64,000 nucleotides of DNA, from positions 806,001-870,000 of the forward strand of contig NZ_JPRH01000001.1 in the NCBI RefSeq assembly GCF_000737705.1, given 5' to 3'. A model generated the notes under the pieces. That model saw nothing but the letters and a program-made list of their open reading frames with translations, was not told the origin of the DNA and searched no databases. Positions 1-64,000 of the stretch are shown one piece after another (the stretch's first letter is position 1; each line of letters starts with the position of its first letter). The translations under genes and the position numbers were made by a program. This DNA comes from Chryseobacterium soli. GTDB lineage: Bacteria; Bacteroidota; Bacteroidia; Flavobacteriales; Weeksellaceae.

Positions 1-1
1 A

Positions 2-487
2 AATATGGGAAAAGCAACCGCGAAAAGGCTTTCAGGCTTTGGCTGTAAGGTGATTTTTCATGATATTCTGCCTGATCTTTCGGACGAATATGCCACACAG
101 GTTTCTTTGAAAGAATTACAGGAAAAAGCTGAGGTTTTGAGTTTACATATCCCCTTAACTGATGAATCATATTATCTGATTGACGGGCCATTCATTTCCG
201 ATATGAAGAATGACTTCTATTTTGTGAATACAGCAAGAGGGAAAAATATTGAAACGAAAAGCTTAGTTGAAGCTTTGAAAGCTGGAAAAATAAAAGGAGC
301 CTGCCTGGATGTATTGGAATACGAAAAATCATCATTCGAAAATATTGAAACAGAAAATGATGACCTCAAATACCTCCTGGAGTCTGAAAAAGTGATTGTT
401 ACGCCTCATATTGCAGGCTGGACGCATCAAAGCAAAGAAAAACTGGCACAGGTAATCGTAGATAAAATTGTAACCTCTTTTACATAG
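2..487 (+). CDS. 2-hydroxyacid dehydrogenase (SerA/LdhA-like), C-terminal part
   Basis: The left end of the window cuts this gene, and the reading frame is open from base 2. The visible part begins inside the Rossmann dinucleotide loop (MGKATAKRL; the preceding residues of a GxGxxG motif lie outside). It continues through the NAD-binding domain typical of D-isomer-specific 2-hydroxyacid dehydrogenases. The segment FVNTARGK holds the conserved NxxRG-type signature, and VTPHIAGWTH carries the catalytic His region. The substrate cannot be told from this fragment; phosphoglycerate, lactate and glyoxylate enzymes all share it. The call of the family is firm and the exact enzyme is open. Confidence 0.85.
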   Translation, partial: NMGKATAKRLSGFGCKVIFHDILPDLSDEYATQVSLKELQEKAEVLSLHIPLTDESYYLIDGPFISDMKNDFYFVNTARGKNIETKSLVEALKAGKIKGACLDVLEYEKSSFENIETENDDLKYLLESEKVIVTPHIAGWTHQSKEKLAQVIVDKIVTSFT

Positions 488-490
488 CAT

Positions 491-583
491 CATAAAAAGG
501 TAAAACCTATTGTTATCATTCATTCTTCCATTTCAGGCTTCGGTGTATTGATTTTTACAATTTCGTGGTTTTACCTTTTTATG
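491..583. repeat. 17-bp perfect inverted repeat with 59-nt loop
   Basis: The left arm CATAAAAAGGTAAAACC (491-507) is exactly complementary to the right arm at 567-583. The 59-base loop contains no ORF. The element starts 3 bases after the dehydrogenase stop and lies before the next gene. It could act as a terminator-like structure or be a dispersed palindromic unit. No U-tract directly follows the right arm, although the arm itself contains TTTTT. Confidence 0.75.
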
Positions 584-660
584 TTAAATAATTCATAATT
601 TACGCTCAATATTTAATATTTATTTTGAGTTTTATTAAATTGCTCCTCATTTTGAAATCC

Positions 661-1923
661 ATGAAGAAGCGCAATTTTGTACTCATTGTAACTATTTTTT
701 TAGTTCTTTTTTCCTGTAAAAAAAAATCTGAAGACCAACAGGCCTCCGCCGAAAATACAACCAATCTGCCCAATTACGGGAATGTAGATTTAAACGGTGT
801 TTTCACTACGGCAGACGGGCAGCTTTCCAATAAAGCATCGTTGGTGGGATATATTGACCAATACTATAAAAAAGTCTGGGAAAACGGCAATTTGAGTGGC
901 GGGATACTGGTGGCGAAAGGAGATGAGATCCTATACGAAAACTACAGAGGTTTCGGAAGAGAAGGAAACCAGATGCCGATCGATAAAAATACACCGCTGC
1001 ATGTAGCTTCTGTTTCAAAAACGTTGACTGCTATGGCAATGATGAAATTGATAGAAGCCGGAAAAATAAAATTATCAGACCACCTGACTCAGTTTTTTCC
1101 TGGATTTCCCTATCCGAATGTCACGGTGCAAACCTTACTGGATCAGAGAAGCGGGCTTCCCAAGTATGAATATTTCATTACGAAGATTCAGCCTGCGCCT
1201 GCAGAACTTTCCAAGACCTACCTTACCAATCAGGATATTCTGAATATGATCATTACGTATAAACCTGAACTGGCAAGAGATACCGATACAGGTTTTATGT
1301 ATTGTAATACCAATTTCGCCTTACTGGCACTTTTGATTGAAAAGGTAACCAAGACTCCTTTTCCGCAGGCCATGAAAGAAATGGTATTTGCACCGCTGAA
1401 AATGACCCATACCTATATCTTCCAGGAAAAAGATGTGCCTACGGCTTCACAGTCATTTTACTTTGGAGGAAGAAAATTATATCCTTTAGATAGATTGGAT
1501 CTTATTTATGGTGATAAAAATGTGTACACCACGCCGAGAGATCTGTATAATTTTTCTAAAGCAATGTATTCTAAAAACTTCCTGAAGCCGGAACTGATGC
1601 AGATGGTTTTTTCTCCGTACAGCAACGAAAAAATGGGAATGAATAATTATGGATTAGGATTCAGAATGAAGATTTTCGACAACGGTGAAAAATTGACTTA
1701 TCATAATGGATGGTGGCATGGAAGCAATTCGGTTTTTGCTCATTTATTAAAATCAAAAGTTACCATCGTAGCGATTGGGAACGCCTATTCCAATAAAGTA
1801 TATACTGCACTTGCGTTATCCGGACTATTTGAAGATTTTCCGGTACAGAAAGATAAACTTCACAATGTCATGAATGACAATAAAGATACTTTAAACGGCG
1901 GACACGACGTTTATGGAGAATAA
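661..1923 (+). CDS. Serine hydrolase lipoprotein, class C beta-lactamase/PBP fold
   Basis: I chose the ATG at 661 because it gives a clean lipoprotein signal, with charged MKKRN, a hydrophobic stretch and the lipobox LFSC at Cys19. An upstream in-frame TTG at 625 would bury that signal. The mature part carries the SxxK nucleophile motif SVSK at about residues 117-120. It also has a Y-C-N motif (the usual YxN) and a late HNGWWHG segment in the place of the KTG-like motif. Length (420 aa) fits the beta-lactamase-related serine hydrolase family. The substrate is unknown; peptidoglycan peptides or small esters are possible. The protein is probably tethered in the periplasm or outer membrane. Confidence 0.85.
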   Translation: MKKRNFVLIVTIFLVLFSCKKKSEDQQASAENTTNLPNYGNVDLNGVFTTADGQLSNKASLVGYIDQYYKKVWENGNLSGGILVAKGDEILYENYRGFGREGNQMPIDKNTPLHVASVSKTLTAMAMMKLIEAGKIKLSDHLTQFFPGFPYPNVTVQTLLDQRSGLPKYEYFITKIQPAPAELSKTYLTNQDILNMIITYKPELARDTDTGFMYCNTNFALLALLIEKVTKTPFPQAMKEMVFAPLKMTHTYIFQEKDVPTASQSFYFGGRKLYPLDRLDLIYGDKNVYTTPRDLYNFSKAMYSKNFLKPELMQMVFSPYSNEKMGMNNYGLGFRMKIFDNGEKLTYHNGWWHGSNSVFAHLLKSKVTIVAIGNAYSNKVYTALALSGLFEDFPVQKDKLHNVMNDNKDTLNGGHDVYGE

Positions 1924-1948
1924 TGTTTACTTTTGCCTAAACATGTTC

Positions 1949-3706
1949 ATGAAAAGACTTCTTCTATTATTTATTATCTGTTTTCTTGTGCATTCCTGTG
2001 CAAGGGTAGGTTCACCTGTCGGCGGGCCGAAAGACTCTCTGGCTCCTAAATTTCTGGGTTCAAATATTGATTCTACAAGGATTAATGTTAAAAGAGATAT
2101 CCGTGAATTGCGATTGGATTTTGACGAATATATTACCCTGAAGGATATCAATAAAAATCTGATTATTTCTCCCCCTATCAAAAAAATAAAGCGTATTCTT
2201 CCTTCCAATATTGCCAACAAATATGTGCTGATTCAGTGGGAAGATACATTACAGGCCAATACAACGTATAATTTTAACTTCGGGAATTCTATTGCCGATA
2301 ATAATGAAGCGAATATTCTGCGTTATTTTAATTTTGCATTTTCTACAGGTGATAAATTAGACGATCTGTATATCAGCGGAGAAATAAAAGATGCCTTGGC
2401 AACAAAGAAAAAAGGCAGCAGCAGTGAAAACAAACTGGTAGTAGGTTTGTATCAGGTGAAAGATACCATGAACTACAAGCAGAAACCTTATTATATCACT
2501 AAAGTAGATGACGACGGTTATTATGAACTGAATTATCTGTCACCGGGAAAATATAAAATCATTGCTTTCGAAGACGAAAATGAAAACTCCATTTACGATC
2601 CGGGAACTGAAAAAATAGGATTCCAGAAAGAACCAATTACTTTTGAAAAATCCATTTCAGGATTAAATTTAAAGATCTATCCGTCAAAAAAGCCGGTGAA
2701 ATATCTTGAAATGAAGGAAAACCCTGGTGGAATTTTAATGACTTTTGAAGGAGATCCCACAGACGTAAAGGTGCTTTCTATTAATGATAAACTGCAGGAT
2801 ATCAAAGTTACCCACCGACCAAAATCAGACTCTGTAAACATATGGTTTGATGCGGTAGCAAATAAAGTAGGGCAGACGGTCACGGAGAATATTAAATTCA
2901 GTTACGATGCGGACGGAAAAAAAGATACCGTTTCTGTATTTTATAAGTATAATACAAAAAACGCAATGGACATCAATAGTGACAATGGTGGTGAGTCATT
3001 GGCTCCTAAATCCGATTTTAAAATTTTATCAAATTATATTATTGATAAAATAAGTCCGGAAAAATGGATTTTGAAAAGTGATAGCTTGACTACTCAGGAG
3101 TTTACAGCAAAAATTTCAGACACTAATCCATATCAAATCATAATAAAATCAGATTTTATCAGTGGAAAGAAATATCAGCTTACAGTTCCTAAAGAAACAG
3201 TAACATCTTTTTATACTAAAAATACAAAGTCAAAGCGTTTTGACTTTGATGTAGATAAAATAGATAATTTTGGAAGCCTTGAATTCACCATTCAAAATGC
3301 ACCGACAACGAATTATTGGATCCAGCTTCTGGATTCAGCTGAAAAGGTTGTTTACCAGCAGTACACCAAAGGAGATAAGATTAAATTTGACATCTTAAAA
3401 CCTGAGGAATATATTGTGAGAATATTGGTAGATAACAACGGCAATAAATATTGGGACAAAGCTGATTTTGCCACTGAGGTTTTTGCAGAAGATTCTTATA
3501 TTTTCTATAAAAAAGCGGTCATAAGACCGTTGTGGGAAACCCATGAAGATTGGGATTTGAAAGATACCAGAACCTTGGACAGCCCTAAAACACCAGTCTC
3601 CGGAGCCGCTGCTACACCTGAAACTAATACTAAGGATACACCCGTAACAAAGGAAGTAAAGAAAGAATTGAAATCTGATAATGCCGTCTTAACTCCGGTA
3701 AAGTAA
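1949..3706 (+). CDS. Ig-like domain lipoprotein (Big_5 type)
   Basis: Start chosen at the third ATG of the frame, giving MKRLLLLF and a lipobox at LVHSC (Cys17); longer starts at 1913 and 1943 are possible. The N-terminal region after the Cys contains the GSPVGGPKD stretch and a beta-rich Big_5-like domain (FDEYITLKD and following). Such lipoproteins are widespread in Bacteroidetes. A second beta-sandwich with EDENENSIYDPG resembles carboxypeptidase-regulatory-like folds. The C-terminus is Thr/Pro/Lys-rich and low complexity. It lies 25 bases after the serine hydrolase, so the two may be co-transcribed. Role unknown; likely an outer-membrane-anchored structural protein. Confidence 0.8.
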   Translation: MKRLLLLFIICFLVHSCARVGSPVGGPKDSLAPKFLGSNIDSTRINVKRDIRELRLDFDEYITLKDINKNLIISPPIKKIKRILPSNIANKYVLIQWEDTLQANTTYNFNFGNSIADNNEANILRYFNFAFSTGDKLDDLYISGEIKDALATKKKGSSSENKLVVGLYQVKDTMNYKQKPYYITKVDDDGYYELNYLSPGKYKIIAFEDENENSIYDPGTEKIGFQKEPITFEKSISGLNLKIYPSKKPVKYLEMKENPGGILMTFEGDPTDVKVLSINDKLQDIKVTHRPKSDSVNIWFDAVANKVGQTVTENIKFSYDADGKKDTVSVFYKYNTKNAMDINSDNGGESLAPKSDFKILSNYIIDKISPEKWILKSDSLTTQEFTAKISDTNPYQIIIKSDFISGKKYQLTVPKETVTSFYTKNTKSKRFDFDVDKIDNFGSLEFTIQNAPTTNYWIQLLDSAEKVVYQQYTKGDKIKFDILKPEEYIVRILVDNNGNKYWDKADFATEVFAEDSYIFYKKAVIRPLWETHEDWDLKDTRTLDSPKTPVSGAAATPETNTKDTPVTKEVKKELKSDNAVLTPVK

Positions 3707-3710
3707 AATA

Positions 3711-4169
3711 ATGAAGACGATAAAAAAAGTGATATTCTGGACGCTGGTAACATTTGCGTTAATTCAGTTCATTCCCATTGATAAAGTAAATCAGCCGGTG
3801 AAACATTCTGTAAACTTTATTGAGGTTAACAAAACTCCGCAGAAGATTGCAGGGCTGCTTAAAGGAGCTTGCTATGATTGCCATTCCAATGAAACGGTCT
3901 ATCCAAAATATGCAGATATTGCTCCGATTTCCTGGTCTATCAAAAGCCATGTGAATGATGGCCGCGAACGGCTTAACTTTTCTGTATGGGGTACTTATAA
4001 CAAAGATTTAAAGACCAATATGCTGACAAGAGCTACTGAAACCATTCAAAATAAGATGATGCCATTACCCGGCTATATTGTATATCATAAAGAAGCTAAT
4101 CTTTCCGATGCGGAAAGAACTTTACTGATTCATTATTTTGAAGATATGTTGAAAGCGAAAACGTATTAA
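3711..4169 (+). CDS. Heme-binding domain protein, membrane-anchored
   Basis: The 152-residue protein has one N-terminal membrane segment (VIFWTLVTFALIQF) followed by a cytochrome-like CYDCHSN motif (CxxCH) near residue 50. Short conserved stretches such as WSIKSHVNDGR and PGYIVYH follow. This matches the heme-binding domain family common in Bacteroidetes (Pfam Haem_bd). It begins 4 bases after the preceding stop, consistent with an operon with the lipoprotein gene. A single c-type heme in the periplasm is expected; the redox partner is unknown. Confidence 0.85.
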   Translation: MKTIKKVIFWTLVTFALIQFIPIDKVNQPVKHSVNFIEVNKTPQKIAGLLKGACYDCHSNETVYPKYADIAPISWSIKSHVNDGRERLNFSVWGTYNKDLKTNMLTRATETIQNKMMPLPGYIVYHKEANLSDAERTLLIHYFEDMLKAKTY

Positions 4170-4236
4170 CAACCAGTTTTATACATTTTAATTTAACGAA
4201 GGATTTGATAATTTGTCAAAATTCATTGACATAAAA

Positions 4237-4306
4237 ATTCCCGCAGATTTTATAGGGGTTACCGATCATTATTGAACGATCAGTATCCTGTAACATCTAC
4301 GGGAAT
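4237..4306. terminator. Long imperfect hairpin between convergent genes
   Basis: ATTCCCGCAGAT (4237-4248) pairs with ATCTACGGGAAT (4295-4306) with one mismatch across a 46-base loop. It sits between two genes that point toward each other, so a bidirectional terminator is plausible. The long loop makes this uncertain. Confidence 0.45.
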
Positions 4307-4317
4307 AGTATTTTGGG

Positions 4318-4833
4318 TTATATTGACTTCAAATAGACTTCAAAAAATCTCTTTTGAGAATCAAAGGCAATATCATCCGGATTCACCTCTTTAAGTGGAA
4401 TCCATTGTGTTTCTGAGATCTCAGACAGTTCGATATTCACATCAAACTTTTCTGAAACAGTGTATTCATAAAACAGATCAATTGTATTATAATCAATCTC
4501 TTTATACTGGTATATATTAGGGAGACTCGTTATATACTTTAAGTTTGAAATATCTATGCGTAGCTGTAGTTCTTCAAATAACTCTCTTTTGCAAGCTTCT
4601 TCTGCACTTTCTTTCGGATCCACAAAGCCTCCTGCCAGATCAAGTTTTCCTTTTTTAGGCTCCTGATTCCTTCTGGTAAGATACACTTCATCTCCGCATC
4701 TGATGACCACGGCTACTGCCCCGGCAACATTGTTGTACAATCTGAAATCGCAGTTGGGGCAGCTCCATTTCTTTTCACCATCCCATTCTAGAGATTCTTT
4801 GCCACAGCTTGGGCAATATTTCAATAATTTCAT
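4318..4833 (-). CDS. Nudix hydrolase with N-terminal zinc ribbon
   Basis: The N-terminus carries CPSCGKES and CPNCDFR, a four-cysteine zinc ribbon. It is followed by a Nudix fold with a complete box starting at GGFVDPKE and ending RELFEEL, which supplies the metal-binding glutamates. Zinc-ribbon Nudix proteins include NADH pyrophosphatase (NudC), but this protein is shorter (171 aa). It lacks the SQPWPFPxS-type motif typical of NudC, so the substrate is unclear. It is the last gene of a minus-strand group running from the crotonase through dCMP deaminase and XerD. Confidence 0.85.
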   Translation of the reverse strand: MKLLKYCPSCGKESLEWDGEKKWSCPNCDFRLYNNVAGAVAVVIRCGDEVYLTRRNQEPKKGKLDLAGGFVDPKESAEEACKRELFEELQLRIDISNLKYITSLPNIYQYKEIDYNTIDLFYEYTVSEKFDVNIELSEISETQWIPLKEVNPDDIAFDSQKRFFEVYLKSI

Positions 4834-4872
4834 CTGTTTATAATTTTCTAAATGTCAGATGGAACTTTAGTT

Positions 4873-5787
4873 TCACTGAGCAATATTCATATTTCTCGGA
4901 TGATAACTTAAAATAACGTCCCTCAGTTCTTCTGTTTTTAAATGGGTATAAATTTCGGTGGTAGTAATACTGGAATGTCCCAACATTTCCTGTATGTATC
5001 GAAGATCTGCACCATTTTGTAGTAAATGCGTTGCGAAAGAATGCCTGAAGGTATGCGGAGATATTTTTTTGCTTACACCCGCCTTATCAGTTAATTCTTT
5101 GATAATAAGAAATACAATCACTCTGGACATCGAGGTACCCCGGCTGTTCAGAAACAGAGTGTCTTCATATTTTTTGTTGATTTTGTTTTTCGAACGAACA
5201 TCCTTGATGTAGCTGTCCAGCAATTCAGCTGTATAGTCAGCAAGAGGTACGAAACGGGTTTTATTTCCCTTTCCGATTACCTTAATGTACTGTTCTTTGA
5301 AATTGATATTCGAAATTTTAAGATCGATAAGTTCTGAAACGCGCAATCCACATCCATACAATACTTCAATAATGCTGTGATTTCTCTTTCCAAGATCAGA
5401 ATTGATCTCAATCGCGGCAATAATTTTATTGATATCCATGAGGCTTAACGTATCAGGAAGATACAATCCCAGTTTTGGTCCTTCAAGAAGTGACGCTGGA
5501 TTATCTTCCCTGAATTCGTCTTCAAGTAAAAATTTAAAGAAAGATTTAATAGAAGAAATCCATCTTGCCTGAGATCTTTCGCTAAATTTCTTTTTAGAAA
5601 GATTGAAGATGTATTCTTGCAGGTTTTCGTAGGCGATAGAGTCCGGACCGACATTTTCCAGATCCTCTTCAGCGTACTCTTTTAGTTTTTTAATGTCCCG
5701 AACATAGGCGTCGAGCGTGTTTTCTGAAAAATTTCTTTCGAATCGAAGAAATATTTCAAAATCCTTAATTTTTTCATCCCAAGTCAT
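4873..5787 (-). CDS. xerD: Site-specific tyrosine recombinase XerD
   Basis: Length (304 aa) and the domain order match XerC/XerD. A SAM-like N-terminal core-binding domain (residues ~5-90) is followed by a catalytic domain with all expected residues: Arg149 in GLRVSEL, His245 and Arg248 in HTFRHS, His271 in GHSS and Tyr280 in TEIYTH. It resolves chromosome dimers at dif. The setting among housekeeping genes and the normal length argue against a phage or transposon integrase. No dif-like 28-mer was recognised nearby. It starts 6 bases after the dCMP deaminase stop. Confidence 0.93.
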   Translation of the reverse strand: MTWDEKIKDFEIFLRFERNFSENTLDAYVRDIKKLKEYAEEDLENVGPDSIAYENLQEYIFNLSKKKFSERSQARWISSIKSFFKFLLEDEFREDNPASLLEGPKLGLYLPDTLSLMDINKIIAAIEINSDLGKRNHSIIEVLYGCGLRVSELIDLKISNINFKEQYIKVIGKGNKTRFVPLADYTAELLDSYIKDVRSKNKINKKYEDTLFLNSRGTSMSRVIVFLIIKELTDKAGVSKKISPHTFRHSFATHLLQNGADLRYIQEMLGHSSITTTEIYTHLKTEELRDVILSYHPRNMNIAQ

Positions 5788-5793
5788 TTGTGC

Positions 5794-6216
5794 TTATTTT
5801 TTTAGTTCACATTCTGATATTTGCTCTATTTCAATATGATGGTTTCTCAGGAATGATATCCCGTCGTCGTCAGAATATTCATTAATATACACCAGTCTTG
5901 TAATTCCCGCCTGTAAAATAAGTTTACTACATTCTTTGCATGGCGAAAGCGTTAGATATAACGTTGCGCCCTTAGCAGATTGTGTAGAAGCTGCTAATTT
6001 TAATATGGCATTAGCTTCTGCATGGAGTACGTACCAATGTGTATGCCCGTCAGCATTTTCACAGCAATTTTCAAATCCCGAAGGAGTTCCGTTGTAACCA
6101 TCTGAAATGATCATCCTATCTTTTACGATAAGAGCCCCTACCTGTTTTCTCTTACAGTAGGAGAGTTTTGCCCATTCCTGAGCCATTTTTAGATAAGCTT
6201 TATCAAACTTATTCAT
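5794..6216 (-). CDS. Deoxycytidylate (dCMP) deaminase, ComEB-like
   Basis: The zinc-binding deaminase motif is complete: HAEANAI (His65, Glu67 as proton shuttle) and SPCKECS (Cys93, Cys96). Length is 140 aa. The sequence NGTPSGFENC is typical of dCMP deaminases rather than cytidine or tRNA adenosine deaminases. The product dUMP feeds thymidylate synthesis. The gene is packed directly upstream of xerD on the same strand, suggesting co-transcription. Confidence 0.9.
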   Translation of the reverse strand: MNKFDKAYLKMAQEWAKLSYCKRKQVGALIVKDRMIISDGYNGTPSGFENCCENADGHTHWYVLHAEANAILKLAASTQSAKGATLYLTLSPCKECSKLILQAGITRLVYINEYSDDDGISFLRNHHIEIEQISECELKK

Positions 6217-6262
6217 ACCGCTGCATTGTTGTTTGTTTTTTCGAAATAATTGGTCTTAAGTC

Positions 6263-7030
6263 TTAGAAGTTAGGCTTTCTTTTCTCTAAAAAAGCAGAAA
6301 CTCCTTCTTTTTTATCTTCAAGTTCAAAAAGTTCCCCGAAATACTTGATTTCAGTATCAAAACCTTTATCTGTATCAGATAAATTCACCGCGTGGATTGC
6401 TTTAGAAATTGCCATCGGTGAGTTATGGGCAATCGTGTTGGCGAGTTCTTTTGTTTTGGTTAATAATTCATCGATAGGGTATACTTCATTCACCAATCCG
6501 ATTTCTTTTGCCTTTTGGGCAGGAATCATTTTGGCAGAGAAGATCAGTTCGTTGGCAAGGCCTTTTCCGATAAGCTTAGGAAGCCTTTGAGTTCCTCCGT
6601 AACCGGGAATTAATCCCAGAGTAACTTCAGGAAGCCCCAGTCGGGCATTTTCCGATGCATATCTGATATGGCACGCCATGGCAAGCTCTAAACCACCTCC
6701 TAATGCAAATCCGTTAACGGCAGCAATAACAGGTTTAGACATGTTTTCAATTTTGTTGAACAGGGTATTTTGTCCGTTTCTAGCCAGTTCTTCAGCTTTT
6801 TCCTGTCCAAATTCACTAAATTCTTTAATGTCAGCTCCGGCAACAAATGATTTTTCCCCGCTTCCTGTAAGGATTACGACCCTGCAAGAGGGGTCAGAAT
6901 TCACTTCGTCAAGAGCTGCACTGATATCCTGAATTGTTTTTGCATTGAGGGCATTTAAACTCTCAGGCCTATTTATTGTAATAATAGATAATTTATCTTC
7001 TTTTTTTAATAATATATTTTCGTAACTCAT
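6263..7030 (-). CDS. Enoyl-CoA hydratase/isomerase (crotonase family)
   Basis: The 255-residue protein shows the crotonase oxyanion-hole segments SFVAGADIKEF and FALGGGLELAMAC, and the GYGGTQRLPKLIG block that carries the catalytic Glu region. It most likely hydrates short-chain enoyl-CoA in beta-oxidation or butanoate metabolism. Both catalytic glutamates of classic hydratases seem present (LGLPEVTLG and GGTQR regions). It is the first gene of the minus group that continues to the dCMP deaminase, xerD and the Nudix gene. Confidence 0.9.
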   Translation of the reverse strand: MSYENILLKKEDKLSIITINRPESLNALNAKTIQDISAALDEVNSDPSCRVVILTGSGEKSFVAGADIKEFSEFGQEKAEELARNGQNTLFNKIENMSKPVIAAVNGFALGGGLELAMACHIRYASENARLGLPEVTLGLIPGYGGTQRLPKLIGKGLANELIFSAKMIPAQKAKEIGLVNEVYPIDELLTKTKELANTIAHNSPMAISKAIHAVNLSDTDKGFDTEIKYFGELFELEDKKEGVSAFLEKRKPNF

Positions 7031-7136
7031 TTTTCCACTTTAAAATATTATTTTTTGCAAATTATAAATTTTTTGCAAAAAAAAGGAAAAAATATTAGTT
7101 TTTTTTCCTTTTAATTGAATTTATTGTTCAATATGC

Positions 7137-8624
7137 TTATTTGGAATGGTTCATCATATTTGCGTCAATATTGATATTTAGTTGAGAAGCTACTTTCATG
7201 CCAAGTTCAATGTTGGCTCTGAAAAAATGACATAGCTGACGATTTATGATCTCATCCCTTTTAGGACCGTCAATTCCTCTCATGCTTCCTACTATATTAT
7301 TGATAAGATGTTCCCTGTCTTCTGTGTTCATTGCTTTGGTATATAAAAGACCCGGCTGAGTGTAATGATCATCGTCATTTTCATTTCTGTTATAGCTGGC
7401 AACATGAGCGCTGTCTAGTTCATAATCATAGCCTTTGTAAGAAGGATCCGGTTTGATGTCATCGAAACTGTTAGGATGGTAATTCGGCTTATCTCCATAA
7501 TCTGAGGAATCTGCCATATATCCGTCTCTTTGATAATTGTTAACGGCAAACGGGCATCGGTTTACCTCTAATTGATGAGCGTTTACACCTACTCTGTATC
7601 GGTGGGCATCCGGGTAAGAGAATAATCTTCCCTGAAGCATTTTATCCGGGGAAAAGCTGATGCCGTTGATTAAATTACTAGGTGAGAAGGTAGACTGCTC
7701 TACATGAGCAAAATAGTTAACCGGAATTTCATTCAGTTCCATTTCCCCAACTTCAATCAGCGGGAAATCTCCCTGGAACCAAACTTTAGTTATATCAAAA
7801 GGGTTCCATCTGAAATCTTTAGCCTGTTCTTCTGTCATGACCTGAATATACATTGTCCATTTTGGAAAATCACCATTTTCAATAGCGTTGCAAAGATCTT
7901 CCTGCGCAAAGTCCGGATTTTCACCTGCCATTTTCACAGCATCTTCATTGCTGAAATTTTTGATTCCCTGTTTTGTTTTAAAATGGAATTTCACCCAGGT
8001 TCTCTCATTATTCGCATTAATCATTGAAAAAGTATGAGAACCAAAGCCATGCATATGTCTGAAACCGTGAGGCGTTCCTCTGTCAGACATCAGGATAAGA
8101 ACCTGATGAAGCGATTCAGGATTTAAGCTCCAAAAATCCCACATCATCGTGGCACTTTTTAAATTGGTTTTGGGAACTCTTTTTTGGGTATGAATAAAAT
8201 CCGGGAATTTTTTGGCATCCTTAATAAAGAAAACCGGAGTGTTATTTCCTACTAAATCCCAGTTTCCATCTTCGGTATAGAATTTTAAGGCAAATCCTCT
8301 TGGATCTCTTGCGGTGTCTGCACTTCCTTTTTCTCCACCTACCGTAGAAAAACGCGCAAACATTTTACAGGAGTTTCCTACTGTTGAAAATAATTTGGCT
8401 TTTGTATATTGGCTGATATCGTGGGTCACGGTAAACTTACCATACGCACCACTTCCTTTTGCATGTACAATTCTTTCAGGGATTCTCTCTCTTACAAAAT
8501 GAGCAAGATTTTCCTGAAGGATAAAATCCTGAAGCAGAACAGGACCTCTGGGACCTACAGTCTGTGAGTCCTGATGTTCGAAATAAGGAGCGCCGCTACC
8601 TAAGGTTAATTTTTTAGAATCCAT
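7137..8624 (-). CDS. katA: Heme catalase (clade 3-like, KatA)
   Basis: The protein from the ATG at 8624 (MDSKKLTLG, 495 aa) has the catalytic block RERIPERIVHAKG with His54. It also has the proximal heme ligand block RLFSYPDAHRYR and the length of small-subunit catalases. An upstream in-frame start at 8681 would overlap the promoter, so I reject it. The gene is divergent from oxyR, with overlapping promoters, which suggests direct OxyR control. It removes hydrogen peroxide in the cytoplasm. Confidence 0.95.
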   Translation of the reverse strand: MDSKKLTLGSGAPYFEHQDSQTVGPRGPVLLQDFILQENLAHFVRERIPERIVHAKGSGAYGKFTVTHDISQYTKAKLFSTVGNSCKMFARFSTVGGEKGSADTARDPRGFALKFYTEDGNWDLVGNNTPVFFIKDAKKFPDFIHTQKRVPKTNLKSATMMWDFWSLNPESLHQVLILMSDRGTPHGFRHMHGFGSHTFSMINANNERTWVKFHFKTKQGIKNFSNEDAVKMAGENPDFAQEDLCNAIENGDFPKWTMYIQVMTEEQAKDFRWNPFDITKVWFQGDFPLIEVGEMELNEIPVNYFAHVEQSTFSPSNLINGISFSPDKMLQGRLFSYPDAHRYRVGVNAHQLEVNRCPFAVNNYQRDGYMADSSDYGDKPNYHPNSFDDIKPDPSYKGYDYELDSAHVASYNRNENDDDHYTQPGLLYTKAMNTEDREHLINNIVGSMRGIDGPKRDEIINRQLCHFFRANIELGMKVASQLNINIDANMMNHSK

Positions 8625-8685
8625 ATAGTTATATTTGAATGATTGATATCCTTTGCAGATGTCTTTATGTAGACATACCAAATGT

Positions 8686-8720
8686 CAAATTTACTTGAAT
8701 TTTTGATTGCTTATAGCAAA
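8686..8720 (-). promoter_or_regulatory. katA promoter, Bacteroidota type
   Basis: Read on the minus strand, TTTG (8717-8720) and TAAATTTG (8686-8693) are spaced by 23 bases. This matches the Bacteroidota sigma consensus TTTG-N17-23-TAnnTTTG. Transcription would start near 8680, giving a leader of about 55 bases. Confidence 0.65.
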
Positions 8721-8735
8721 AACCTTTTATCTTTG
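8702..8735 (+). promoter_or_regulatory. oxyR promoter, overlapping the katA promoter
   Basis: TTTG (8702-8705) and TATCTTTG (8728-8735) are spaced by 22 bases, a full match to the Bacteroidota consensus. It overlaps the divergent katA promoter by about 19 bases. An inverted TTATC-N9-GATAA at 8727-8745 straddles the -7 box and start point and could be a regulator site. Confidence 0.7.
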
Positions 8736-8755
8736 TAATAGATAATATTAATCAA

Positions 8756-9706
8756 ATGAACATTCAGCAATTGGAGTACCTTATCGCTGTAGATAAGTAC
8801 AAACATTTTGGGAAAGCGGCTCAAGCATGCTTTATTACACAGCCTACGCTAAGTGCAATGATACAAAAATTTGAGGATGAACTGGATGTAAAGGTTTTTG
8901 ACAGAACTACACACCCAATCCGTACTACAGACGTGGGCGTGCAGATCATCGATCAGGCTAAGGTCATTATAGAGTCTGTCAATGAGCTTAAGAATAAAGC
9001 CAATCTTTTAAACAATATTTTAGGAGGAACGATTAACCTGGGAATCATTCCTACGGTATCTTCTTTCATTCTGCCGACTGAAATCTTCAAGTTTCTGGAA
9101 GACAATCCAAAAATCCAGATGAATGTCAAAGAAATGACTACAGATAATATTATCAAAGCTTTAAAAGCCGGAGAACTGGATGCGGGAATTATTTCCACTC
9201 CTTATGATACGGCAGATGAGTTTTATCAGGATTTCTTATTTAATGAAGAACTGATGATCTACAGCTCGAATACAGAAGCAAATAAGAAAAATTCTTATAT
9301 CATTCCAGAAGATCTGAACGTTGAAAAAGTTTGGCTTCTGGAAGAAGGAAACTGTCTGAGAAATCAATTTGAAAATATCTGTCATTTAAAAGAAAATACA
9401 CTGAAGCCTAAAAATCTAGATTTTCTGGCCTCTAACATCCAGACTTTGGTACATATGGTAGATAAAGTAGGAGGGATCAGTATTTTGCCGGAGCTTGCCT
9501 TAAGCCAGCTTTCTGAAGAGCAGAAGACCAATGTTTTCAGATTTAAAAAACCTTTCCCTTACAGAGAGATAAGCATTATTTATTATAAGCCTACTTTCAA
9601 GCAAAAAATTATTGATGAATTAGCACACTCTATTACCGCTTCATTAAGCAAAAAGCTTAATTATAACGAAAGCCCAAAAGAATTCGTAAGTATTAAGCCA
9701 CAATAA
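8756..9706 (+). CDS. oxyR: OxyR, peroxide-sensing LysR-type regulator
   Basis: An N-terminal LysR HTH (residues 1-60, MNIQQLEYLIAVDKYKHFG) is followed by a periplasmic-binding-like effector domain. Cys200 (EEGNC) and Cys209 (ENIC) are nine residues apart, the same spacing as the redox disulfide Cys199/Cys208 of E. coli OxyR. The block GNCLRNQ also resembles the OxyR peroxidatic loop. This identifies it as OxyR rather than a generic LysR protein. Its position divergent from katA fits a peroxide-response switch. Confidence 0.93.
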   Translation: MNIQQLEYLIAVDKYKHFGKAAQACFITQPTLSAMIQKFEDELDVKVFDRTTHPIRTTDVGVQIIDQAKVIIESVNELKNKANLLNNILGGTINLGIIPTVSSFILPTEIFKFLEDNPKIQMNVKEMTTDNIIKALKAGELDAGIISTPYDTADEFYQDFLFNEELMIYSSNTEANKKNSYIIPEDLNVEKVWLLEEGNCLRNQFENICHLKENTLKPKNLDFLASNIQTLVHMVDKVGGISILPELALSQLSEEQKTNVFRFKKPFPYREISIIYYKPTFKQKIIDELAHSITASLSKKLNYNESPKEFVSIKPQ

Positions 9707-9770
9707 TTTATTTTTCTTAAAGTAAGACAGATCAATAATTTAAAGAAAATTATAATTAGTAAACAAAAGG

Positions 9771-9802
9771 TTTGAGTATTAAAAAAATAGTACTTAAATT
9801 TG
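9771..9802 (+). promoter_or_regulatory. metK promoter, Bacteroidota type
   Basis: TTTG (9771-9774) and TAAATTTG (9795-9802) are separated by 20 bases, an exact match to the Bacteroidota consensus. The predicted start point near 9809 lies immediately before the riboswitch aptamer, so the aptamer would be at the very 5' end of the mRNA. Confidence 0.75.
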
Positions 9803-9813
9803 CCAACGTTTAT

Positions 9814-9866
9814 GAACGAGGAAAAATTTGACCTGATTGCAACCTCTATAAAAAAAAGCTAAAACA
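9814..9866 (+). promoter_or_regulatory. SAM-II riboswitch aptamer upstream of metK
   Basis: A GAGG (9818-9821)/CCTC (9843-9846) helix encloses a loop with AATTTGACCTGATTGCAA. An A-rich linker and the 3' strand AAGCTAAAA follow. This is the layout of the SAM-II (metA motif) pseudoknot, including the conserved ATTGCAA and GCTAAA segments. The class is known from alphaproteobacteria and Bacteroidetes and binds S-adenosylmethionine. The following hairpin AAAGCTAAAA/TTTTCAGCTTT (9855-9885) would compete with the pseudoknot for GCTAAA, suggesting a switch. The match was made by eye. Confidence 0.85.
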
Positions 9867-9944
9867 GTAATTCTTTTTCAGCTTTCTGGGTATCTATTTC
9901 TTATTTTTCTTCGTCTATTTTTAATCTAAAAAATAAAGAATAAT

Positions 9945-11225
9945 ATGTCTTATTTATTTACATCTGAATCCGTTTCAGAAGGGCATCCAGATAAAATCGC
10001 CGATCAGATTTCCGATGCGTTAATCGACCATTTTTTGGCTTATGATAAAAATTCAAAAGTAGCTTGTGAAACTCTTGTTACGACAGGACAGGTAGTTCTT
10101 GCAGGAGAAGTAAAATCCGATGCTTATCTTGATGTTCAGACGATTGCAAGAGAAGTAATCAACGGGATTGGATACACGAAAGGAGAATATATGTTCAATG
10201 GAGATTCTTGCGGGGTGATCTCTGCAATCCATGAACAATCACCTGATATCAATCAGGGTGTTGACAGAATTGTTACAGATGAAACCTTTGAAGGAAAAGC
10301 AAACGCTCAGGGCGCTGGAGATCAGGGGATGATGTTTGGGTATGCAACGAACGAAACGGCTAATTATATGCCTCTTGCGTTAGATTTGGCTCATACTATT
10401 CTTAAAGAACTTTCTGCTATCAGAAGAGAAAATAAAGAAATCGCTTACCTTCGTCCGGATGCAAAAAGCCAGGTTACCATTGAATATTCTGATGACCACA
10501 AGCCGGTAAGAATTGATTCTATCGTAGTTTCTACACAGCATGATGATTTTGGAACAGAAGAAGAAATGCTTGACAAAATCCGTCAGGACATCAAAAGCAT
10601 ACTGATTCCAAGAGTAGCAGCACAGCAGACTGAGGAGATCAAAGCATTATTCAACGATCAGATCAAATACCATATTAATCCTACAGGAAAATTTGTAATC
10701 GGAGGTCCTCACGGGGATACCGGTCTTACAGGAAGAAAAATCATCGTTGATACATATGGTGGAAAAGGAGCTCACGGTGGTGGTGCTTTTTCCGGGAAAG
10801 ATCCTTCTAAGGTTGACAGAAGTGCTGCCTATGCAACAAGACACATCGCTAAAAATTTAGTGGCTGCAGGGGTTGCTGATGAAGTGTTGGTACAGGTTTC
10901 TTATGCGATCGGTGTTGCAGAACCTTGTGGATTGTACATCAATACGTATGGAACGGCAAAAGTAAATCTTCACGATGGAGAAATTGCTAAAAAAGTATCT
11001 ACGATTTTTGATTTAAGACCCTATGCAATCGAGCAGAATTTAAAATTAAGAAACCCGATCTATCAGGAAACGGCTTCTTACGGACATATGGGAAGAGAGC
11101 ATTTTGTAGCTGATAAAACCTTTAATAAAGGCCATAAGAATGAACTTACGTTAAAAGATCTTGAGTTCTTTACGTGGGAGAAACTAGACAAAGTGGAAGA
11201 GATTAAAACCGCTTTCGGTATTTAA
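9945..11225 (+). CDS. metK: S-adenosylmethionine synthetase
   Basis: Makes SAM from methionine and ATP. Full length (426 aa), with the signatures [25 protein letters not shown] and [19 protein letters not shown] (ATP and metal loops). The gene has its own promoter, a 140-base leader with a SAM-II-type aptamer, and a strong terminator, so it is a single-gene unit. Feedback by its product SAM is therefore expected. Confidence 0.97.
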
Positions 11226-11247
11226 TTTTTTCTTAATACAATAATAG

Positions 11248-11284
11248 ACTGCTTTATCTTCACCAGATAAGGCAGTTTTTTTTA
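11248..11284 (+). terminator. Intrinsic terminator of metK
   Basis: ACTGCTTTATCT pairs with AGATAAGGCAGT around the loop TCACC, with one mismatch, and a run of T follows. Confidence 0.9.
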
Positions 11285-11309
11285 ATTTTACACCATAAAT
11301 AAATTTAAG

Positions 11310-11801
11310 ATGATGAATTTGAGGTCCGCAATTGCTGTTTTTTCAATATTTTTTCTGAGCATAGGTGCGAAAGCCCAGTATACGATGCATAAAATGATCA
11401 CCGTGGGATATGAGTATCAAAATCAGAGCTTTGGAGAAGTGGGAGGTAAGTTGCTTTTCTTAAAAAATGATGATGTTATTTACAGATTGGGAGCGTCTGC
11501 GCTTATGGGCTCTACCCATTCAAAATTTGCGATCATGCCGAAACTTCAGGCAGATGTCCTTCTTAATTTTCAAAAAGATGTAGATTTCTATCATTCCTAT
11601 TATTTTCTGATGGGAGCGGAAGGAACCAATAAATACATAGCACCTAAGATAGGGGTAAGTCTTTTTGGAATGCTGGACCTTACGGGAGGCTATGCTTTCC
11701 CTATTGGAGATGCCAGACTTAACGGGAAAGAAATGAAAGGTTTGAATATTAATTTCACACTAAATATCCCCACTGTGTTTATTCATGACATGTTTAAGTG
11801 A
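11310..11801 (+). CDS. Secreted hypothetical protein, likely beta-rich
   Basis: Not assigned to a named family. The N-terminus (MMNLRSAIAVFSIFFLSIGAKAQ) is a Sec signal with cleavage expected after AKA. A second start at 11313 is equally possible. The mature ~140 residues alternate hydrophobic and polar residues with many Gly and aromatic residues, as in a small outer-membrane or periplasmic beta-barrel. It is isolated between the metK terminator and the sigma factor gene. Confidence 0.7.
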   Translation: MMNLRSAIAVFSIFFLSIGAKAQYTMHKMITVGYEYQNQSFGEVGGKLLFLKNDDVIYRLGASALMGSTHSKFAIMPKLQADVLLNFQKDVDFYHSYYFLMGAEGTNKYIAPKIGVSLFGMLDLTGGYAFPIGDARLNGKEMKGLNINFTLNIPTVFIHDMFK

Positions 11802-11996
11802 TATTTTTTAGATATTTATCGTAAAAATTTAATAATTAGTTAACAGGTATTAAAATTTTATTATATTTACATCTGTAAAATTGTACCGCCTATTGATTTG
11901 ACTTTACTCTAAAAAACTGTTTTGTAATTACAGCTATGCCCAGATAAAATATCTGGAGGAAAGTTTGTCTACAACTATTTTATATTGAGAAGAGTT

Positions 11997-12587
11997 ATGA
12001 AATTAAAATCGGATAGTTTACTAATTTCCCTTTACCAGGAAGGAGACGAGGATGCATTATCAGCCCTTATCCATCGTCATCAGAAAGAACTGTTTACATT
12101 CATTTTTTATAAAATTAATGATGAAGACCTAGCCAACGACGTTTTTCAGGATACATTTATGAAAATAATTGTCATGCTGAAAGAAGGACGGTACAACGAA
12201 GAAGGCAAATTTATTCTTTGGGCTAAAAGAATTGCCTACAATCTTATTATAGACCACTTTAGATTAAAATCAAAAAATATCAAAGTTTCAGAAACTACTT
12301 TTGAAACGGACGATTATTCTATTTTTGATTTGATAAGAGAGCCTTCAGAGAATATTGAGGACCAGCTTGTTACCAATCAGATTCAGGAAGATCTTTTGAA
12401 AATGCTTCAGTATTTGCCTCAGAATCAGCAGGAAGTGATTAAGCTTAGATTTTTTGATGGATTGAGTTTTAAAGAAATCGCTGATCATACGGATATGAGC
12501 ATTAATACGACGTTAGGACGGGTGAGATATGCTTTGATCAATTTAAGAAAAATTATGGATGAGAATAATATTATTCTGACCAGATAA
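11997..12587 (+). CDS. RNA polymerase sigma factor, sigma-70/ECF family
   Basis: I place the start at the ATG (MKLKSDSLL); the frame also allows a TTG at 11985. Region 2 is visible as LANDVFQDTFMKII with the core-binding and -10-recognising helices. Region 4 is QQEVIKLRFFDGLSFKEIA with an HTH. The 196-residue length fits ECF factors. No anti-sigma gene is adjacent, so how it is controlled is not evident. A hairpin CAGATA/TATCTG (11941-11955) and GGAGGAAAG lie in its leader. Confidence 0.88.
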   Translation: MKLKSDSLLISLYQEGDEDALSALIHRHQKELFTFIFYKINDEDLANDVFQDTFMKIIVMLKEGRYNEEGKFILWAKRIAYNLIIDHFRLKSKNIKVSETTFETDDYSIFDLIREPSENIEDQLVTNQIQEDLLKMLQYLPQNQQEVIKLRFFDGLSFKEIADHTDMSINTTLGRVRYALINLRKIMDENNIILTR

Positions 12588-12632
12588 TAATTCTTAAAAA
12601 TTCACGTTATAAAGAAAACATTTTAAACGCCT

Positions 12633-12767
12633 ATGAGAAAAAATGATTCTTTAAAAGTGAAAACTTTGAAACCAAAAAAACAAACAATTGAGTTTTTGCT
12701 TAATTTTTCGAAAAATCTTGAAGTAATTAAAGCGAAGAACAAGAATTTCCCGATTTCCAAAAATTAA
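12633..12767 (+). CDS. Small basic protein, 44 aa, hypothetical
   Basis: A short ORF starting MRKNDSLKVKTLKPKK and ending in FPISKN. It is strongly basic, with an amphipathic central helix (IEFLLNFSKNLEVIK). I recall similar tiny proteins in Chryseobacterium and Flavobacterium genomes but know no function. It lies between the sigma factor and the HAD phosphatase genes in the same orientation. The start context and codon use look normal. A ribosome- or RNA-associated role is only a guess from its charge. Confidence 0.6.
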   Translation: MRKNDSLKVKTLKPKKQTIEFLLNFSKNLEVIKAKNKNFPISKN

Positions 12768-12786
12768 AATATTATTTTTGTGCTGT

Positions 12787-13482
12787 ATGAAAATTCAGCA
12801 CATTTTTTTTGACCTGGACAATACGCTCTGGGATCACCGCAAGAACGCCTATCTTACCATCAAAACGCTTTTTGAAAAACAGGAAATCAACTTGAAATAT
12901 GGAATTGATTTTGAAGAATTTCATGCGGTCTATCATGAGATCAACGAAAAGCTTTGGGAAGATATACGGGATGGCCTTATCGGAAAAGAATATTTAAGAA
13001 AGCACCGTTTTTATGATACATTCAGCCGTTTTGGAGTGGATGATGAAGAACTTTCCCAGTTTTTTGAAGAACATTTTCTGGATAAAATCCTTAATCATAA
13101 TGAACTGGTAGAAGGTGCAGCCTATATACTGGAATATCTGAAATCTAAAAAATATACTTTACACATTATTTCAAACGGCTTCCAGGAAGTAACGGAAAGA
13201 AAATGTATCCTCTCCGGAATTGCCCATTATTTCCAAACGATTACGAGTGCCGATTCTGTTGGGGTAAGAAAACCCAAGCCTGAAATTTTTGAGTATTCAT
13301 TAGGCCTAGCTAATGCATTCAAAGAAGAAAGTATTTTGATAGGAGATGATTGGATTGCGGACGTTGTAGGAGCCCGGAATTTTGGAATGGATGTTATTTT
13401 CTTTGATGTATATCATGAAAACAGACAGGAAGAAAACCTGAAGGCAGTTACCCATCTTTTACAGTTAAAAGAATATTTATAA
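12787..13482 (+). CDS. HAD-superfamily phosphatase, YjjG (5'-nucleotidase) type
   Basis: Motif I is FFDLDNTLWDH (catalytic Asp pair), motif II is IISNGF, the Lys motif is GVRKPKPEIF and motif III is LIGDDWIADVVGA. The all-alpha cap and 231-residue length match YjjG-type nucleotidases, which dephosphorylate non-canonical or damaged nucleotides. The ATG at 12787 is preferred over a TTG nine bases earlier. Confidence 0.88.
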   Translation: MKIQHIFFDLDNTLWDHRKNAYLTIKTLFEKQEINLKYGIDFEEFHAVYHEINEKLWEDIRDGLIGKEYLRKHRFYDTFSRFGVDDEELSQFFEEHFLDKILNHNELVEGAAYILEYLKSKKYTLHIISNGFQEVTERKCILSGIAHYFQTITSADSVGVRKPKPEIFEYSLGLANAFKEESILIGDDWIADVVGARNFGMDVIFFDVYHENRQEENLKAVTHLLQLKEYL

Positions 13483-13485
13483 GAT

Positions 13486-13965
13486 ATGAAAAATCAAAGT
13501 ACAACTTCAAATCCTTCTTTATTATTGAAAAACCTGTCTGTCGTTTTCTTTGGATTACTTCTGGGAATGATCATGATGGGAGGTATTGTATATAGTATGA
13601 ACCCAAGTGAGAATTTTGAAGCAGACCTTCATAATCCTTTTCTCGCTGTTATGATAATAGTGTCGGTTGCAGGAGTTTTTGGAAGCAATAGATTATATGC
13701 TTTCTTCATCAACAAAATAAAGGAAGATGATCCCCTTGGAGATAAAACAGCTAAAATCCAACAGGCTATTATCGTAAGACTGGCTCTTGTAGAAGGCCCT
13801 GCACTGGTTGGAATCGTATTATACCTAAAAGAAGCTAATTTAGTTTTTCTTATGTTTTCAGCGTTTCTGATTCTTTATTTTTTAACATTGAAGCCGTCTA
13901 AAGATAAACTGCTTGAAGATATGAAACTCACAGGTATGGAAAAAAGAGAATTTCAAAATTCATAA
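13486..13965 (+). CDS. Integral membrane protein, hypothetical
   Basis: The 159-residue protein has four predicted membrane segments (around VVFFGLLLGMIMMGGIVY, FLAVMIIVSVAGVFG, LALVEGPALVGIVLYL and LVFLMFSAFLILYFL). The RLALVEGPAL block recurs in uncharacterised Bacteroidetes membrane proteins. It begins 3 bases after the YjjG-like gene stop, so the two form an operon that ends at a shared terminator. No function can be assigned. Confidence 0.75.
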   Translation: MKNQSTTSNPSLLLKNLSVVFFGLLLGMIMMGGIVYSMNPSENFEADLHNPFLAVMIIVSVAGVFGSNRLYAFFINKIKEDDPLGDKTAKIQQAIIVRLALVEGPALVGIVLYLKEANLVFLMFSAFLILYFLTLKPSKDKLLEDMKLTGMEKREFQNS

Positions 13966-13971
13966 AAAACA

Positions 13972-13998
13972 AAAGCCATTCGCTGGGAATGGCTTTTT
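13972..13998. terminator. Bidirectional intrinsic terminator
   Basis: AAAGCCATT pairs with AATGGCTTT around CGCTGGG. A-runs on the left and T-runs on the right let it serve both the plus-strand membrane protein gene and the minus-strand trpS. Confidence 0.85.
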
Positions 13999-14018
13999 AT
14001 AATTTCAAAAAGTTGGGA

Positions 14019-14987
14019 TTAAATTCCTAAACTTTCTCTTACTCTTGTAATGGTTTGTGCTGCGATAGCTCTTGTCTTCACAGCACCTTCCTGAAGTTTG
14101 GCTTCCAGTTCGTCAAGGTGAGTCATGTAGTATGCAAAGATTTCTCTTTCTTTGGCAAATCGGTCGGTGATAAGATTTAAAAGTTCCATTTTTGCATGGC
14201 CGTACCCAAAGTTTCCGGCAAGATATTTAGCTCTTAATTCTTCAGTCTGTTCAGGCGTTGCAATCAGTTCATAAATAGCGAAAACCTTGTCGGTAGAAGG
14301 GTCTTTAGGCTCTTCCAACGATTTAGAATCCGTTTCTATACTCATCACCTGCTTTTTCAGTTCCTTGTCAGAAAGGAAAATATTAATGATATTTCCTCTG
14401 GATTTAGACATCTTGTGCCCGTCTGTTCCAGGGACATATTTTGTATTTTCCTGAAGCTCAGCCTGTGGAAGTACCAATACTTCTCCCATCTGATTATTAA
14501 ACCTTGAAGCTACATCACGGGCAATTTCTAAGTGCTGAAGCTGATCTTTTCCTACTGGTACAACCTCTGCATCATACAATAAAATATCCGCTGCCATTAA
14601 AATAGGATAGGTAAACAAGCCGGCGTTCACATCCTGAAGTCGGTCTGCCTTATCTTTAAATGAATGGGCTAACGTTAATCTCTGATAAGGAAAAAAACAT
14701 GATAAATGCCAAGAGAGTTCACAGGTTTCAGGGATATCACTTTGTCTGTAAAAGAATGTTTTTTCGGTATCTAATCCACAAGCAAGCCAAGCCGCAGCAA
14801 TCTCGTAGGTATTTTGTTTCAGCTCCTTTGCATCTTTTATCTGGGTAAGAGAATGCAGGTTTGCAATGAATAAAAACGATTCATTTCCTTCCTGTTTGGA
14901 TAGTTCAACAGCAGGAATGATAGCCCCAAGTAAATTTCCAAGATGGGGTGTTCCGGTGGCTTGAATGCCGGTAAGAATTCTTGACAT
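14019..14987 (-). CDS. trpS: Tryptophanyl-tRNA synthetase
   Basis: A class I synthetase of 322 aa. The HIGH-like motif is PHLGNLLGA near the N-terminus and the KMSKS loop is intact (HKMSKSRGN). The DILLYDAEVVPVGKDQLQHLE block is typical of TrpRS. It charges tRNA-Trp in the cytosol. It stands alone between the bidirectional terminator and the SanA-like gene. Confidence 0.96.
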   Translation of the reverse strand: MSRILTGIQATGTPHLGNLLGAIIPAVELSKQEGNESFLFIANLHSLTQIKDAKELKQNTYEIAAAWLACGLDTEKTFFYRQSDIPETCELSWHLSCFFPYQRLTLAHSFKDKADRLQDVNAGLFTYPILMAADILLYDAEVVPVGKDQLQHLEIARDVASRFNNQMGEVLVLPQAELQENTKYVPGTDGHKMSKSRGNIINIFLSDKELKKQVMSIETDSKSLEEPKDPSTDKVFAIYELIATPEQTEELRAKYLAGNFGYGHAKMELLNLITDRFAKEREIFAYYMTHLDELEAKLQEGAVKTRAIAAQTITRVRESLGI

Positions 14988-15055
14988 TTTAAATTATTTA
15001 TAAAAATTAATGAATTGCAAATTTAAGGGGTTTAGGGGAATAATGAATTAAAAGA

Positions 15056-15700
15056 TTAAGGAATTAAAACCTTATCCCCGCCGAATTTAGGCTCTACCCC
15101 AAACAGAAGGTCCCAATACACTTTTGCTTTCGCCAGATATTCACGCATATTAGTTTTAAACCCGGCATATTTGTTGACGTCATTGGCATTGTATCCAAAG
15201 GCTTCCATTCCGTTTTTTCGGGCTAAAAAAACCGCTCTTTCATTGTGGAATTTCTGTGAAATAATCACAAGTTTAGTTTGCCCGAAAATATCTTTAGCTC
15301 GGACCACAGAATCCAGTGTTCTAAACCCAGCATGATCCATAAATATGTGGTCCTTCGGAATGCCGTACTGCATCAAAGCCAGCTGCATATCTTCAGGTTC
15401 ATTATAGTCTTTGGTACTGTTGTCACCGCTTACAATAATATACTTGATTTTACCGCTTTTGTATAAATCAATAGCTGCCTGAATACGGTTATAGAAATAG
15501 GTATTTGGCAGGCCGTTGCTTAAGGTTTTCCCGGTACCCAGCAATAATGCTGTTTTCGTTTCCGGGACTTCAGCTATTTTGTAAGAGACAAACGGCGCGC
15601 TGTCTTTCCTGATGTTGTAATTTGCCCAGGCTATAAAAATAATTCCTGCAACCAAAAGAAGCAGGAAAAATATGAAGATGTTTTTTATAATTTTTTTCAT
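15056..15700 (-). CDS. SanA/ElyC-like envelope protein (YdcF/DUF218 domain)
   Basis: An N-terminal membrane anchor (residues ~5-25) is followed by a DUF218 fold. It shows LLGTGKTLSNG, IVSGDNSTKDYNEP and IISQKFHNERAVFLARKNG, typical of SanA, the E. coli protein linked to vancomycin resistance and envelope integrity. The reaction is not known. It lies 15 bases downstream of lspA on the same strand, so these envelope genes are probably co-transcribed. Confidence 0.85.
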   Translation of the reverse strand: MKKIIKNIFIFFLLLLVAGIIFIAWANYNIRKDSAPFVSYKIAEVPETKTALLLGTGKTLSNGLPNTYFYNRIQAAIDLYKSGKIKYIIVSGDNSTKDYNEPEDMQLALMQYGIPKDHIFMDHAGFRTLDSVVRAKDIFGQTKLVIISQKFHNERAVFLARKNGMEAFGYNANDVNKYAGFKTNMREYLAKAKVYWDLLFGVEPKFGGDKVLIP

Positions 15701-15715
15701 CGAATGGTACTTCTT

Positions 15716-16354
15716 TTAAAATTCGAGGCCGTTCGGGAATGCTTTTTTTCTGAAAATAAGCAAGAAAGCGGCTCCTACTGTGATCGCTGAGTCTGCAACA
15801 TTGAAAATGTATTTAAAGAACTCTAAATGTTTTCCGCCGATCAATGGGATATTATCCGGTACGTACCAGTCTACAATAGGGAAGTGAAGCATATCTACCA
15901 CACAGCCTCTCATAAAAGTAGAGTAGCCTTGTCCTATAGGAACCATTTTAGAAATGCCTCCATAGCCAATCCATCGGTCGATGCTTGCGTCATACATTGT
16001 TCCGCTGTCGAAAATAAGTCCGTAGAACATTCCATCGATCAGATTACCGATTGCTCCGGCAAAGATAACCGCCATTGGAATTAATAAATAATTGGATTCC
16101 CCTCTCTGCAGCCATTTTTTGAAAAGGTAGATCATCCCACCGATTAAAAATATTCTAACAATAACAAGGAAATATTTACCAATAACCCCGCCGAAATGAA
16201 ATCCATAGGCCATCCCCGGATTCTCTACAAAAGTCAATTTGAAACCCGGAAGAACAGAAATACTGTCATCAAGATTAAAATGTGTTTTAACGTATATTTT
16301 TGAAGCCTGATCAATTAATAGAATAAGAAAAGTTACAGCTAAAATCTTTTTCAT
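15716..16354 (-). CDS. lspA: Lipoprotein signal peptidase (LspA)
   Basis: The aspartyl dyad of signal peptidase II is visible in GAIGNLIDGM and NVADSAITVG, within a four-helix membrane topology. The protein (212 aa) is longer than the E. coli enzyme (164 aa). The extra length lies between the two catalytic blocks, as is usual in Bacteroidetes. It cleaves prolipoproteins, many of which are encoded in this window. Its start overlaps the stop of the upstream small gene by one base (TAATG). Confidence 0.95.
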   Translation of the reverse strand: MKKILAVTFLILLIDQASKIYVKTHFNLDDSISVLPGFKLTFVENPGMAYGFHFGGVIGKYFLVIVRIFLIGGMIYLFKKWLQRGESNYLLIPMAVIFAGAIGNLIDGMFYGLIFDSGTMYDASIDRWIGYGGISKMVPIGQGYSTFMRGCVVDMLHFPIVDWYVPDNIPLIGGKHLEFFKYIFNVADSAITVGAAFLLIFRKKAFPNGLEF

Positions 16355-16545
16355 TACAGTCCTTTTGGTTTATAAGGTTTTCCTATTTTTTCGTTCTTTT
16401 TTTCGATAACTTTCTTGATCGTTTTTTGATTATGGAATGTGTTTTTGGTGTGGAATTTTTCAAATTGAATATTCATGTCTTTTAAAACACTTTTCAAAGC
16501 ATTCAATTCCATTGCATTTTTAGTGTGGACGATAATAGATTCCAT
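16354..16545 (-). CDS. Small DUF2683-like protein, hypothetical
   Basis: I prefer the internal ATG that gives MESIIVHTKNAMEL (63 aa). The longer frame overlaps the upstream gene and has an atypical N-terminus. The pattern of a short beta strand, helix and strand (VHTKNAMELNALKSVLKDMNIQFEK) is a recurring toxin-antitoxin-like or regulatory mini-fold annotated DUF2683. The C-terminus is Lys-rich. It is translationally coupled to lspA. Confidence 0.65.
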   Translation of the reverse strand: MESIIVHTKNAMELNALKSVLKDMNIQFEKFHTKNTFHNQKTIKKVIEKKNEKIGKPYKPKGL

Positions 16546-16564
16546 ATGTTCTCGGTTTAAATTT

Positions 16565-16810
16565 TTACTTTTTAGACAGTTCATCAAGCCTTTTTCTGTC
16601 TTTTGCAGACAGGTCATTGATGCCGTTCTTTCCCATTTTACTTAAAAGATGGTCGATTTCTTTTTCCCTTTCCCGTTTATCTGAATTGAACCGATCATCA
16701 ATCGTGTAGTTTTTAGGTTGAGCAGGAAAGAATTTGGTTTTGATCCATTCTCTGTTGAAAAACCCTAAAACGACAATAAGGACAATGCCTAAAATCAAAT
16801 ATTCGCTCAT
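16565..16810 (-). CDS. Small single-pass membrane protein, hypothetical
   Basis: The 81-aa protein has an N-terminal membrane segment (YLILGIVLIVVLGFF) and a charged cytoplasmic tail with HLLSKMGKNGINDLSAKDRKRLDEL. That last pattern is also seen at the C-terminus of Bacteroidetes rhomboid proteases (the DUF6576-like tail). It is the first gene of a group with the DUF2683-like gene, lspA and the SanA-like gene. Confidence 0.7.
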   Translation of the reverse strand: MSEYLILGIVLIVVLGFFNREWIKTKFFPAQPKNYTIDDRFNSDKREREKEIDHLLSKMGKNGINDLSAKDRKRLDELSKK

Positions 16811-16890
16811 GGATATATATTAAAAATTAGGTTTATAAAGTATTGATGAAATACAATATAAACCCAAATTTATTTACAAACCCTGAAGGT

Positions 16891-17271
16891 TTATTTTTGC
16901 ATATTTTTAGCTTCAATACTAAGTGTAGCGTGAGGAACTGCCAGAAGTCTTTCCTTAGGGATAAGTTTTCCTGTTACTCTGCATACTCCGTATGTTTTGT
17001 TCTCTATTCTTATCAGAGCGTTTTTCAGATCGCGTACAAATTTCTCCTGTCTTCCTGCCAGGATAGAATTTTGTTCCTTGCTCAGTGTTTCTGCCCCTTC
17101 TTCAAAAGCTTTAAAAGTAGGTGAAGTATCATCTGTTCCATTATTCTGGTCGTTGATGAAGCTTTCTCTGATCAATTGCAGATCTTTCTCTGCTTTGTCT
17201 ATTTTTTCTCTAATGATTGCTTTAAATTCCTGTAAATCAGCATCACTGTATCTTACTCTTTCGTCTGACAT
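16891..17271 (-). CDS. TraR/DksA-family protein, zinc-ligand-poor
   Basis: The protein has a coiled-coil N-terminal half (residues ~15-90) and a C-terminal DksA-like segment (YGVCRVTGKLIPKERLLAVPHA). Only one Cys remains where canonical DksA has four zinc-binding cysteines, although the spacing of the fold is retained. DksA-like proteins enter the RNA polymerase secondary channel and work with ppGpp. It is located just downstream of ileS on the same strand, 60 bases away. Confidence 0.85.
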   Translation of the reverse strand: MSDERVRYSDADLQEFKAIIREKIDKAEKDLQLIRESFINDQNNGTDDTSPTFKAFEEGAETLSKEQNSILAGRQEKFVRDLKNALIRIENKTYGVCRVTGKLIPKERLLAVPHATLSIEAKNMQK

Positions 17272-17331
17272 GTTCTTTTTCTCTTTTTTAATAAAATTAT
17301 GAAATGGAATTTGAAATCCAATAACTATATG

Positions 17332-20300
17332 TTAATTTTTTTCAACATTTATCTTAAAATTAACCTCATCTATTTCGATTTCGTTAAAATTTGAAAGTGA
17401 AGATACAATTTCTATTTTATTTGACAAGACCTCAGATGAAATATATTCCTCATTTTTCTTGAAATCATCCAAGAATGGTGAATTTTCTTCCAAAAAGATG
17501 TTGATCCTGTCTGTCAGCTCAAAATCTTTCTCTTTTCTAAGGTTTTGAACCCTGTTAATCAATTCTCTTGCAATCCCTTCAGATTTTAACTCTTCTGTGA
17601 GCGTCAAATCTAATGCCACAGTTGTTTTTCCATCAGAAGTTACCGTCCATCCCGGAATGTCTTTTGTTGAAATTTCAACGTCATTCATTGTGATTTCGTA
17701 ACCCTGAACGTCTATTTTGCCTTCTTTTTCTAAAGCTGTAATCTGTTCCGCTGAAAAATCAGCAATTTGAGCTCCCACAACTTTCATATCCTTTCCTAAT
17801 TTAGGACCTAGGGTTTTAAAGTTCGGCTTGATCTGCTTGATGATTAAGTGAGCAGCTTCTTCAGCATTGATGAGCTGTAATTCTTTAACATTTACCTCCT
17901 GCTTGATCAGTTCTGCAACCGCAAGAATCTGTGCCTCTGCTTTGGCATCCAGTACCGGAACCAATACTTTCTGTAAAGGCTGACGTACTTTTATATTCTC
18001 CTTTTTTCTTAAAGAGAAGACCATACTGGTGATGCTCTGCGCCAAATGCGTTTTTTCAACCAGATCCTGATCGATCAAACTTTCATCTGCAACAGGGAAA
18101 TTTGTCAAATGTATAGATTCACCTTTGTCCTTACCCGTTACTTTATTAAGATCCTGATACAGCTGATCCATAAAAAACGGAGCAATAGGTGCCGATAATT
18201 TAGCAACCGTTTCCAGACAGGTATATAAAGTCTGGTAAGCAGATATTTTATCTTCGGAATAATCTCCTTTCCAGAAGCGTCTTCTGCATAATCTTACATA
18301 CCAGTTACTCAGGTTGTCATTCACAAATGTGCTGATGGCTCTTGCTACTCTTGTCGGTTCATAATCCTCGTAGAATGCTTTCACTTCTTTTATTAAAAGA
18401 TTCAGTTCAGAAAGTACCCAACGGTCGATCTCAGGACGGTTTTCTACTTCTTTTTCAGAATAATTGAATCCATCCACATTGGCATATAATGCAAAGAATG
18501 AATACGTATTATAAAGGGTTCCGAAGAACTTTCTTCTTACTTCGTCGATTCCTTCGATATCAAACTTCAGATTTTCCCAAGGGTTTGCATTTGAGATCAT
18601 ATACCATCTCGTAGCATCTGGCCCATAAACTGCTAATGTTTCAAACGGATCAACTCCATTTCCTTTGGATTTTGACATTTTCAGTCCGTTTTTATCCAGA
18701 ACAAGCCCATTACTCATTACATTTTTATAGGCAACTGAATCAAAAACTGCAGTTCCGATAGCATGCAGCGTATAGAACCATCCACGGGTCTGGTCAACTC
18801 CTTCCGCGATAAAATCTGCAGGGAACGCTTTACGATTGTCAATTAATTCTTTATTTTCAAAAGGATAATGCAATTGAGCGTAAGGCATCGAACCTGAATC
18901 AAACCAAACGTCGATCAGGTCGCTTTCACGATTCATTGCTTTTCCGGAAGCGGAAACCAAGACTATTTTATCGACTACATTTTTATGCAGATCAACCAAA
19001 GAATAGTTTTCCTCAGACATATTTCCTATTTCGAAATCTTTGAAAGGGTTTTCCTGCATGAATCCTTTTTCAACAGATTTTTCAATCTCATTGTATAATT
19101 CTTCTACAGAACCTATGATGATTTCTTCTTTCAGATCTTCCGTTCTCCAGATAGGCAACGGAATTCCCCAATAGCGGGAACGGGATAAATTCCAGTCGTT
19201 TACATTTTCAATCCAGTTCGCAAAACGTCCTTCTCCCGTCGATTTAGGCTTCCAGTTGATTTCTTTATTTAAATCTACCAGTCTGTCTTTCACAGCGGTC
19301 ATTTTAACAAACCATGAATCCAGCGGATAGTACAATACAGGCTTGTCAGTTCTCCAGCAATGTGGATAGCTGTGAACATATTTCTCTACTTTGAAGGCTT
19401 TATTTTCTGTTTTTAATAAAATGGCCAGTTCTACATCCCAGGATTTTTCAGGTGCAGTTCCATCATCGTAATATTCGTTCTTGATGTATTTTCCGGAGAA
19501 TAATTCAGGAACATTTTCTCCCCTGATAAATCTCCCCTGTAAATCTACCAGCGGAACCAGATTGTCATTTTCGTCTTTTATCAACATGGGCGGAATTCCG
19601 GCTTCTTTTGCCACTCTTGCATCATCCGCACCAAAAGTAGGAGCGATGTGAACGATACCGGTTCCGTCCTCAGTCGTTACAAAATCTCCTAAAATCACTC
19701 TGAAAGCTTTTTCAGGAGCATCGTTTGGAGTAAACCAGGGAACTAACTGCTCGTATTGAGTTCCAGTTAATTTTATGCCTGTAAATTCTTTTAAAATTTG
19801 ATAAGGAATCGTCTTGCTTTCTGATGTATAATTAGCGAAATCTTCATGACTCCCCTCCACATACTTTTTACCAAAGTTCTTTTCTAAAAGTACTCTCGCT
19901 AAAACAACGGTTATCGGTTCAAAAGTATATTGATTAAACGTTTTAACTAAGACATATTCAATATCTCTTCCTACAGCCAGCGCTGTGTTGGAAGGCAGGG
20001 TCCATGGAGTGGTTGTCCATGCAAGAATGCTTACGTCTCCTTCAGCATCACTAAATAATTCAGAAGATTCTTTCTTTACTTTAAACTGCGCTACCACTGT
20101 AGTATCAGAAACATCGTGATAAGTTCCAGGCATATTTAATTCGGCAGAAGAAAGTCCTGTTCCTGCTTTTGGAGAATAAGGCTGGATTGTATAACCTTTA
20201 TACAACAATTCTTTGCTGTATAACTGCTTAAGCAACCACCAAACCGTCTCCATGTATTTTGACTTATACGTGATATAGGGATCCTCAAGGTCTACCCAAT

Positions 20301-20721
20301 ATCCTATTTTTTCTGTAAGTTCATTCCACACGTCTGTATAACGCATTACCGCTTCACGACATGCTTTGTTGTAATCTTCAATAGAAATCTTTTTGCCAAT
20401 ATCTTCTTTAGTGATTCCTAATTCCTTTTCAACACCTAGCTCCACAGGAAGTCCATGAGTGTCCCATCCCGCTTTACGGAAAACCTGTTTCCCGTTCTGG
20501 GTTTGGTAACGGCAGAAAATATCTTTTAACGCTCTTGCCATTACGTGGTGAATTCCGGGCATACCGTTTGCTGAAGGCGGACCTTCATAAAATACAAACT
20601 CGGGTTGACCCTCACGAATTTCAACACTTTTATTGAAAGTTTCATTTTGTTTCCAAAATTCCGATACGTTCTCGGCTATATCAATAAGGTTGAGGTTTTT
20701 ATATTCTTTAAATTGGCTCAT
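17332..20721 (-). CDS. ileS: Isoleucyl-tRNA synthetase
   Basis: The product is 1129 aa from MSQFKEYKN; a slightly longer in-frame start at 20733 exists. The class I motifs are PSANGMPGIHHVMAR (HIGH-like GIHH) and KMSKSKGNGVDP. The editing domain and the C-terminal anticodon-binding region (IRELINRVQNLRKEKDFELTDR-like) are complete. It belongs to the long type of IleRS used by Bacteroidetes. No T-box is expected or seen. Confidence 0.97.
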   Translation of the reverse strand: MSQFKEYKNLNLIDIAENVSEFWKQNETFNKSVEIREGQPEFVFYEGPPSANGMPGIHHVMARALKDIFCRYQTQNGKQVFRKAGWDTHGLPVELGVEKELGITKEDIGKKISIEDYNKACREAVMRYTDVWNELTEKIGYWVDLEDPYITYKSKYMETVWWLLKQLYSKELLYKGYTIQPYSPKAGTGLSSAELNMPGTYHDVSDTTVVAQFKVKKESSELFSDAEGDVSILAWTTTPWTLPSNTALAVGRDIEYVLVKTFNQYTFEPITVVLARVLLEKNFGKKYVEGSHEDFANYTSESKTIPYQILKEFTGIKLTGTQYEQLVPWFTPNDAPEKAFRVILGDFVTTEDGTGIVHIAPTFGADDARVAKEAGIPPMLIKDENDNLVPLVDLQGRFIRGENVPELFSGKYIKNEYYDDGTAPEKSWDVELAILLKTENKAFKVEKYVHSYPHCWRTDKPVLYYPLDSWFVKMTAVKDRLVDLNKEINWKPKSTGEGRFANWIENVNDWNLSRSRYWGIPLPIWRTEDLKEEIIIGSVEELYNEIEKSVEKGFMQENPFKDFEIGNMSEENYSLVDLHKNVVDKIVLVSASGKAMNRESDLIDVWFDSGSMPYAQLHYPFENKELIDNRKAFPADFIAEGVDQTRGWFYTLHAIGTAVFDSVAYKNVMSNGLVLDKNGLKMSKSKGNGVDPFETLAVYGPDATRWYMISNANPWENLKFDIEGIDEVRRKFFGTLYNTYSFFALYANVDGFNYSEKEVENRPEIDRWVLSELNLLIKEVKAFYEDYEPTRVARAISTFVNDNLSNWYVRLCRRRFWKGDYSEDKISAYQTLYTCLETVAKLSAPIAPFFMDQLYQDLNKVTGKDKGESIHLTNFPVADESLIDQDLVEKTHLAQSITSMVFSLRKKENIKVRQPLQKVLVPVLDAKAEAQILAVAELIKQEVNVKELQLINAEEAAHLIIKQIKPNFKTLGPKLGKDMKVVGAQIADFSAEQITALEKEGKIDVQGYEITMNDVEISTKDIPGWTVTSDGKTTVALDLTLTEELKSEGIARELINRVQNLRKEKDFELTDRINIFLEENSPFLDDFKKNEEYISSEVLSNKIEIVSSLSNFNEIEIDEVNFKINVEKN

Positions 20722-20925
20722 TGTATTTCTCAATATCGTTGATTAATTAAGTTTGCAAATTTAGTGATTTTTTGTCGGTTTATAATATATGTTTTATTTT
20801 GATATCATCTATTAAAAACTTCAATTTCAGAAATATAAATACAGGCATGTTTATAATGTGAATTGGTGAGGAAGAATTGTGCTGTATTTTAATTTAAATT
20901 ATTGAAAATTTCATGATACTCTCGC

Positions 20926-21000
20926 AGATTTTACAGATCATACAGATTTGTTTAAAAGCAAACATCTGTGAAAATTTGTGTGATCTGGGGTAATAAAAAG
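20926..21000. repeat. Dispersed intergenic inverted repeat (copy 1)
   Basis: Most of the 390-base gap between ileS and the ligase gene is AT-rich and featureless, but this part is structured. CAGATCATACAGATTTG (20934-20950) is nearly complementary to AAATTTGTGTGATCTG. The sequence starts with CTCGCAGATT. The right part AACATCTGTGAAAATTTGTGTGATC recurs with few changes at 56269-56293, so this is a repeat family and not a gene-specific site. Confidence 0.7.
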
Positions 21001-21111
21001 TGCCACAATTCTCTCTTTGCATAGATTTCGCAACATTACAGCTACATTTTACAGGAATACCCCCATACAATATCTAAGTTTTAATAAATTTGTCTTCTAA
21101 AATTACAATCA

Positions 21112-22404
21112 TTGGAATTCTATCCATCAATAGAACGGTCGGACGTTCAGCAAATCAAAATAATTCAGGAGGAAAAACTTCGGGAGCTTTTGGTGTACCT
21201 TCAAAACAATTCGCCATTCTACCAGAACTTATTCAGAGAACATGATATCAACATTCATGATATTCAGTCTTTAGAAGATCTGCAGAAAATTCCCACGACC
21301 ACAAAAAATGATCTTCAGGAGCATAACCACGATTTTTTCTGCATTCCACCGGATAAAATTGTCGATTATAGTACAACTTCAGGAACATTGGGTGATCCGG
21401 TAACTTTTGGTTTATCAGACAGTGACCTTGAAAGACTGGCCTACAATGAAGCAATTTCTTTTGCCTGTGCGGGGATCCAAAAAGGCGATGTGGTACAAAT
21501 GGTGACCACTATTGATAAACGATTTATGGCAGGACTGGCCTATTTTCTGGGGTTAAGGAGAATGGGTGCCAGTGTGGTACGGATGGGTCCGGGAATTCCT
21601 GAATTGCAATGGGATTCTATTTTCAGATACCGGCCGAAATATCTGATCACCGTTCCTTCTTTTCTGCTGAAAATGATAGATTATGCTGAAAAACATGGAG
21701 TAGATTATAAAAACTCCAGTGTGTATGGGGCCGTTTGTATTGGAGAAAGCATCAAAAATCAGGATTTTACAGATAATATTCTTTCCCAGAAAATCAAAGA
21801 AAAGTGGAATATTAAATTATTCTCAACCTACGCCTCCACAGAAATGAGCACAGCCTTTACCGAATGTGAATTTCAGGTCGGAGGGCATCATCATCCTGAA
21901 CTGATCATCACTGAAATTCTTGATGATAACGGAAATCCTGTAAAAGAAGGAGAAAGCGGGGAACTTACGATTACCACATTAGGCGTAGAAGCAATTCCTT
22001 TATTGAGATTTAAAACCGGTGATATCGTAAAAGCACATTACGAACCTTGTCAGTGCGGCAGAACAACAATGCGTCTGGGGCCCGTGGTAGGTAGAAAACA
22101 GCAGATGATCAAATACAAAGGGACAACGCTATATCCCCCTGCAATGACGGATATCCTGAATGATTTTAATAGCATTTCCTGTTATCAGATTGTTATTCAG
22201 TCTAATGAATTAGGATTGGATGAAATTATCATTAAAGTAAGTACCGAAGAAGAACATGAAAATTTTGTCAATGAAGTGAGAGACCATTTTCGCGCAAAAT
22301 TAAGAGTAAGTCCAAAAATTGAAGTGATAGATTTTACGGTTTTGTCTAAGACAGTCTTTCATCCAAACAGCAGAAAACCAATTACTTTTGTTGATTTGAG
22401 ATAG
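21112..22404 (+). CDS. Phenylacetate-CoA ligase-like AMP-forming enzyme (aryl starter activation)
   Basis: This enzyme of 430 aa has an adenylate-forming P-loop (STTSGTLGDPV), a YASTEMS block and a C-terminal subdomain, as in the PaaK-like ligase family. No ATG fits, so the start is a TTG giving MEFYPSIER. Next to tyrosine ammonia-lyase and an ACP, the likely job is to activate 4-coumarate (as CoA thioester or loaded on ACP) for aryl polyene extension; this is inference. A TAAATTTG box lies at 21085-21092, without a clear -33 element. It opens the plus arm of the flexirubin cluster. Confidence 0.85.
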   Translation: MEFYPSIERSDVQQIKIIQEEKLRELLVYLQNNSPFYQNLFREHDINIHDIQSLEDLQKIPTTTKNDLQEHNHDFFCIPPDKIVDYSTTSGTLGDPVTFGLSDSDLERLAYNEAISFACAGIQKGDVVQMVTTIDKRFMAGLAYFLGLRRMGASVVRMGPGIPELQWDSIFRYRPKYLITVPSFLLKMIDYAEKHGVDYKNSSVYGAVCIGESIKNQDFTDNILSQKIKEKWNIKLFSTYASTEMSTAFTECEFQVGGHHHPELIITEILDDNGNPVKEGESGELTITTLGVEAIPLLRFKTGDIVKAHYEPCQCGRTTMRLGPVVGRKQQMIKYKGTTLYPPAMTDILNDFNSISCYQIVIQSNELGLDEIIIKVSTEEEHENFVNEVRDHFRAKLRVSPKIEVIDFTVLSKTVFHPNSRKPITFVDLR

Positions 22405-22436
22405 ATTAAAGAGGATAATTAAAAAAAATATAAACT

Positions 22437-23048
22437 ATGAAAAAACTATTCTTGCTGTTGTGTATGGCAATGACAACGATAGCTTTCGGGCAGAACGATT
22501 TGAAATTTATTTCTGGAAATTTTGATTTTATAAAAGACCAGACTGAAATTAATGTGCAATTGAAATTTGATAATACGCTGTATCAAGTAGAGAATATGAC
22601 AGAAGCTCAATATCTTGAGAAGAGAAAAAAAGATGTTTTAGCAAATCCTAAAAAGACAGAAGCAGACTGGGAAAAATGGTATGGAGAATGGGAGAGATTT
22701 AAAAATTCTGAATATCTGAAATATTTCTTAAAAGGGGCTAATAGTAAGTCAAAAATTGTTTTTGGCAATGACAGCAAAGCAAAATACACCTTAATTATTG
22801 ATGCGAAATGGATCTATGCAGGATGGCATGCTGGAATTGTTGCAGAGGAAGCAAAACTAACTTCAAATATGAAATTTGTAGAAACGGATGACCCTACAAA
22901 AGTGGTCATGGAAGTAGAGGGTGAGAAAATGTTGGGAAGACGAGAAAATAAAGATTTTGTCATGGAATATGGAAGAATCGCAGCAGCATATGAAGTTACA
23001 GGGAGAAGATTAATAGGGAAAGAATTTAAAAAAGTTTTTAGAAAATAA
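22437..23048 (+). CDS. Secreted hypothetical protein
   Basis: Family not recognised. It has a Sec signal peptide ending near TIAFGQ and a mature part of about 185 residues. A charged helix (EKRKKDVLANPKKTEADWEKW) and a mixed alpha/beta C-terminal half are visible. It sits between the ligase and a strong terminator in the same direction, so it would be co-transcribed with the ligase. Involvement in pigment export is possible but nothing in the sequence shows it. Confidence 0.7.
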   Translation: MKKLFLLLCMAMTTIAFGQNDLKFISGNFDFIKDQTEINVQLKFDNTLYQVENMTEAQYLEKRKKDVLANPKKTEADWEKWYGEWERFKNSEYLKYFLKGANSKSKIVFGNDSKAKYTLIIDAKWIYAGWHAGIVAEEAKLTSNMKFVETDDPTKVVMEVEGEKMLGRRENKDFVMEYGRIAAAYEVTGRRLIGKEFKKVFRK

Positions 23049-23052
23049 CAAG

Positions 23053-23081
23053 AACCGGCCTGAAATTCAGGCCGGTTTTTT
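23053..23081 (+). terminator. Strong intrinsic terminator
   Basis: AACCGGCCTGA/TCAGGCCGGTT with loop AAT, followed by TTTT. It ends the ligase-secreted protein unit and also overlaps the 3' end of the convergent FAD oxidoreductase gene. Confidence 0.93.
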
Positions 23082-24336
23082 ATGGTTGTTCTTGCTTTTG
23101 CTCTCTTTCAAGCTTAATCAGATTCGCAAGATTTTTAATTACGGTGTCATGTTTTTTTACAAAAGGATTGTCTTTATTCCATACATATCCCGCTAAAACG
23201 GCACATATTTTTCTTTTTACATCCTCATTTTCAGGTCGGTGGAAGAATAATTCTTGAAGATTTCCGGTATACCATTCTTTTACATAAGTAGTGAAAACAT
23301 CTACACCATATAATATATAGTCCGTATATTCTTTCTGCCAGTCTATGGTTTCTCCATTCAACTGTCTTATAGCCAGTTTTGCGGCAAGCATTCCTGATTC
23401 TGTGGCAAACGCCATTCCTGATGAGAAAACGGGATCAAGGAATTCAGAAGCATTGCCTGTTAATGCAAATCCGTCACCGAATAATTTTTTAACAGAACAT
23501 GAATAATCTTTCAGATGTCTGGGTTCAAAAAGGAAATCCAGTTCTCCGAAACGCTTAACATAATAATCAGAAAGGGAAATCGCCTTTTTAAGAGCCTCAG
23601 TTGGATCTCCGTTTGCGGACAGTTTTTCAATATAATCAGTCGGGCCAACAATTCCTATACTTGTATTTCCATTAGAAAAAGGGATCACCCAAAGCCATAC
23701 TTCAGTTTCAATAATATCAAAAGAAATCAAGGTTCCTTCAACACCTTCCTCTCTGTTAAGGTCTTCTACATGGGCGAAAATAGCAGAATGGGGAGAAAGT
23801 TTTGAGGGCTTTTCAAGATCGAGAAGACGGGGAAGCACTCTTCCGTAACCACTGGAATCAATGACAAACTTAGAATGAATCTCCTTCATTTCGCCATTTT
23901 TATTTTTTACGGTGGTGATAGAATCTGTTCCGTTGAATGTAATCCCAACGACCTCAGTTTCAAACTCAAGGTCAACTCCTTTATTAATTACCTCTTGCGC
24001 AAGGGTATTATCAAAATCAGCTCTCGGAACCTGCCAGGTCCAATCCCAGCCTTCGCCGAATTTATCACTGAAATCAAAAAGACAAACCTCGTCACCTCTT
24101 AAGAAACGGGCGCCCAGCTTTTTTTCAAAACCCATGGCATCCAGAGCAGGAAAAAGACCGGCTTCCTCAAAATGATCCATCACTCTGGGGATTAAACTTT
24201 CGCCGACAACTAATCTTGGGAATTTTGTTTTTTCAACAACCTTCACGTTGATATTGTTCTTCTTTAAGTATGAAGAAGATACGCATCCGGAAGGCCCAGC
24301 TCCGATTACGAGAACATCAACAAATTCTTTGCTCAT
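23080..24336 (-). CDS. FAD-dependent oxidoreductase, halogenase-like
   Basis: The N-terminal Rossmann motif is VIGAGPSG. GESLIPRVMDHFEEAG and WDWTWQVPR follow; the latter matches the WxWxIP pattern of flavin-dependent halogenases. KKLGARF lies where halogenases carry their active-site Lys. Length (418 aa) also fits. Geranylgeranyl reductase and tryptophan-halogenase families share this fold, so chlorination is not proven. In a flexirubin locus it could hydroxylate or chlorinate the phenolic ring; some flexirubins are chlorinated. It is divergent from TAL. Confidence 0.8.
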   Translation of the reverse strand: MSKEFVDVLVIGAGPSGCVSSSYLKKNNINVKVVEKTKFPRLVVGESLIPRVMDHFEEAGLFPALDAMGFEKKLGARFLRGDEVCLFDFSDKFGEGWDWTWQVPRADFDNTLAQEVINKGVDLEFETEVVGITFNGTDSITTVKNKNGEMKEIHSKFVIDSSGYGRVLPRLLDLEKPSKLSPHSAIFAHVEDLNREEGVEGTLISFDIIETEVWLWVIPFSNGNTSIGIVGPTDYIEKLSANGDPTEALKKAISLSDYYVKRFGELDFLFEPRHLKDYSCSVKKLFGDGFALTGNASEFLDPVFSSGMAFATESGMLAAKLAIRQLNGETIDWQKEYTDYILYGVDVFTTYVKEWYTGNLQELFFHRPENEDVKRKICAVLAGYVWNKDNPFVKKHDTVIKNLANLIKLEREQKQEQP

Positions 24337-24337
24337 C

Positions 24338-24372
24338 TTGATTTTTTATTTTAATAATAACTTCTATCTTTG
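24338..24372 (+). promoter_or_regulatory. Probable promoter of the TAL operon
   Basis: TATCTTTG (24365-24372) is a full -7 match. The nearest upstream TTG (24338-24340) lies 24 bases away, slightly beyond the usual spacing. Start point near 24380, leader about 55 bases. Confidence 0.5.
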
Positions 24373-24433
24373 CCGCAAAATTAGTGACAAATAATTAATA
24401 TTTTACAAAATTAGCAACTATTACTTTTAATTG

Positions 24434-25960
24434 ATGAAAATAAACAACTTTTTAGAACTGAAGGATTTTCAAAAAATTATCATTGAGAATGAAAAAATAG
24501 AACTGGATGATTCACTGTTAGATAGAGTGGAGGCCAGTTTCCAATTTTTAAAAGAATTTTCGAAAAACAAAGTAATATATGGGGTAAATACCGGTTTCGG
24601 GCCAATGGCTCAGTTTAAAATCAGTGACGAAGATACCCATCAGCTTCAGTATAATCTCATAAGAAGTCATTCTTCCGGTATCGGAAATCCTCTGCCTCCA
24701 CAGGAAGTTAAAGCCTGTATGCTGGCGAGATTAAATACACTCTCATTAGGAAATTCAGGAGTGCATCATTCTGTTATTGATCTCCTTAGAGAATTGATTA
24801 ACAGAGATGTTACGCCGCTTATTTTTGAACACGGCGGAGTAGGTGCGAGCGGAGACCTTGTACAGCTTGCCCATCTGGCACTAGTACTGATTGGTGAAGG
24901 AGAAGTTTTCTATAAAGGAGATAGGAAATTAACCAAAGAAGTCTTTGAAATTGAAGGATTAAGTCCTATAAAAGTAGAGATTCGTGAGGGACTTGCTTTA
25001 ATGAACGGGACATCCGTAATGTCAGGAATTGGTATTGTGAACGCTTACAAAGCCAATCAGCTGACCGACATTTCCATAAAACTTTCTTGTGCGATCAATG
25101 AAATCGTTCAGGCGTATGATGATCACTTATCAGAAGCATTGAACGGAACCAAAAAGCACTACGGTCAGCAGAAGGTTGCAGAAAGAATGCGCGCTCATTT
25201 GTCTGACAGCAAACTGATCAGAAAGAGAGCGGACCACCTGTACACTCACTTTGAAGAGCAGGAAAAAGTATTTAAGGAAAAAGTACAGGAATATTATTCA
25301 TTAAGATGTGTTCCGCAGATCTTAGGGCCTGTTTTAGATACGTTAGAATATACAGAGAATGTTCTTGAAAATGAGATCAATTCAGCTAATGATAATCCGA
25401 TTATTGATGTTGAAGGCCAGCACGTTTACCACGGTGGGAACTTCCATGGAGATTATATTTCATTGGAAATGGACAAACTGAAAATTGTAGTGACCAAACT
25501 CACCATGCTTGCTGAAAGACAGTTGAACTATCTGCTGAATGCAAAAATCAATGAAATTCTGCCTCCATTTGTGAATTTGGGGAAATTAGGATTTAATTTC
25601 GGGATGCAGGGAGTTCAGTTTACAGCAACTTCTACAACGGCTGAAAGCCAGATGCTGTCCAACTCAATGTATGTTCACAGTATTCCTAATAATAATGATA
25701 ATCAGGATATTGTAAGCATGGGAACCAATGCTGCGGTGATCTGCAGAAAGGTAATTGAAAATGCATTTGAAGTATTGGCGATTGAGGCTATTACCAGTGT
25801 GCAGGCTATTGAATATCTGAATTTTCAGGATAAAATATCTTCATCTACAAAAGAATTGTATGATGAAATCAGAAAGATTATTCCTGCCTTTTCAGATGAT
25901 ATGGTGATGTATCCTTATCTGGAGAAGGTGAAGCAGTATCTTAAAGGAACCAAAGCATGA
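24434..25960 (+). CDS. Tyrosine ammonia-lyase (aromatic amino acid ammonia-lyase)
   Basis: It converts L-tyrosine to 4-coumarate, the aryl starter of flexirubin. The 508-aa protein has the ASG triad (residues 138-140, GGVGASGDL) that forms the MIO cofactor. It also has VIYGVNTGFG with the catalytic Tyr, and QLQYNLIRSHSSG in the substrate-selecting loop. These segments closely match, as I recall them, the Flavobacterium johnsoniae TAL, a proven tyrosine enzyme. ATG preferred over an adjacent TTG. The following gene overlaps by 4 bases, indicating coupling. Confidence 0.93.
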   Translation: MKINNFLELKDFQKIIIENEKIELDDSLLDRVEASFQFLKEFSKNKVIYGVNTGFGPMAQFKISDEDTHQLQYNLIRSHSSGIGNPLPPQEVKACMLARLNTLSLGNSGVHHSVIDLLRELINRDVTPLIFEHGGVGASGDLVQLAHLALVLIGEGEVFYKGDRKLTKEVFEIEGLSPIKVEIREGLALMNGTSVMSGIGIVNAYKANQLTDISIKLSCAINEIVQAYDDHLSEALNGTKKHYGQQKVAERMRAHLSDSKLIRKRADHLYTHFEEQEKVFKEKVQEYYSLRCVPQILGPVLDTLEYTENVLENEINSANDNPIIDVEGQHVYHGGNFHGDYISLEMDKLKIVVTKLTMLAERQLNYLLNAKINEILPPFVNLGKLGFNFGMQGVQFTATSTTAESQMLSNSMYVHSIPNNNDNQDIVSMGTNAAVICRKVIENAFEVLAIEAITSVQAIEYLNFQDKISSSTKELYDEIRKIIPAFSDDMVMYPYLEKVKQYLKGTKA

Positions 25961-27063
25961 AAAAAATAATCATTTTTTCATTATTTTTCCTTGGGCAATC
26001 CATATTTGCTCAAAAACTGGCATTAGTTAAAGAAAAAGCCAAGATTGGCTATATTGATACATCAGGTACATATAGTATAGAACCGAACTTTGATACCTCG
26101 AAAAGTTTTTCAGATGGATTAGCCGCTGTAAAAATTGGAAAGTTCTGGGGATTTATAGGCAAAGATGGTAAGATGGAGATCGAGCCTGCATTTTCAAATG
26201 TGAAAGATTTTCATGACGGAATCTGTATGGTTGAAAGTGATGGTGGCTGGTATTATATCAATAAAAAAGGGGAAAAACTGACGATGCCTTCTTCCGATAA
26301 GCTCTATGATTTTAATGAAGGACTGGCTTTGATGAAAGTAGCCGGAAAAATCGGAGCCTTTGATACCAATGGCAAAGTAATCATCCCCGCAGAATATGAT
26401 GTGATTAAACCTTTTAACAATGGGTTTGCAAAAGTATCTAAGAAAGGGCAATGGGGAATCATTGATACTACCGGGAAAGTAACTGTTCCGTTAGAATATG
26501 ACAATATTGGAGAATATGTGAACGGCATTACCTGGGCACAGAAAGGAGATGCCTATGGAATCATTGATGGCGATCTGTTCAGAGAATTGGAAGGAGCCGA
26601 CGATATCTGGGACTTTGGAAGTCAATCTATCACTTACGCCCGCAAAAACGGGAAAGTAGGATTTACGGATAAAACAGGGAACTGGATTATAGAGCCTAAG
26701 TTCGACAAAGCAAGAGCTTTTAATCAAAACCTGGCTCCCGTATCTGTAGGAGGAAAGTGGGGATACATAGGACTCGATGGAAATTACGTGATTGAACCTG
26801 CTTATAATGATGCTGAGGTGTTCAGTGACGACCGTCTTGCACCGGTAAAAGGAAAAAGCTGGGGTTTCATTGATCCTTCAGGAAAACTGGTAATTCCGAT
26901 GGAATATGACATTACCGTAAGTTTTGGATTCAATGAAAAAAATAAAGGCTTCAATGACGGTGTTTCCAGAGTGAAGAAATCCGGAAAATGGAGCTTTATT
27001 GATACATCCGGAAATATATTGGGAAATAAATGGTTCTATAATGCAGAACTTTTTCAAAATTAA
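25957..27063 (+). CDS. Secreted WG-repeat protein
   Basis: A signal peptide (MKKIIIFSLFFLGQSIFAQ) is followed by about ten WG-type beta repeats. Examples are FWGFIGKDG, QWGIIDTTG, KWGYIGLDG and SWGFIDPSG, spaced roughly 30-45 residues. WG repeats form repetitive beta structures; their ligands are mostly unknown. The ATGA overlap with TAL (4 bases) ties it to the pigment operon. A periplasmic or surface scaffold for pigment or envelope assembly is possible, but I cannot support a mechanism. Confidence 0.85.
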   Translation: MKKIIIFSLFFLGQSIFAQKLALVKEKAKIGYIDTSGTYSIEPNFDTSKSFSDGLAAVKIGKFWGFIGKDGKMEIEPAFSNVKDFHDGICMVESDGGWYYINKKGEKLTMPSSDKLYDFNEGLALMKVAGKIGAFDTNGKVIIPAEYDVIKPFNNGFAKVSKKGQWGIIDTTGKVTVPLEYDNIGEYVNGITWAQKGDAYGIIDGDLFRELEGADDIWDFGSQSITYARKNGKVGFTDKTGNWIIEPKFDKARAFNQNLAPVSVGGKWGYIGLDGNYVIEPAYNDAEVFSDDRLAPVKGKSWGFIDPSGKLVIPMEYDITVSFGFNEKNKGFNDGVSRVKKSGKWSFIDTSGNILGNKWFYNAELFQN

Positions 27064-27082
27064 AAAAAACTAACACTAAGAC

Positions 27083-27814
27083 ATGAAATGTGTAATAGTA
27101 ACAGGAGGCTCCAGAGGAATCGGAAGAGCAATCTGTATTAAACTCGCAGAAGAAAAAAATTATCACCTGCTGATCAATTTTGCATCCAATGAAGAGGCTG
27201 CAAAAGCAACATTAGCCAAAGTAGAAGAACTTGGTGCTACAGGAGAAATCCTTAAATTTGATGTTGGAAATGCAGAAGAAACGCAAAGCGTTTTGGAACA
27301 GTGGCAGGAGAGAAACCCTGATGCAGTGGTAGAAGTGATCGTAAATAATGCAGGAATAACAAGAGACGGCCTGTTTATGTGGATGCAGAGAGAAGACTGG
27401 AACAGTGTGATTAACACGAGTTTAAATGGTTTTTTCAACGTGACGAATTTCTTTATTCAAAAATTATTACGGAATAAATACGGACGAATCATCAATATGG
27501 TATCAGTTTCCGGAGTGAAAGGAACAGCCGGCCAGACCAATTATTCTGCCGCGAAAGGAGCTTTGGTTGCCGCTACAAAGTCTCTCGCTCAGGAGATTGC
27601 TAAAAGGAATATCACGGTGAATGCCGTAGCACCCGGATTTATCAGAACAGATATGACGCAGGATTTTAATGAAGATGAATTGAAGGCTATGATTCCTGTC
27701 AACAGGTTTGGTGAAGCAGAAGAAGTAGCAGATCTGGTTGCATTCTTAGCGTCCAGAAAAGCTTCCTATATTACAGGAGAAGTAATTAATATTAACGGAG
27801 GAATTTACTCTTAA
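27083..27814 (+). CDS. 3-oxoacyl-ACP reductase (FabG/SDR), aryl polyene ketoreductase
   Basis: A short-chain dehydrogenase of 243 aa. The cofactor motif is TGGSRGIG, followed by VNNAGITRDG and the catalytic Ser/Tyr/Lys set in SVSGVKG...NYSAAKG. The family fit is FabG, using NADPH. Clustered with a KS, ACPs and dehydratases, it most likely reduces the 3-keto group after each polyene extension, like ApeQ of the E. coli aryl polyene system. It starts 19 bases after the WG-repeat gene. Confidence 0.9.
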   Translation: MKCVIVTGGSRGIGRAICIKLAEEKNYHLLINFASNEEAAKATLAKVEELGATGEILKFDVGNAEETQSVLEQWQERNPDAVVEVIVNNAGITRDGLFMWMQREDWNSVINTSLNGFFNVTNFFIQKLLRNKYGRIINMVSVSGVKGTAGQTNYSAAKGALVAATKSLAQEIAKRNITVNAVAPGFIRTDMTQDFNEDELKAMIPVNRFGEAEEVADLVAFLASRKASYITGEVININGGIYS

Positions 27815-27815
27815 A

Positions 27816-27901
27816 TAATGTAACAATACCAATCTACCAATGTTACTTTGACTTTAATACTATTGTTACATTGTTAAACTGATACACTGGTACATCAATT
27901 A
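27816..27901. repeat. AT-rich inverted repeat, ACP/KS-flanking family (copy A)
   Basis: AATGTAACAATA (27817-27828) is perfectly complementary to TATTGTTACATT (27861-27872). The element also holds TGATACACTGGTACA. The block AATAATGTAACAATA and the ACACTGGTA block recur in the elements at 29424 and 46764. Confidence 0.75.
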
Positions 27902-27922
27902 GGGTATTTTAAATATATAGAC

Positions 27923-29143
27923 ATGGAAAATAGGGTTGTAATTACCGGAATGGGAATTTATTCTTGCATCGGGCTCTCTTTAGAAGAGGTCAAGGAATCC
28001 CTATATCAAGGAAAATCCGGTATAGTTTTAGATCAGGAAAGAAAAGAATTTGGATTCAGATCCGGATTAACGGGTGTAGTTCCCAAGCCGGACCTGAAAA
28101 ACTATCTCAATAGAAGACAGCGCGTAAGCATGGGTGAAGAAAGTGAATATGCTTATCTCGCAACCCTGGATGCACTGGCACAAGCGAAAATCGGCCAGGA
28201 CTTTTTAGATCAGTACGAAGTCGGGATCTTATATGGAAATGACAGCGTTTCTAAAGCGGTTGTAGAATCCATAGACATCGCAAGAGAAAAAAAAGATACT
28301 ACTTTAATGGGCTCGGGAGCGATTTTTAAATCGATGAACTCCACCGTTACCATGAACCTTTCAACGATTTTTAAATTGAGAGGGATCAATCTTACCATCA
28401 GCGCGGCCTGTGCAAGCGGATCTCATTCTTTGGGATTAGCTTATATGATGATTAAAAATGGTTTTCAGGAAATGATCATTTGTGGCGGAGCTCAGGAAAC
28501 CAATAAATATTCTATGGCAAGTTTTGATGGTCTGGGTGTTTTTTCAGCAAGAGAAAATGAACCCGCCAAAGCCTCAAGACCTTTTGACGCTGACAGAGAC
28601 GGACTTATCCCTAGCGGAGGAGCTGCGAGTTTGGTGGTTGAAAGTCTGGAATCCGCACAAAGAAGAGGTGTGCCCATTCTTGCAGAAATTGTAGGCTATG
28701 GTTTCTCTTCCAATGGAGGACATATTTCTACTCCAAATGTAGACGGACCTGCTTTAGCCATGGACCGCGCACTAAAACAGTCCGGGTTAACAGCGAAGGA
28801 TATTGATTATATCAACGCGCACGCTACCTCTACACCCTTAGGAGATGCCAATGAAGCAAAGGCAATTTATGAGATCTTCGGAGGTGAAGTTCCGGTAAGT
28901 TCTACCAAATCTATGACGGGTCATGAATGCTGGATGGCAGGTGCCAGTGAAGTAATTTACTCTATTCTGATGATGCAGAATAATTTCGTTGCCCCGAATA
29001 TCAACCTGGAAAACCCTGATGATGAGGCTAAAAAGATAAATTTGGTCTCAAAAACGAAAAATCAAAAAATTGATGTATTTTTGTCGAATTCTTTCGGGTT
29101 TGGGGGTACCAATTCCGCATTAATTGTTAAAAAATTTGATTAA
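27923..29143 (+). CDS. Beta-ketoacyl-ACP synthase (KAS II type)
   Basis: A complete condensing enzyme of 406 aa. The nucleophile is Cys163 in SAACASGSH, and the decarboxylating histidines lie in NAHATSTPLGD and SMTGHECWM. It is one of four type II KS or KS-like proteins in this cluster, plus DarB. Probable role: extension, or the first condensation onto the aryl starter during polyene synthesis. The downstream ACP gene begins 4 bases after this stop, so KS and ACP are coupled. Confidence 0.92.
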   Translation: MENRVVITGMGIYSCIGLSLEEVKESLYQGKSGIVLDQERKEFGFRSGLTGVVPKPDLKNYLNRRQRVSMGEESEYAYLATLDALAQAKIGQDFLDQYEVGILYGNDSVSKAVVESIDIAREKKDTTLMGSGAIFKSMNSTVTMNLSTIFKLRGINLTISAACASGSHSLGLAYMMIKNGFQEMIICGGAQETNKYSMASFDGLGVFSARENEPAKASRPFDADRDGLIPSGGAASLVVESLESAQRRGVPILAEIVGYGFSSNGGHISTPNVDGPALAMDRALKQSGLTAKDIDYINAHATSTPLGDANEAKAIYEIFGGEVPVSSTKSMTGHECWMAGASEVIYSILMMQNNFVAPNINLENPDDEAKKINLVSKTKNQKIDVFLSNSFGFGGTNSALIVKKFD

Positions 29144-29147
29144 AAAC

Positions 29148-29408
29148 ATGGAAAGGGAAAAAATTGTTGCGATCGTTAATGATTTTTTGGTCAATGAATT
29201 TGAAGTTGACAGTGACGAAATCAGCAATGATGCCAACCTTAAAACAACGCTGGGCTTAGACAGTCTGGATTATATTGATATGGTGGTGATTATTGAATCT
29301 AATTTCGGAGTGAAATTAGGCGAAGCAGACTTTAAAAGAATGATCACGTTTGACGATTTCTATACGACGATCGAGAATAAAATTATTGAAAAAAAGCGTA
29401 ATTATTGA
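29148..29408 (+). CDS. Acyl carrier protein
   Basis: The 86-aa protein from the ATG at 29148 (MEREKIVAIV) has the phosphopantetheine site Ser39 in LGLDSLDYIDM. It is strongly acidic with the four-helix ACP pattern. An earlier in-frame start lies inside the KS gene and is less likely. It carries the growing chain as a thioester. Inverted repeats stand upstream of the KS and directly after this gene. Confidence 0.93.
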   Translation: MEREKIVAIVNDFLVNEFEVDSDEISNDANLKTTLGLDSLDYIDMVVIIESNFGVKLGEADFKRMITFDDFYTTIENKIIEKKRNY

Positions 29409-29423
29409 TTGAAACTTTATTTT

Positions 29424-29516
29424 TTAATAATGTAACAATAAAACAATGTACCAGTGTCATAACTATTTCAGCCGAAGTATTATGACACTGGTACACTGAT
29501 AAATTGGTAAACTGTA
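29424..29516. repeat. AT-rich inverted repeat, ACP/KS-flanking family (copy B)
   Basis: GTACCAGTGTCATAA (29448-29462) is exactly complementary to TTATGACACTGGTAC (29480-29494) around a 17-base loop with an inner TTC/GAA stem. It begins with AATAATGTAACAATA, shared with copy A. Confidence 0.8.
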
Positions 29517-29520
29517 AGTA

Positions 29521-30405
29521 ATGAACAAGTGGAAAGGTAAATCTAAAGGAACCATAGCAGGATATAAAATATTCGTCTGGTGCATTAGAAATGCCGGGAT
29601 CCGGAGTTCATATGTGGTGCTTTACTTCGTTGCGACCTATTACTTTTTATTTCTCAAAAAGAGCAACCGTTATATTTCTTACTATTTCAAAAAAAGGCTG
29701 GGATACAGCTTTTGGAAGACAAAAACAGCAGTATTTAAAAGCTATTTTACCTTCGGGAAAGTATTGATTGACAAAACTGCTATTTCTACAGGCTTAAGAG
29801 ATCGATTTACCTACGAATTTGACGGTGTTGAAAATCTCAAAAATCTTTTACAGGAGAAAAAAGGAGGGGTGCTAATCAGTGCCCATATCGGTAATTTCGA
29901 AATTGCAGAACACTTTTTTGCGGATATAGATTTTGACTGTCAGATCAATCTGGTGACTACTGATCAGGAAGTTACGGTCATTAAAGAATATCTGGAAAGT
30001 GTGGCGGTTAAAAAGAGCAATATCAAATTCATCTATGTGAAAGAGGATATGTCCCATATTTTCGATATCAATGCTGCATTATCCAAGAATGAGCTTATCT
30101 GCTTCACCGGAGACCGCTATTTTGAAGGTTCAAAATACCTCGAAGCAGATTTATTGGGAAAAAGTGCCAAATTTCCGGCCGGCCCATTCCTGATTGCTTC
30201 CAGATTAGGCGTTCCTGTTGTGTATGTGTACGTAATGAAAGAGAAAAACCTTCATTACCACCTGTATGCACGTGTTGCACAAAACATAAGAAACCGCGAT
30301 TCACAGGGACTTTTGAACTCTTATGTGCAAAACCTTGAATCTATGATTAAAAAATATCCCCTTCAATGGTTCAATTACTTTGATTTTTGGGATGATATTG
30401 ATTAA
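29521..30405 (+). CDS. LpxL/HtrB-like lysophospholipid or lipid acyltransferase
   Basis: The family's H-x4-E/D motif is visible in SAHIGNFEIAE, and the FPAGPFLIASRLGVPV block is typical of LpxL-type acyltransferases. An N-terminal hydrophobic helix anchors the protein to the inner membrane. The enzyme is 294 aa. In the Ape and flexirubin loci such enzymes are thought to transfer the aryl polyenoyl chain from ACP to a lipid or alcohol; here the acceptor is not known. It is also possible that it is a redundant lipid A acyltransferase. Confidence 0.83.
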   Translation: MNKWKGKSKGTIAGYKIFVWCIRNAGIRSSYVVLYFVATYYFLFLKKSNRYISYYFKKRLGYSFWKTKTAVFKSYFTFGKVLIDKTAISTGLRDRFTYEFDGVENLKNLLQEKKGGVLISAHIGNFEIAEHFFADIDFDCQINLVTTDQEVTVIKEYLESVAVKKSNIKFIYVKEDMSHIFDINAALSKNELICFTGDRYFEGSKYLEADLLGKSAKFPAGPFLIASRLGVPVVYVYVMKEKNLHYHLYARVAQNIRNRDSQGLLNSYVQNLESMIKKYPLQWFNYFDFWDDID

Positions 30406-30592
30406 TTTTTCTAATTTTATCACCAAAAACAAATAACAAAAACTCAAACCATTAAAACATTGTAAAGATTAGGGTTTTTTACAGCACTTTATGTACTGCC
30501 TTCTAAGGGAAAACATTACGTATTGTAAACAAAGTTAAAAACTTAGTGTTGAAACGATATCTTATCCTTACATAAAAACACATTTTTCTCCT

Positions 30593-32137
30593 TTGAAAAA
30601 AGAATACGACATACTTGTAATCGGAAGCGGTTTGGGGGGCCTTGTTTCGGCTCTTATTTTGGCTAAAGAAGGCTTGAAGGTTTGCGTATTGGAGAAAAAC
30701 AATCAATATGGGGGAAATCTGCAGACTTTTTCACGTGATAAGCTGATTTTTGACACAGGAGTTCATTATCTGGGAGGACTTTCAAAAGGTCAAAATCTCC
30801 ATCAGTTCTTTTCCTATCTCGAAATTATGGATGATCTTGAGCTCCAGAAAATGGATGAAGACGGCTATGACCGGATTACGTTCGGAGATGATGAGATTGA
30901 ATATCCGCATGCCCAGGGATACGATAATTTTGTGGAACAGCTTACGGCTTATTTTCCGGATGAAAAAGAAAACTTAGAAAGCTATTGCAATGAAATACAA
31001 TATGTTTGCGGACAGTTTCCACGGTATCATGTGGTAGGAAAAGATCAGTATAATGAAGAAATCCTACATCTCAATACCAAAAGATTCATTGAATCAGTTA
31101 CTCAGAACAAAAAACTGCAGTCTGTCCTGTTGGGTTCTAATTTCCTGTATGGCGGGGACTCTGAACATATTCCCTTTTATGTACATGCGCTGACGGTGAA
31201 TTCATATATCCAGAGTGCTTATAAATGTGTGAAAGGAGGAAGCCAGATTTCCAAGCTATTGATCAGAAAATTAAGACAATACGGAGCCGAAGTATACAAG
31301 CATTCTGAAGTTTCCGAAATGATCTTTAATGAAAATCAGATATTAACTGCTGTAAAAACCAGATCCGGTAAAGAATATGCCGCCAAACGATTTATTTCTA
31401 ATATAGAGATCCGTACCACCATACAGCTGATCGGTAATGACCGCCTGAAAAAATCTTTTCTCAACAGAGTTTTAAGCTGGGAGCCGGTATCATCATGCTT
31501 CAGTATTTATCTTGTTCTGAAACCTCAGTCGGTACGCAACTTTAATTACAACAGGTACCATTATTCTTCAGAAGAAATGGTATGGAATGCTTCCAGGTAC
31601 ACCAAAGACCAATGGCCTGAAACCTATATGCTTTCCTCAACCTCTTCAAAACATCATCCGGAATTTGCAGAAAGCCTTACGGCGATCTCCTACATGCATT
31701 TTGATGAGGTAAAAGGCTGGGAGAAAACCATCAATACCATTGCAGACGAACACGAAAGAGGAGCGGCATACGAAAAGTTTAAACTTGAAAAGGCGGAAAA
31801 AATGATTAACGTCTTGGAGAAGAAAGTTCCGGGTTTAAAACGATCTATCCATAAGGTGTATACTTCTTCTCCGCTGTCATACCGTGACTATATAGGAGGT
31901 TTTGACGGAAATATGTACGGATACATGAAAAGTTCTGAAAATCCGCTTAAAACCATGGTTTCTCCACGTACTAAAATTGACAATCTTTTCCTGACCGGAC
32001 AGTCGGTTAATATGCATGGAATTTTAGGAGTTACCATCGGGGCATTCAATACCTGTGCAGAGATTCTGGGAAAGGAACATATCGATGAACGCTTAACACA
32101 AATGATTAATACCAGTAAGAGTGAAGACAAATTGTAG
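30593..32137 (+). CDS. CrtI-like FAD/NAD(P)-dependent oxidoreductase (phytoene desaturase family)
   Basis: Starts at a TTG (MKKEYDILVIG). The FAD-binding motif VIGSGLGGLVSALIL and the downstream NNQYGGNL resemble carotenoid desaturases and retinol saturase-like enzymes. The C-terminus has the FLTGQSVNMHGILG block that closes the FAD site. At 514 aa the family length is right. In a flexirubin cluster it may desaturate or isomerise the polyene chain or oxidise an alkyl side chain. The substrate is inference; no carotenoid genes are present in the window. Confidence 0.85.
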   Translation: MKKEYDILVIGSGLGGLVSALILAKEGLKVCVLEKNNQYGGNLQTFSRDKLIFDTGVHYLGGLSKGQNLHQFFSYLEIMDDLELQKMDEDGYDRITFGDDEIEYPHAQGYDNFVEQLTAYFPDEKENLESYCNEIQYVCGQFPRYHVVGKDQYNEEILHLNTKRFIESVTQNKKLQSVLLGSNFLYGGDSEHIPFYVHALTVNSYIQSAYKCVKGGSQISKLLIRKLRQYGAEVYKHSEVSEMIFNENQILTAVKTRSGKEYAAKRFISNIEIRTTIQLIGNDRLKKSFLNRVLSWEPVSSCFSIYLVLKPQSVRNFNYNRYHYSSEEMVWNASRYTKDQWPETYMLSSTSSKHHPEFAESLTAISYMHFDEVKGWEKTINTIADEHERGAAYEKFKLEKAEKMINVLEKKVPGLKRSIHKVYTSSPLSYRDYIGGFDGNMYGYMKSSENPLKTMVSPRTKIDNLFLTGQSVNMHGILGVTIGAFNTCAEILGKEHIDERLTQMINTSKSEDKL

Positions 32138-33881
32138 GCGGCGTGCTGTCATTCATAACAGAATAAAGGGAAGTGAAGAATCTAAATTAATAAGTTTAGA
32201 AGTCTTCTGTAGCCGGAATGATAAAAAAAAGTACCTTTTTTTTATTGTTTTAATCCTCAGTCTCACATCTTGCGGGGTCAGAAAGTCAATACAACATATT
32301 CCTGATGTCCAGCAATATGCACTGGAGGTTCCAACGGTTAATAAGATCAACGATTCGACTTTTAACTACAATCAAAATTATTTAACCAAAAATAAACAAC
32401 AGCTGTGGGAACTTTATATCAAAGGAAATCCTTTACAGCTGGGATATAATAACGGAGCGCTGACTCAAAAACTGATGCAGCAGCAGGAAGAGATTTTCTT
32501 TTCCAAAGTGGAAGGTTTTGTTCCTTCAAAATTTAAGCAAAAACTGCTGAGAGGATTTCTGAAATGGTACAACCGGAAAATGTACCTGAATGTAAGGGAA
32601 GACTATCAGGCGGAATTGTATGGAATGTCTCAGTATTCATCAGACCGGTATGACTTTATTGCCCCCAAATACCTGAGAAGCCTTTATCTGCACGGAGCCC
32701 ACGATATCGGGCATGCAATGCAGGATCTGGCGGTAGTGGGATGCAGTTCTTTAGCCGTTTGGAATGAAAATACAGAGGATGGAGACCTTTTGATCGGGAG
32801 AAATTTTGATTTCTACGTCGGTGATGATTTTGCAAAAAATAAACTGGTGGAACTGGTAGAACCGGAGCAAGGTATTCCTTATCTGTCTGTAAGCTGGCCG
32901 GGAATGATCGGAGTGGTTTCCGGAATGAATAAAGAAGGAATTACCGTGACAATCAATGCAGGAAAGTCTAAAATTCCCTTAACGGCAAAAACACCTATTT
33001 CTCTGGTAACAAGGGAAATCTTACAGTATGCCAAAAATATAGACGAAGCGATTGCCATTGCTAAAAAAAGAAAAGTTTTCGTTTCAGAATCTATTTTGGT
33101 GGGAAGCGCCCACGATAGAACGGCTGTTATTATAGAAGTTTCACCTAATAATTTCGGTGTTTATAAAGTGCAGAACAGCAGCAAGATATTTTGTACCAAT
33201 CATTTTCAGTCAGAAGCGTATCAAGACGATAAGAGAAATCAGAAACATATCCTTGAAAGCCATTCGGAATACCGGTATGAAAAACTTCAGGAGCTCGTAC
33301 AGGAAAATAAAAAACTTACGCCTGAAAAGATGGCTGCCCTATTAAGAGACAAATCAGGACTGAAGGATGAAAAAATAGGATATGGGAATGAAAAGGCGAT
33401 CAATCAGCTTTTAGCCCATCATGCCGTTATATTTTCACCTGAAAAAAGATTGGTATGGGTTTCTTCGAATCCCTATCAGCTGGGAGAATTCGTCTGCTAC
33501 GATCTGAATACCATCTTTTCGGAAAACAGGCTGAAAAATGGAGAATTTGCCGTTTCAACATTCAATATCCCTAAAGATCCTTTTGTGAATTCTGTGGATT
33601 TTAAAAATTATGAAGCCTATAAAAAGCTGAGCTCAATAATAGAGGAAGCGATTGATCATAAAAAAGAATCTTTGACAGATGATTTTATTCGTCAATATCA
33701 GTCTTTAAATCCCGATCTTTGGCTGGTCTATGAACAGGCTGGCAGGTATTATTTTAACAGAAAAGAATATCAGAAAGCAAAAGCTGAATTTGAAAAAGCA
33801 CTGACAAAAGAAATTACCACTCTTCCTGATCAGAAAAAGGTAGAAAATTACCTGAAGAAAACAGAAAATAAACTAAGATGA
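32121..33881 (+). CDS. C45-type Ntn hydrolase/acyltransferase, lipoprotein-like; start probably frameshifted
   Basis: A Cys in VVGCSSLAVWNEN followed by DLLIGRNFDF matches the penicillin acyltransferase-like (C45) Ntn nucleophile region. The C-terminus adds TPR-like residues. The frame opens only with a GTG at 32121, overlapping the previous gene by 17 bases and giving an odd N-terminus. An ATG at 32218 lies one frame away. One extra A in its A8 run would read MIKKKYLFFIVLILSLTSC, a perfect lipoprotein signal. The true start is probably 32218 with a one-base indel or slippage. It may join or cleave acyl esters. Confidence 0.75.
   Translation: MKTNCRRRAVIHNRIKGSEESKLISLEVFCSRNDKKKYLFFIVLILSLTSCGVRKSIQHIPDVQQYALEVPTVNKINDSTFNYNQNYLTKNKQQLWELYIKGNPLQLGYNNGALTQKLMQQQEEIFFSKVEGFVPSKFKQKLLRGFLKWYNRKMYLNVREDYQAELYGMSQYSSDRYDFIAPKYLRSLYLHGAHDIGHAMQDLAVVGCSSLAVWNENTEDGDLLIGRNFDFYVGDDFAKNKLVELVEPEQGIPYLSVSWPGMIGVVSGMNKEGITVTINAGKSKIPLTAKTPISLVTREILQYAKNIDEAIAIAKKRKVFVSESILVGSAHDRTAVIIEVSPNNFGVYKVQNSSKIFCTNHFQSEAYQDDKRNQKHILESHSEYRYEKLQELVQENKKLTPEKMAALLRDKSGLKDEKIGYGNEKAINQLLAHHAVIFSPEKRLVWVSSNPYQLGEFVCYDLNTIFSENRLKNGEFAVSTFNIPKDPFVNSVDFKNYEAYKKLSSIIEEAIDHKKESLTDDFIRQYQSLNPDLWLVYEQAGRYYFNRKEYQKAKAEFEKALTKEITTLPDQKKVENYLKKTENKLR
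32146..32224. repeat. Intergenic repeat of the TGTCATTC...GAATGA type
   Basis: It begins CTGTCATTCATAAC and ends CCGGAATGATA, with AAGTGAAGAATCT and AGAAGTCTTC inside as loosely inverted halves. The same word set (CATTCAGAACG, GTGAAGAATCT) occurs at 44330-44456. The element's end coincides with the putative real start codon of the C45 gene. Confidence 0.6.
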
Positions 33882-34240
33882 TTCCTAAAAATATAAAACT
33901 CCTATTTTGCATTCCATTCGTTATTATTATCTGTTATTTAGGATATCTTATGAATAGATACAGTTCCATTCCTGACACTATACCCATTCATGGCTATGGA
34001 AACAATGCGGATGGATTTGGAAGTAAAAAATTTCTTTTTTTACCTGTTGTTCTCAACCTGATTATCCTGATGTTTATATGGATGTGTATCAGGAAACCGG
34101 ACTCAATGAAATTTTCCTTTGAAGTAAAAGAGGAAGATAAAGCCAAAACCTATTATATGCTTCAGATGGTGCTGGTAGTTATCGCCATATTTGTAACGAT
34201 TATGACGACTCTGTTATTTTCTGATGTGGTGTATGGGTAG
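33878..34240 (+). CDS. DUF1648-like membrane protein
   Basis: The 120-aa protein has three predicted membrane helices. The DTIPIHGYGNNADGFGSK stretch matches the DUF1648 motif (IPxHxxxxGxxD) seen in SdpI-like and related membrane proteins. It overlaps the C45 gene by 4 bases, so it is translated from the same mRNA. SdpI family members confer immunity to the SDP toxin in Bacillus; this one is too short to be a full SdpI. It stops one base before the convergent DCC gene ends. Confidence 0.78.
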   Translation: MIPKNIKLLFCIPFVIIICYLGYLMNRYSSIPDTIPIHGYGNNADGFGSKKFLFLPVVLNLIILMFIWMCIRKPDSMKFSFEVKEEDKAKTYYMLQMVLVVIAIFVTIMTTLLFSDVVYG

Positions 34241-34241
34241 A

Positions 34242-34607
34242 CTAGAATAGTATTTCGCAGCTTTTATCGTCACAGTGGAAGGAAATGATCTTTCTTTTTA
34301 CAGCCAGCTGGACATAAAGAAACTGTCCTAATCCTGAGACTTTCAGAAGATATAAAACCGGGATAAACAGCCAAAACACAGGAAGGCTTATCAAAATAAG
34401 ATAAATCGACTGGAAGCCATAATGCCAGCTTCCGTTGTAGGAAGCCATCTGCCGGAGAGCGAGTTTCCGGTCCAGCTTAGGAAAATATGGGGACGAAAGA
34501 AAATCTCTCAATGGTTTTTCCTGTATCAGCGAGAGCCAGTCAAACTTCTTGACCAGCTGTACAAATCGGCTGCATTTCGGACACCAGTTGTCATAAAAAA
34601 TAATCAT
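34242..34607 (-). CDS. DCC-family thiol-disulfide oxidoreductase
   Basis: The family's name-giving region is clear: FYDNWCPKCSRF with a redox CxxC (Cys9, Cys12). Length (121 aa) fits. A hydrophobic stretch (LIPVFWLFIPVLYLLK-like) suggests membrane association. DCC proteins often stand next to HTTM membrane proteins, as here. It is the last gene of a five-gene minus-strand set and may oxidise or isomerise the two cysteines of the small secreted protein encoded at the other end; that link is inference. Confidence 0.88.
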   Translation of the reverse strand: MIIFYDNWCPKCSRFVQLVKKFDWLSLIQEKPLRDFLSSPYFPKLDRKLALRQMASYNGSWHYGFQSIYLILISLPVFWLFIPVLYLLKVSGLGQFLYVQLAVKRKIISFHCDDKSCEILF

Positions 34608-34615
34608 AGGTTGGA

Positions 34616-35485
34616 TCAGTTACAGGGTTGGGATAATTCAATGGGATTTTCAAAAGCTTTCATGGCATTCCATTCTTTTTTATTGTATTCTTCCTTTACT
34701 TCACGGCTGTCGGCATTTTTCCCATTGATGACATAAGTAGTCTGGGAGGTATTGAGGTTTTCAAGAATAGAGGAAGGCTGTTTTTTATACCCTTCCCAGA
34801 AAGAGCCCCATTGTTTAGAGGATAATTTGATGGATTGCTGAGAACCGAAATTTCTTTTTCCAATATTATTTTCTTCTTTTGTAAGTCCTTTGATTTCAAA
34901 AATATAGTCTTCTCTGGAATCCTGTATTTTTAGAATAAGACCAGGCAATCCATAAAATTTATAAGGGCCATCCATGATCGGAATATCAGGCGTAAACCAG
35001 GCGGTCCATGTTCTTCCTCCGAATTCACAGACAGCTTTTTCGGCTTTATATCCGAAAACCTGTTCCGTATTTCCCGGCTGTATTTTCCAGTGTATAGGAC
35101 AGCTGGGATATTCCGTTACAAATGTTTTGATATACAGCCTTTCTTCCACAGTGATCTTTTTATCAACGATATTTTTGATGATCAATGACCTGAACAATGA
35201 TGTTTTGGTACTTGAAGGAATCCGCAAAGAACCTTTTGAGTCATTTTTAGCATATTCAGTGATTATTCTGGTTTTTAGAGAATCCTGCCTGAAATTTTCA
35301 TAGGATTCAAAAAAAGATGCCTGCCCATTACCTGTTATCAATGCGCAAAGTTCGGTAGTGTATTGAGTCACGCTTTGCGTAGGTTTCCATTTCATTTCAT
35401 AGATGATTTTATAGGACTGTGCGGCAAGAAAGCTGTTAAATACCGCTGACAGAAGGACTGTGAGCAGGAACTGTTTTAGTTTCAT
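34616..35485 (-). CDS. GLPGLI family protein
   Basis: I place the start at 35485 (MKLKQFLLTVLLS, then a signal cut near LAAQ), since the earlier frame start has no signal. The diagnostic motif FYGLPGLILKI is present near the middle. GLPGLI proteins (TIGR01200) are secreted Bacteroidetes proteins of unknown function, often found near TonB systems or peptide-like clusters. The gene overlaps the HTTM gene's 3' end by about 50 bases, indicating tight coupling. Confidence 0.88.
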   Translation of the reverse strand: MKLKQFLLTVLLSAVFNSFLAAQSYKIIYEMKWKPTQSVTQYTTELCALITGNGQASFFESYENFRQDSLKTRIITEYAKNDSKGSLRIPSSTKTSLFRSLIIKNIVDKKITVEERLYIKTFVTEYPSCPIHWKIQPGNTEQVFGYKAEKAVCEFGGRTWTAWFTPDIPIMDGPYKFYGLPGLILKIQDSREDYIFEIKGLTKEENNIGKRNFGSQQSIKLSSKQWGSFWEGYKKQPSSILENLNTSQTTYVINGKNADSREVKEEYNKKEWNAMKAFENPIELSQPCN

Positions 35486-36347
35486 TATAATAATTAAAAT
35501 AATAGGACGTAAGATTCCAGACAATCATGATGGCTGAGAAGAAAAAGAGATTGAAAAATAGGATGATTCCAACATGCATTGAGATTGTAAGTATCAGCCA
35601 ATATTTTCTCGTTTTATTCAGATTAATAAATAAAGGGTAAAAAAGCTCGATAATAATTGTTCCCCATCCAAAAATGATATAAAAAACCGGATTCTGTATA
35701 TAATCTCCCAGCGCGACAAATTTGTATAAATTGGGCAGGTGGATTGCCTTCCAGATTGATTCTCCGTTCCACCAGTTAAATCCCAGTATCTTATCAAGTC
35801 CGGAGAAAAAATAAGCAATACAAACGTGAATCTGGATGAGTCTTTTGCATAGCGTCAAAGACTGGACGTTTCGGGATAATTTTGGAAATAATCTCTGCTG
35901 TAGAGAAAAAAAAGAGCTTGAAGGGAAAAGAATAATGTAAAATAAAGACATGCTCGTGAAAAAATCGGCGCCATAAAAAAAGAGACTGCCGGATTTCACA
36001 AAAGAAACCTGCAGAATAAGAAGGAATACGGCACTGATCCTGCTGAAAAATCCTGAAATAATCAAAATGCATAAAATTACATAGGTGTATTTAAATAGTA
36101 GTATTGATTGATTTTCGGTAAAATAGCCATTCAGGAATCCTAATATTTTATCTATTGTTAAGACATCAAACGTATTGTAAGCGGTGTGTAATTCCAGGGG
36201 TATGATGCTGTGATTGGTGTAAAGCAGATCAAAATCACTCCAGAATGATAAAAAATGAACCAATACAATGATTCCTATTGCGATCCGAAAGAATACAATG
36301 AATTCAGGAGAAAAGGATTTTGCAAAAAAGGTCTGTAAAGTTTTCAT
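35436..36347 (-). CDS. HTTM domain membrane protein (SdpB/VKGC-like)
   Basis: A 303-aa protein with many membrane segments (for instance IVFFRIAIGIIVLVHFLSFW and VFLLILQVSFV). The layout of the HTTM family is RIxxG near the start and later QIHVCIAYFFSGLDK and WWNGESIW. HTTM includes bacterial homologues of vitamin K gamma-carboxylase and SdpB, the SDP toxin maturation protein. It overlaps the upstream membrane-anchored gene by 4 bases (ATGA) and the GLPGLI gene downstream. Role in peptide maturation is inferred from this neighbourhood. Confidence 0.83.
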   Translation of the reverse strand: MKTLQTFFAKSFSPEFIVFFRIAIGIIVLVHFLSFWSDFDLLYTNHSIIPLELHTAYNTFDVLTIDKILGFLNGYFTENQSILLFKYTYVILCILIISGFFSRISAVFLLILQVSFVKSGSLFFYGADFFTSMSLFYIILFPSSSFFSLQQRLFPKLSRNVQSLTLCKRLIQIHVCIAYFFSGLDKILGFNWWNGESIWKAIHLPNLYKFVALGDYIQNPVFYIIFGWGTIIIELFYPLFINLNKTRKYWLILTISMHVGIILFFNLFFFSAIMIVWNLTSYYFNYYNETKTVPAHSPSVSGI

Positions 36348-36883
36348 GGGGTTTCATCGATTTTTATTAGGTGTTCCTTTCTGCTTGCCATATTTTCCAG
36401 TTTCGGATGTTCATAGAGATAGACGGAAGTTCTGAATTTTGAATTGTATTTTTCCTCAAAAACAGTATTGATGCGTTTCAGAATAATCTTATTGACTGCG
36501 ATCTGGTCTTTTTCATGTTCCGTTCCCTTTACCTTCTTAAAATTCTTGAAAAAGATATCATTCGCGTTCATAAACCTCATTTTGCCTTCGTTGGTTTTCA
36601 GCAGGTCATCGGAAATATAAGATTTATTTGAGTTTTGGCTGATGATCACAAAGTTGCTGGAAACATTAGGCGCAAAAAAACCGTAGCCGGTATCAAAGCC
36701 TGCATAAGTGGAAATGGTATTTCTGTATAGCGGGTTGTTATTGATACGTTCGCTGAGGTCAGGATATTTATATTCATAGAACTCACAGAAAGAAGACATG
36801 GTGGTGAGTATCCCTGTGACGAAGACTTTACAAAGTATAGCGGTAAAAACCACTATTTCTATAATTTTTACGGGCTTATTCAT
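36344..36883 (-). CDS. N-terminally anchored protein, possibly SdpA-like
   Basis: I use the ATG at 36883 (MNKPVKIIEIVVF); a TTG two codons earlier is possible. One N-terminal membrane helix precedes a soluble domain with FDTGYGFFAPNVSSNF. That kind of motif recurs in proteins coupled to HTTM partners. The order anchored protein then HTTM protein, with a 4-base overlap, resembles sdpA-sdpB. Sequence similarity to SdpA cannot be tested here, so this is a hypothesis. Confidence 0.65.
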   Translation of the reverse strand: MNKPVKIIEIVVFTAILCKVFVTGILTTMSSFCEFYEYKYPDLSERINNNPLYRNTISTYAGFDTGYGFFAPNVSSNFVIISQNSNKSYISDDLLKTNEGKMRFMNANDIFFKNFKKVKGTEHEKDQIAVNKIILKRINTVFEEKYNSKFRTSVYLYEHPKLENMASRKEHLIKIDETP

Positions 36884-37044
36884 TATCAAAATGTTTAAAT
36901 TGAGTTTTCGCGGTTATTAGTTTTTGGAGAGGTTCAGAAAGATTCTGAATTTCATGGTTAGTTGTTTGAAGTATAACTTTGAAGTGAAAAATCCCTTTCA
37001 TGGTAAAATAACAAGGCACCTTTTACAGTACCCTGTCATAAAAA

Positions 37045-37338
37045 TTATTGATATTTTGCAATAATTACTTTGATTTTGGTCGCAATATTTACATCGTCAG
37101 GAAAATTACTAAATCTTACAGTACATTCATTACTGGTAGACTGATAGTCACAAGTAGACCATCCTACAAGGTTTTGGCTCAAAAAGGCAAGGTCCGCAGC
37201 TTTTACCGCCTGAGTGTTTTTTACGTGAACAGTTTTGCCTAATACTTCGATAATCTCCGTATTGTTGCTTTTGTTGCTGCTGAAAGACATTAGGGTAATT
37301 GCTAGAATCCCTGATGACAGGTAAATGATGTTTTTCAT
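37045..37338 (-). CDS. Small secreted two-cysteine protein, candidate peptide precursor
   Basis: The 97-aa product has a signal-like N-terminus (MKNIIYLSSGILAITLMSF). A propeptide-like middle follows, then a C-terminal part with two cysteines nine residues apart (Cys63 and Cys72, WSTCDYQSTSNEC). No family recognised. It is the first gene of the set that continues to the anchored protein, HTTM, GLPGLI and DCC genes. It could be processed to a disulfide-bonded peptide, but no cleavage site is evident beyond the signal. Confidence 0.65.
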   Translation of the reverse strand: MKNIIYLSSGILAITLMSFSSNKSNNTEIIEVLGKTVHVKNTQAVKAADLAFLSQNLVGWSTCDYQSTSNECTVRFSNFPDDVNIATKIKVIIAKYQ

Positions 37339-37408
37339 GGTGTTAAATTTTGAAATTAGTTTGGTTTAATACATTTGCCCGAAGGCGTTTATGATGCCTC
37401 TGTTTCTA

Positions 37409-37426
37409 TTGCATTGCGCACTGCAA
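37409..37426. promoter_or_regulatory. 18-bp near-perfect palindrome, candidate operator
   Basis: TTGCATTGCGCACTGCAA reads the same on both strands except for two positions that flank the central TGCGCA. It sits 71 bases upstream of the small secreted protein's start and just past the 3' end of the 71-aa lipoprotein gene. No T-run follows, so it is unlikely to be a terminator. Confidence 0.5.
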
Positions 37427-37443
37427 CAGGTCAGAAATAATCA

Positions 37444-37659
37444 TTATTTTTTTATTTTCCACTGTTGTCCGTCTTTTACCGGCGGATCTGTGGGGCTGAT
37501 ATGGGCACTGTCTCTGTCTGTGTTTTTGCCCATTCTGTTAGTTGTTTGTGTATCTTTTTTTCCGGTTTGTTCAAAAATAATCTCATCGTTGTCCTGTCTG
37601 CAGGCGTTAAGAGATACCATTACGATGGTAATTATACATATTGAGATAAGCTTTTTCAT
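37444..37659 (-). CDS. Small lipoprotein
   Basis: A 71-aa protein with a lipobox (SLNAC, Cys20) after a short hydrophobic signal. The mature part is short, charged and probably disordered, and ends in DPPVKDGQQWKIKK. Similar endings occur in other small Flavobacteriales lipoproteins. It lies upstream of the secreted two-cysteine protein on the same strand. Function unknown; an immunity or accessory role is conceivable only from position. Confidence 0.7.
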   Translation of the reverse strand: MKKLISICIITIVMVSLNACRQDNDEIIFEQTGKKDTQTTNRMGKNTDRDSAHISPTDPPVKDGQQWKIKK

Positions 37660-37916
37660 ATATTTTAAGATTTAAAAGTTATCCCGGCCAGGTGATGGGT
37701 GTTGATTCCGATGTCGAATTTATAGGAAGAATATGGAGATTAAAAACAGTATCTGTCACTATTTAAGAATCAGGACGTCTTAATTTATGAATTAGGACAG
37801 CCAAAAAATGGCCTCTAATCATGTGTTAATCAATGTTTACATAAAAACTAATCCATATACTGTGATTTTATATTGTTTTTCGTTATTTTTATTAGATAAT
37901 ATAAAGTTTCTCTTAT

Positions 37917-39659
37917 ATGATTGTGAAAAAAACCGTGTATTTGCTTGTTTTATTAATATTTAATATTGCTCATCCACATTCAAAAGACGAAAACAGCTAT
38001 GAAAAACTAAGAGGGAGGTATGAAAATTATAAAGAAAATGATGAAAGGGCATTTCCATATCTTAACCAATACATCCATAAAGCTAAAGATGAAAGCAACT
38101 ATCCTATGCTTGTACAGGGATATAAAGACGGGGTTTTTTATTCTTCTTCCAAAGAAAATAAACTTAAATATGCAGACAGTACCAAATGGGTTGCCCATTT
38201 ATCAGAGGATAAAGATCTTATAAGTACCGCTTATCTGGGAAAGGGAATTGTGTATTATTTTAACTATAAAAAATATAAACCTGCCCTTGATGAATATCTG
38301 AAAGCTTATGAATATGCTGAAAAAACCAAAAATGAGTATTTGAAATACAAAATTATCTATCATTTAGGCGTTGTCAAGAGTTATTTAGGATATTATGATG
38401 ATGCCTTGGCCCACTTTGAAGAATGTATCACCTATTTTCAATCTAAAATAAAACAGAACCTTCATCCCAATGAAGTATTCAATAACAAAAGAGGGTATTT
38501 CAATAGCCTTCATCAGATGATCGTATGCTACATCAATATGAAAGATTATCAGAAGGTGGATTCTCTTACATTGGTAGGACTTGATCAGATAGGAACCGCA
38601 GATGATTTTCTTCAGGAAAAAAGTTATTTTCTGAAATGCCGGGGTGTTTCCTATTTTCATCAGAAAAAATACAAGGAAGCCATTGAATCTTTGAATGCCT
38701 CTTTGCCTAAGATTATCCGTAATGATGATTTTGCGTGGGCTTCAGTGGACTATTTCTACATCGGGAAAAGTTATTTGGGACTTTTGAATGAAAAAATGGG
38801 CATCAGCAACTTTAAGAAAGTAGATTCTATTTTCCAGAAACATGAATTCATTCTTCCTGAGCTCCGGGAAAATTATGAATTGCTGATCAATTATTATAAA
38901 AAAGAGAATGATCCCAAACAGGAACTCTTTTACACCAAGCAGCTTTTAAAAGCAGACAGCCTGATATCTAAAGACTTCAGCTATCTTTCTTCCAAAATTC
39001 ATAAAGAATATGATACCAAAACATTACTGAATGAGAAAGAGAAACTGGAAAAAGAAAAATCTTCAGGTATTTTCATCATTAAAAGTTTAGTAGCTGTAAT
39101 GATTGTCCTGCTGGTTTTATTGTCCATTCGTCTGACAAGAGAAAGGAATATTCAGAAGAAATATAACCTGCTGGAAGAGAAAATCCGGATGCAGCAGGAC
39201 AACCCGATAGAGGAAATTGCAAATGATACTGCGATACCTGATGAAGTCCCCGAACTGTCCAGGGAGAAGAAACCGGGAATGCCCGAAGGTGTAGTGGATG
39301 ACATTCTTAAGAAATTAAAGATTTTTGAAGAGAAAAAACTTTTTAACCAGAAAGGATTAACCCTGAATAAACTCGCCTCAAAGCTGGGAACCAATGCCCA
39401 TTACCTTTCCCAGGTGATCAATGAGTACAAAGGAACCAATTTTAATAAATATTTGGGAGAATTAAGAATCAATTATATTACTCAGCAATTGTACAGCAAT
39501 AAAGTATATTTAAGCTATACCATAGAAAGTTACGCCGAAGAATGTGGTATTGCTTCCCGGCAGAACTTCTCGGATCTGTTTTATGAGATCAACGGCATCC
39601 GGCCGAAAGATTTTATCAGGAAAAGAAAGAATGAACTCGAAAAACTCGAAAGCGTTTAG
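37917..39659 (+). CDS. TPR-containing membrane AraC-family regulator
   Basis: An N-terminal signal/anchor (VYLLVLLIFNIAH) is followed by TPR-like repeats from ~50 to 350, for example KYKIIYHLGVVKSYLGYYDDALAHFEE. One membrane helix lies around 385-405 (LVAVMIVLLVLLSIRL) and a C-terminal AraC HTH around 480-575 (LASKLGTNAHYLSQVINEYKGTNF and GIASRQNFSDLFY). The layout is a periplasmic sensor with a cytoplasmic DNA-binding domain. Its stop overlaps that of the convergent glycosyltransferase gene by 4 bases. It may control either the peptide-like cassette or the pigment genes. Confidence 0.88.
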   Translation: MIVKKTVYLLVLLIFNIAHPHSKDENSYEKLRGRYENYKENDERAFPYLNQYIHKAKDESNYPMLVQGYKDGVFYSSSKENKLKYADSTKWVAHLSEDKDLISTAYLGKGIVYYFNYKKYKPALDEYLKAYEYAEKTKNEYLKYKIIYHLGVVKSYLGYYDDALAHFEECITYFQSKIKQNLHPNEVFNNKRGYFNSLHQMIVCYINMKDYQKVDSLTLVGLDQIGTADDFLQEKSYFLKCRGVSYFHQKKYKEAIESLNASLPKIIRNDDFAWASVDYFYIGKSYLGLLNEKMGISNFKKVDSIFQKHEFILPELRENYELLINYYKKENDPKQELFYTKQLLKADSLISKDFSYLSSKIHKEYDTKTLLNEKEKLEKEKSSGIFIIKSLVAVMIVLLVLLSIRLTRERNIQKKYNLLEEKIRMQQDNPIEEIANDTAIPDEVPELSREKKPGMPEGVVDDILKKLKIFEEKKLFNQKGLTLNKLASKLGTNAHYLSQVINEYKGTNFNKYLGELRINYITQQLYSNKVYLSYTIESYAEECGIASRQNFSDLFYEINGIRPKDFIRKRKNELEKLESV

Positions 39660-40828
39660 CTGTTCCCGGGATTGATTTTATTCAAAAACAGATACACCCC
39701 AATTCCAGAAAGTGCAGACATTGTGGTTGCCAGAATGCCGCTTCCGATGAGATATTGAAGGAGGTTATTCTTAATCAGGTCAAAATTAAGTTCATGGCTC
39801 AGCAAATTACTGTCCCCGTGTACAAAAGGTGCTCCCAGAAATAGTGAGGTGGCAATCACAAAGGGGATAAAAGGCGGAAGACTGACATTCGAAGCTACAA
39901 AAGCCAGTACTTTGTTCAGCTTAAAAAGCACCGAGAGGGAAATAACAAGAAGAGTCTGAAATCCCCAGAACGGAGACAATCCGATAAATACTCCCAAAGC
40001 GATAGAAAGTGCCTTGGTACGGTTGCTTCCGTCACTTTCCAGGACGTCTTCTTTGATGAACTTTTTAAAACTTTTTTTTCTGAAATTATTGATAAAATTC
40101 CGGGGAATAATATACAACAGTGTGATCGTTACCAAAATGGTATTCAGAATACTGATTCTTGTGAAATCTTTGAACGGTCTGAAATGAGAAACCCGTTCCG
40201 CAGGATCATACAACACTTTTATGGGGACATTTTTCACGGGAATATGCCGCCATGCTGTTCTTACAATGATTTCAATTTCAAACTCAAATTTTGGAGTAAA
40301 ATATTTTTTGGGAATTTTATGTAAAGGATATAGCCTGTAACCTGATTGGGTGTCCTCAAGTTTTATTCCGGTTTCAAACCAAAACCAGAAATTAGAAAAA
40401 CGGTTTCCAAAACTGCTTTTTTTCGGGATGCCGTCCTGCGACATATTTCTGTTGCCAATCAGCAGTACCTCTTCTTTTTCAGTAAGAAGAGCCTCTACAA
40501 ACACGGGAATGTCATCCGGATAATGCTGGCCGTCGGAATCAATGGTAATTGCGTATGAATAACCAAGTTCTATTGCCTTTCTGAAGCCGGTTTTAAGCCC
40601 GTTACCTTTCCCCCTATTCTCAGAAACAGAAAGTACAGCAAGCTGTGGATATTCCTTCAGAATCTGGGGAGTGGAGTCTGTAGAGCCATCATTCACTACG
40701 ATAATGTTCTGCGTATAAGCCAGTACACCGTCAATCACTCTTCTCAGAGTTTTTTCGTTGTTGTAGGTAGGTATTACAATGCAGATCTTTTGTTCAGAAA
40801 TGGCATTTTGTACTTCAGGAAGGGTCAT
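39656..40828 (-). CDS. Family 2 glycosyltransferase fused to DUF2062
   Basis: Residues ~15-230 are a GT-A glycosyltransferase (VIPTYNNEKTL, VVNDGSTDST and the DSDGQH DXD metal site). The C-terminal ~160 residues hold hydrophobic DUF2062 segments (LGVFIGLSPFWGFQTLL). This fusion is a regular component of aryl polyene and flexirubin loci. It may glycosylate a lipid carrier or the pigment headgroup; flexirubin itself is not known to be glycosylated. It is the last gene of the longest minus-strand arm. Confidence 0.87.
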   Translation of the reverse strand: MTLPEVQNAISEQKICIVIPTYNNEKTLRRVIDGVLAYTQNIIVVNDGSTDSTPQILKEYPQLAVLSVSENRGKGNGLKTGFRKAIELGYSYAITIDSDGQHYPDDIPVFVEALLTEKEEVLLIGNRNMSQDGIPKKSSFGNRFSNFWFWFETGIKLEDTQSGYRLYPLHKIPKKYFTPKFEFEIEIIVRTAWRHIPVKNVPIKVLYDPAERVSHFRPFKDFTRISILNTILVTITLLYIIPRNFINNFRKKSFKKFIKEDVLESDGSNRTKALSIALGVFIGLSPFWGFQTLLVISLSVLFKLNKVLAFVASNVSLPPFIPFVIATSLFLGAPFVHGDSNLLSHELNFDLIKNNLLQYLIGSGILATTMSALSGIGVYLFLNKINPGNS

Positions 40829-40832
40829 GGTT

Positions 40833-41315
40833 TTATTTTAAGGTCGCTTTCTCAGCTTCCGTCATAGATTTAGACTGGAGGGCAAACCTTTTAATATAAT
40901 TTTTTAAAGCAGTGCTTTGCTTGCTGTAATTATTCAGAATGAAAGCTTTATCATCTTTTATACTTCCGCGGTAGCCTACAATCATAGGAATGTTTTCCTG
41001 AACGCTGAGTCTTATCAGTCTCAGTTCAATAGTATTCGGATTACTTTTGATAATGCTCTCAAGACGGGTAGCACCTGCTTTTACAAACGATTTTCTTTTG
41101 CCTTTTTCAGTCGTTATTTTAGCTTCCATGATCTGTGCAGCGGCTTTATATCCTGTCGTTAAAGCATCAGAACCTGTCTGATTTTCAGCGATGGTAATAA
41201 AACTCTGGGTGTTGGCATTCGACTGGTTCGCTTTTGCATAGCTGTTTCTCAAAGCCTCTAGATCAGACTGAAAGAAAAGAATAAAAGCGGTTACTAAAGA
41301 AAAGATCAGTTTCAT
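40833..41315 (-). CDS. Secreted hypothetical protein of the flexirubin arm
   Basis: A signal peptide (MKLIFSLVTAFILFF) precedes a helical mature domain of ~140 residues, rich in Ala, Lys, Asn and Gln. The region ELRLIRLSVQENIPMIVGYRG is well formed. No named family. It overlaps the dehydratase gene upstream by 4 bases and lies 4 bases before the GT gene start, so it is translationally coupled to pigment genes. Confidence 0.75.
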   Translation of the reverse strand: MKLIFSLVTAFILFFQSDLEALRNSYAKANQSNANTQSFITIAENQTGSDALTTGYKAAAQIMEAKITTEKGKRKSFVKAGATRLESIIKSNPNTIELRLIRLSVQENIPMIVGYRGSIKDDKAFILNNYSKQSTALKNYIKRFALQSKSMTEAEKATLK

Positions 41316-41692
41316 GAGGTCAATTTTTTATAGTGTACAGACATTTTTAATGCAATTGTCTCGCCAAATGAAGTGGTGTTCTTTACTTTAACTTCGTTTT
41401 CACTAGCATTGATATCCAACTGTAGTTTCAGATCAGGAGTTTCAAAAGGATTGATGATCGCCATAAACTTTACATTCGATGCCGATTGTAAAAATAACTT
41501 TGAAGAGGTAAATTCTTCGGTAAGTTCTTTAACGATTTGCATCATACAAACACCTGGCGTTACCGGATTTCCCGGAAAATGACCTTTGAAAATATCGTGG
41601 TCTTTATTCAGCGTGATGTAGGCCGTGAAATTTCCGTTTTCTGCCTGTTCGTATGATTCTAAAGTATAAAAGTCTGTAAGAATGGTTTGCAT
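41312..41692 (-). CDS. 3-hydroxyacyl-ACP dehydratase (hotdog fold)
   Basis: A single hotdog domain of 126 aa with GHFPGNPVTPGVCMMQ, the FabZ-like active-site stretch (His in GHFPG). It likely dehydrates 3-hydroxyacyl-ACP during polyene chain building. Three hotdog dehydratase-like proteins occur in this locus. It is followed within 4 bases by the beta-barrel protein gene on its upstream side. Confidence 0.85.
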   Translation of the reverse strand: MQTILTDFYTLESYEQAENGNFTAYITLNKDHDIFKGHFPGNPVTPGVCMMQIVKELTEEFTSSKLFLQSASNVKFMAIINPFETPDLKLQLDINASENEVKVKNTTSFGETIALKMSVHYKKLTS

Positions 41693-41696
41693 AATC

Positions 41697-42305
41697 TTAT
41701 TTTTTCATAGTAAAGGTATAATAAATTCCTGCCTGGAAAAGGAGATTGGTATGATCTTCACTCGTCGTTTTTATTTGAGAAATCAAGCCTTTTTTAAATC
41801 TTGCTTCAACGCCAAAATTTTTGGTGATATCATAACCTGCTCCGACTAAAACTCCAAGATCGGTACTTTTTTTATTATACGGGTCAAAATTTTTGTCGGC
41901 AATTAAAAAATCTATGCTTACTCCTGCATGCACATTCAATTTATTAAAGTAAAATTTGTTCACCGCCTGAAACGACAGATAGGAAAGTTCAGATTTAACC
42001 TCCTGATAGCTGGTCTTCATGATGGTTCCTTGTCTGGAATAATTTATTTCCGGCTGTAAAGCATAGAGTTTAGAGAAGCGGATGGTACCGAAAGCACCGA
42101 TATAAAAATCTGTAATATAGCTTGTTTGCACGCGTTCTTCATTTGCCCAATATTCATCACTGGCTTCAAATAAATTATAAAATCCACCATCGGATTCTGT
42201 AAATTTTGCAAAATTAACTCCGGTTCTGATTCCGGGACTAAAAGTGACCTGAGCAAATGACAAACTTGCCAGTAAAGCAAACAGTAAAAGTGCCGTTTTT
42301 TTCAT
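41697..42305 (-). CDS. Outer-membrane beta-barrel protein (PorT-like)
   Basis: A signal peptide (MKKTALLLFALLASLSFAQ) leads into about 180 residues with alternating strands, SPGIRTGVNFAKF near the start and a terminal aromatic strand (YYTFTMKK). That layout fits 8-stranded outer-membrane beta-barrels of the PorT family. It may be part of the pigment delivery machinery in the outer membrane, since it sits between lipoprotein/LolA-like and dehydratase genes; this is inference. Confidence 0.8.
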   Translation of the reverse strand: MKKTALLLFALLASLSFAQVTFSPGIRTGVNFAKFTESDGGFYNLFEASDEYWANEERVQTSYITDFYIGAFGTIRFSKLYALQPEINYSRQGTIMKTSYQEVKSELSYLSFQAVNKFYFNKLNVHAGVSIDFLIADKNFDPYNKKSTDLGVLVGAGYDITKNFGVEARFKKGLISQIKTTSEDHTNLLFQAGIYYTFTMKK

Positions 42306-42313
42306 GTTAAATG

Positions 42314-42949
42314 TTATTCAGTTTCGGTTATTTGGTATAGTTTTATGTTAATCTTAAAATCTTTGTGCTGCAGATTCAGACTGTCCGCGAAGATATGTTT
42401 TTTTGCTGCAAATGTAAAATCGATTTTTTCCTTATTATTTTTCGTATAAATGATTTGATTGAGTAAGTCATTCTCTTTATTAAAGAAAAGATAGTATGTT
42501 TTTTTATCAAGCTTTGAAAGGTAAATATTGGATTCTTTGTTTTCAAAACGGCTGTTCACCGGATATTCCTTTCTCAGCAGATGTTGGAAATCATTTTTTA
42601 AAAAATTGATGACTATTTTTTTATCCAGATCCGGCAGTACATAATTCAGTTTGAAATTATGCTCGGAAATCTCAAAATCAATCAGTTTATTCCCGAAATC
42701 AGACGTTAAAACAACGCGGTGCGTTGTATCATTGATCTTTTTGACGATTAAAATCCCGCTGACATGGTTGTTGTAAATATCCATCTGGCACTTATAGACA
42801 TAATCTTCGGCGGATGAAAAATAAAGATTTTCAACCGTCTTCTCTGTACCTGAAACTGGCTGAGCATTCACAAGCTTATAGGTTTTGCAGGATCCCAGTA
42901 ACAGGATAATAATGCTATAAAGAAAACTCTGAAGCAGGAATCGGCGCAT
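42314..42949 (-). CDS. Envelope lipoprotein of the pigment cluster (ApeN-like position)
   Basis: The lipobox is LLLGSC (Cys21) after a hydrophobic leader; mature length about 190 aa. The beta-rich mature domain is not assigned to a family. In E. coli's aryl polyene cluster a lipoprotein follows the LolA-like and MMPL genes in a comparable place. Its 5' end overlaps the LolA-like gene by 35 bases, so the two are coupled. Likely role: helping the pigment reach the outer membrane. Confidence 0.75.
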   Translation of the reverse strand: MRRFLLQSFLYSIIILLLGSCKTYKLVNAQPVSGTEKTVENLYFSSAEDYVYKCQMDIYNNHVSGILIVKKINDTTHRVVLTSDFGNKLIDFEISEHNFKLNYVLPDLDKKIVINFLKNDFQHLLRKEYPVNSRFENKESNIYLSKLDKKTYYLFFNKENDLLNQIIYTKNNKEKIDFTFAAKKHIFADSLNLQHKDFKINIKLYQITETE

Positions 42950-43541
42950 TGATCTTCGTGTTTTTGAATAGAATGTTGGTAGTGTCTCCGGAAGCTTCTG
43001 TCATATTCACCTGGGAAACCGTTGTTTCATTTTTAGGAAAATGAAGTTCGATCTGTTTGATGTATTTTAACAATTGAGCAGATTTTGGGATGAACTTCGC
43101 AATGTTGTAATTCCCGTTCTTGAAGTACGTCACGGTGAATTCAGGATCATTAAACATTTTCCCGTTAGAGCTGCCTACGATCAGTTTATTGATCTTCTCA
43201 AACGTTTTGCTTTTGGCATCTACAGAAGATTTTTTTCCCTGATCATTAATGAAAATTTTATTGTCTTTAAAAACAATACTGTATTGATAAGGTTTTATAT
43301 ACTTCCAGCTCAGCATATTCGGAGATTTTAAAGACATTTTGCCATAAGTGACAATATTTTTGTCCAGAAAATCCATTTTTTTAGTTTGGGTAAAATCACT
43401 TTGCAGCGTTTTAATCTGCTGAGTTTCTGAAGATATTCTGGTAACGAAAGCTTTGGCTTCGGCTCCGGTCATTGCGGTGTTTTGAGCAAAAAAGAAGCCT
43501 GAAACTAATAAAAATGCTCCAAAAGCAATATTTTTAATCAT
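42915..43541 (-). CDS. LolA-like outer-membrane lipoprotein carrier
   Basis: A signal peptide (MIKNIAFGAFLLVSGFFFAQ) precedes a LolA fold (IKTLQSDFTQTKKMDFLDK, SPNMLSWKYIKPYQYSIVF). LolA carries lipoproteins across the periplasm; aryl polyene clusters contain a dedicated copy (ApeL). The protein therefore probably ferries the hydrophobic pigment. It overlaps both neighbours. The main housekeeping lolA is presumably elsewhere. Confidence 0.88.
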   Translation of the reverse strand: MIKNIAFGAFLLVSGFFFAQNTAMTGAEAKAFVTRISSETQQIKTLQSDFTQTKKMDFLDKNIVTYGKMSLKSPNMLSWKYIKPYQYSIVFKDNKIFINDQGKKSSVDAKSKTFEKINKLIVGSSNGKMFNDPEFTVTYFKNGNYNIAKFIPKSAQLLKYIKQIELHFPKNETTVSQVNMTEASGDTTNILFKNTKINAPIPASEFSL

Positions 43542-44290
43542 TTTTTCTTTGATTTTATAATGGAATCGATAGTAAAAGCTGAATACTTTTTATTCTTCAA
43601 AAATACTAATAAATCTCCCAAAACGCGATACGTCTTTTCTGAAGTGTCATGAAGAAGAATAATGTTTCCCGGTTTCATTGTTTGAGTGATTCTCCTGTAA
43701 ATTTTTTTCTCATCATCAGTTATCGTGTCCAGAGAACGGACATTCCAGCCGATACTTTTTTTACCGGTCTTTGCAATGGCTTTTGCAATGTTCGGATTCG
43801 TTACGCCAAAAGGAGGTCTGTAAAGATCTGTCACGATGTTTCCAACGCTGTACATTATTTCATCACATTTCTGAATTTCTTCAACCATTTTTGAAGTTGA
43901 TAAAAAACCGGTTGAGTTCGAGTGAGAAAGCGTATGGTTTCCTATGGTATGACCTTCGACAATGATTCTTTTAAAGGTGTCCGGATATTTTTCGATCTGT
44001 TTTCCAATACAGAAAAAGGTGGCTTTTATTTGATTTTCTTTAAGCAGATCTAGAAATTGAGGAGTGTATTCCGTCGGTCCGTCATCGAAAGTTAAAGCGA
44101 CTTCTTTAATCTTCGTTCTTTTGTGGGTAATGCTGTTGACAAAATATCCCAGCTCAATAGTAAAAGATCCCCAAACGACTACTGCGGAAAGAAGTATGAA
44201 ACAGAATAGATAAACCCAGAATGTTCCGTGAAACGCATAAGTGAATACGTTGCAGAACAGATAGAACAGGATAAACAGATAGTGTTTCAT
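43538..44290 (-). CDS. Polysaccharide deacetylase-like membrane protein
   Basis: ATG at 44290 gives two N-terminal membrane helices, then the NodB domain: TFDDGP (residues 67-72, Asp69/Asp70) and GHTIGNHTLSHS with the zinc-binding histidines. At 250 aa it is a compact CE4-type protein. The 45-base longer frame reaches into the repeat element and has no signal. Carbohydrate esterase families hydrolyse N-acetyl groups, but a role in pigment hydrolysis or cell wall is not decided. Confidence 0.83.
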   Translation of the reverse strand: MKHYLFILFYLFCNVFTYAFHGTFWVYLFCFILLSAVVVWGSFTIELGYFVNSITHKRTKIKEVALTFDDGPTEYTPQFLDLLKENQIKATFFCIGKQIEKYPDTFKRIIVEGHTIGNHTLSHSNSTGFLSTSKMVEEIQKCDEIMYSVGNIVTDLYRPPFGVTNPNIAKAIAKTGKKSIGWNVRSLDTITDDEKKIYRRITQTMKPGNIILLHDTSEKTYRVLGDLLVFLKNKKYSAFTIDSIIKSKKK

Positions 44291-44329
44291 CTTTATTATT
44301 TTAAGGGTATAGCTTGTAAATCGTTCATA

Positions 44330-44456
44330 TTTCATTCAGAACGAAACGGAGTGTAGTGAAGAATCTGATCTTACTATTCTTACCAGCTTAATCCCAAACT
44401 TACTATTTTAATTTCAATTATAATATTGAGAGATTTCTCCTACGTCGAAATGACAG
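44330..44456. repeat. Chryseobacterium-like intergenic repeat, GTCATTTCGA type
   Basis: Begins TTTCATTCAGAACGAAACGG, then GTGAAGAATCTGATC. It ends in GAGAGATTTCTCCTACGTCG followed by AAATGACAG, so the ends form a loose inverted pair. The intervening 40 bases are AT-rich. It separates the deacetylase gene from the KS/CLF genes on the same strand. I recall such units as common between Flavobacteriales genes. Confidence 0.7.
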
Positions 44457-44496
44457 TGATAGCGTATTTTTTTTTTACTGAGTTATATTGTATTTC

Positions 44497-45558
44497 CTAC
44501 ACCTTTTCCAACAAAACCAAGCTATGGTCACTTCCCAATAAATGGTTATACAGAAGGACATTTTTAATCGTGTCTTTTTTCACGGTATTGATCATCATCG
44601 CTTCCGGAATCTGCTGGTCTTTAAGAATATGGCTGGCCATAAACATAGAAAAACCACTTGCCGTATTGAATTCTCCACTCAGATGTTTGTAATACAGTAG
44701 GGCAGAATCAGGGAAAAGATCCATTGTTTCCGTATAATACTTATCAGATGTAGCATCACCACTGAAACCTAAAATGACCACATCAACCTCCCCGAAGGTA
44801 AGATTGTTTTTCGCTAAAAACTTTCCGATATACTGTTGAACTTCATTCAGTTCCACCGTATTGCTGATTTGGATGTCTTTAAGCTGTGCATAGGAACTTT
44901 CTGTTTTGTTTTTTCCCAGTACAAAGAAGCTTGAGCCTTCTCCCCAGATAACGCCGTCTGTTTTTGACTGTAAAAGATCAACCGGAAGGTCTTCCGGTTT
45001 TTTAATGGTATTGTTTAAACAATAAAGCTGCATGGTTCTCTCGGTCTGTTCGTCTGTAGAACCTACCAATACGTTTTCTGCTTCGTCATCATTGATCTGA
45101 AGTTTAGCATCCAGCATAGAGAATTCCAGTGAAGATGAAGTATTTACATATGTGAAATTGTAGGCATGGCACTGCAGACCTAAAGCAATCTGGCCGGCAA
45201 CGGTATTATGGGTGGATTGAATAAAATAGGTAGGTGTCAGAAACTCCTCGTTATTATCAATCACATTTTTTAAAAACTTTTCAGAATCCTGGGAACACCC
45301 CATTCCTGTTCCTACAATAATGGCATCCGGCTGTTCAATGCCTGCTTCTTTCAAAGCATACTGAGAGGCTACGGAGCTCATTTTTACGGTTTTAGACATT
45401 CTTCTGCTCATCGCAGGAGGAATGAATTCTTTATAATTGGGTTCAACAGCTTTTAAGATCTGGATATCATACCGAGTGGTAAGCCCTTGCAGGAAATTTT
45501 CATGTAAAGTGTCCTGAACTGAAATACAGGCTGCACTGTTGATGTAAACGGTACTCAT
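44497..45558 (-). CDS. Ketosynthase-like chain-length factor (active-site Cys missing)
   Basis: It has a KS fold (353 aa) but the nucleophile region reads YVNTSSSLEF, where an active KS has TACSS. Thr/Ser at ~140-142 replaces the Cys. It follows the complete KS directly, overlapping by 4 bases. In the E. coli Ape system an active KS (ApeO) forms a heterodimer with a KS-like subunit (ApeC); this pair looks equivalent. It probably sets chain length and stabilises the KS rather than condensing. Confidence 0.85.
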   Translation of the reverse strand: MSTVYINSAACISVQDTLHENFLQGLTTRYDIQILKAVEPNYKEFIPPAMSRRMSKTVKMSSVASQYALKEAGIEQPDAIIVGTGMGCSQDSEKFLKNVIDNNEEFLTPTYFIQSTHNTVAGQIALGLQCHAYNFTYVNTSSSLEFSMLDAKLQINDDEAENVLVGSTDEQTERTMQLYCLNNTIKKPEDLPVDLLQSKTDGVIWGEGSSFFVLGKNKTESSYAQLKDIQISNTVELNEVQQYIGKFLAKNNLTFGEVDVVILGFSGDATSDKYYTETMDLFPDSALLYYKHLSGEFNTASGFSMFMASHILKDQQIPEAMMINTVKKDTIKNVLLYNHLLGSDHSLVLLEKV

Positions 45559-46754
45559 GATTTTGAGAAAATTAATGTTGAACAGTTTCCTCCAAATCCA
45601 AATGAATTAGAGAGGACATGATTGATGGATTTTTCCTTCAGTTCGGTAACGGGAGTCAGATCAAATTCTGCCATCTTCGTTTTAAAATTCAGATTCGGGA
45701 AGATCAGGCTGTTCTGCATGGCAAGAATGGAATATACAGCTTCAATTCCGGCGGCGGCTGCAAGTGTGTGACCTGTAAATGCTTTTGTAGAGCTGAATTC
45801 AGGAACCTTATTTTCTCCAAAAATCCTGATCATCGCAATTCCTTCCGATAGATCGTTATTAGGGGTAGCAGTTCCGTGAACATTAATATAATCAATCTCT
45901 TCTTTTGAAAGTCCTGATATTTTCAATGCCTGTTCCATGGCCAGATAGGCACCCTGTCCGTTTTCGGAAGAAGCCGTCTGGTGGTGAGCATCATTGGCGT
46001 TTCCATATCCGGAAAGGTAAGCAAGGACTTTTTTATTTTCTTTTTGTACGATTTCTTCAGACTCAAGCACCAAAAAAGCAGCAGCTTCGCCTAAATTCAA
46101 TCCTTTTCTGTCGTTATCGAAAGGGGTATTATAAGAATCGGTAAGGATCATCAGCGTATTGAATCCGTTCAATGTAAATTTTGAAAGAGAATCTGTACCC
46201 CCAACAATCACACGGTCCAATACTCCGTTTTTAATAAGCTTGGCGCCCATCATAATGGCATTGGCTGCTGATGAACAAGCGGTACTGATGGTAGAAACCA
46301 TACCTTTAAGCCCTAACAGTTCAGCAATCGCCAGTGAGCAACTTCCTGCATCATGAGCGTCAATATATTTTTGCTTTTCAGGAAAGTCTTCATAGGAGTA
46401 GAAATACTTTTCAGTGATATCCATTCCGCCTACGCTAGTGGAAGATATCAGACCAGTTCTGTATTCATTAATATCAGAAATTCCGGCACTTTCTACAGCT
46501 TCCCGGGCGGCCATCATTCCTAATAAAGAAGTTCTTGTTACATGATTGTCTTCACTTAACTGAAGCTTTTGTACCAATTCTTCATTAGATAATTTTATTT
46601 CACCCGTTTTAATGTTTCCGGCATGTCGGGTTTCAAACAGTTCAATATCTGAAATACCATGTTTTCCGGATTGTAATGAAATAAGATTTTCCTCTACATT
46701 GTTACCAATGGAGGATATGATGCCCATTCCTGTAATGGCAATTTTTTGACTCAT
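45555..46754 (-). CDS. Beta-ketoacyl-ACP synthase, active subunit (ApeO-like)
   Basis: A complete KS of 399 aa: Cys160 in ISTACSSAAN, His in NVHGTATPNND and His in AFTGHTLAAAAG. The gene pairs with the Cys-less subunit downstream, so an alpha/beta KS heterodimer is likely, as in type II aryl polyene synthases. It should carry out decarboxylative condensations with malonyl-ACP. The ACP gene lies directly upstream, separated by an inverted repeat. Confidence 0.93.
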   Translation of the reverse strand: MSQKIAITGMGIISSIGNNVEENLISLQSGKHGISDIELFETRHAGNIKTGEIKLSNEELVQKLQLSEDNHVTRTSLLGMMAAREAVESAGISDINEYRTGLISSTSVGGMDITEKYFYSYEDFPEKQKYIDAHDAGSCSLAIAELLGLKGMVSTISTACSSAANAIMMGAKLIKNGVLDRVIVGGTDSLSKFTLNGFNTLMILTDSYNTPFDNDRKGLNLGEAAAFLVLESEEIVQKENKKVLAYLSGYGNANDAHHQTASSENGQGAYLAMEQALKISGLSKEEIDYINVHGTATPNNDLSEGIAMIRIFGENKVPEFSSTKAFTGHTLAAAAGIEAVYSILAMQNSLIFPNLNFKTKMAEFDLTPVTELKEKSINHVLSNSFGFGGNCSTLIFSKS

Positions 46755-46763
46755 TTTTATGCA

Positions 46764-46833
46764 AAATTTACCAGTGTATCAATATAGCAGTTTACCCATC
46801 ATTGCTGGACTGTTATATTGTTAAATCGGTATA
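46764..46833. repeat. Inverted repeat between KS and ACP genes (copy C)
   Basis: CAATATAGCAGT (46780-46791) pairs with ACTGTTATATTG (46809-46820), 11 of 12 positions. Read on the minus strand it contains TGATACACTGGTA, shared with copy A. Confidence 0.7.
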
Positions 46834-46838
46834 TTAAT

Positions 46839-47096
46839 TTATTTTGTTCTGTTAGCTTCGATGAAGTTGGCCATCGTATCAATAGACTGGAAAATATCCT
46901 TTCCTTTTTTAGGATCAGCTAATTTTATTCCATAATCTTTATCAAGAAGCACGATCAGTTCAAGAGCGTCAATAGAATCTAATCCTAGTCCGCCACCGAA
47001 TAACGGATCTGAATCGTTGATCTCTTCAATAGATACGTCTTCAAGATTAAGAACGTCAATAATTTTGTGCTTCAATTCGGTTTTTAAATTTTCCAT
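46839..47096 (-). CDS. Acyl carrier protein
   Basis: The 85-aa protein has the modification site Ser41 in GLGLDSIDALELIVL, acidic helices and the normal ACP length. Together with the ACP of the plus arm it gives the cluster two carriers, as in the Ape system, where two ACPs with separate roles are known. A repeat element stands on each side of it. Confidence 0.94.
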   Translation of the reverse strand: MENLKTELKHKIIDVLNLEDVSIEEINDSDPLFGGGLGLDSIDALELIVLLDKDYGIKLADPKKGKDIFQSIDTMANFIEANRTK

Positions 47097-47105
47097 AAAT
47101 ATTCA

Positions 47106-47180
47106 TTAATTTAACAAGGTAATAATGTAGCGGTTAACCCATTAAGATTATTACATTGTTATACTGTTATAATTGTTACA
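47106..47180. repeat. AT-rich repeat upstream of the ACP gene (copy D)
   Basis: Minus-strand reading has AACAATGTAATAATC and CTACATTATTACC. TTACATTGTTATACTGTTA on the plus strand resembles copies A and C. Symmetry is weaker than in copies A-C. Confidence 0.55.
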
Positions 47181-47183
47181 TTT

Positions 47184-47723
47184 TTATAAGGTCAGCAAAT
47201 ATACAAAAGCTTTGTAACTTTCCTGATATAGTTCTGTCCAGCCGCATAAGACTTTTTCAGCTTTTCCGGATTCCAGAATCTGCCGGGAATAATCGTCTAA
47301 AAATTCTTCATCAAATTCATCTAAAACAAAAAAAGCATTCTCTGTCTGCATCTGATGTTTAATGCTGATCTCACCGATACATATATTCGGTAAGGTATAC
47401 ACGAAAACGGCAGGGCTCGGGAAGTAATTTTCCTGAGAATTAATACTTTCCTGATATTTAAAGTCGGTATCCAGACTTGAAGATCTGTTCGCAAACACTA
47501 AAGCTGTTCTGCTGTGATCATCTTCTTGTAAAAGAGTTTCTGCTGCCAGAAAAGCAAGCTTGCTCAGATGATCCATTTTGTGAAACTTCGGATAATTGAG
47601 ATGAAGACTTTTATAGGCCTCCTTGGCAAAATCTGAAAAGAGTTCAGCCTGGCTTTCAAAAATAACCTCATCATTAACGATGATTTTTGAATGTTCTATG
47701 GTACAGCTATTGATTTTTTTCAT
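47184..47723 (-). CDS. Truncated ketosynthase-like protein, N-terminal half only
   Basis: The 179-aa protein (start at 47723, [11 protein letters not shown]) looks like the first half of a KS thiolase fold. [17 protein letters not shown] matches the N-terminal core, and [12 protein letters not shown] then TENAFFVL occupy the active-site strand, with no Cys. The second half with both histidines is absent. Similar short proteins are classed with the Ketoacyl-synt_2 domain. It follows an active KS by 10 bases and could be its regulatory partner. Confidence 0.7.
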
Positions 47724-47733
47724 GAATTCTACG

Positions 47734-48867
47734 TTAGCATTTTTCCAGTACAATGGCTGCATTGCATCCTCCGAAACCGGAAGCGGTTTTCAGAATATAA
47801 TTGATTTCGGCCGTTTGATTTTCTGTAATAATATTCAAAGGCTGCGAAACACCCATTTCTTTAAAGTTTTTCGAGGGAAGTAACATATTGTGTAAAGCAC
47901 TTTCCATCGAAATAATACTTTCTAACAGTCCTGATGCTCCCAAAGAATGGCCATAAAAGGCTTTCAAACTGTTCAGAGGAACATACTGGAGCTCCATTCT
48001 GTTGAAAGCAATGGCTTCCATTTCATCATTATACAGCGTGGCTGTTCCATGAGCGGAAATAAAATTGATTTGTTCCGGGGAAACATGAGCTTCGGTCATT
48101 GCGTTTTTAATGCTTGCATACAATCCGTCTCCGGTTCTGGAAGGCCCGGATATATGATTGGCATCATTAACCGCGGAGTCACCGAGTATTTTAAACCTGA
48201 ATTTTTCGTTTTCAGAAGGATGAGAGGTGATGTATGCAGCAGCAGCAGCTTCCCCAATATTAATTCCGTTGCGGTTTTTATCGTAAGGTTGACAAGGTTC
48301 GCTTCCAATCGCCTGAAAGGAATTGAATCCTGAGATTACGAATTCTGAAAGTTCATCTCCTGCTACGACAAAGGCATCTTTATATCTTCCGGCCTGGATC
48401 ATATTCTTGGCAACGGCAATCGCCATTACTCCGGAAACACAGGCATTGGAGACCACAATCGGTTTTGTGGTGAATCCAAAAAAATCAGCAATTTTTTGTG
48501 CTAACCGGGAAAGATACACTCCTTCCGGCAGCGTGGTCTGGTTTTTCAACAGACTGATATTACCTTTTGTAGTCGATAAAATAAAAGCCGTGTCTTCCGA
48601 GATTGTATGTTTTTGAATTAAGGGTTTCAGGGATAACAGGAACATCTTTTCTAATCTCGTGAAATCCTGACGGTCGAAATTTCGGTTAAATTCCTCTTCC
48701 AGTTTTTTATCATCAATGGCTGAAGCATAAAAAACGTCCAGATTTTCGATGATCTTATGTTTTGCCACTCCTGATTTTCCCTGAAGCAATGCATCCCAGT
48801 TGGAAGATACATCAAATCCTAACGGGGTAACACAGTTGTGGTCTGTAATATAAACTTCTCGTTTCAT
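47734..48867 (-). CDS. Beta-ketoacyl-ACP synthase (second KS of the minus arm)
   Basis: A 377-aa condensing enzyme: Cys143 in [11 protein letters not shown], His in [11 protein letters not shown] and His in [11 protein letters not shown]. It is shorter in the N-terminal region than typical FabF. Overlaps the thioesterase gene by 4 bases. It may make the first condensation, or form a dimer with the truncated KS-like protein encoded next. Which of the KSs handles which chain length is not visible. Confidence 0.9.
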
Positions 48868-49292
48868 GATAAACCCATTTTATCTTTCCATGCCTGAAAA
48901 AACTCAGGATTATATAGGCATAAACTGCCGTTGCTGTCTAAGAATACCTGAATGGTCTCTCCGCTGCATACCAATTGATCATCCTGATTGAAAAGTTCAT
49001 ATCTGTAAATTAATTTGGCAGAAGCTGAGTTTACAAAAGTGGTGACCACTCTGAATGTTTCTCCGTATCGTAAAGGAAGAAAATGTTCGCACGTACTTTT
49101 TACAATAGGGGTTACATATCCTGCGTTTTGGATATCAAGATAGGTGAGAGCATGCTCTCGTCCAAAAGCTTCTCTTCCGTCTTCAAAGTATACAATATAA
49201 TGGCCGTGCCAAACGATTCCTAATGGATCCGTTTCATTGAACCGTACTCTTACTTCTTCGGTACAGGTTAGTATTTTCTCTTTAGACTGCAT
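48864..49292 (-). CDS. Acyl-CoA/ACP thioesterase (4HBT, YbgC type)
   Basis: Hotdog-fold thioesterase, 142 aa, with the motif FNETDPLGIVWHGHYIVYFED that holds the catalytic Asp of 4-hydroxybenzoyl-CoA/YbgC thioesterases. It probably hydrolyses aryl polyene or stalled acyl thioesters on the ACPs. It is coupled to the KS gene by a 4-base overlap. Confidence 0.88.
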   Translation of the reverse strand: MQSKEKILTCTEEVRVRFNETDPLGIVWHGHYIVYFEDGREAFGREHALTYLDIQNAGYVTPIVKSTCEHFLPLRYGETFRVVTTFVNSASAKLIYRYELFNQDDQLVCSGETIQVFLDSNGSLCLYNPEFFQAWKDKMGLS

Positions 49293-49352
49293 TTTTTGTT
49301 CTCTTCTGAGATTTTTTATTGTTTTTAATGTACATCGTAGTCTTGAGACCAG

Positions 49353-50621
49353 TTATACACTATGGATTTTTCTTTCGTAAAAAATAGAAATAGTGACCAT
49401 CGCAAGGTAGAATAAAAATAAGAAGGTCAATTCTTTGGCTATTCCTGCAATCCCACTGTTTCTTAAAATAATATCATAATAAGCGTTCAGCCCCCAGTTC
49501 ATCGGGGAGAACTTGGCAATCGTCTGCATAAATTCAGGCATTAAAAAAACCGGAACCCAGATTCCGCCAATGGCTGCTAGAACCACTACAGATGTTGCGC
49601 CAAAAGGAGCCGACTGTTCCTGTGTATCTGCAAGAGTTCCCAGCAGAACACCAAAACCGATCGCTGCTAATCCTGCAAAGACGGTAACTATAAGCAAATG
49701 GAACATTTTGCCTGTAACATCAAACTGAGGAAGATCCATGTACGGGAACAGATAAATTCCCACGGCAACCATCAATAAAAACTGAATGATACAGATGATA
49801 AGATAGGTAAACGTTTTTCCTAAAATATGAACATAATACGGCGTCGGACTTATTCTTGCCCTCACACTGGTTCCCTGGCTTTTTTCTTTCACTAAATTGA
49901 TAGAAAGCGGAACCACAATAAAAAATATTGCGAAAAGTGCCCATGCCGGAACATTATGCTGTACAGAGTTGGGCATAATTTCTGCGGGTCCTTTTTTAGG
50001 GGTGATTTCTTTAAAGCTGATCAGGTTTTTATTTTCTTCAAGATTTTCTGTAGTTCCCAGCTGATCCTGAAAAGCTTTGTAGATCTTCTTGTTTTCAATT
50101 TCAAAAACCATTTTGTTGACGGAATTCATCACAGAGTTCTTGAATCCTGCATTGGTGGCAGGGTCAAAATACAAATGAATCTCTTTGGCTCTTGGTGCTG
50201 TTTTTTTGGTGGCAGCAGAATCTGCTTCTATTCCAAATGAGCTTACAATGGTCTGTACCTTGGAATCGATATTTGAATTCAGGTCTTTCGTGAGGTTTTC
50301 AGGAATGACGATCGCCATTTGATATTCTCCGGAGAAAACCGCTTTTTGGGCCGATGCTTCGGTATATTGGGTCATCAGCTGGAACGTTTTACTGCCCTCC
50401 AGCTCTTTTTTGATACTTTTAGAGACTTCAGACTGGTCTTTATCAATGAAAATAATCGGAATCTTTGAGCCTTCCAGATTTTTGAACGTGGAGTCCTGAA
50501 TCAGCGTAATCGTGATGATCAGCAGCAAGGGCATCACAAAAATAATGACGATCCCTCCGATATCTCTTTTCAGCAAAAGTATTTCCTTAATAAAACTCCG
50601 CCACAATTTATACAACAACAT
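49353..50621 (-). CDS. ABC-2 type transporter permease
   Basis: The 422-aa protein begins with a cytoplasmic region and membrane helix (GGIVIIFVMPLLLIITITL), then an extracytoplasmic domain. A membrane half with several helices follows (VPAWALFAIFFIVVPLSI, FLLMVAVGIYLFPYM and others). NSVQHNVPAW is typical of ABC-2 exporters. It overlaps the ATPase gene by 14 bases. In the flexirubin locus it is a candidate for moving pigment or a precursor across the inner membrane. Confidence 0.9.
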   Translation of the reverse strand: MLLYKLWRSFIKEILLLKRDIGGIVIIFVMPLLLIITITLIQDSTFKNLEGSKIPIIFIDKDQSEVSKSIKKELEGSKTFQLMTQYTEASAQKAVFSGEYQMAIVIPENLTKDLNSNIDSKVQTIVSSFGIEADSAATKKTAPRAKEIHLYFDPATNAGFKNSVMNSVNKMVFEIENKKIYKAFQDQLGTTENLEENKNLISFKEITPKKGPAEIMPNSVQHNVPAWALFAIFFIVVPLSINLVKEKSQGTSVRARISPTPYYVHILGKTFTYLIICIIQFLLMVAVGIYLFPYMDLPQFDVTGKMFHLLIVTVFAGLAAIGFGVLLGTLADTQEQSAPFGATSVVVLAAIGGIWVPVFLMPEFMQTIAKFSPMNWGLNAYYDIILRNSGIAGIAKELTFLFLFYLAMVTISIFYERKIHSV

Positions 50622-51366
50622 CTCTTAATTCTTTTCCGGTTAATGAAATGAAAACATCTTCTAGGTTTTCTGCATGGGCGATTTGGGCAACCAGCTCTTC
50701 CGGTGTTCCCACCGCATGGATTCTGCCTTTATCAATAATGGCAATCTTAGTACAGAATTCTTCTGCTTCAGAAAGGTGGTGGGAGGTGTAAATGATGCAT
50801 GTTCCGTTTTTATTAAGTTCCTGGAGGAAATCAATAATGACTTTTTTAGACTGTACATCTACTCCTACCGTGGGTTCGTCCAGAAAAAGGACCTTCGGGT
50901 TATGAAGGGTTCCGGCAATGAGGTTGCATCGTCGCTTCATCCCGCCTGAAAACTGTTCTACCTTTTTATCAGTAAATTTTGACAGTCCCATAGTTTCTAA
51001 TGACTCGTCAATCGCTTTGCTGAGGTGCTTATGCTTTAACCCATACAGGCTTCCAAAAAACATGAGATTTTCTTTTGCGGTAAGGGTAGGATAAAGAGCA
51101 TATTCCTGTGGAACGATTCCGATGATCTGTTTCAGTTTAAAGCTGTCTTTCTGAGGCGATAATCCATTGATTGTAAACTGTCCTGAAGTAGGTTTTATCA
51201 ATCCTGAAAGCATGGAAATCAAAGTGGTTTTTCCGGCTCCGTTGGGTCCAAGAATTCCGTAGATGTCATTTTTTTCGATATTCAGCGAAATGTCGTTGAC
51301 TGAAAAGTCTTCAGAATTTTTGTACTTTTTATATAGATTTTTGATCTCAATCATATTCTTCGCCAT
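50608..51366 (-). CDS. ABC transporter ATP-binding protein
   Basis: From MAKNMIEIKNL (252 aa). Walker A is GPNGAGKTTL, the signature FSGGMKRR and Walker B VLFLDEPTVG; the D- and H-loops are visible (SHHLSEAEEF). Type: DrrA/CcmA-like exporter ATPase. The much longer frame would overlap the BtrH-like gene, so the shorter start is taken. It forms a transporter with the permease. Confidence 0.94.
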   Translation of the reverse strand: MAKNMIEIKNLYKKYKNSEDFSVNDISLNIEKNDIYGILGPNGAGKTTLISMLSGLIKPTSGQFTINGLSPQKDSFKLKQIIGIVPQEYALYPTLTAKENLMFFGSLYGLKHKHLSKAIDESLETMGLSKFTDKKVEQFSGGMKRRCNLIAGTLHNPKVLFLDEPTVGVDVQSKKVIIDFLQELNKNGTCIIYTSHHLSEAEEFCTKIAIIDKGRIHAVGTPEELVAQIAHAENLEDVFISLTGKELRDVVV

Positions 51367-51367
51367 A

Positions 51368-52363
51368 TTAGATCGCTTTTCGTAGTTTTTTATAGAAAGC
51401 TTCTTCCAGATCTGCAATATGAAGCATTGATTTTGAAAGCTCCTGATAAATATTGCTTTTCGAATTTCTGTTTTTATAAACACGGGCGATATCTACTGCA
51501 AAATCCCTCCAAAGATCTCCAATAGCGGTAATTTCCTTAGATAATTCTCTTAATTGATCGTTTTTCAGAATATCAGCAGCTTCCTGTAGAAAAGCTCCAT
51601 AGATAAACCTAAACCCGCCGCCGCCGGTCCCGATTTCTTCCTGCATCCTGATCAGCTGTCCCAGGTAGTGATTGGTTACTTTCGTGCCTTTTTTCTCAGC
51701 CCATTTTGGAATGCTCTTCGCTACCCATCTCATTGCTTTTACCCCGATAAGAGGAACGGGAGCCAGCATATTTTTACAGGTATCTTTGATCCCTTTTTTA
51801 ATAGCTTCTTTAAGATCTACTTCATCCGGAATATAAATAGGATAGTACATGTGGCCTTTGGGAGGAAGTGCTCCTTTAGCATAGCGTACTTTTTCCAGTT
51901 CGGCTTCGGACAGGGAAGTGACGTAATCCATCACAGGATCACTGATCAGAAATCTTCCGTCTTCTTTTCCGTAGACCACCAGGTTGTGGGCGTTGAAGTG
52001 GAATTTATATTCTTCAGGGAAATAAGTAAGGTTAAAAACCCCTACCTGTAGCCCTGTAGGTATATTGTGTTCTAAGTTTCTTTCTAATGCCAGCTGGGCA
52101 TCTTTAGGACTTGAGAATTTTTCTCTTTTAATTTTAATTCCTAATCTTTTGGCCGCTTTACTGAAAATAGCACCAGGCATCGGGCGATAGCTGAAACCAG
52201 GCGCAAAATTGACTTTTAAGAAAGGGAGGTACACAAAAAACAGTCCGGAACCGATTCCGAAGATCATCGGCTCACTGAGTTTGAGACCTTTATTGATTAG
52301 TAGGTTAGAGGCAACACCGTTTTCGCAATGTGCAGTCTGATGGTGTTCAAAATTAAGTTTCAT
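51368..52363 (-). CDS. BtrH N-terminal domain protein, candidate pigment acyltransferase
   Basis: The start reads MKLNFEHHQTAHCENG. The HCENG Cys and later HNLVVYG and LISDPVMDY are the presumed catalytic Cys, His and Asp of BtrH-like proteins. BtrH transfers an acyl group from an ACP to an amine in butirosin synthesis. In a locus with two ACPs, this one could transfer the aryl polyenoyl group to the dialkylresorcinol hydroxyl to form the ester bond of flexirubin. This is inference from family and place. The ABC ATPase start lies 2 bases after its stop. Confidence 0.82.
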   Translation of the reverse strand: MKLNFEHHQTAHCENGVASNLLINKGLKLSEPMIFGIGSGLFFVYLPFLKVNFAPGFSYRPMPGAIFSKAAKRLGIKIKREKFSSPKDAQLALERNLEHNIPTGLQVGVFNLTYFPEEYKFHFNAHNLVVYGKEDGRFLISDPVMDYVTSLSEAELEKVRYAKGALPPKGHMYYPIYIPDEVDLKEAIKKGIKDTCKNMLAPVPLIGVKAMRWVAKSIPKWAEKKGTKVTNHYLGQLIRMQEEIGTGGGGFRFIYGAFLQEAADILKNDQLRELSKEITAIGDLWRDFAVDIARVYKNRNSKSNIYQELSKSMLHIADLEEAFYKKLRKAI

Positions 52364-52418
52364 TCGTAACTTGTTATTTTTTCCTTAGTCTGATGGAAGA
52401 AAGCACTGTAATGCTTGA

Positions 52419-52823
52419 TTATTTTCCGTCAAAGTTTTTTAATTCATCTACTGAAATACCAAATGCATCGGCATATTTTTTCAGGACAGATTCGCTTAGT
52501 GTCTTAAATACTTTTGGTTTTGCATGCCTTTTTACTCTCCACTGCCACATTCCGACATAGGATGAAAGCACGCCCAAATCCATTTTATTCAGTTCCATGA
52601 AATAAATAATAGGACTTGCAATATGGTCTGCAACGTTTTGTCTGGCCTCCTGGATTCTTTCATTGATAAGATCCAGGGATTCATTCAATGCTAATTTCTT
52701 AGCTTCCCAGCCTACGCTGTTGGCTGTCGTATAGTTGTCATTTTCATCAGTGACATACAGAACCTCAGTCATATTGGCTGATTTCAGGTTGCTTTCGTCT
52801 TGTGGAAGATCCTGTTTTTTCAT
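52419..52823 (-). CDS. Hypothetical protein with C-terminal Xre-like HTH
   Basis: The first gene of the long minus arm. Its N-terminal part is charged with a predicted helix (ESLDLINERIQEARQNV). The C-terminal half resembles an Xre/Cro HTH: LSSYVGMWQWRVKRHAKP, then VLKKYADAFGISVDELKNF, the common ending of such domains. The match is weak at the recognition helix. It may be an operon regulator; it lies 55 bases from the BtrH-like gene. A 15-base palindrome stands 50 bases upstream of its start. Confidence 0.65.
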   Translation of the reverse strand: MKKQDLPQDESNLKSANMTEVLYVTDENDNYTTANSVGWEAKKLALNESLDLINERIQEARQNVADHIASPIIYFMELNKMDLGVLSSYVGMWQWRVKRHAKPKVFKTLSESVLKKYADAFGISVDELKNFDGK

Positions 52824-52872
52824 CTGAATAGTATATTTTTAAATTCCAAATGAATGTTTTTCATCTGTTTTT

Positions 52873-52887
52873 ATGATTATTATAATC
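52873..52887. promoter_or_regulatory. 15-bp perfect palindrome, candidate operator
   Basis: TGATTATTATAATCA has 7-base arms around a single T. It lies in the 275-base divergent region between the Xre-like gene and the M16 peptidase gene, 50 bases from the former. The rest of this region is AT-rich and shows no strong Bacteroidota promoter. Confidence 0.4.
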
Positions 52888-53098
52888 AGGTGGCTAAAAT
52901 AGTGAAAATACATTATATGTAAATCACATAGAATCTACTGATATGATAATATGAATTTTATTTAGTAAAACATAAAAAAGTATGAATATTTTTTTGAAGA
53001 GACAATCATTCATTACCCTTCGAACGATCTGTAACAAGTAGATGCCTAAGTAAGACTCATCTATTATCATTAAATATGGATTTAACTAAAATAATATT

Positions 53099-56011
53099 AT
53101 GAAGAAAGTTTTTATTTCTGTTTCGCTCTTTTGTATGCTGAGCGTAATGGCTCAGAAATTTGACACACAAAAGCTGACGGATACTCAGGGATACACCTAT
53201 GAAACGGTGAAAAATGACCAGTCTGGAGTACGGGTGTATACCTTGAAGAATGGATTAAAAGTATACCTGGCTAAAAATGATGATGCCCCAAGAATACAGA
53301 CCTATATCCCTGTAAGAACTGGTTCAAATAATGATCCAAGCGAAAATACCGGATTGGCTCACTACCTGGAGCATATGGTTTTCAAAGGAACATCACACTT
53401 GGGAACTCAGGATTGGGCAAAAGAAAAAGTGCTTCTTCAGCAGATCTCAGATCTTTATGAGCAACACAAAGCTGAAAAAGATCCGGCAAAAAAGAAAGAT
53501 CTTTATAAAAAGATAGACGAGGTTTCTCAGCAAGCATCTAAATATGCGATTGCCAATGAATATGACAAAGCGATTTCTTCATTGGGTGCTACAGGAACCA
53601 ATGCACACACCTGGTTAGACGAAACCGTGTATAAAAATAACATTCCGTCCAATGAACTTGAAAAATGGCTGAAAGTAGAAAAGGAGCGTTTTTCAGAATT
53701 GGTACTTCGTCTTTTCCATACTGAACTGGAAGCGGTATACGAAGAGTATAACAGAGCACAAGATAATGATGGCCGTCTTGTAAATTATGCAATGATGGAA
53801 GCTCTTTTCCCAAAACATCCAAACGGGCAGCAAACTACTATCGGTACTTCTGAGCATCTGAAAAGTCCTTCTATGGTAGCCATCCATAAATATTTTGACA
53901 CGTATTATGTACCTAATAATATGGCGGTTGTATTGGTAGGTGATCTGGATTTTGATAAAACCATTAAAATGGTAGATCAATATTTCGGAAGTTTCAAATA
54001 TAAAGAGCTTCCGATGAAAAAAATGGTGACAGAAGAACCGATGACAAAGGTGGTTACAAGAACGGTAAAAAGTCCTTCAACCCCAAGGTTAAGTTTAGCG
54101 TGGAGAACGGATTCTAACGGAACTCAGGAGGCAAGGTTAGCCGATGTGGTCGCTGAAATTCTAAGCAATAGCGGTGATGCGGGTTTAATTGACCTTAATA
54201 TCAATCAAAAACAAAAAGCATTAGGAGCAGGAGCTTACGAGTCGCCTTTCAAAATGTACGGTTCTTTTAACTTAACGATTACTCCAAAAGAAGGACAGAG
54301 CTTTGATGAAGCTAAAAGACTGTTGCTGGATCAGATAGATCTTGTGAAAAAAGGACAGTTCCCGGACTGGATGCTGAAAGCAATCGTTAATGACAAAAAG
54401 GTTCAGCGCATGAAAATGTGGGAAACAGCAGACGGGCTGGCTACTACGTTATATGGAACTTACATCAATGGATTAACGTGGGAGCAGGAACTGGACGAGA
54501 TCAATCAGTATGAAAAAATTAAAAAAGCAGATGTTGTACAATTTGCCAATGAGTTTTTCAAGGATAATTATGTTGCCGTTTATAAGGAAAAAGGAGTGAA
54601 TGACAAACTTGTTCGTGTAGAAAACCCGGGCATTACGCCTATCAAACTGAACAGAGAAGCACAGTCTCCTTTCCTTAAGGATATCTTAGCTACTAAAGCT
54701 TCTGAGATTAAGCCTGAATTTATCGATTATAAAGCAGCCATCGCTACTTCTCAGATCAAAGATAAGAAAGTAAGTTTTGTAGAGAACAAGTATAATGAGG
54801 TTGCTCAGGTGAATTATATTTTCCCTTTCGGAACAGACAATGATAAGGAATTATCTTTAGGGGTAACGGTTTTACAATATCTGGGAACAGACAAGTACAG
54901 TCCGGAACAGCTGAAAGAAGAGTTTTATAAGTTGGGAATTTCTAATAACTTCAGAGCATCAAATGATCAGACGGTAATTACATTAAGCGGGCTGGAAAGC
55001 AATATGCAGAAAGGAGTAGAGCTAATGAATCATTGGTTAAATAACGTAAAAGCCGATAAAGCCATTTATGATCAAACGGTAAAAACTATTCTGGAATCAA
55101 GAGAAGTGGCTAAAAAGGATAAAACCAGAATTATGGCGGCTCTGAGCAATTATGCGAAATATGGAAAAGATTCCAGAATGACGGATATCATTTCTAAAGA
55201 ACGTTTACAGAATATTAATGTTGCTGAACTGATGTCAAAAATTAAAACATTGAATCAATATCCTTACGAAGTTTTCTTGTACGGAAAAGATCAGAAGTCT
55301 CTGGAAAAAGCAGTTAAGCCATATATTGTGAATACAAGCCTGCAGGCTGCGAAAGCGAAGGTATATGCTGAACCAGCTACAGAAGGAAAGGTGTATTTCA
55401 CCAATTACGACATGGTGCAGATGGAAATGTCTAAAATCGCAAAAGGAAGTAACGTGAATTTAGGCAACTTTGGAAAAGCGAATGTTTTCAATGAATATTT
55501 TGGACGTGGATTATCTTCTATTGTATTCCAGGAGATCAGAGAAAGTAAGTCTCTGGCCTATTCTGCGTACGTGTCTTATGCCAACGCTACAGAAAAAGAC
55601 CACCCGAATTATGTGACCAACTACATCGGAACACAGTCTAATAAGCTGCCGTTAGCCGTTAATGCAATGAATGATCTGATGGCACAGCTGCCTCAGATTC
55701 CTGCGCAGTTTGAAAACTCTAAAGGTTCTGTGCTGAAGCAGATCGCCTCTAACAGGATCAACAGAACGAATATTTTCTACAGTCAGTTATCACTTAAAAA
55801 ACTGGGTGTTGATTATGATATCAGAAAAGATGTTTATTCAGAAATACAGGGGCTGACATTACCTCAGCTTACCGGTTTCTATGATACAGAAGTAAAACCA
55901 TTGAAATATAACACCGCCATCATCGGGAAAAGAGAAAACCTGAATATGGAATCTATTAACAAAATGGGTGAGTTCAAAGAAATATCGCTGGAAGAAATCT
56001 TCGGATACTAA
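53099..56011 (+). CDS. M16 family zinc metallopeptidase, periplasmic
   Basis: A signal peptide (MKKVFISVSLFCMLSVMAQ) precedes a two-domain M16 peptidase of 970 aa. The inverted zinc motif HxxEH is HYLEH (His88, Glu91, His92), with the third ligand expected in ELEAVYEEYN. The C-terminal half repeats the fold without the motif, as usual. It is transcribed opposite to both neighbouring pigment arms and has its own terminator, so it is probably not part of the pigment operon. It degrades peptides in the periplasm. Confidence 0.93.
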   Translation: MKKVFISVSLFCMLSVMAQKFDTQKLTDTQGYTYETVKNDQSGVRVYTLKNGLKVYLAKNDDAPRIQTYIPVRTGSNNDPSENTGLAHYLEHMVFKGTSHLGTQDWAKEKVLLQQISDLYEQHKAEKDPAKKKDLYKKIDEVSQQASKYAIANEYDKAISSLGATGTNAHTWLDETVYKNNIPSNELEKWLKVEKERFSELVLRLFHTELEAVYEEYNRAQDNDGRLVNYAMMEALFPKHPNGQQTTIGTSEHLKSPSMVAIHKYFDTYYVPNNMAVVLVGDLDFDKTIKMVDQYFGSFKYKELPMKKMVTEEPMTKVVTRTVKSPSTPRLSLAWRTDSNGTQEARLADVVAEILSNSGDAGLIDLNINQKQKALGAGAYESPFKMYGSFNLTITPKEGQSFDEAKRLLLDQIDLVKKGQFPDWMLKAIVNDKKVQRMKMWETADGLATTLYGTYINGLTWEQELDEINQYEKIKKADVVQFANEFFKDNYVAVYKEKGVNDKLVRVENPGITPIKLNREAQSPFLKDILATKASEIKPEFIDYKAAIATSQIKDKKVSFVENKYNEVAQVNYIFPFGTDNDKELSLGVTVLQYLGTDKYSPEQLKEEFYKLGISNNFRASNDQTVITLSGLESNMQKGVELMNHWLNNVKADKAIYDQTVKTILESREVAKKDKTRIMAALSNYAKYGKDSRMTDIISKERLQNINVAELMSKIKTLNQYPYEVFLYGKDQKSLEKAVKPYIVNTSLQAAKAKVYAEPATEGKVYFTNYDMVQMEMSKIAKGSNVNLGNFGKANVFNEYFGRGLSSIVFQEIRESKSLAYSAYVSYANATEKDHPNYVTNYIGTQSNKLPLAVNAMNDLMAQLPQIPAQFENSKGSVLKQIASNRINRTNIFYSQLSLKKLGVDYDIRKDVYSEIQGLTLPQLTGFYDTEVKPLKYNTAIIGKRENLNMESINKMGEFKEISLEEIFGY

Positions 56012-56034
56012 TTCCTTTGATTACTATTATAACG

Positions 56035-56069
56035 AAAGTGGGGCAGCAATGTCTCACTTTTTGTTTTTA
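56035..56069 (+). terminator. Probable terminator of the M16 gene
   Basis: AAAGTGGGGCA pairs with TGTCTCACTTT, with one mismatch, around GCAA, followed by TTGTTTTT. Confidence 0.7.
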
Positions 56070-56107
56070 TAAGTAATTTGATGATGTAGATTAAGGCCCC
56101 AGATGCT

Positions 56108-56300
56108 CTCGCAAATTGAAGGGATTATGCAGATTTTTTTAATATTGGCATTAGTATAATCTGCTCAATCAGCTTGATTAGCGAGAAATAAAAAATTACA
56201 ATTTTAAAGTATTCGAAAAACTTCTAGAATTTTACAAACTCCAATTTTGTAACTCTATCCTTTTCATAACATCTGTGCAAATTTGTGTAATCAGTGGTAA
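56108..56300. repeat. Dispersed intergenic inverted repeat (copy 2)
   Basis: It fills much of the 349-base gap after the M16 gene. CTCGC...AGATT (56108-56135) pairs imperfectly (20 of 28) with AATCTGC...GCGAG (56158-56185). AACATCTGTGCAAATTTGTG with TAATCAGTGG (56269-56298) matches the right half of the element at 20926-21000. Confidence 0.65.
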
Positions 56301-56310
56301 AAAGAAAACA

Positions 56311-56340
56311 AAAAAAGCTGCACGAAACCGCACAGCCTTT
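56311..56340 (-). terminator. Terminator of the DarA/DarB/MMPL operon
   Basis: On the minus strand GGCTGTGCG, loop GTTT and CGTGCAGC form an imperfect hairpin followed by TTTTTTTG. It ends the minus-strand group 20 bases after the last dehydratase stop. Confidence 0.7.
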
Positions 56341-56360
56341 GATATTTCAATTGAATTTTT

Positions 56361-56804
56361 CTACGACTTTACTTCCTGAATAAACAGATTGATTTCAGCA
56401 CGGATCAGTAATTCATCCTTATTAAAGGTTTCACAATAGATATTGCATATATTTTCATACATAGAGATCAGTGATGCCTTTGAAATGATGGTGTCACCTA
56501 CTTTCGGTAAAGAAAAAACCTCAATCTTTTTGATATTGGTAATAAAGCCGATCACTTTGGTATCTGCTTCAGGATTCTCAAAGAAACTTTGTCCCAGAAT
56601 AGAAGAGCAGGTTTGGGCAAGGTTTTCAATTAAACCGGCCTCCACAAACTCATTATTATGAACAAAGATATTGTCTTCAAGTATAGTAAAGGAAGTCACA
56701 ACTTTTTCTTTGGTCAATTCCAGAATATAATCAGCCATCAGCATAGGATTGCGATGGGGTAAGAACTGATGGATATTGATGAGGTTGTTTTCCTTGGTTT
56801 CCAT
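56361..56804 (-). CDS. Hotdog-fold 3-hydroxyacyl-ACP dehydratase-like protein (ApeP-like)
   Basis: 147 aa, with the FabZ-type block FLPHRNPMLMADYI at the N-terminus and VEAGLIENLAQTCSSILG as the central helix with its catalytic-acid position. ApeP-like dehydratases are found in aryl polyene clusters. It is the last gene of the MMPL-DarA-DarB operon. Likely a polyene dehydratase, possibly acting as a heterodimer with the neighbouring hotdog protein. Confidence 0.83.
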   Translation of the reverse strand: METKENNLINIHQFLPHRNPMLMADYILELTKEKVVTSFTILEDNIFVHNNEFVEAGLIENLAQTCSSILGQSFFENPEADTKVIGFITNIKKIEVFSLPKVGDTIISKASLISMYENICNIYCETFNKDELLIRAEINLFIQEVKS

Positions 56805-56809
56805 GTTAT

Positions 56810-57241
56810 TTATTTTACAACAGTTTTCATTTCGGATCTTGCGATTACTTGATCATTCAGAGTGGTAACAGCATTGACAAGCGTTACTCCCATTACTTCA
56901 TTAAGAATGGTAACTTCGGTTTTCAAGTGATCTCCCACTTTCGGAAGCGCCTCGGCCTCAAAAGATTTGATTGCACCAATATATCCTGTCGGAGCTTCTT
57001 TTCCTAACAGGTAATATTTGTAGCCAGTATGGAGTGCTACACTCTGTGCCTGATGCTCAATAAGGCCTGATGCCTGAAAAGTGCCGTCCAGAATAAAGAT
57101 ATTGTCTCCCTTTATCTCAAATCCTGAAACCAGATGGCTCTCGGAATAGTCTGAAATCTCGTGTACCATGACAAAAGGAAACCTTTGTGGAATAAGGCTT
57201 TCCACAAATTTCTGGTCAGAGGTTGGCAGTCTGTTCTCCAT
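56810..57241 (-). CDS. Hotdog-fold dehydratase-like protein, partner of the ApeP-like protein
   Basis: 143 aa from MENRLPTSDQ. The block LIPQRFPFVMVHEI and the helix SGLIEHQAQSVALHTG parallel the next gene's protein, so the two are related and encoded in tandem, 5 bases apart. The first base of its start codon coincides with the last base of the DarB stop. Heterodimeric dehydratases of this kind exist in aryl polyene systems; whether this one is active cannot be read from the sequence. Confidence 0.8.
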   Translation of the reverse strand: MENRLPTSDQKFVESLIPQRFPFVMVHEISDYSESHLVSGFEIKGDNIFILDGTFQASGLIEHQAQSVALHTGYKYYLLGKEAPTGYIGAIKSFEAEALPKVGDHLKTEVTILNEVMGVTLVNAVTTLNDQVIARSEMKTVVK

Positions 57242-58380
57242 TAGCAAACTGTTAGTAAGGCACAAGAATAAGCAAATCTTCCACTTTCAGGAACACAAAG
57301 AAGGATTTTTTCTCCTTTTTTCAGCTTACCTGAATTCATTAACTCCTCAAGAGCGATAAAAATAGATCCAGCACCAACGTTTCCTACTTCAGAAAGGTTA
57401 TAGAACCACTTTTCCCAAGGGAAATCTAATCCTACCTTAGCGAATTCATCTTTTAACCCTTCTTTAAAGTAACCTGAAGAAATGTGGGCTAAAACATGAT
57501 CGACAGATTCCGGATCAAGATTGTGTTTGTCAAAAGAAGACCTTAAACTTTCGGCTCCTTTCACCAAAATATATTTATCTAAAATTTTCGTGTCCTGTTT
57601 TAATGCAAAAATAGACTGCTTCAGCCACTCGTCAGAAGGATAGTCAGCCCATGATTGTAAGCTTCCGTCTTCCTGTTTTTCGCATCCTGCATACATGCAT
57701 GCTTCGATTTCGTGAGCATACGAATAGAAATCAATAAAGTCTATTTTTAAAGAAATGCTATTTTCTCTGGGTTTATTTTCCAGTAAGAAAGCCCCTGCTC
57801 CATCAGAAAGCATCCATCTCAGGAACTCTCTTTTGAAAGCAACGATTGGTCTTTCTTCCAACTGCTTTAAATTTTCTGCTTCATGATTGAATTTATCAGC
57901 AGTCATCCAGGAAGACATTCTTTCTGAACCTGCACATACTGCCGCTTCATGTACTCCGGCTCTTACAGCAAGGAAACCGTAGTTCAGGGCATTCATCCCT
58001 GAGTTACAAAGACCTGTTGCTGTATTAATTTCTATAGATCTGCCAATGTTGAGCTCACCATGAACCATAGAAGAGTGTGACGGCTGAATCTGATCTGCAG
58101 AAGTAGTTCCACAAGACAGTAATTTCATATCACTTTTTGTGAAATTTTCGTCAAAAAGTCCCTCAATAGCTTTCGCTGTAAGTTGTGCATTGGAGTGGGT
58201 AGGTTTTCCCTGTTTGTCTAGAGCGTAATATCTCGTGGTGATTTTGTTGTTTCTTAAAATCAGAGATCTCGCTTTGGAAGGAACTCCGTTAATTAAACCA
58301 AGATAAGTCTCCATTTCATCATTAGATACCGGCTCATTGGGTAAGTATGTTGATGATTTTGTTATAAATACGTCGTACAT
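57241..58380 (-). CDS. darB: DarB, ketosynthase of dialkylresorcinol synthesis
   Basis: A KAS III-like condensing enzyme, 379 aa. The Cys-His-Asn triad is visible as Cys125 (TGLCNSG), His in DHVLAHISSG and Asn in SEVGNVGAG. DarB-type proteins condense a beta-ketoacyl and an enoyl thioester to a dialkylcyclohexanedione, which DarA aromatises to the dialkylresorcinol. DarA is encoded directly upstream, with only one base between the genes. The product is the alcohol half of flexirubin. Confidence 0.9.
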   Translation of the reverse strand: MYDVFITKSSTYLPNEPVSNDEMETYLGLINGVPSKARSLILRNNKITTRYYALDKQGKPTHSNAQLTAKAIEGLFDENFTKSDMKLLSCGTTSADQIQPSHSSMVHGELNIGRSIEINTATGLCNSGMNALNYGFLAVRAGVHEAAVCAGSERMSSWMTADKFNHEAENLKQLEERPIVAFKREFLRWMLSDGAGAFLLENKPRENSISLKIDFIDFYSYAHEIEACMYAGCEKQEDGSLQSWADYPSDEWLKQSIFALKQDTKILDKYILVKGAESLRSSFDKHNLDPESVDHVLAHISSGYFKEGLKDEFAKVGLDFPWEKWFYNLSEVGNVGAGSIFIALEELMNSGKLKKGEKILLCVPESGRFAYSCALLTVC

Positions 58381-58381
58381 T

Positions 58382-59296
58382 CTATTTTAAATTAATTCCT
58401 TGTAAATACTCTTTTTGTTTTTTTCTTTTAAACCAAAATATAGGGGTGGTAAGTAGGTGTAAAACTAAAACGATAGGTGATATAATCCATATCGCAGCCA
58501 TCAAATATACCTTAAAGAATTTTATCAGCAATGGGCGTTTCTCTTTTTTCTTGATAATGAGGTTGGACCAGACCGTGAAAATTTTGTTTCCTACTTTCTC
58601 TACTCTTACCAGGAACGGTCTTATTTCAATCGCTCCGTTTTTCACCAGTTCAGGCTGTAAACCAGATAGATCATTACCACTGAAATGCTTTTCAATAATG
58701 GTTCCGTATTTCCCTGCACCTGATATTTCTTCATCAGAAATTCCTGCTGCGGGAAGCATTCCTGATTTTTCTTTCTGCCCGGTAGTAAGCCAGCGTAAAA
58801 TAGTCAGAACACTGGTATAATTGTCATGTCTGTCTACTAAAGCGATATTTCCTACCAATGTTGCACCTAAATTCTTCAGATGTACCTTCAGCTTTTCCTG
58901 AGAAAGCATCCACATATTTCGTGTTCCGGAAATGGTCACTACTTGAGAACCCTTCAGAAGAGTTTCTGCATAGCTGCTTTTCAGAAATGAAATGATCGGG
59001 ATAGACGGCGTCAAATACCATACCTGATATCCAAACAGAATAAGATCATATTTCTTGTTCAGTACATCTGCTGCCGGAGGAAAAATCTCTTTGGGAATCT
59101 GCAGATAAGATTCAGGAAATGTATTAAAAAAAACATCACCTGGCCATGGAAAAGGAAAATCTTCCTTAAGCTTGATATTATAGTACGTGACATCGTATTC
59201 CTCCTTTTTGTTTTCAAAAGGTTGGGCGATATTTTTCACAATATCTTCCAGCTGTCCGGTTTGTGAGTAATAGATGACAAGGATATTTTTTTTCAT
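58382..59296 (-). CDS. darA: DarA, flavodoxin-like aromatase of dialkylresorcinol synthesis
   Basis: Flavodoxin-like N-terminus: ILVIYYSQTGQLEDIV, the FMN phosphate loop, followed by LFGYQVWYLTPSIPI and VTISGTRNMWM. A C-terminal hydrophobic helix (WIISPIVLVLHLLTTPIFWF) suggests membrane attachment. At 304 aa it matches DarA proteins of Bacteroidetes. It should oxidise the cyclohexanedione to the resorcinol. Starts 16 bases after the MMPL fusion gene. Confidence 0.88.
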   Translation of the reverse strand: MKKNILVIYYSQTGQLEDIVKNIAQPFENKKEEYDVTYYNIKLKEDFPFPWPGDVFFNTFPESYLQIPKEIFPPAADVLNKKYDLILFGYQVWYLTPSIPIISFLKSSYAETLLKGSQVVTISGTRNMWMLSQEKLKVHLKNLGATLVGNIALVDRHDNYTSVLTILRWLTTGQKEKSGMLPAAGISDEEISGAGKYGTIIEKHFSGNDLSGLQPELVKNGAIEIRPFLVRVEKVGNKIFTVWSNLIIKKKEKRPLLIKFFKVYLMAAIWIISPIVLVLHLLTTPIFWFKRKKQKEYLQGINLK

Positions 59297-59312
59297 TGAT
59301 TTTCTTTATCGG

Positions 59313-62300
59313 TTACAAAAATATGCTTTTCAGATTTATTGAGTGTTTTTTGAATATTTTTATTGCTTCTGATTGATGTTCTTTATAATATTCTTTGTTT
59401 TCAAAATTTACATTTTTAATATTCATGAAAATTACAGTATCCGGAAAGCTTAATAAAGCATTTATATCAAAATTTTCATCAGACACGAGTAGAACATCTA
59501 TCTTTTTGGTGATCTCCGAAACGTCCTGTATATAGTGTATCTTTCTCCTCCTGATCACATAACTTTGGATAGCAACTGCTCTTTTTTCCTCATTATGAAT
59601 GAAACTGAATATTTTTCTGCCTGCCTGGTAAAGACTAAGCAAAACATCCTTTTGTCCGAAATCATCAGCGATATGAAGGATTGATGCATCTTTCGGGATA
59701 TGTTTGTTCAATTCAAAATATACAGACTTATGTGCATTGAAGTCAGCTTTTACTTCATTCACCACCTCATTTTCTTTATAGAGAAAGCTTAACAATAATT
59801 TCTTCTTAAAATAATCTTCATTTTCGATCTCATTTCTTAAGGCTGCAAATTCATTTCTAAAGTAAGCATTGATCTTTTTCGTCCTTTCAGAATAATTGGT
59901 CCCAAACTGCATATCATCTTTACTGATTCTTTCGCCCACTTTTACGGTAATACTTCCATCATAAATAATGAAATCTCCTTTTGGCAGAACTTCAGAATTA
60001 CCATGAATATACAACGGTAAAATATCCAGACCAAACTGTTCCGCAAGATAGAAAGCTCCTTTGTGAAATCTCTTTACATCATTGGTGTAAGAACGTTCAG
60101 CTTCAGGAAAAACCACCAGCGAATATCCCTGTGCGATTTTTTCCTTTAAAGGGTCAATTCCGTTTTCAATACCCTGAGAAACCGGATAGAAGCCCAATGC
60201 TTTTACCAGTCTTCCAAAAACAGGAGAATCATAGACCCAGTCATTCACTAAGTATATAATTTTATGCGTAGCCATCGCAATGGCTAAGGTATCCAGAAAA
60301 GAAGTGTGATTGGCAATGATCACAGCTGGCTTACTGAAATCTTCTTTGGCATTTTTAATGACTCTTTTCTTTACAAATGGATTCGTAAAAAGGACAGAAG
60401 TTAAAAACCGTGCTAAAATTATTTTGATAAAGTCTAACGTTTTCCCTTTTGAATTTCTCACGAAGAAACTTCCGAACACCGAGAAAAACAATCCTCCCAG
60501 CCCGTAATATAAGAAGGAAAGAACCGAATGTAGGAAGAGTCTGAAAGTGATAGGAGAAAGTCCTTTCTTTGCTCTGTTGATGATTAAAAACCTAAACCAG
60601 AAAGGATATAATGTCGAGGTAATGATGATAACGGAAAACATTCCGATCAACGCAACCAGTGCCAGCGAATGTAATGCCGGGTGCTTAGCAAAAATTAAAG
60701 ATCCAATCGAAAGAATTGTTGTGAATACAGCCAGAATAATAGATGTTCTGTAAGTTGGAAGCTCATTTTTCCCAGTGGTATGCTCTTTTTGCATTGCCTG
60801 GGTAAGAAAAATACTGAAATCATCTCCTACCCCAAATACGAGTGTACACACCACCGTACTGAAAATATTAAGCTCTAAGCCTAAGAAATATAATATTCCT
60901 GCCGTTACTACCCCGGTTAACACAATAGGAAACATGGTGAGAAGCGTCAGTTCAAAATTCCTGAAGAATACAATAATGGTAAGAACGATAGCCAATAGTG
61001 AATAATTGATCAGGGTACTGAAATCTCTTTTCAGCAAGCCTAAAAAATTTTCATTCATCTGCTGACGGTCAATGGCCAAAGCATCGTGCTTCTTTTCCAC
61101 ATCTTTAATAAAAGCATCTCTTTTCTTTTCGTCCACCTTCACCACATTGGAAACCGTATAGAATCCTTTTTCACTGCTTAAAAATTCAGAAACCTGCAGG
61201 GCTTTTACCTTTTCGTAATCCTTTAAGCTTAAAATAAGGTAGTCTTTATTTAAATTTTCATTGAAATTTTCAAATGCAGAACGGTTGAAACCGAACTTAT
61301 TACCATTCGTAACCAGTTCGGATAAGGTCTGCTGTTTTTTGGCACGGTTCCAGAATTTTTGCCAGATTTCAATTCTCTTGTGCTGGTCTTTTTCAGATAA
61401 AACAACATTCCCCAGGGAATTATAGCTTAAAATTTTACCGTCTTTCTTCTCTTTTTCCAGGAAACTGCTCAGCTGAGAATTTCTGGTGAGGGCTTCTTCT
61501 TCAGAATTCCCGTAAGAAATCGTATAAATTGATTTTGAGGTGATGTCCGACAATTTTTCCAGTTTCGCCTCACTTATTTTTAAATCTTTAGGAATATAAT
61601 TCAGGTCTCCGATATCTTCATTAAAGCCCACATGTCTGAAACCGAACAGGCAGGCGATAATAACCACCGAACAGCCAATGATAAGAGGCTTGTTTTTTTC
61701 GTAAGGATAAGATCCGATGGCATCGATAAAATTGGTACTCAGCTTTCCTTCTTTCTTTTTCGGATGGTACAGCTGCGGTACGATGATCAACGCTGAAATG
61801 GAAGATAAAAATACAGTAATGGATGCAAACAGACCGAGATCTTTCAGTGCTTCTGAACGGACAAAAATCAGACATAGGAATGAAACTGCCGTAGTGGCAC
61901 TGCTCAGGATAATCGGCTGTGTGATTTCCTTGTAAAGCTCTTCAATATTATTGTTGTGCTTATAGTGGGTCAGAATGTGTAAGGCGTAGTCAATCGTTAT
62001 TCCAATCAGGATAGCTCCCACACTTAAAGAGATGGCCGAAATTTTATCTTTAATAAAATATAAGATCATTAAAGCCAGCAGCACCGAAAAAACGGTGGGC
62101 AGGAAAACAATGATAGGGGTAAACACATTTCTGAAATAATAAATCAACAGGATAAGAAGCACGGTCATGGAGATAATCACGGTATTCTGGATGTCCTTTT
62201 TGATCTGCTGTGCGTTGGCAACAGCAATCACCGGCGACCCGAAATAGCTCAATTCTGTTTTCCCTTTGAATTGTTTGTTGATATTTTCTTTTATCGTGTT

Positions 62301-62993
62301 CAGCTGGTCAACAAAAGCTTCATTTTTCTTGGTATCGTTGCTCTTGTTTTTAGGATCAATGAAAAGCAGGAGATTTTTTCCGTCTTTGGTAACGATATAA
62401 TTATCTTCAAGCTTAAAATCCTTGCTGATATTGAGCGCGTTGAGTTTTTTGATTCCTAAAAAAGTAATTCCCAGCGGATCTTTTTTTGTAAAATCTTTGG
62501 TTACCAGGCTAGTAGGTGAAACTAATGATATGTAGTTGCTTTCTACCTGTTTGGCGATGCTGTCCTTCTGAAGTTTCCTTTCAATTTCCTGATAATCCTT
62601 TTCATCTAAAAATAAAGGGAGGTTTTGGTTGACGAAATCAAAGGTTTCTGAGATTTCATGATCATTGATTTTTCCCTGTACTGAGCCTATATATTGATGT
62701 AGAGGTTCTATTTTCTGTAAAAAAGTATCCGCGGTTTCAGACAGCTGGAAGTTGTCTTCCTTAGATTGGTTTTCAATGATCACAATGATCTTGTCCGAAA
62801 AATTCAGCTGTTTAAGAACTTTTGCAGTGAGATCAGATTTTTCGCTTTTCGGAATAATCTGGTTGATATCCTCCTCAAAATTGATTTTTGAGGCGAAAAA
62901 TCCGCATAAAACGGCAAATCCTACTGCAAGTATTACAGAAAGGACTTTGTTTTTTGAAATCTGGTAGTATAAAAATATAAAAGCGCGATGCAT
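59313..62993 (-). CDS. MMPL transporter fused to a PlsC-like acyltransferase and a degenerate Rossmann domain
   Basis: Residues ~1-830 form an RND/MMPL exporter with two sets of membrane helices (SVILAVGFAVLCGFFASK, then FSVLLALMILYF) and periplasmic domains. Around residues 893-899 is NHTSFLD, the NHx4D motif of PlsC-like acyltransferases, with FPEAERSYTN later. The last ~150 residues start ILHIADDFGQKDVLLSL, a loop like that of a SAM-methyltransferase without a clear motif. MMPL transporters handle pigments in aryl polyene loci. The fusion suggests acyl transfer coupled to export. It heads the DarA/DarB operon. Confidence 0.87.
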   Translation of the reverse strand: MHRAFIFLYYQISKNKVLSVILAVGFAVLCGFFASKINFEEDINQIIPKSEKSDLTAKVLKQLNFSDKIIVIIENQSKEDNFQLSETADTFLQKIEPLHQYIGSVQGKINDHEISETFDFVNQNLPLFLDEKDYQEIERKLQKDSIAKQVESNYISLVSPTSLVTKDFTKKDPLGITFLGIKKLNALNISKDFKLEDNYIVTKDGKNLLLFIDPKNKSNDTKKNEAFVDQLNTIKENINKQFKGKTELSYFGSPVIAVANAQQIKKDIQNTVIISMTVLLILLIYYFRNVFTPIIVFLPTVFSVLLALMILYFIKDKISAISLSVGAILIGITIDYALHILTHYKHNNNIEELYKEITQPIILSSATTAVSFLCLIFVRSEALKDLGLFASITVFLSSISALIIVPQLYHPKKKEGKLSTNFIDAIGSYPYEKNKPLIIGCSVVIIACLFGFRHVGFNEDIGDLNYIPKDLKISEAKLEKLSDITSKSIYTISYGNSEEEALTRNSQLSSFLEKEKKDGKILSYNSLGNVVLSEKDQHKRIEIWQKFWNRAKKQQTLSELVTNGNKFGFNRSAFENFNENLNKDYLILSLKDYEKVKALQVSEFLSSEKGFYTVSNVVKVDEKKRDAFIKDVEKKHDALAIDRQQMNENFLGLLKRDFSTLINYSLLAIVLTIIVFFRNFELTLLTMFPIVLTGVVTAGILYFLGLELNIFSTVVCTLVFGVGDDFSIFLTQAMQKEHTTGKNELPTYRTSIILAVFTTILSIGSLIFAKHPALHSLALVALIGMFSVIIITSTLYPFWFRFLIINRAKKGLSPITFRLFLHSVLSFLYYGLGGLFFSVFGSFFVRNSKGKTLDFIKIILARFLTSVLFTNPFVKKRVIKNAKEDFSKPAVIIANHTSFLDTLAIAMATHKIIYLVNDWVYDSPVFGRLVKALGFYPVSQGIENGIDPLKEKIAQGYSLVVFPEAERSYTNDVKRFHKGAFYLAEQFGLDILPLYIHGNSEVLPKGDFIIYDGSITVKVGERISKDDMQFGTNYSERTKKINAYFRNEFAALRNEIENEDYFKKKLLLSFLYKENEVVNEVKADFNAHKSVYFELNKHIPKDASILHIADDFGQKDVLLSLYQAGRKIFSFIHNEEKRAVAIQSYVIRRRKIHYIQDVSEITKKIDVLLVSDENFDINALLSFPDTVIFMNIKNVNFENKEYYKEHQSEAIKIFKKHSINLKSIFL

Positions 62994-63014
62994 TACATGG
63001 TAAAATCAAGTCTG

Positions 63015-63047
63015 CAAATTTAATTTTTTAAGCATTAGGTTAACAAG
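63015..63047 (-). promoter_or_regulatory. Promoter of the MMPL-DarA-DarB operon
   Basis: Minus strand: CTTG, with the TTG core at 63044-63046, then 21 bases and TAAATTTG (63015-63022). The -33 box has one mismatch. The start would lie near 63008, leaving a leader of about 15 bases. Confidence 0.6.
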
Positions 63048-63189
63048 TTTTAACAAAGAAGTTTTATCTGAAAATCAATAAAATATTCCGGACTCAATAA
63101 AAAAAACTTTACTTTTGCAAAAGTTCCCTTATGATATAATGTATTTTAAAGCCAAATTATTATTAAAAAAATAAGAATCTGTTTTTGAT

Positions 63190-64000
63190 ATGTTGAAAAA
63201 AAATGATGAAAAAATAAATGGATTTCTATTTGTAGTAGTGCTCCCTCTTTTACTTTTTGCGATGTCCTATTATGGATTCGAGTCTTCTTATACCAGATTG
63301 AAGACCGCAGAAAGACCTCCGGATTTTTTATTTGCATCAGTCTATGCGTACCGGGTGATTCCTAATTATCTGAGTTTGTATATGACAGATGCATTTGCCT
63401 ATGTGCAGGATCATTATCTTTATTTTTTTAAAGATTTTCTTTCAAAAAACGGGACGCCTTTTTATCATGCCCTATTTATATTCAATAGCTTTTTCTTTGT
63501 TTTATGTTCTGTGATTTTAAATAAGCTGCTTACATTCAGGACAGAAGAGTATTTAAACACTAATTTCAAAAGAATCATTCATTTGCTGTCTGTTTTCTTT
63601 ATTGTCATTACTCAGTACGCACCCACTAATTGTGATATGATGGCTTTATTCTGTTACTTAACAGGGGTTTTACTCACGCTGGAATATTTGCATTCCGGAA
63701 AAAATGTCTACTTCTATGCTTTAACGGGATTGATTGTTTTTTCTACGTTTGTAAGAGAAACTGCATGTATCAATATTGCTTTTTTCGCGGCCGTTTTCAT
63801 CAATATCAAGGATCTGAAAGAAGGAAAATATCAGGTGATCTGGAAAATATTTCCATTGGTTGCTGCCTTTCTAATTCCTTACCTTGGGCTTAGGATGATC
63901 ATTTCACAGAAAGAGACGACTTTTGTAGAAGGTTTTTATATCGGCAGGAATTTTTCGAGCCCTTTTAATCTTGCAGGATTGGTTTTTGCCGTTGTTGTTC
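63190..64000 (+). CDS. Polytopic membrane protein, truncated by the window end
   Basis: The frame starts at ATG 63190 (MLKKNDEKING) and stays open to the last base, about 270 codons. It encodes many hydrophobic stretches (FVVVLPLLLFAMSYY, ALFIFNSFFFVLCSVIL, LLSVFFIVITQYA, GLIVFSTFVRETA). The pattern recalls the membrane region of glycosyltransferase-like or polymerase-like proteins, but no signature is visible. A TACTTTTG box lies at 63110-63117, without a clear -33 element. Its codon use looks like the neighbouring genes. Confidence 0.75.
   Translation, partial: MLKKNDEKINGFLFVVVLPLLLFAMSYYGFESSYTRLKTAERPPDFLFASVYAYRVIPNYLSLYMTDAFAYVQDHYLYFFKDFLSKNGTPFYHALFIFNSFFFVLCSVILNKLLTFRTEEYLNTNFKRIIHLLSVFFIVITQYAPTNCDMMALFCYLTGVLLTLEYLHSGKNVYFYALTGLIVFSTFVRETACINIAFFAAVFINIKDLKEGKYQVIWKIFPLVAAFLIPYLGLRMIISQKETTFVEGFYIGRNFSSPFNLAGLVFAVVV

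Follow-up and report, generated by a model that had tools for sequence, protein, structure and literature searches.

A SAM-II riboswitch before metK in Chryseobacterium soli and a candidate strand-exchange switch without a Shine-Dalgarno sequence

Known SAM-II systems and the metK leader

SAM-II expression platforms, as far as the available portions of the literature describe them, work by terminators or by masking of a Shine-Dalgarno sequence (PMC1273637, PMC2258182, PMC6061858, PMC9373788). The SAM-II metA motif (RF00521; Corbino et al. 2005, PMC1273637) shares with the locus described here a core of P1 and a pseudoknot, also has a promoter a few nucleotides before P1, and is expected to be a genetic OFF switch; many of its members carry putative terminators after P2, whereas none was seen in the window (the whole 64,000-nucleotide stretch of Chryseobacterium soli DNA that was analyzed), and RF00521 had no match at gathering there (cmscan). 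The metX SAM-II and SAM-V riboswitches likewise have a SAM pseudoknot and a predicted translational OFF function, but with the Shine-Dalgarno sequence in or adjoining the pseudoknot 3' strand, according to the accessible text of PMC6061858. For SAM-II of S. meliloti metA, which like the window concerns translation of a distant AUG, the accessible text describes sequestration of a GAGG Shine-Dalgarno sequence in the riboswitch, in contrast to the anti-aptamer strand and A-rich start of the window (PMC9373788).

The aptamer considered here belongs to RF01726, the SAM-II long loops, which were described in 2010 with Bacteroidetes among their hosts (Weinberg et al. 2010, PMC2864571). The sequence, structure and Bacteroidetes hosts are the same; the available part of that report states no expression mechanism, for which we propose a strand-exchange model. 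This is of particular relevance in a group in which, as reported in the accessible part of PMC9976891, ribosomes (those of Bacteroidia) do not recognise Shine-Dalgarno sequences. The aptamer is known, and the expression platform is regarded here as a new variant of the SAM-II platform: no description of an anti-aptamer, Shine-Dalgarno-free SAM-II platform was found in the CC-licensed PMC literature, itself a partial set, and the available portions of PMC12121620, PMC7366714, PMC9723704 and PMC6429828 yielded no account of SAM-II in a Bacteroidetes metK setting.

The features of the promoter, the aptamer and the gene are as follows.

9771-9774, + strand: TTTG, a -33-like promoter element (sequence)
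9795-9802, + strand: TAAATTTG, a -7-like element (TANNTTTG) (sequence)
9812-9872, + strand: SAM-II aptamer, RF01726 (covariance model)
9818-9821, + strand: GAGG, P1 5' strand, pairing with CCTC at 9843-9846 (Rfam alignment)
9827-9830, + strand: TTTG, putative third (triplex) strand, by analogy to the SAM-II/SAM-V structures (PMC6061858, as available)
9830-9833, + strand: GACC (sequence)
9833-9840, + strand: CTG-ATTGC, putative P2a/P2 5' strand, by analogy; it complements GCTAA and CAG, with T9860 bulged
9836-9842, + strand: ATTGCAA (sequence)
9858-9863, + strand: GCTAAA (sequence)
9858-9867, + strand: GCTAAAACAG, P2/P2a 3' strand, which includes GCTAAA (sequence, Rfam alignment)
9945-11225, + strand: metK, SAM synthetase, 426 aa (open reading frame; name from sequence and family context)

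Scanning the 64-kb window with cmscan placed RF01726 at 9812-9872 (+) with 66.9 bits against a gathering score of 44 (E 1e-10), and the match spans the full model (1-60). RF01726 is the sole Rfam family at gathering within the window, and the metK leader is its sole match in the whole 4.75-Mb assembly. The earlier note, which had suggested such a covariance-model search, proposed a SAM-II riboswitch in front of metK; the search bears this out, and the stretch is confirmed by the model as a SAM-II riboswitch, for which SAM binding is predicted. The GACC, ATTGCAA and GCTAAA elements were located where that note had seen them, and the strands of both the P1 stem (GAGG/CCTC) and the pseudoknot P2 (ATTGC/GCTAA with a bulged T, CTG/CAG) are present, the assignment of the P2 strands being made by analogy.

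The aptamer sits between a gene for a LysR-type regulator (8756-9706, named by eye) and metK, a SAM gene, whose ATG at 9945 follows the aptamer end by 72 nt and the end of GCTAAA by 81 nt. The TTTG and TAAATTTG elements are taken to be a Bacteroidetes-type promoter. P1 (9818) starts 15 nt downstream of the -7-like element, so that the close spacing of promoter and aptamer noted earlier holds, with the transcription start itself a prediction. Of 165 homologous leaders, 161 have TANNTTTG upstream of P1; the spacing is 13-16 nt in 90 of these and exceeds 50 nt in two. As for the surroundings, a catalase-like gene (-) is divergent from the LysR/OxyR-like regulator gene (+) at 7137-9706, directly upstream of the metK leader (names by eye from the open reading frames), and a strong terminator-like hairpin of 14 bp (11246-11278; -16.6 kcal/mol, with a U tract) stands right after metK.

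At E<=0.001, the sampled genomes with an RF01726 match number 136 of 148 in the family (all above the cut-off), 172 of 246 in the order (169 above the cut-off) and 45 of 296 in the phylum (41 above the cut-off). The 37 bases from P1 onward are identical in 62 contigs of named genomes, 61 of them Chryseobacterium and one a Weeksellaceae bacterium. At 165 of 170 loci the aptamer is followed by a metK start, which the parse demanded; the five unparsed loci are L068 and L158 (N), L072 (contig end), and L101 (below-cut-off match) and L130 (contig edge), in which the aptamer was not located. The distance from GCTAAA to the ATG is 42-121 nt (median 74) in the 165 leaders. Three of the nine matches outside the order were read (L171, L180 and L193), and metK lies downstream in all three. 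All nine sampled genomes of one genus are among the 12 family genomes that lack a match; a protein search located metK in 11 of these 12.

Pairings that compete with the aptamer

The 165 leaders, among which two pairs are identical, were grouped at 70% identity into 75 clusters, which are not independent of one another; L166, misparsed with the aptamer set too far upstream, is inside the 75 and excluded from the set of 74. Because the third-strand region varies between lineages, aptamers could be swapped among them: in this swap test, each of the 74 leaders was combined with the aptamers of other lineages in 20000 permutations. The competing strands in the window are the following.

9855-9885, + strand: hairpin H-A, 9855-9867 with 9873-9885, 11 bp with two mismatches (predicted free-state fold)
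9816-9827, + strand: ACGAGGAAAAAT, aptamer arm of the predicted anti-aptamer helix, 12 bp with 9903-9914 (free-state fold)
9903-9914, + strand: ATTTTTCTTCGT, candidate switching strand, with 9816-9827 in the free-state fold; in the bound state 9902-9911 would pair with the start region
9888-9894, + strand: GGGTATC, predicted extra anti-aptamer pairs with 9842-9845 and 9835-9837 (free-state fold)

The earlier note had pointed to a downstream strand able to take the GCTAAA strand, and in the predicted free-state fold H-A is present as it was described, with pairs 9855-9860/9880-9885, 9862-9864/9876-9878 and 9866-9867/9873-9874; it would occupy the P2 3' strand and thereby exclude P2. Its standing as the competitor held up in part. 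The hairpin can form, and pairing of the GCTAAA strand exceeds that in shuffles in 12 of 75 clusters (p<=0.05; Fisher 6e-8) and, under a stricter local test, in 10 of 75 (Fisher 0.004), but the uninterrupted 6-bp core is no stronger than chance in the window (p=0.31, 2000 shuffles), and only 83 of 165 leaders have at least 6 bp over GCTAAA. Among the 71 leaders of Chryseobacterium type, at least one of which (L071) comes from another genus, the number is 29. The hairpin's own combinations were no better than swaps (KS p=0.17).

In an alignment of relatives, as suggested for this hairpin, H-A is 93.5% paired in 52 selected family leaders, yet these are uninformative for co-variation, none being visible because the 5' arm is the invariant aptamer core; UUUUAG is invariant in all 52, whose selection had required TTTAG. 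For the pairing of TGATTGC on the alignment of these leaders (A1), co-variation is uninformative too, the aptamer side being invariant. Since pairing of the GCTAAA strand beats shuffles across the 75 clusters, H-A is a real but accessory element and, judged from these comparisons, neither the strongest nor the best-conserved competitor. The GCTAAA hairpin as the whole switch was considered and set aside as present but secondary.

A stronger competitor than H-A is the long-range helix between 9816-9827 and 9903-9914, which reaches beyond the region covered by the earlier note. It has 12 bp with one G-U (p=0.0025, 2000 shuffles), is the one significant helix among the three tested in the window, occupies the P1 5' strand and encloses H-A. 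In the predicted free-state fold, GGGTATC contributes short pairings with the P1 3' and P2 5' strands; its counterpart in many Chryseobacterium leaders is GGCAATT or similar.

Complementarity of this kind extends to the relatives. Tested against dinucleotide shuffles, the duplex energy of the aptamer 5' half with the leader was significant in 41 of 75 clusters (p<=0.05), of which 23 reached p<=0.01; the linker control had 9 and 0 of 75. Under a stricter ungapped test, the third strand together with the P2 5' strand was significant in 26 of 75 clusters (13 at p<=0.01; Fisher 1.6e-15), the control strands giving 1 (linker), 3 (promoter) and 3 (metK codons 7-12) of 75. By itself, the P1 strand reached a borderline 7 of 75 (Fisher 0.065). 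In the swap test on the 74 clusters, natural combinations for the third strand and P2 5' strand scored 15.11 versus 13.78, and 0 of 20000 permutations were as good; the signal persists within GAGG-type P1 (84/20000) and within GTGG-type P1 (1/20000). The P1 strand with its 5' flank gave the same result (0/20000), and an upstream stretch of the same relatedness, used as a control, was matched by 3547 of 20000. In 67 of 74 clusters, unconstrained folding paired 8 or more nucleotides of the leader with the aptamer, and the free-state folds were on average more stable than with shuffled platforms (mean z of -2.87). These sequence comparisons show that Flavobacteriales leaders are complementary to the aptamer 5' half and co-vary with it.

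The metK start in the predicted bound and free states

Two states were modelled with RNAfold: the free state, representing the absence of SAM, was left unconstrained, and in the bound state, representing SAM, the aptamer was held formed and barred from other pairs. RNAfold cannot represent a pseudoknot, so the bound state is an approximation by constraint. One further feature is needed here.

9932-9947, + strand: A-rich start region with the ATG, A at -3, -6, -12 and -13 (bound-state fold)

In the bound-state fold, 9902-9905 pairs with 9942-9945, and 9907-9911 with 9936-9940. Across clusters, the predicted cost of opening the start region from -18 to +3 was 5.74 kcal/mol bound and 3.83 free, against 4.65 and 4.30 with shuffled platforms (p=4e-5 for the bound state alone, p=0.002 for the free state alone). 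The bound-minus-free difference was 1.91 kcal/mol, against 0.35 for shuffled platforms (Wilcoxon p=9e-7, 74 clusters), with similar outcomes for other definitions of the start region (-12 to +3, p=2e-8; -20 to +20, p=7e-5). It was positive in 53 of 74 clusters and non-positive in 21, being clearly negative in L006, L008 and L149.

For the window itself, the modelled opening cost is 9.1 kcal/mol bound and 3.8 free, and the difference of 5.3 was matched by 1 of 100 shuffles; taken singly, the bound start was as closed in 4 of 100 shuffles and the free start as open in 40 of 100. For 9927-9947 the mean unpaired probability is 0.47 in the free state and 0.24 in the bound state, so that even the free-state start region is just half open; for the A of the AUG it goes from 0.83 to 0.06 and for position -3 from 0.49 to 0.26. 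At positions -6, -12 and -13 pairing prevails in either predicted state.

The leader masks the start in the predicted bound state in 55 of 74 clusters, and in 31 of these 55 the free-state fold pairs four or more of those nucleotides of the leader with the aptamer, a count that has no shuffled control. Among the 52 selected family leaders, 38 cells of the start helix have changed on both sides versus 17.4 in shuffles (0/500 as high), for example from U-A to C-G in 12 sequences, and the helix has a co-variation score of 0.249 versus 0.142 (0/500), with slid controls reaching at most 0.157. Two of the five measures on A1 fail to exceed shuffles: pairs with changes on both sides (7 of 9 versus 5.6, with 73/500 shuffles as high) and pair types (198/500 as high). 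Natural start-leader pairs were equalled by 3 of 20000 permutations, a signal carried by the family of the window (16/20000) and marginal elsewhere (1105/20000).

By sequence, the start-masking helix of the window is not significant (p=0.55, shuffles). The argument that 7-8 bp in nearly every Chryseobacterium leader make it solid was rejected, as such a helix is expected by chance in an AT-rich leader; because shuffles yield such helices, the claim rests on the wider evidence only. This evidence, an energy model together with co-variation in one family, suggests that the freed strand may mask the start in the bound state.

A candidate translational switch and its rivals

The best explanation, and in our judgement a reasonably probable one, is that the leader is a SAM-II translational OFF switch for metK that works by strand exchange and without a Shine-Dalgarno sequence. 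The aptamer would emerge near the 5' end of the transcript. With no SAM, the leader would pair back on it through 9816-9827 and 9903-9914, enclosing H-A and short helices; this anti-aptamer pairing would dismantle P1 and P2 and leave the start codon comparatively open (ON). SAM would hold the aptamer folded and so free the pyrimidine-rich strand 9902-9911, which would then pair with 9936-9945, covering the bases right before the AUG and its A (OFF). Neither a Shine-Dalgarno sequence nor a terminator would be required. SAM binding, the direction, the translational level and the exchange of strands in the cell are parts of the model, and OFF by SAM would be the sensible direction for metK because it amounts to product feedback.

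According to the accessible text of PMC6847099, F. johnsoniae tunes initiation through structure around the start and through adenines at -3, -6, -12 and -13, and metK of the window has A at all four positions, for which reason translational OFF by strand exchange is favoured. The modelled free state is about 12 kcal/mol more stable than the aptamer-held state (pseudoknot and SAM energy excluded), so the decision is probably kinetic and would be made while 9868-9914 is transcribed. The earlier note had asked how such a switch could work where Shine-Dalgarno use is weak; strand exchange by the leader offers a testable answer, although start masking is, as stated, non-significant by the sequence of the window.

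Control could instead be exerted on transcription, SAM binding letting it end before metK. Proteobacterial SAM-II riboswitches are in many cases predicted to be OFF switches of this kind. In the available portions of the sources, putative terminators are described for many SAM-II RNAs (PMC1273637, PMC2258182), and most SAM-II are termed transcriptional (PMC6061858); moreover, the leaders contain U-rich tracts, and Rho-dependent or non-canonical termination would evade our scans. However, a pattern scan found no terminator-like site at 9700-10000 of the window, and only 2 of 75 clusters (L032 and L159) have a U tract preceded by a hairpin of -8 kcal/mol or better. Both hairpins lie on the GCUAAA strand and have the wrong polarity, because SAM would tie up that strand and prevent them. 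Of eight gene ends on which the script was run, three scored -10 or better (that of metK itself, at -16.6 kcal/mol, and the two that share one convergent terminator) and three gave no result, so the script's silence counts as moderate evidence. Canonical terminators are thus scarce in these leaders, an intrinsic terminator between P2 and the metK reading frame is disfavoured, and we regard the transcriptional alternative as unlikely.

A mechanism after the translational model for metX SAM-II and SAM-V (PMC6061858, as available), with a passive leader, could draw on the action at a distant AUG reported for S. meliloti metA (accessible text of PMC9373788), but we consider it very unlikely here: there is no Shine-Dalgarno sequence in or adjoining the pseudoknot 3' strand of the window, the stretch before the ATG being AAAATAAAGAATAAT, the gap between GCTAAA and ATG is wide in the window and in the 165 leaders alike, and a complementarity of leader and aptamer that co-varies would be unexpected of a passive leader. 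Least of all would we expect H-A alone to be the switch, the GCTAAA strand alternating between P2 and 9855-9885. That hairpin can form and would exclude P2, its GCTAAA strand beats shuffles across clusters, and UUUUAG is invariant in the selected family leaders (where TTTAG was demanded); against this stand its presence in about half of the leaders, the lower yield of the local test, own combinations that do no better than swaps, and a core that in the window is no stronger than chance.

For the strand-exchange model, a wider reading may be ventured, which to us could about equally well hold or fail: a class of translational riboswitches, spanning the order Flavobacteriales and independent of Shine-Dalgarno sequences, in which a pyrimidine-rich leader strand would be passed between the purine-rich 5' half of SAM-II and an A-rich, Kozak-like metK start, lineages having rewired the pairs and kept the exchange. 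Strand exchange would explain SAM-II switching in bacteria whose translation does without Shine-Dalgarno sequences. The metK leader gives a base-resolved model for ligand control of initiation where the start is A-rich. The system, which much of an order has conserved, would allow the role of the upstream adenines themselves to be tested against the mere absence of structure.

Several leaders of other build were also noted. Nine loci (L145, L149, L154, L159, L162, L165, L168, L169 and L170) have an insert between the P1 3' strand and GCTAAA that looks hairpin-like by eye, and RF01726 matches reach up to 117 nt. In the nine genomes of one genus (L196-L204), and also in L195 and L205, metK has no SAM-II match, which is a natural loss of the switch; by eye, the leaders of that genus are mostly short and have a promoter-like TTAAATTTGCA a little upstream of the A-rich start. 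The short leaders L006, L008, L013, L048 and L052 have pyrimidine stretches (TTTCCTC, CCTTCCTC and similar) near the ATG that, by eye, complement the P1 5' strand.
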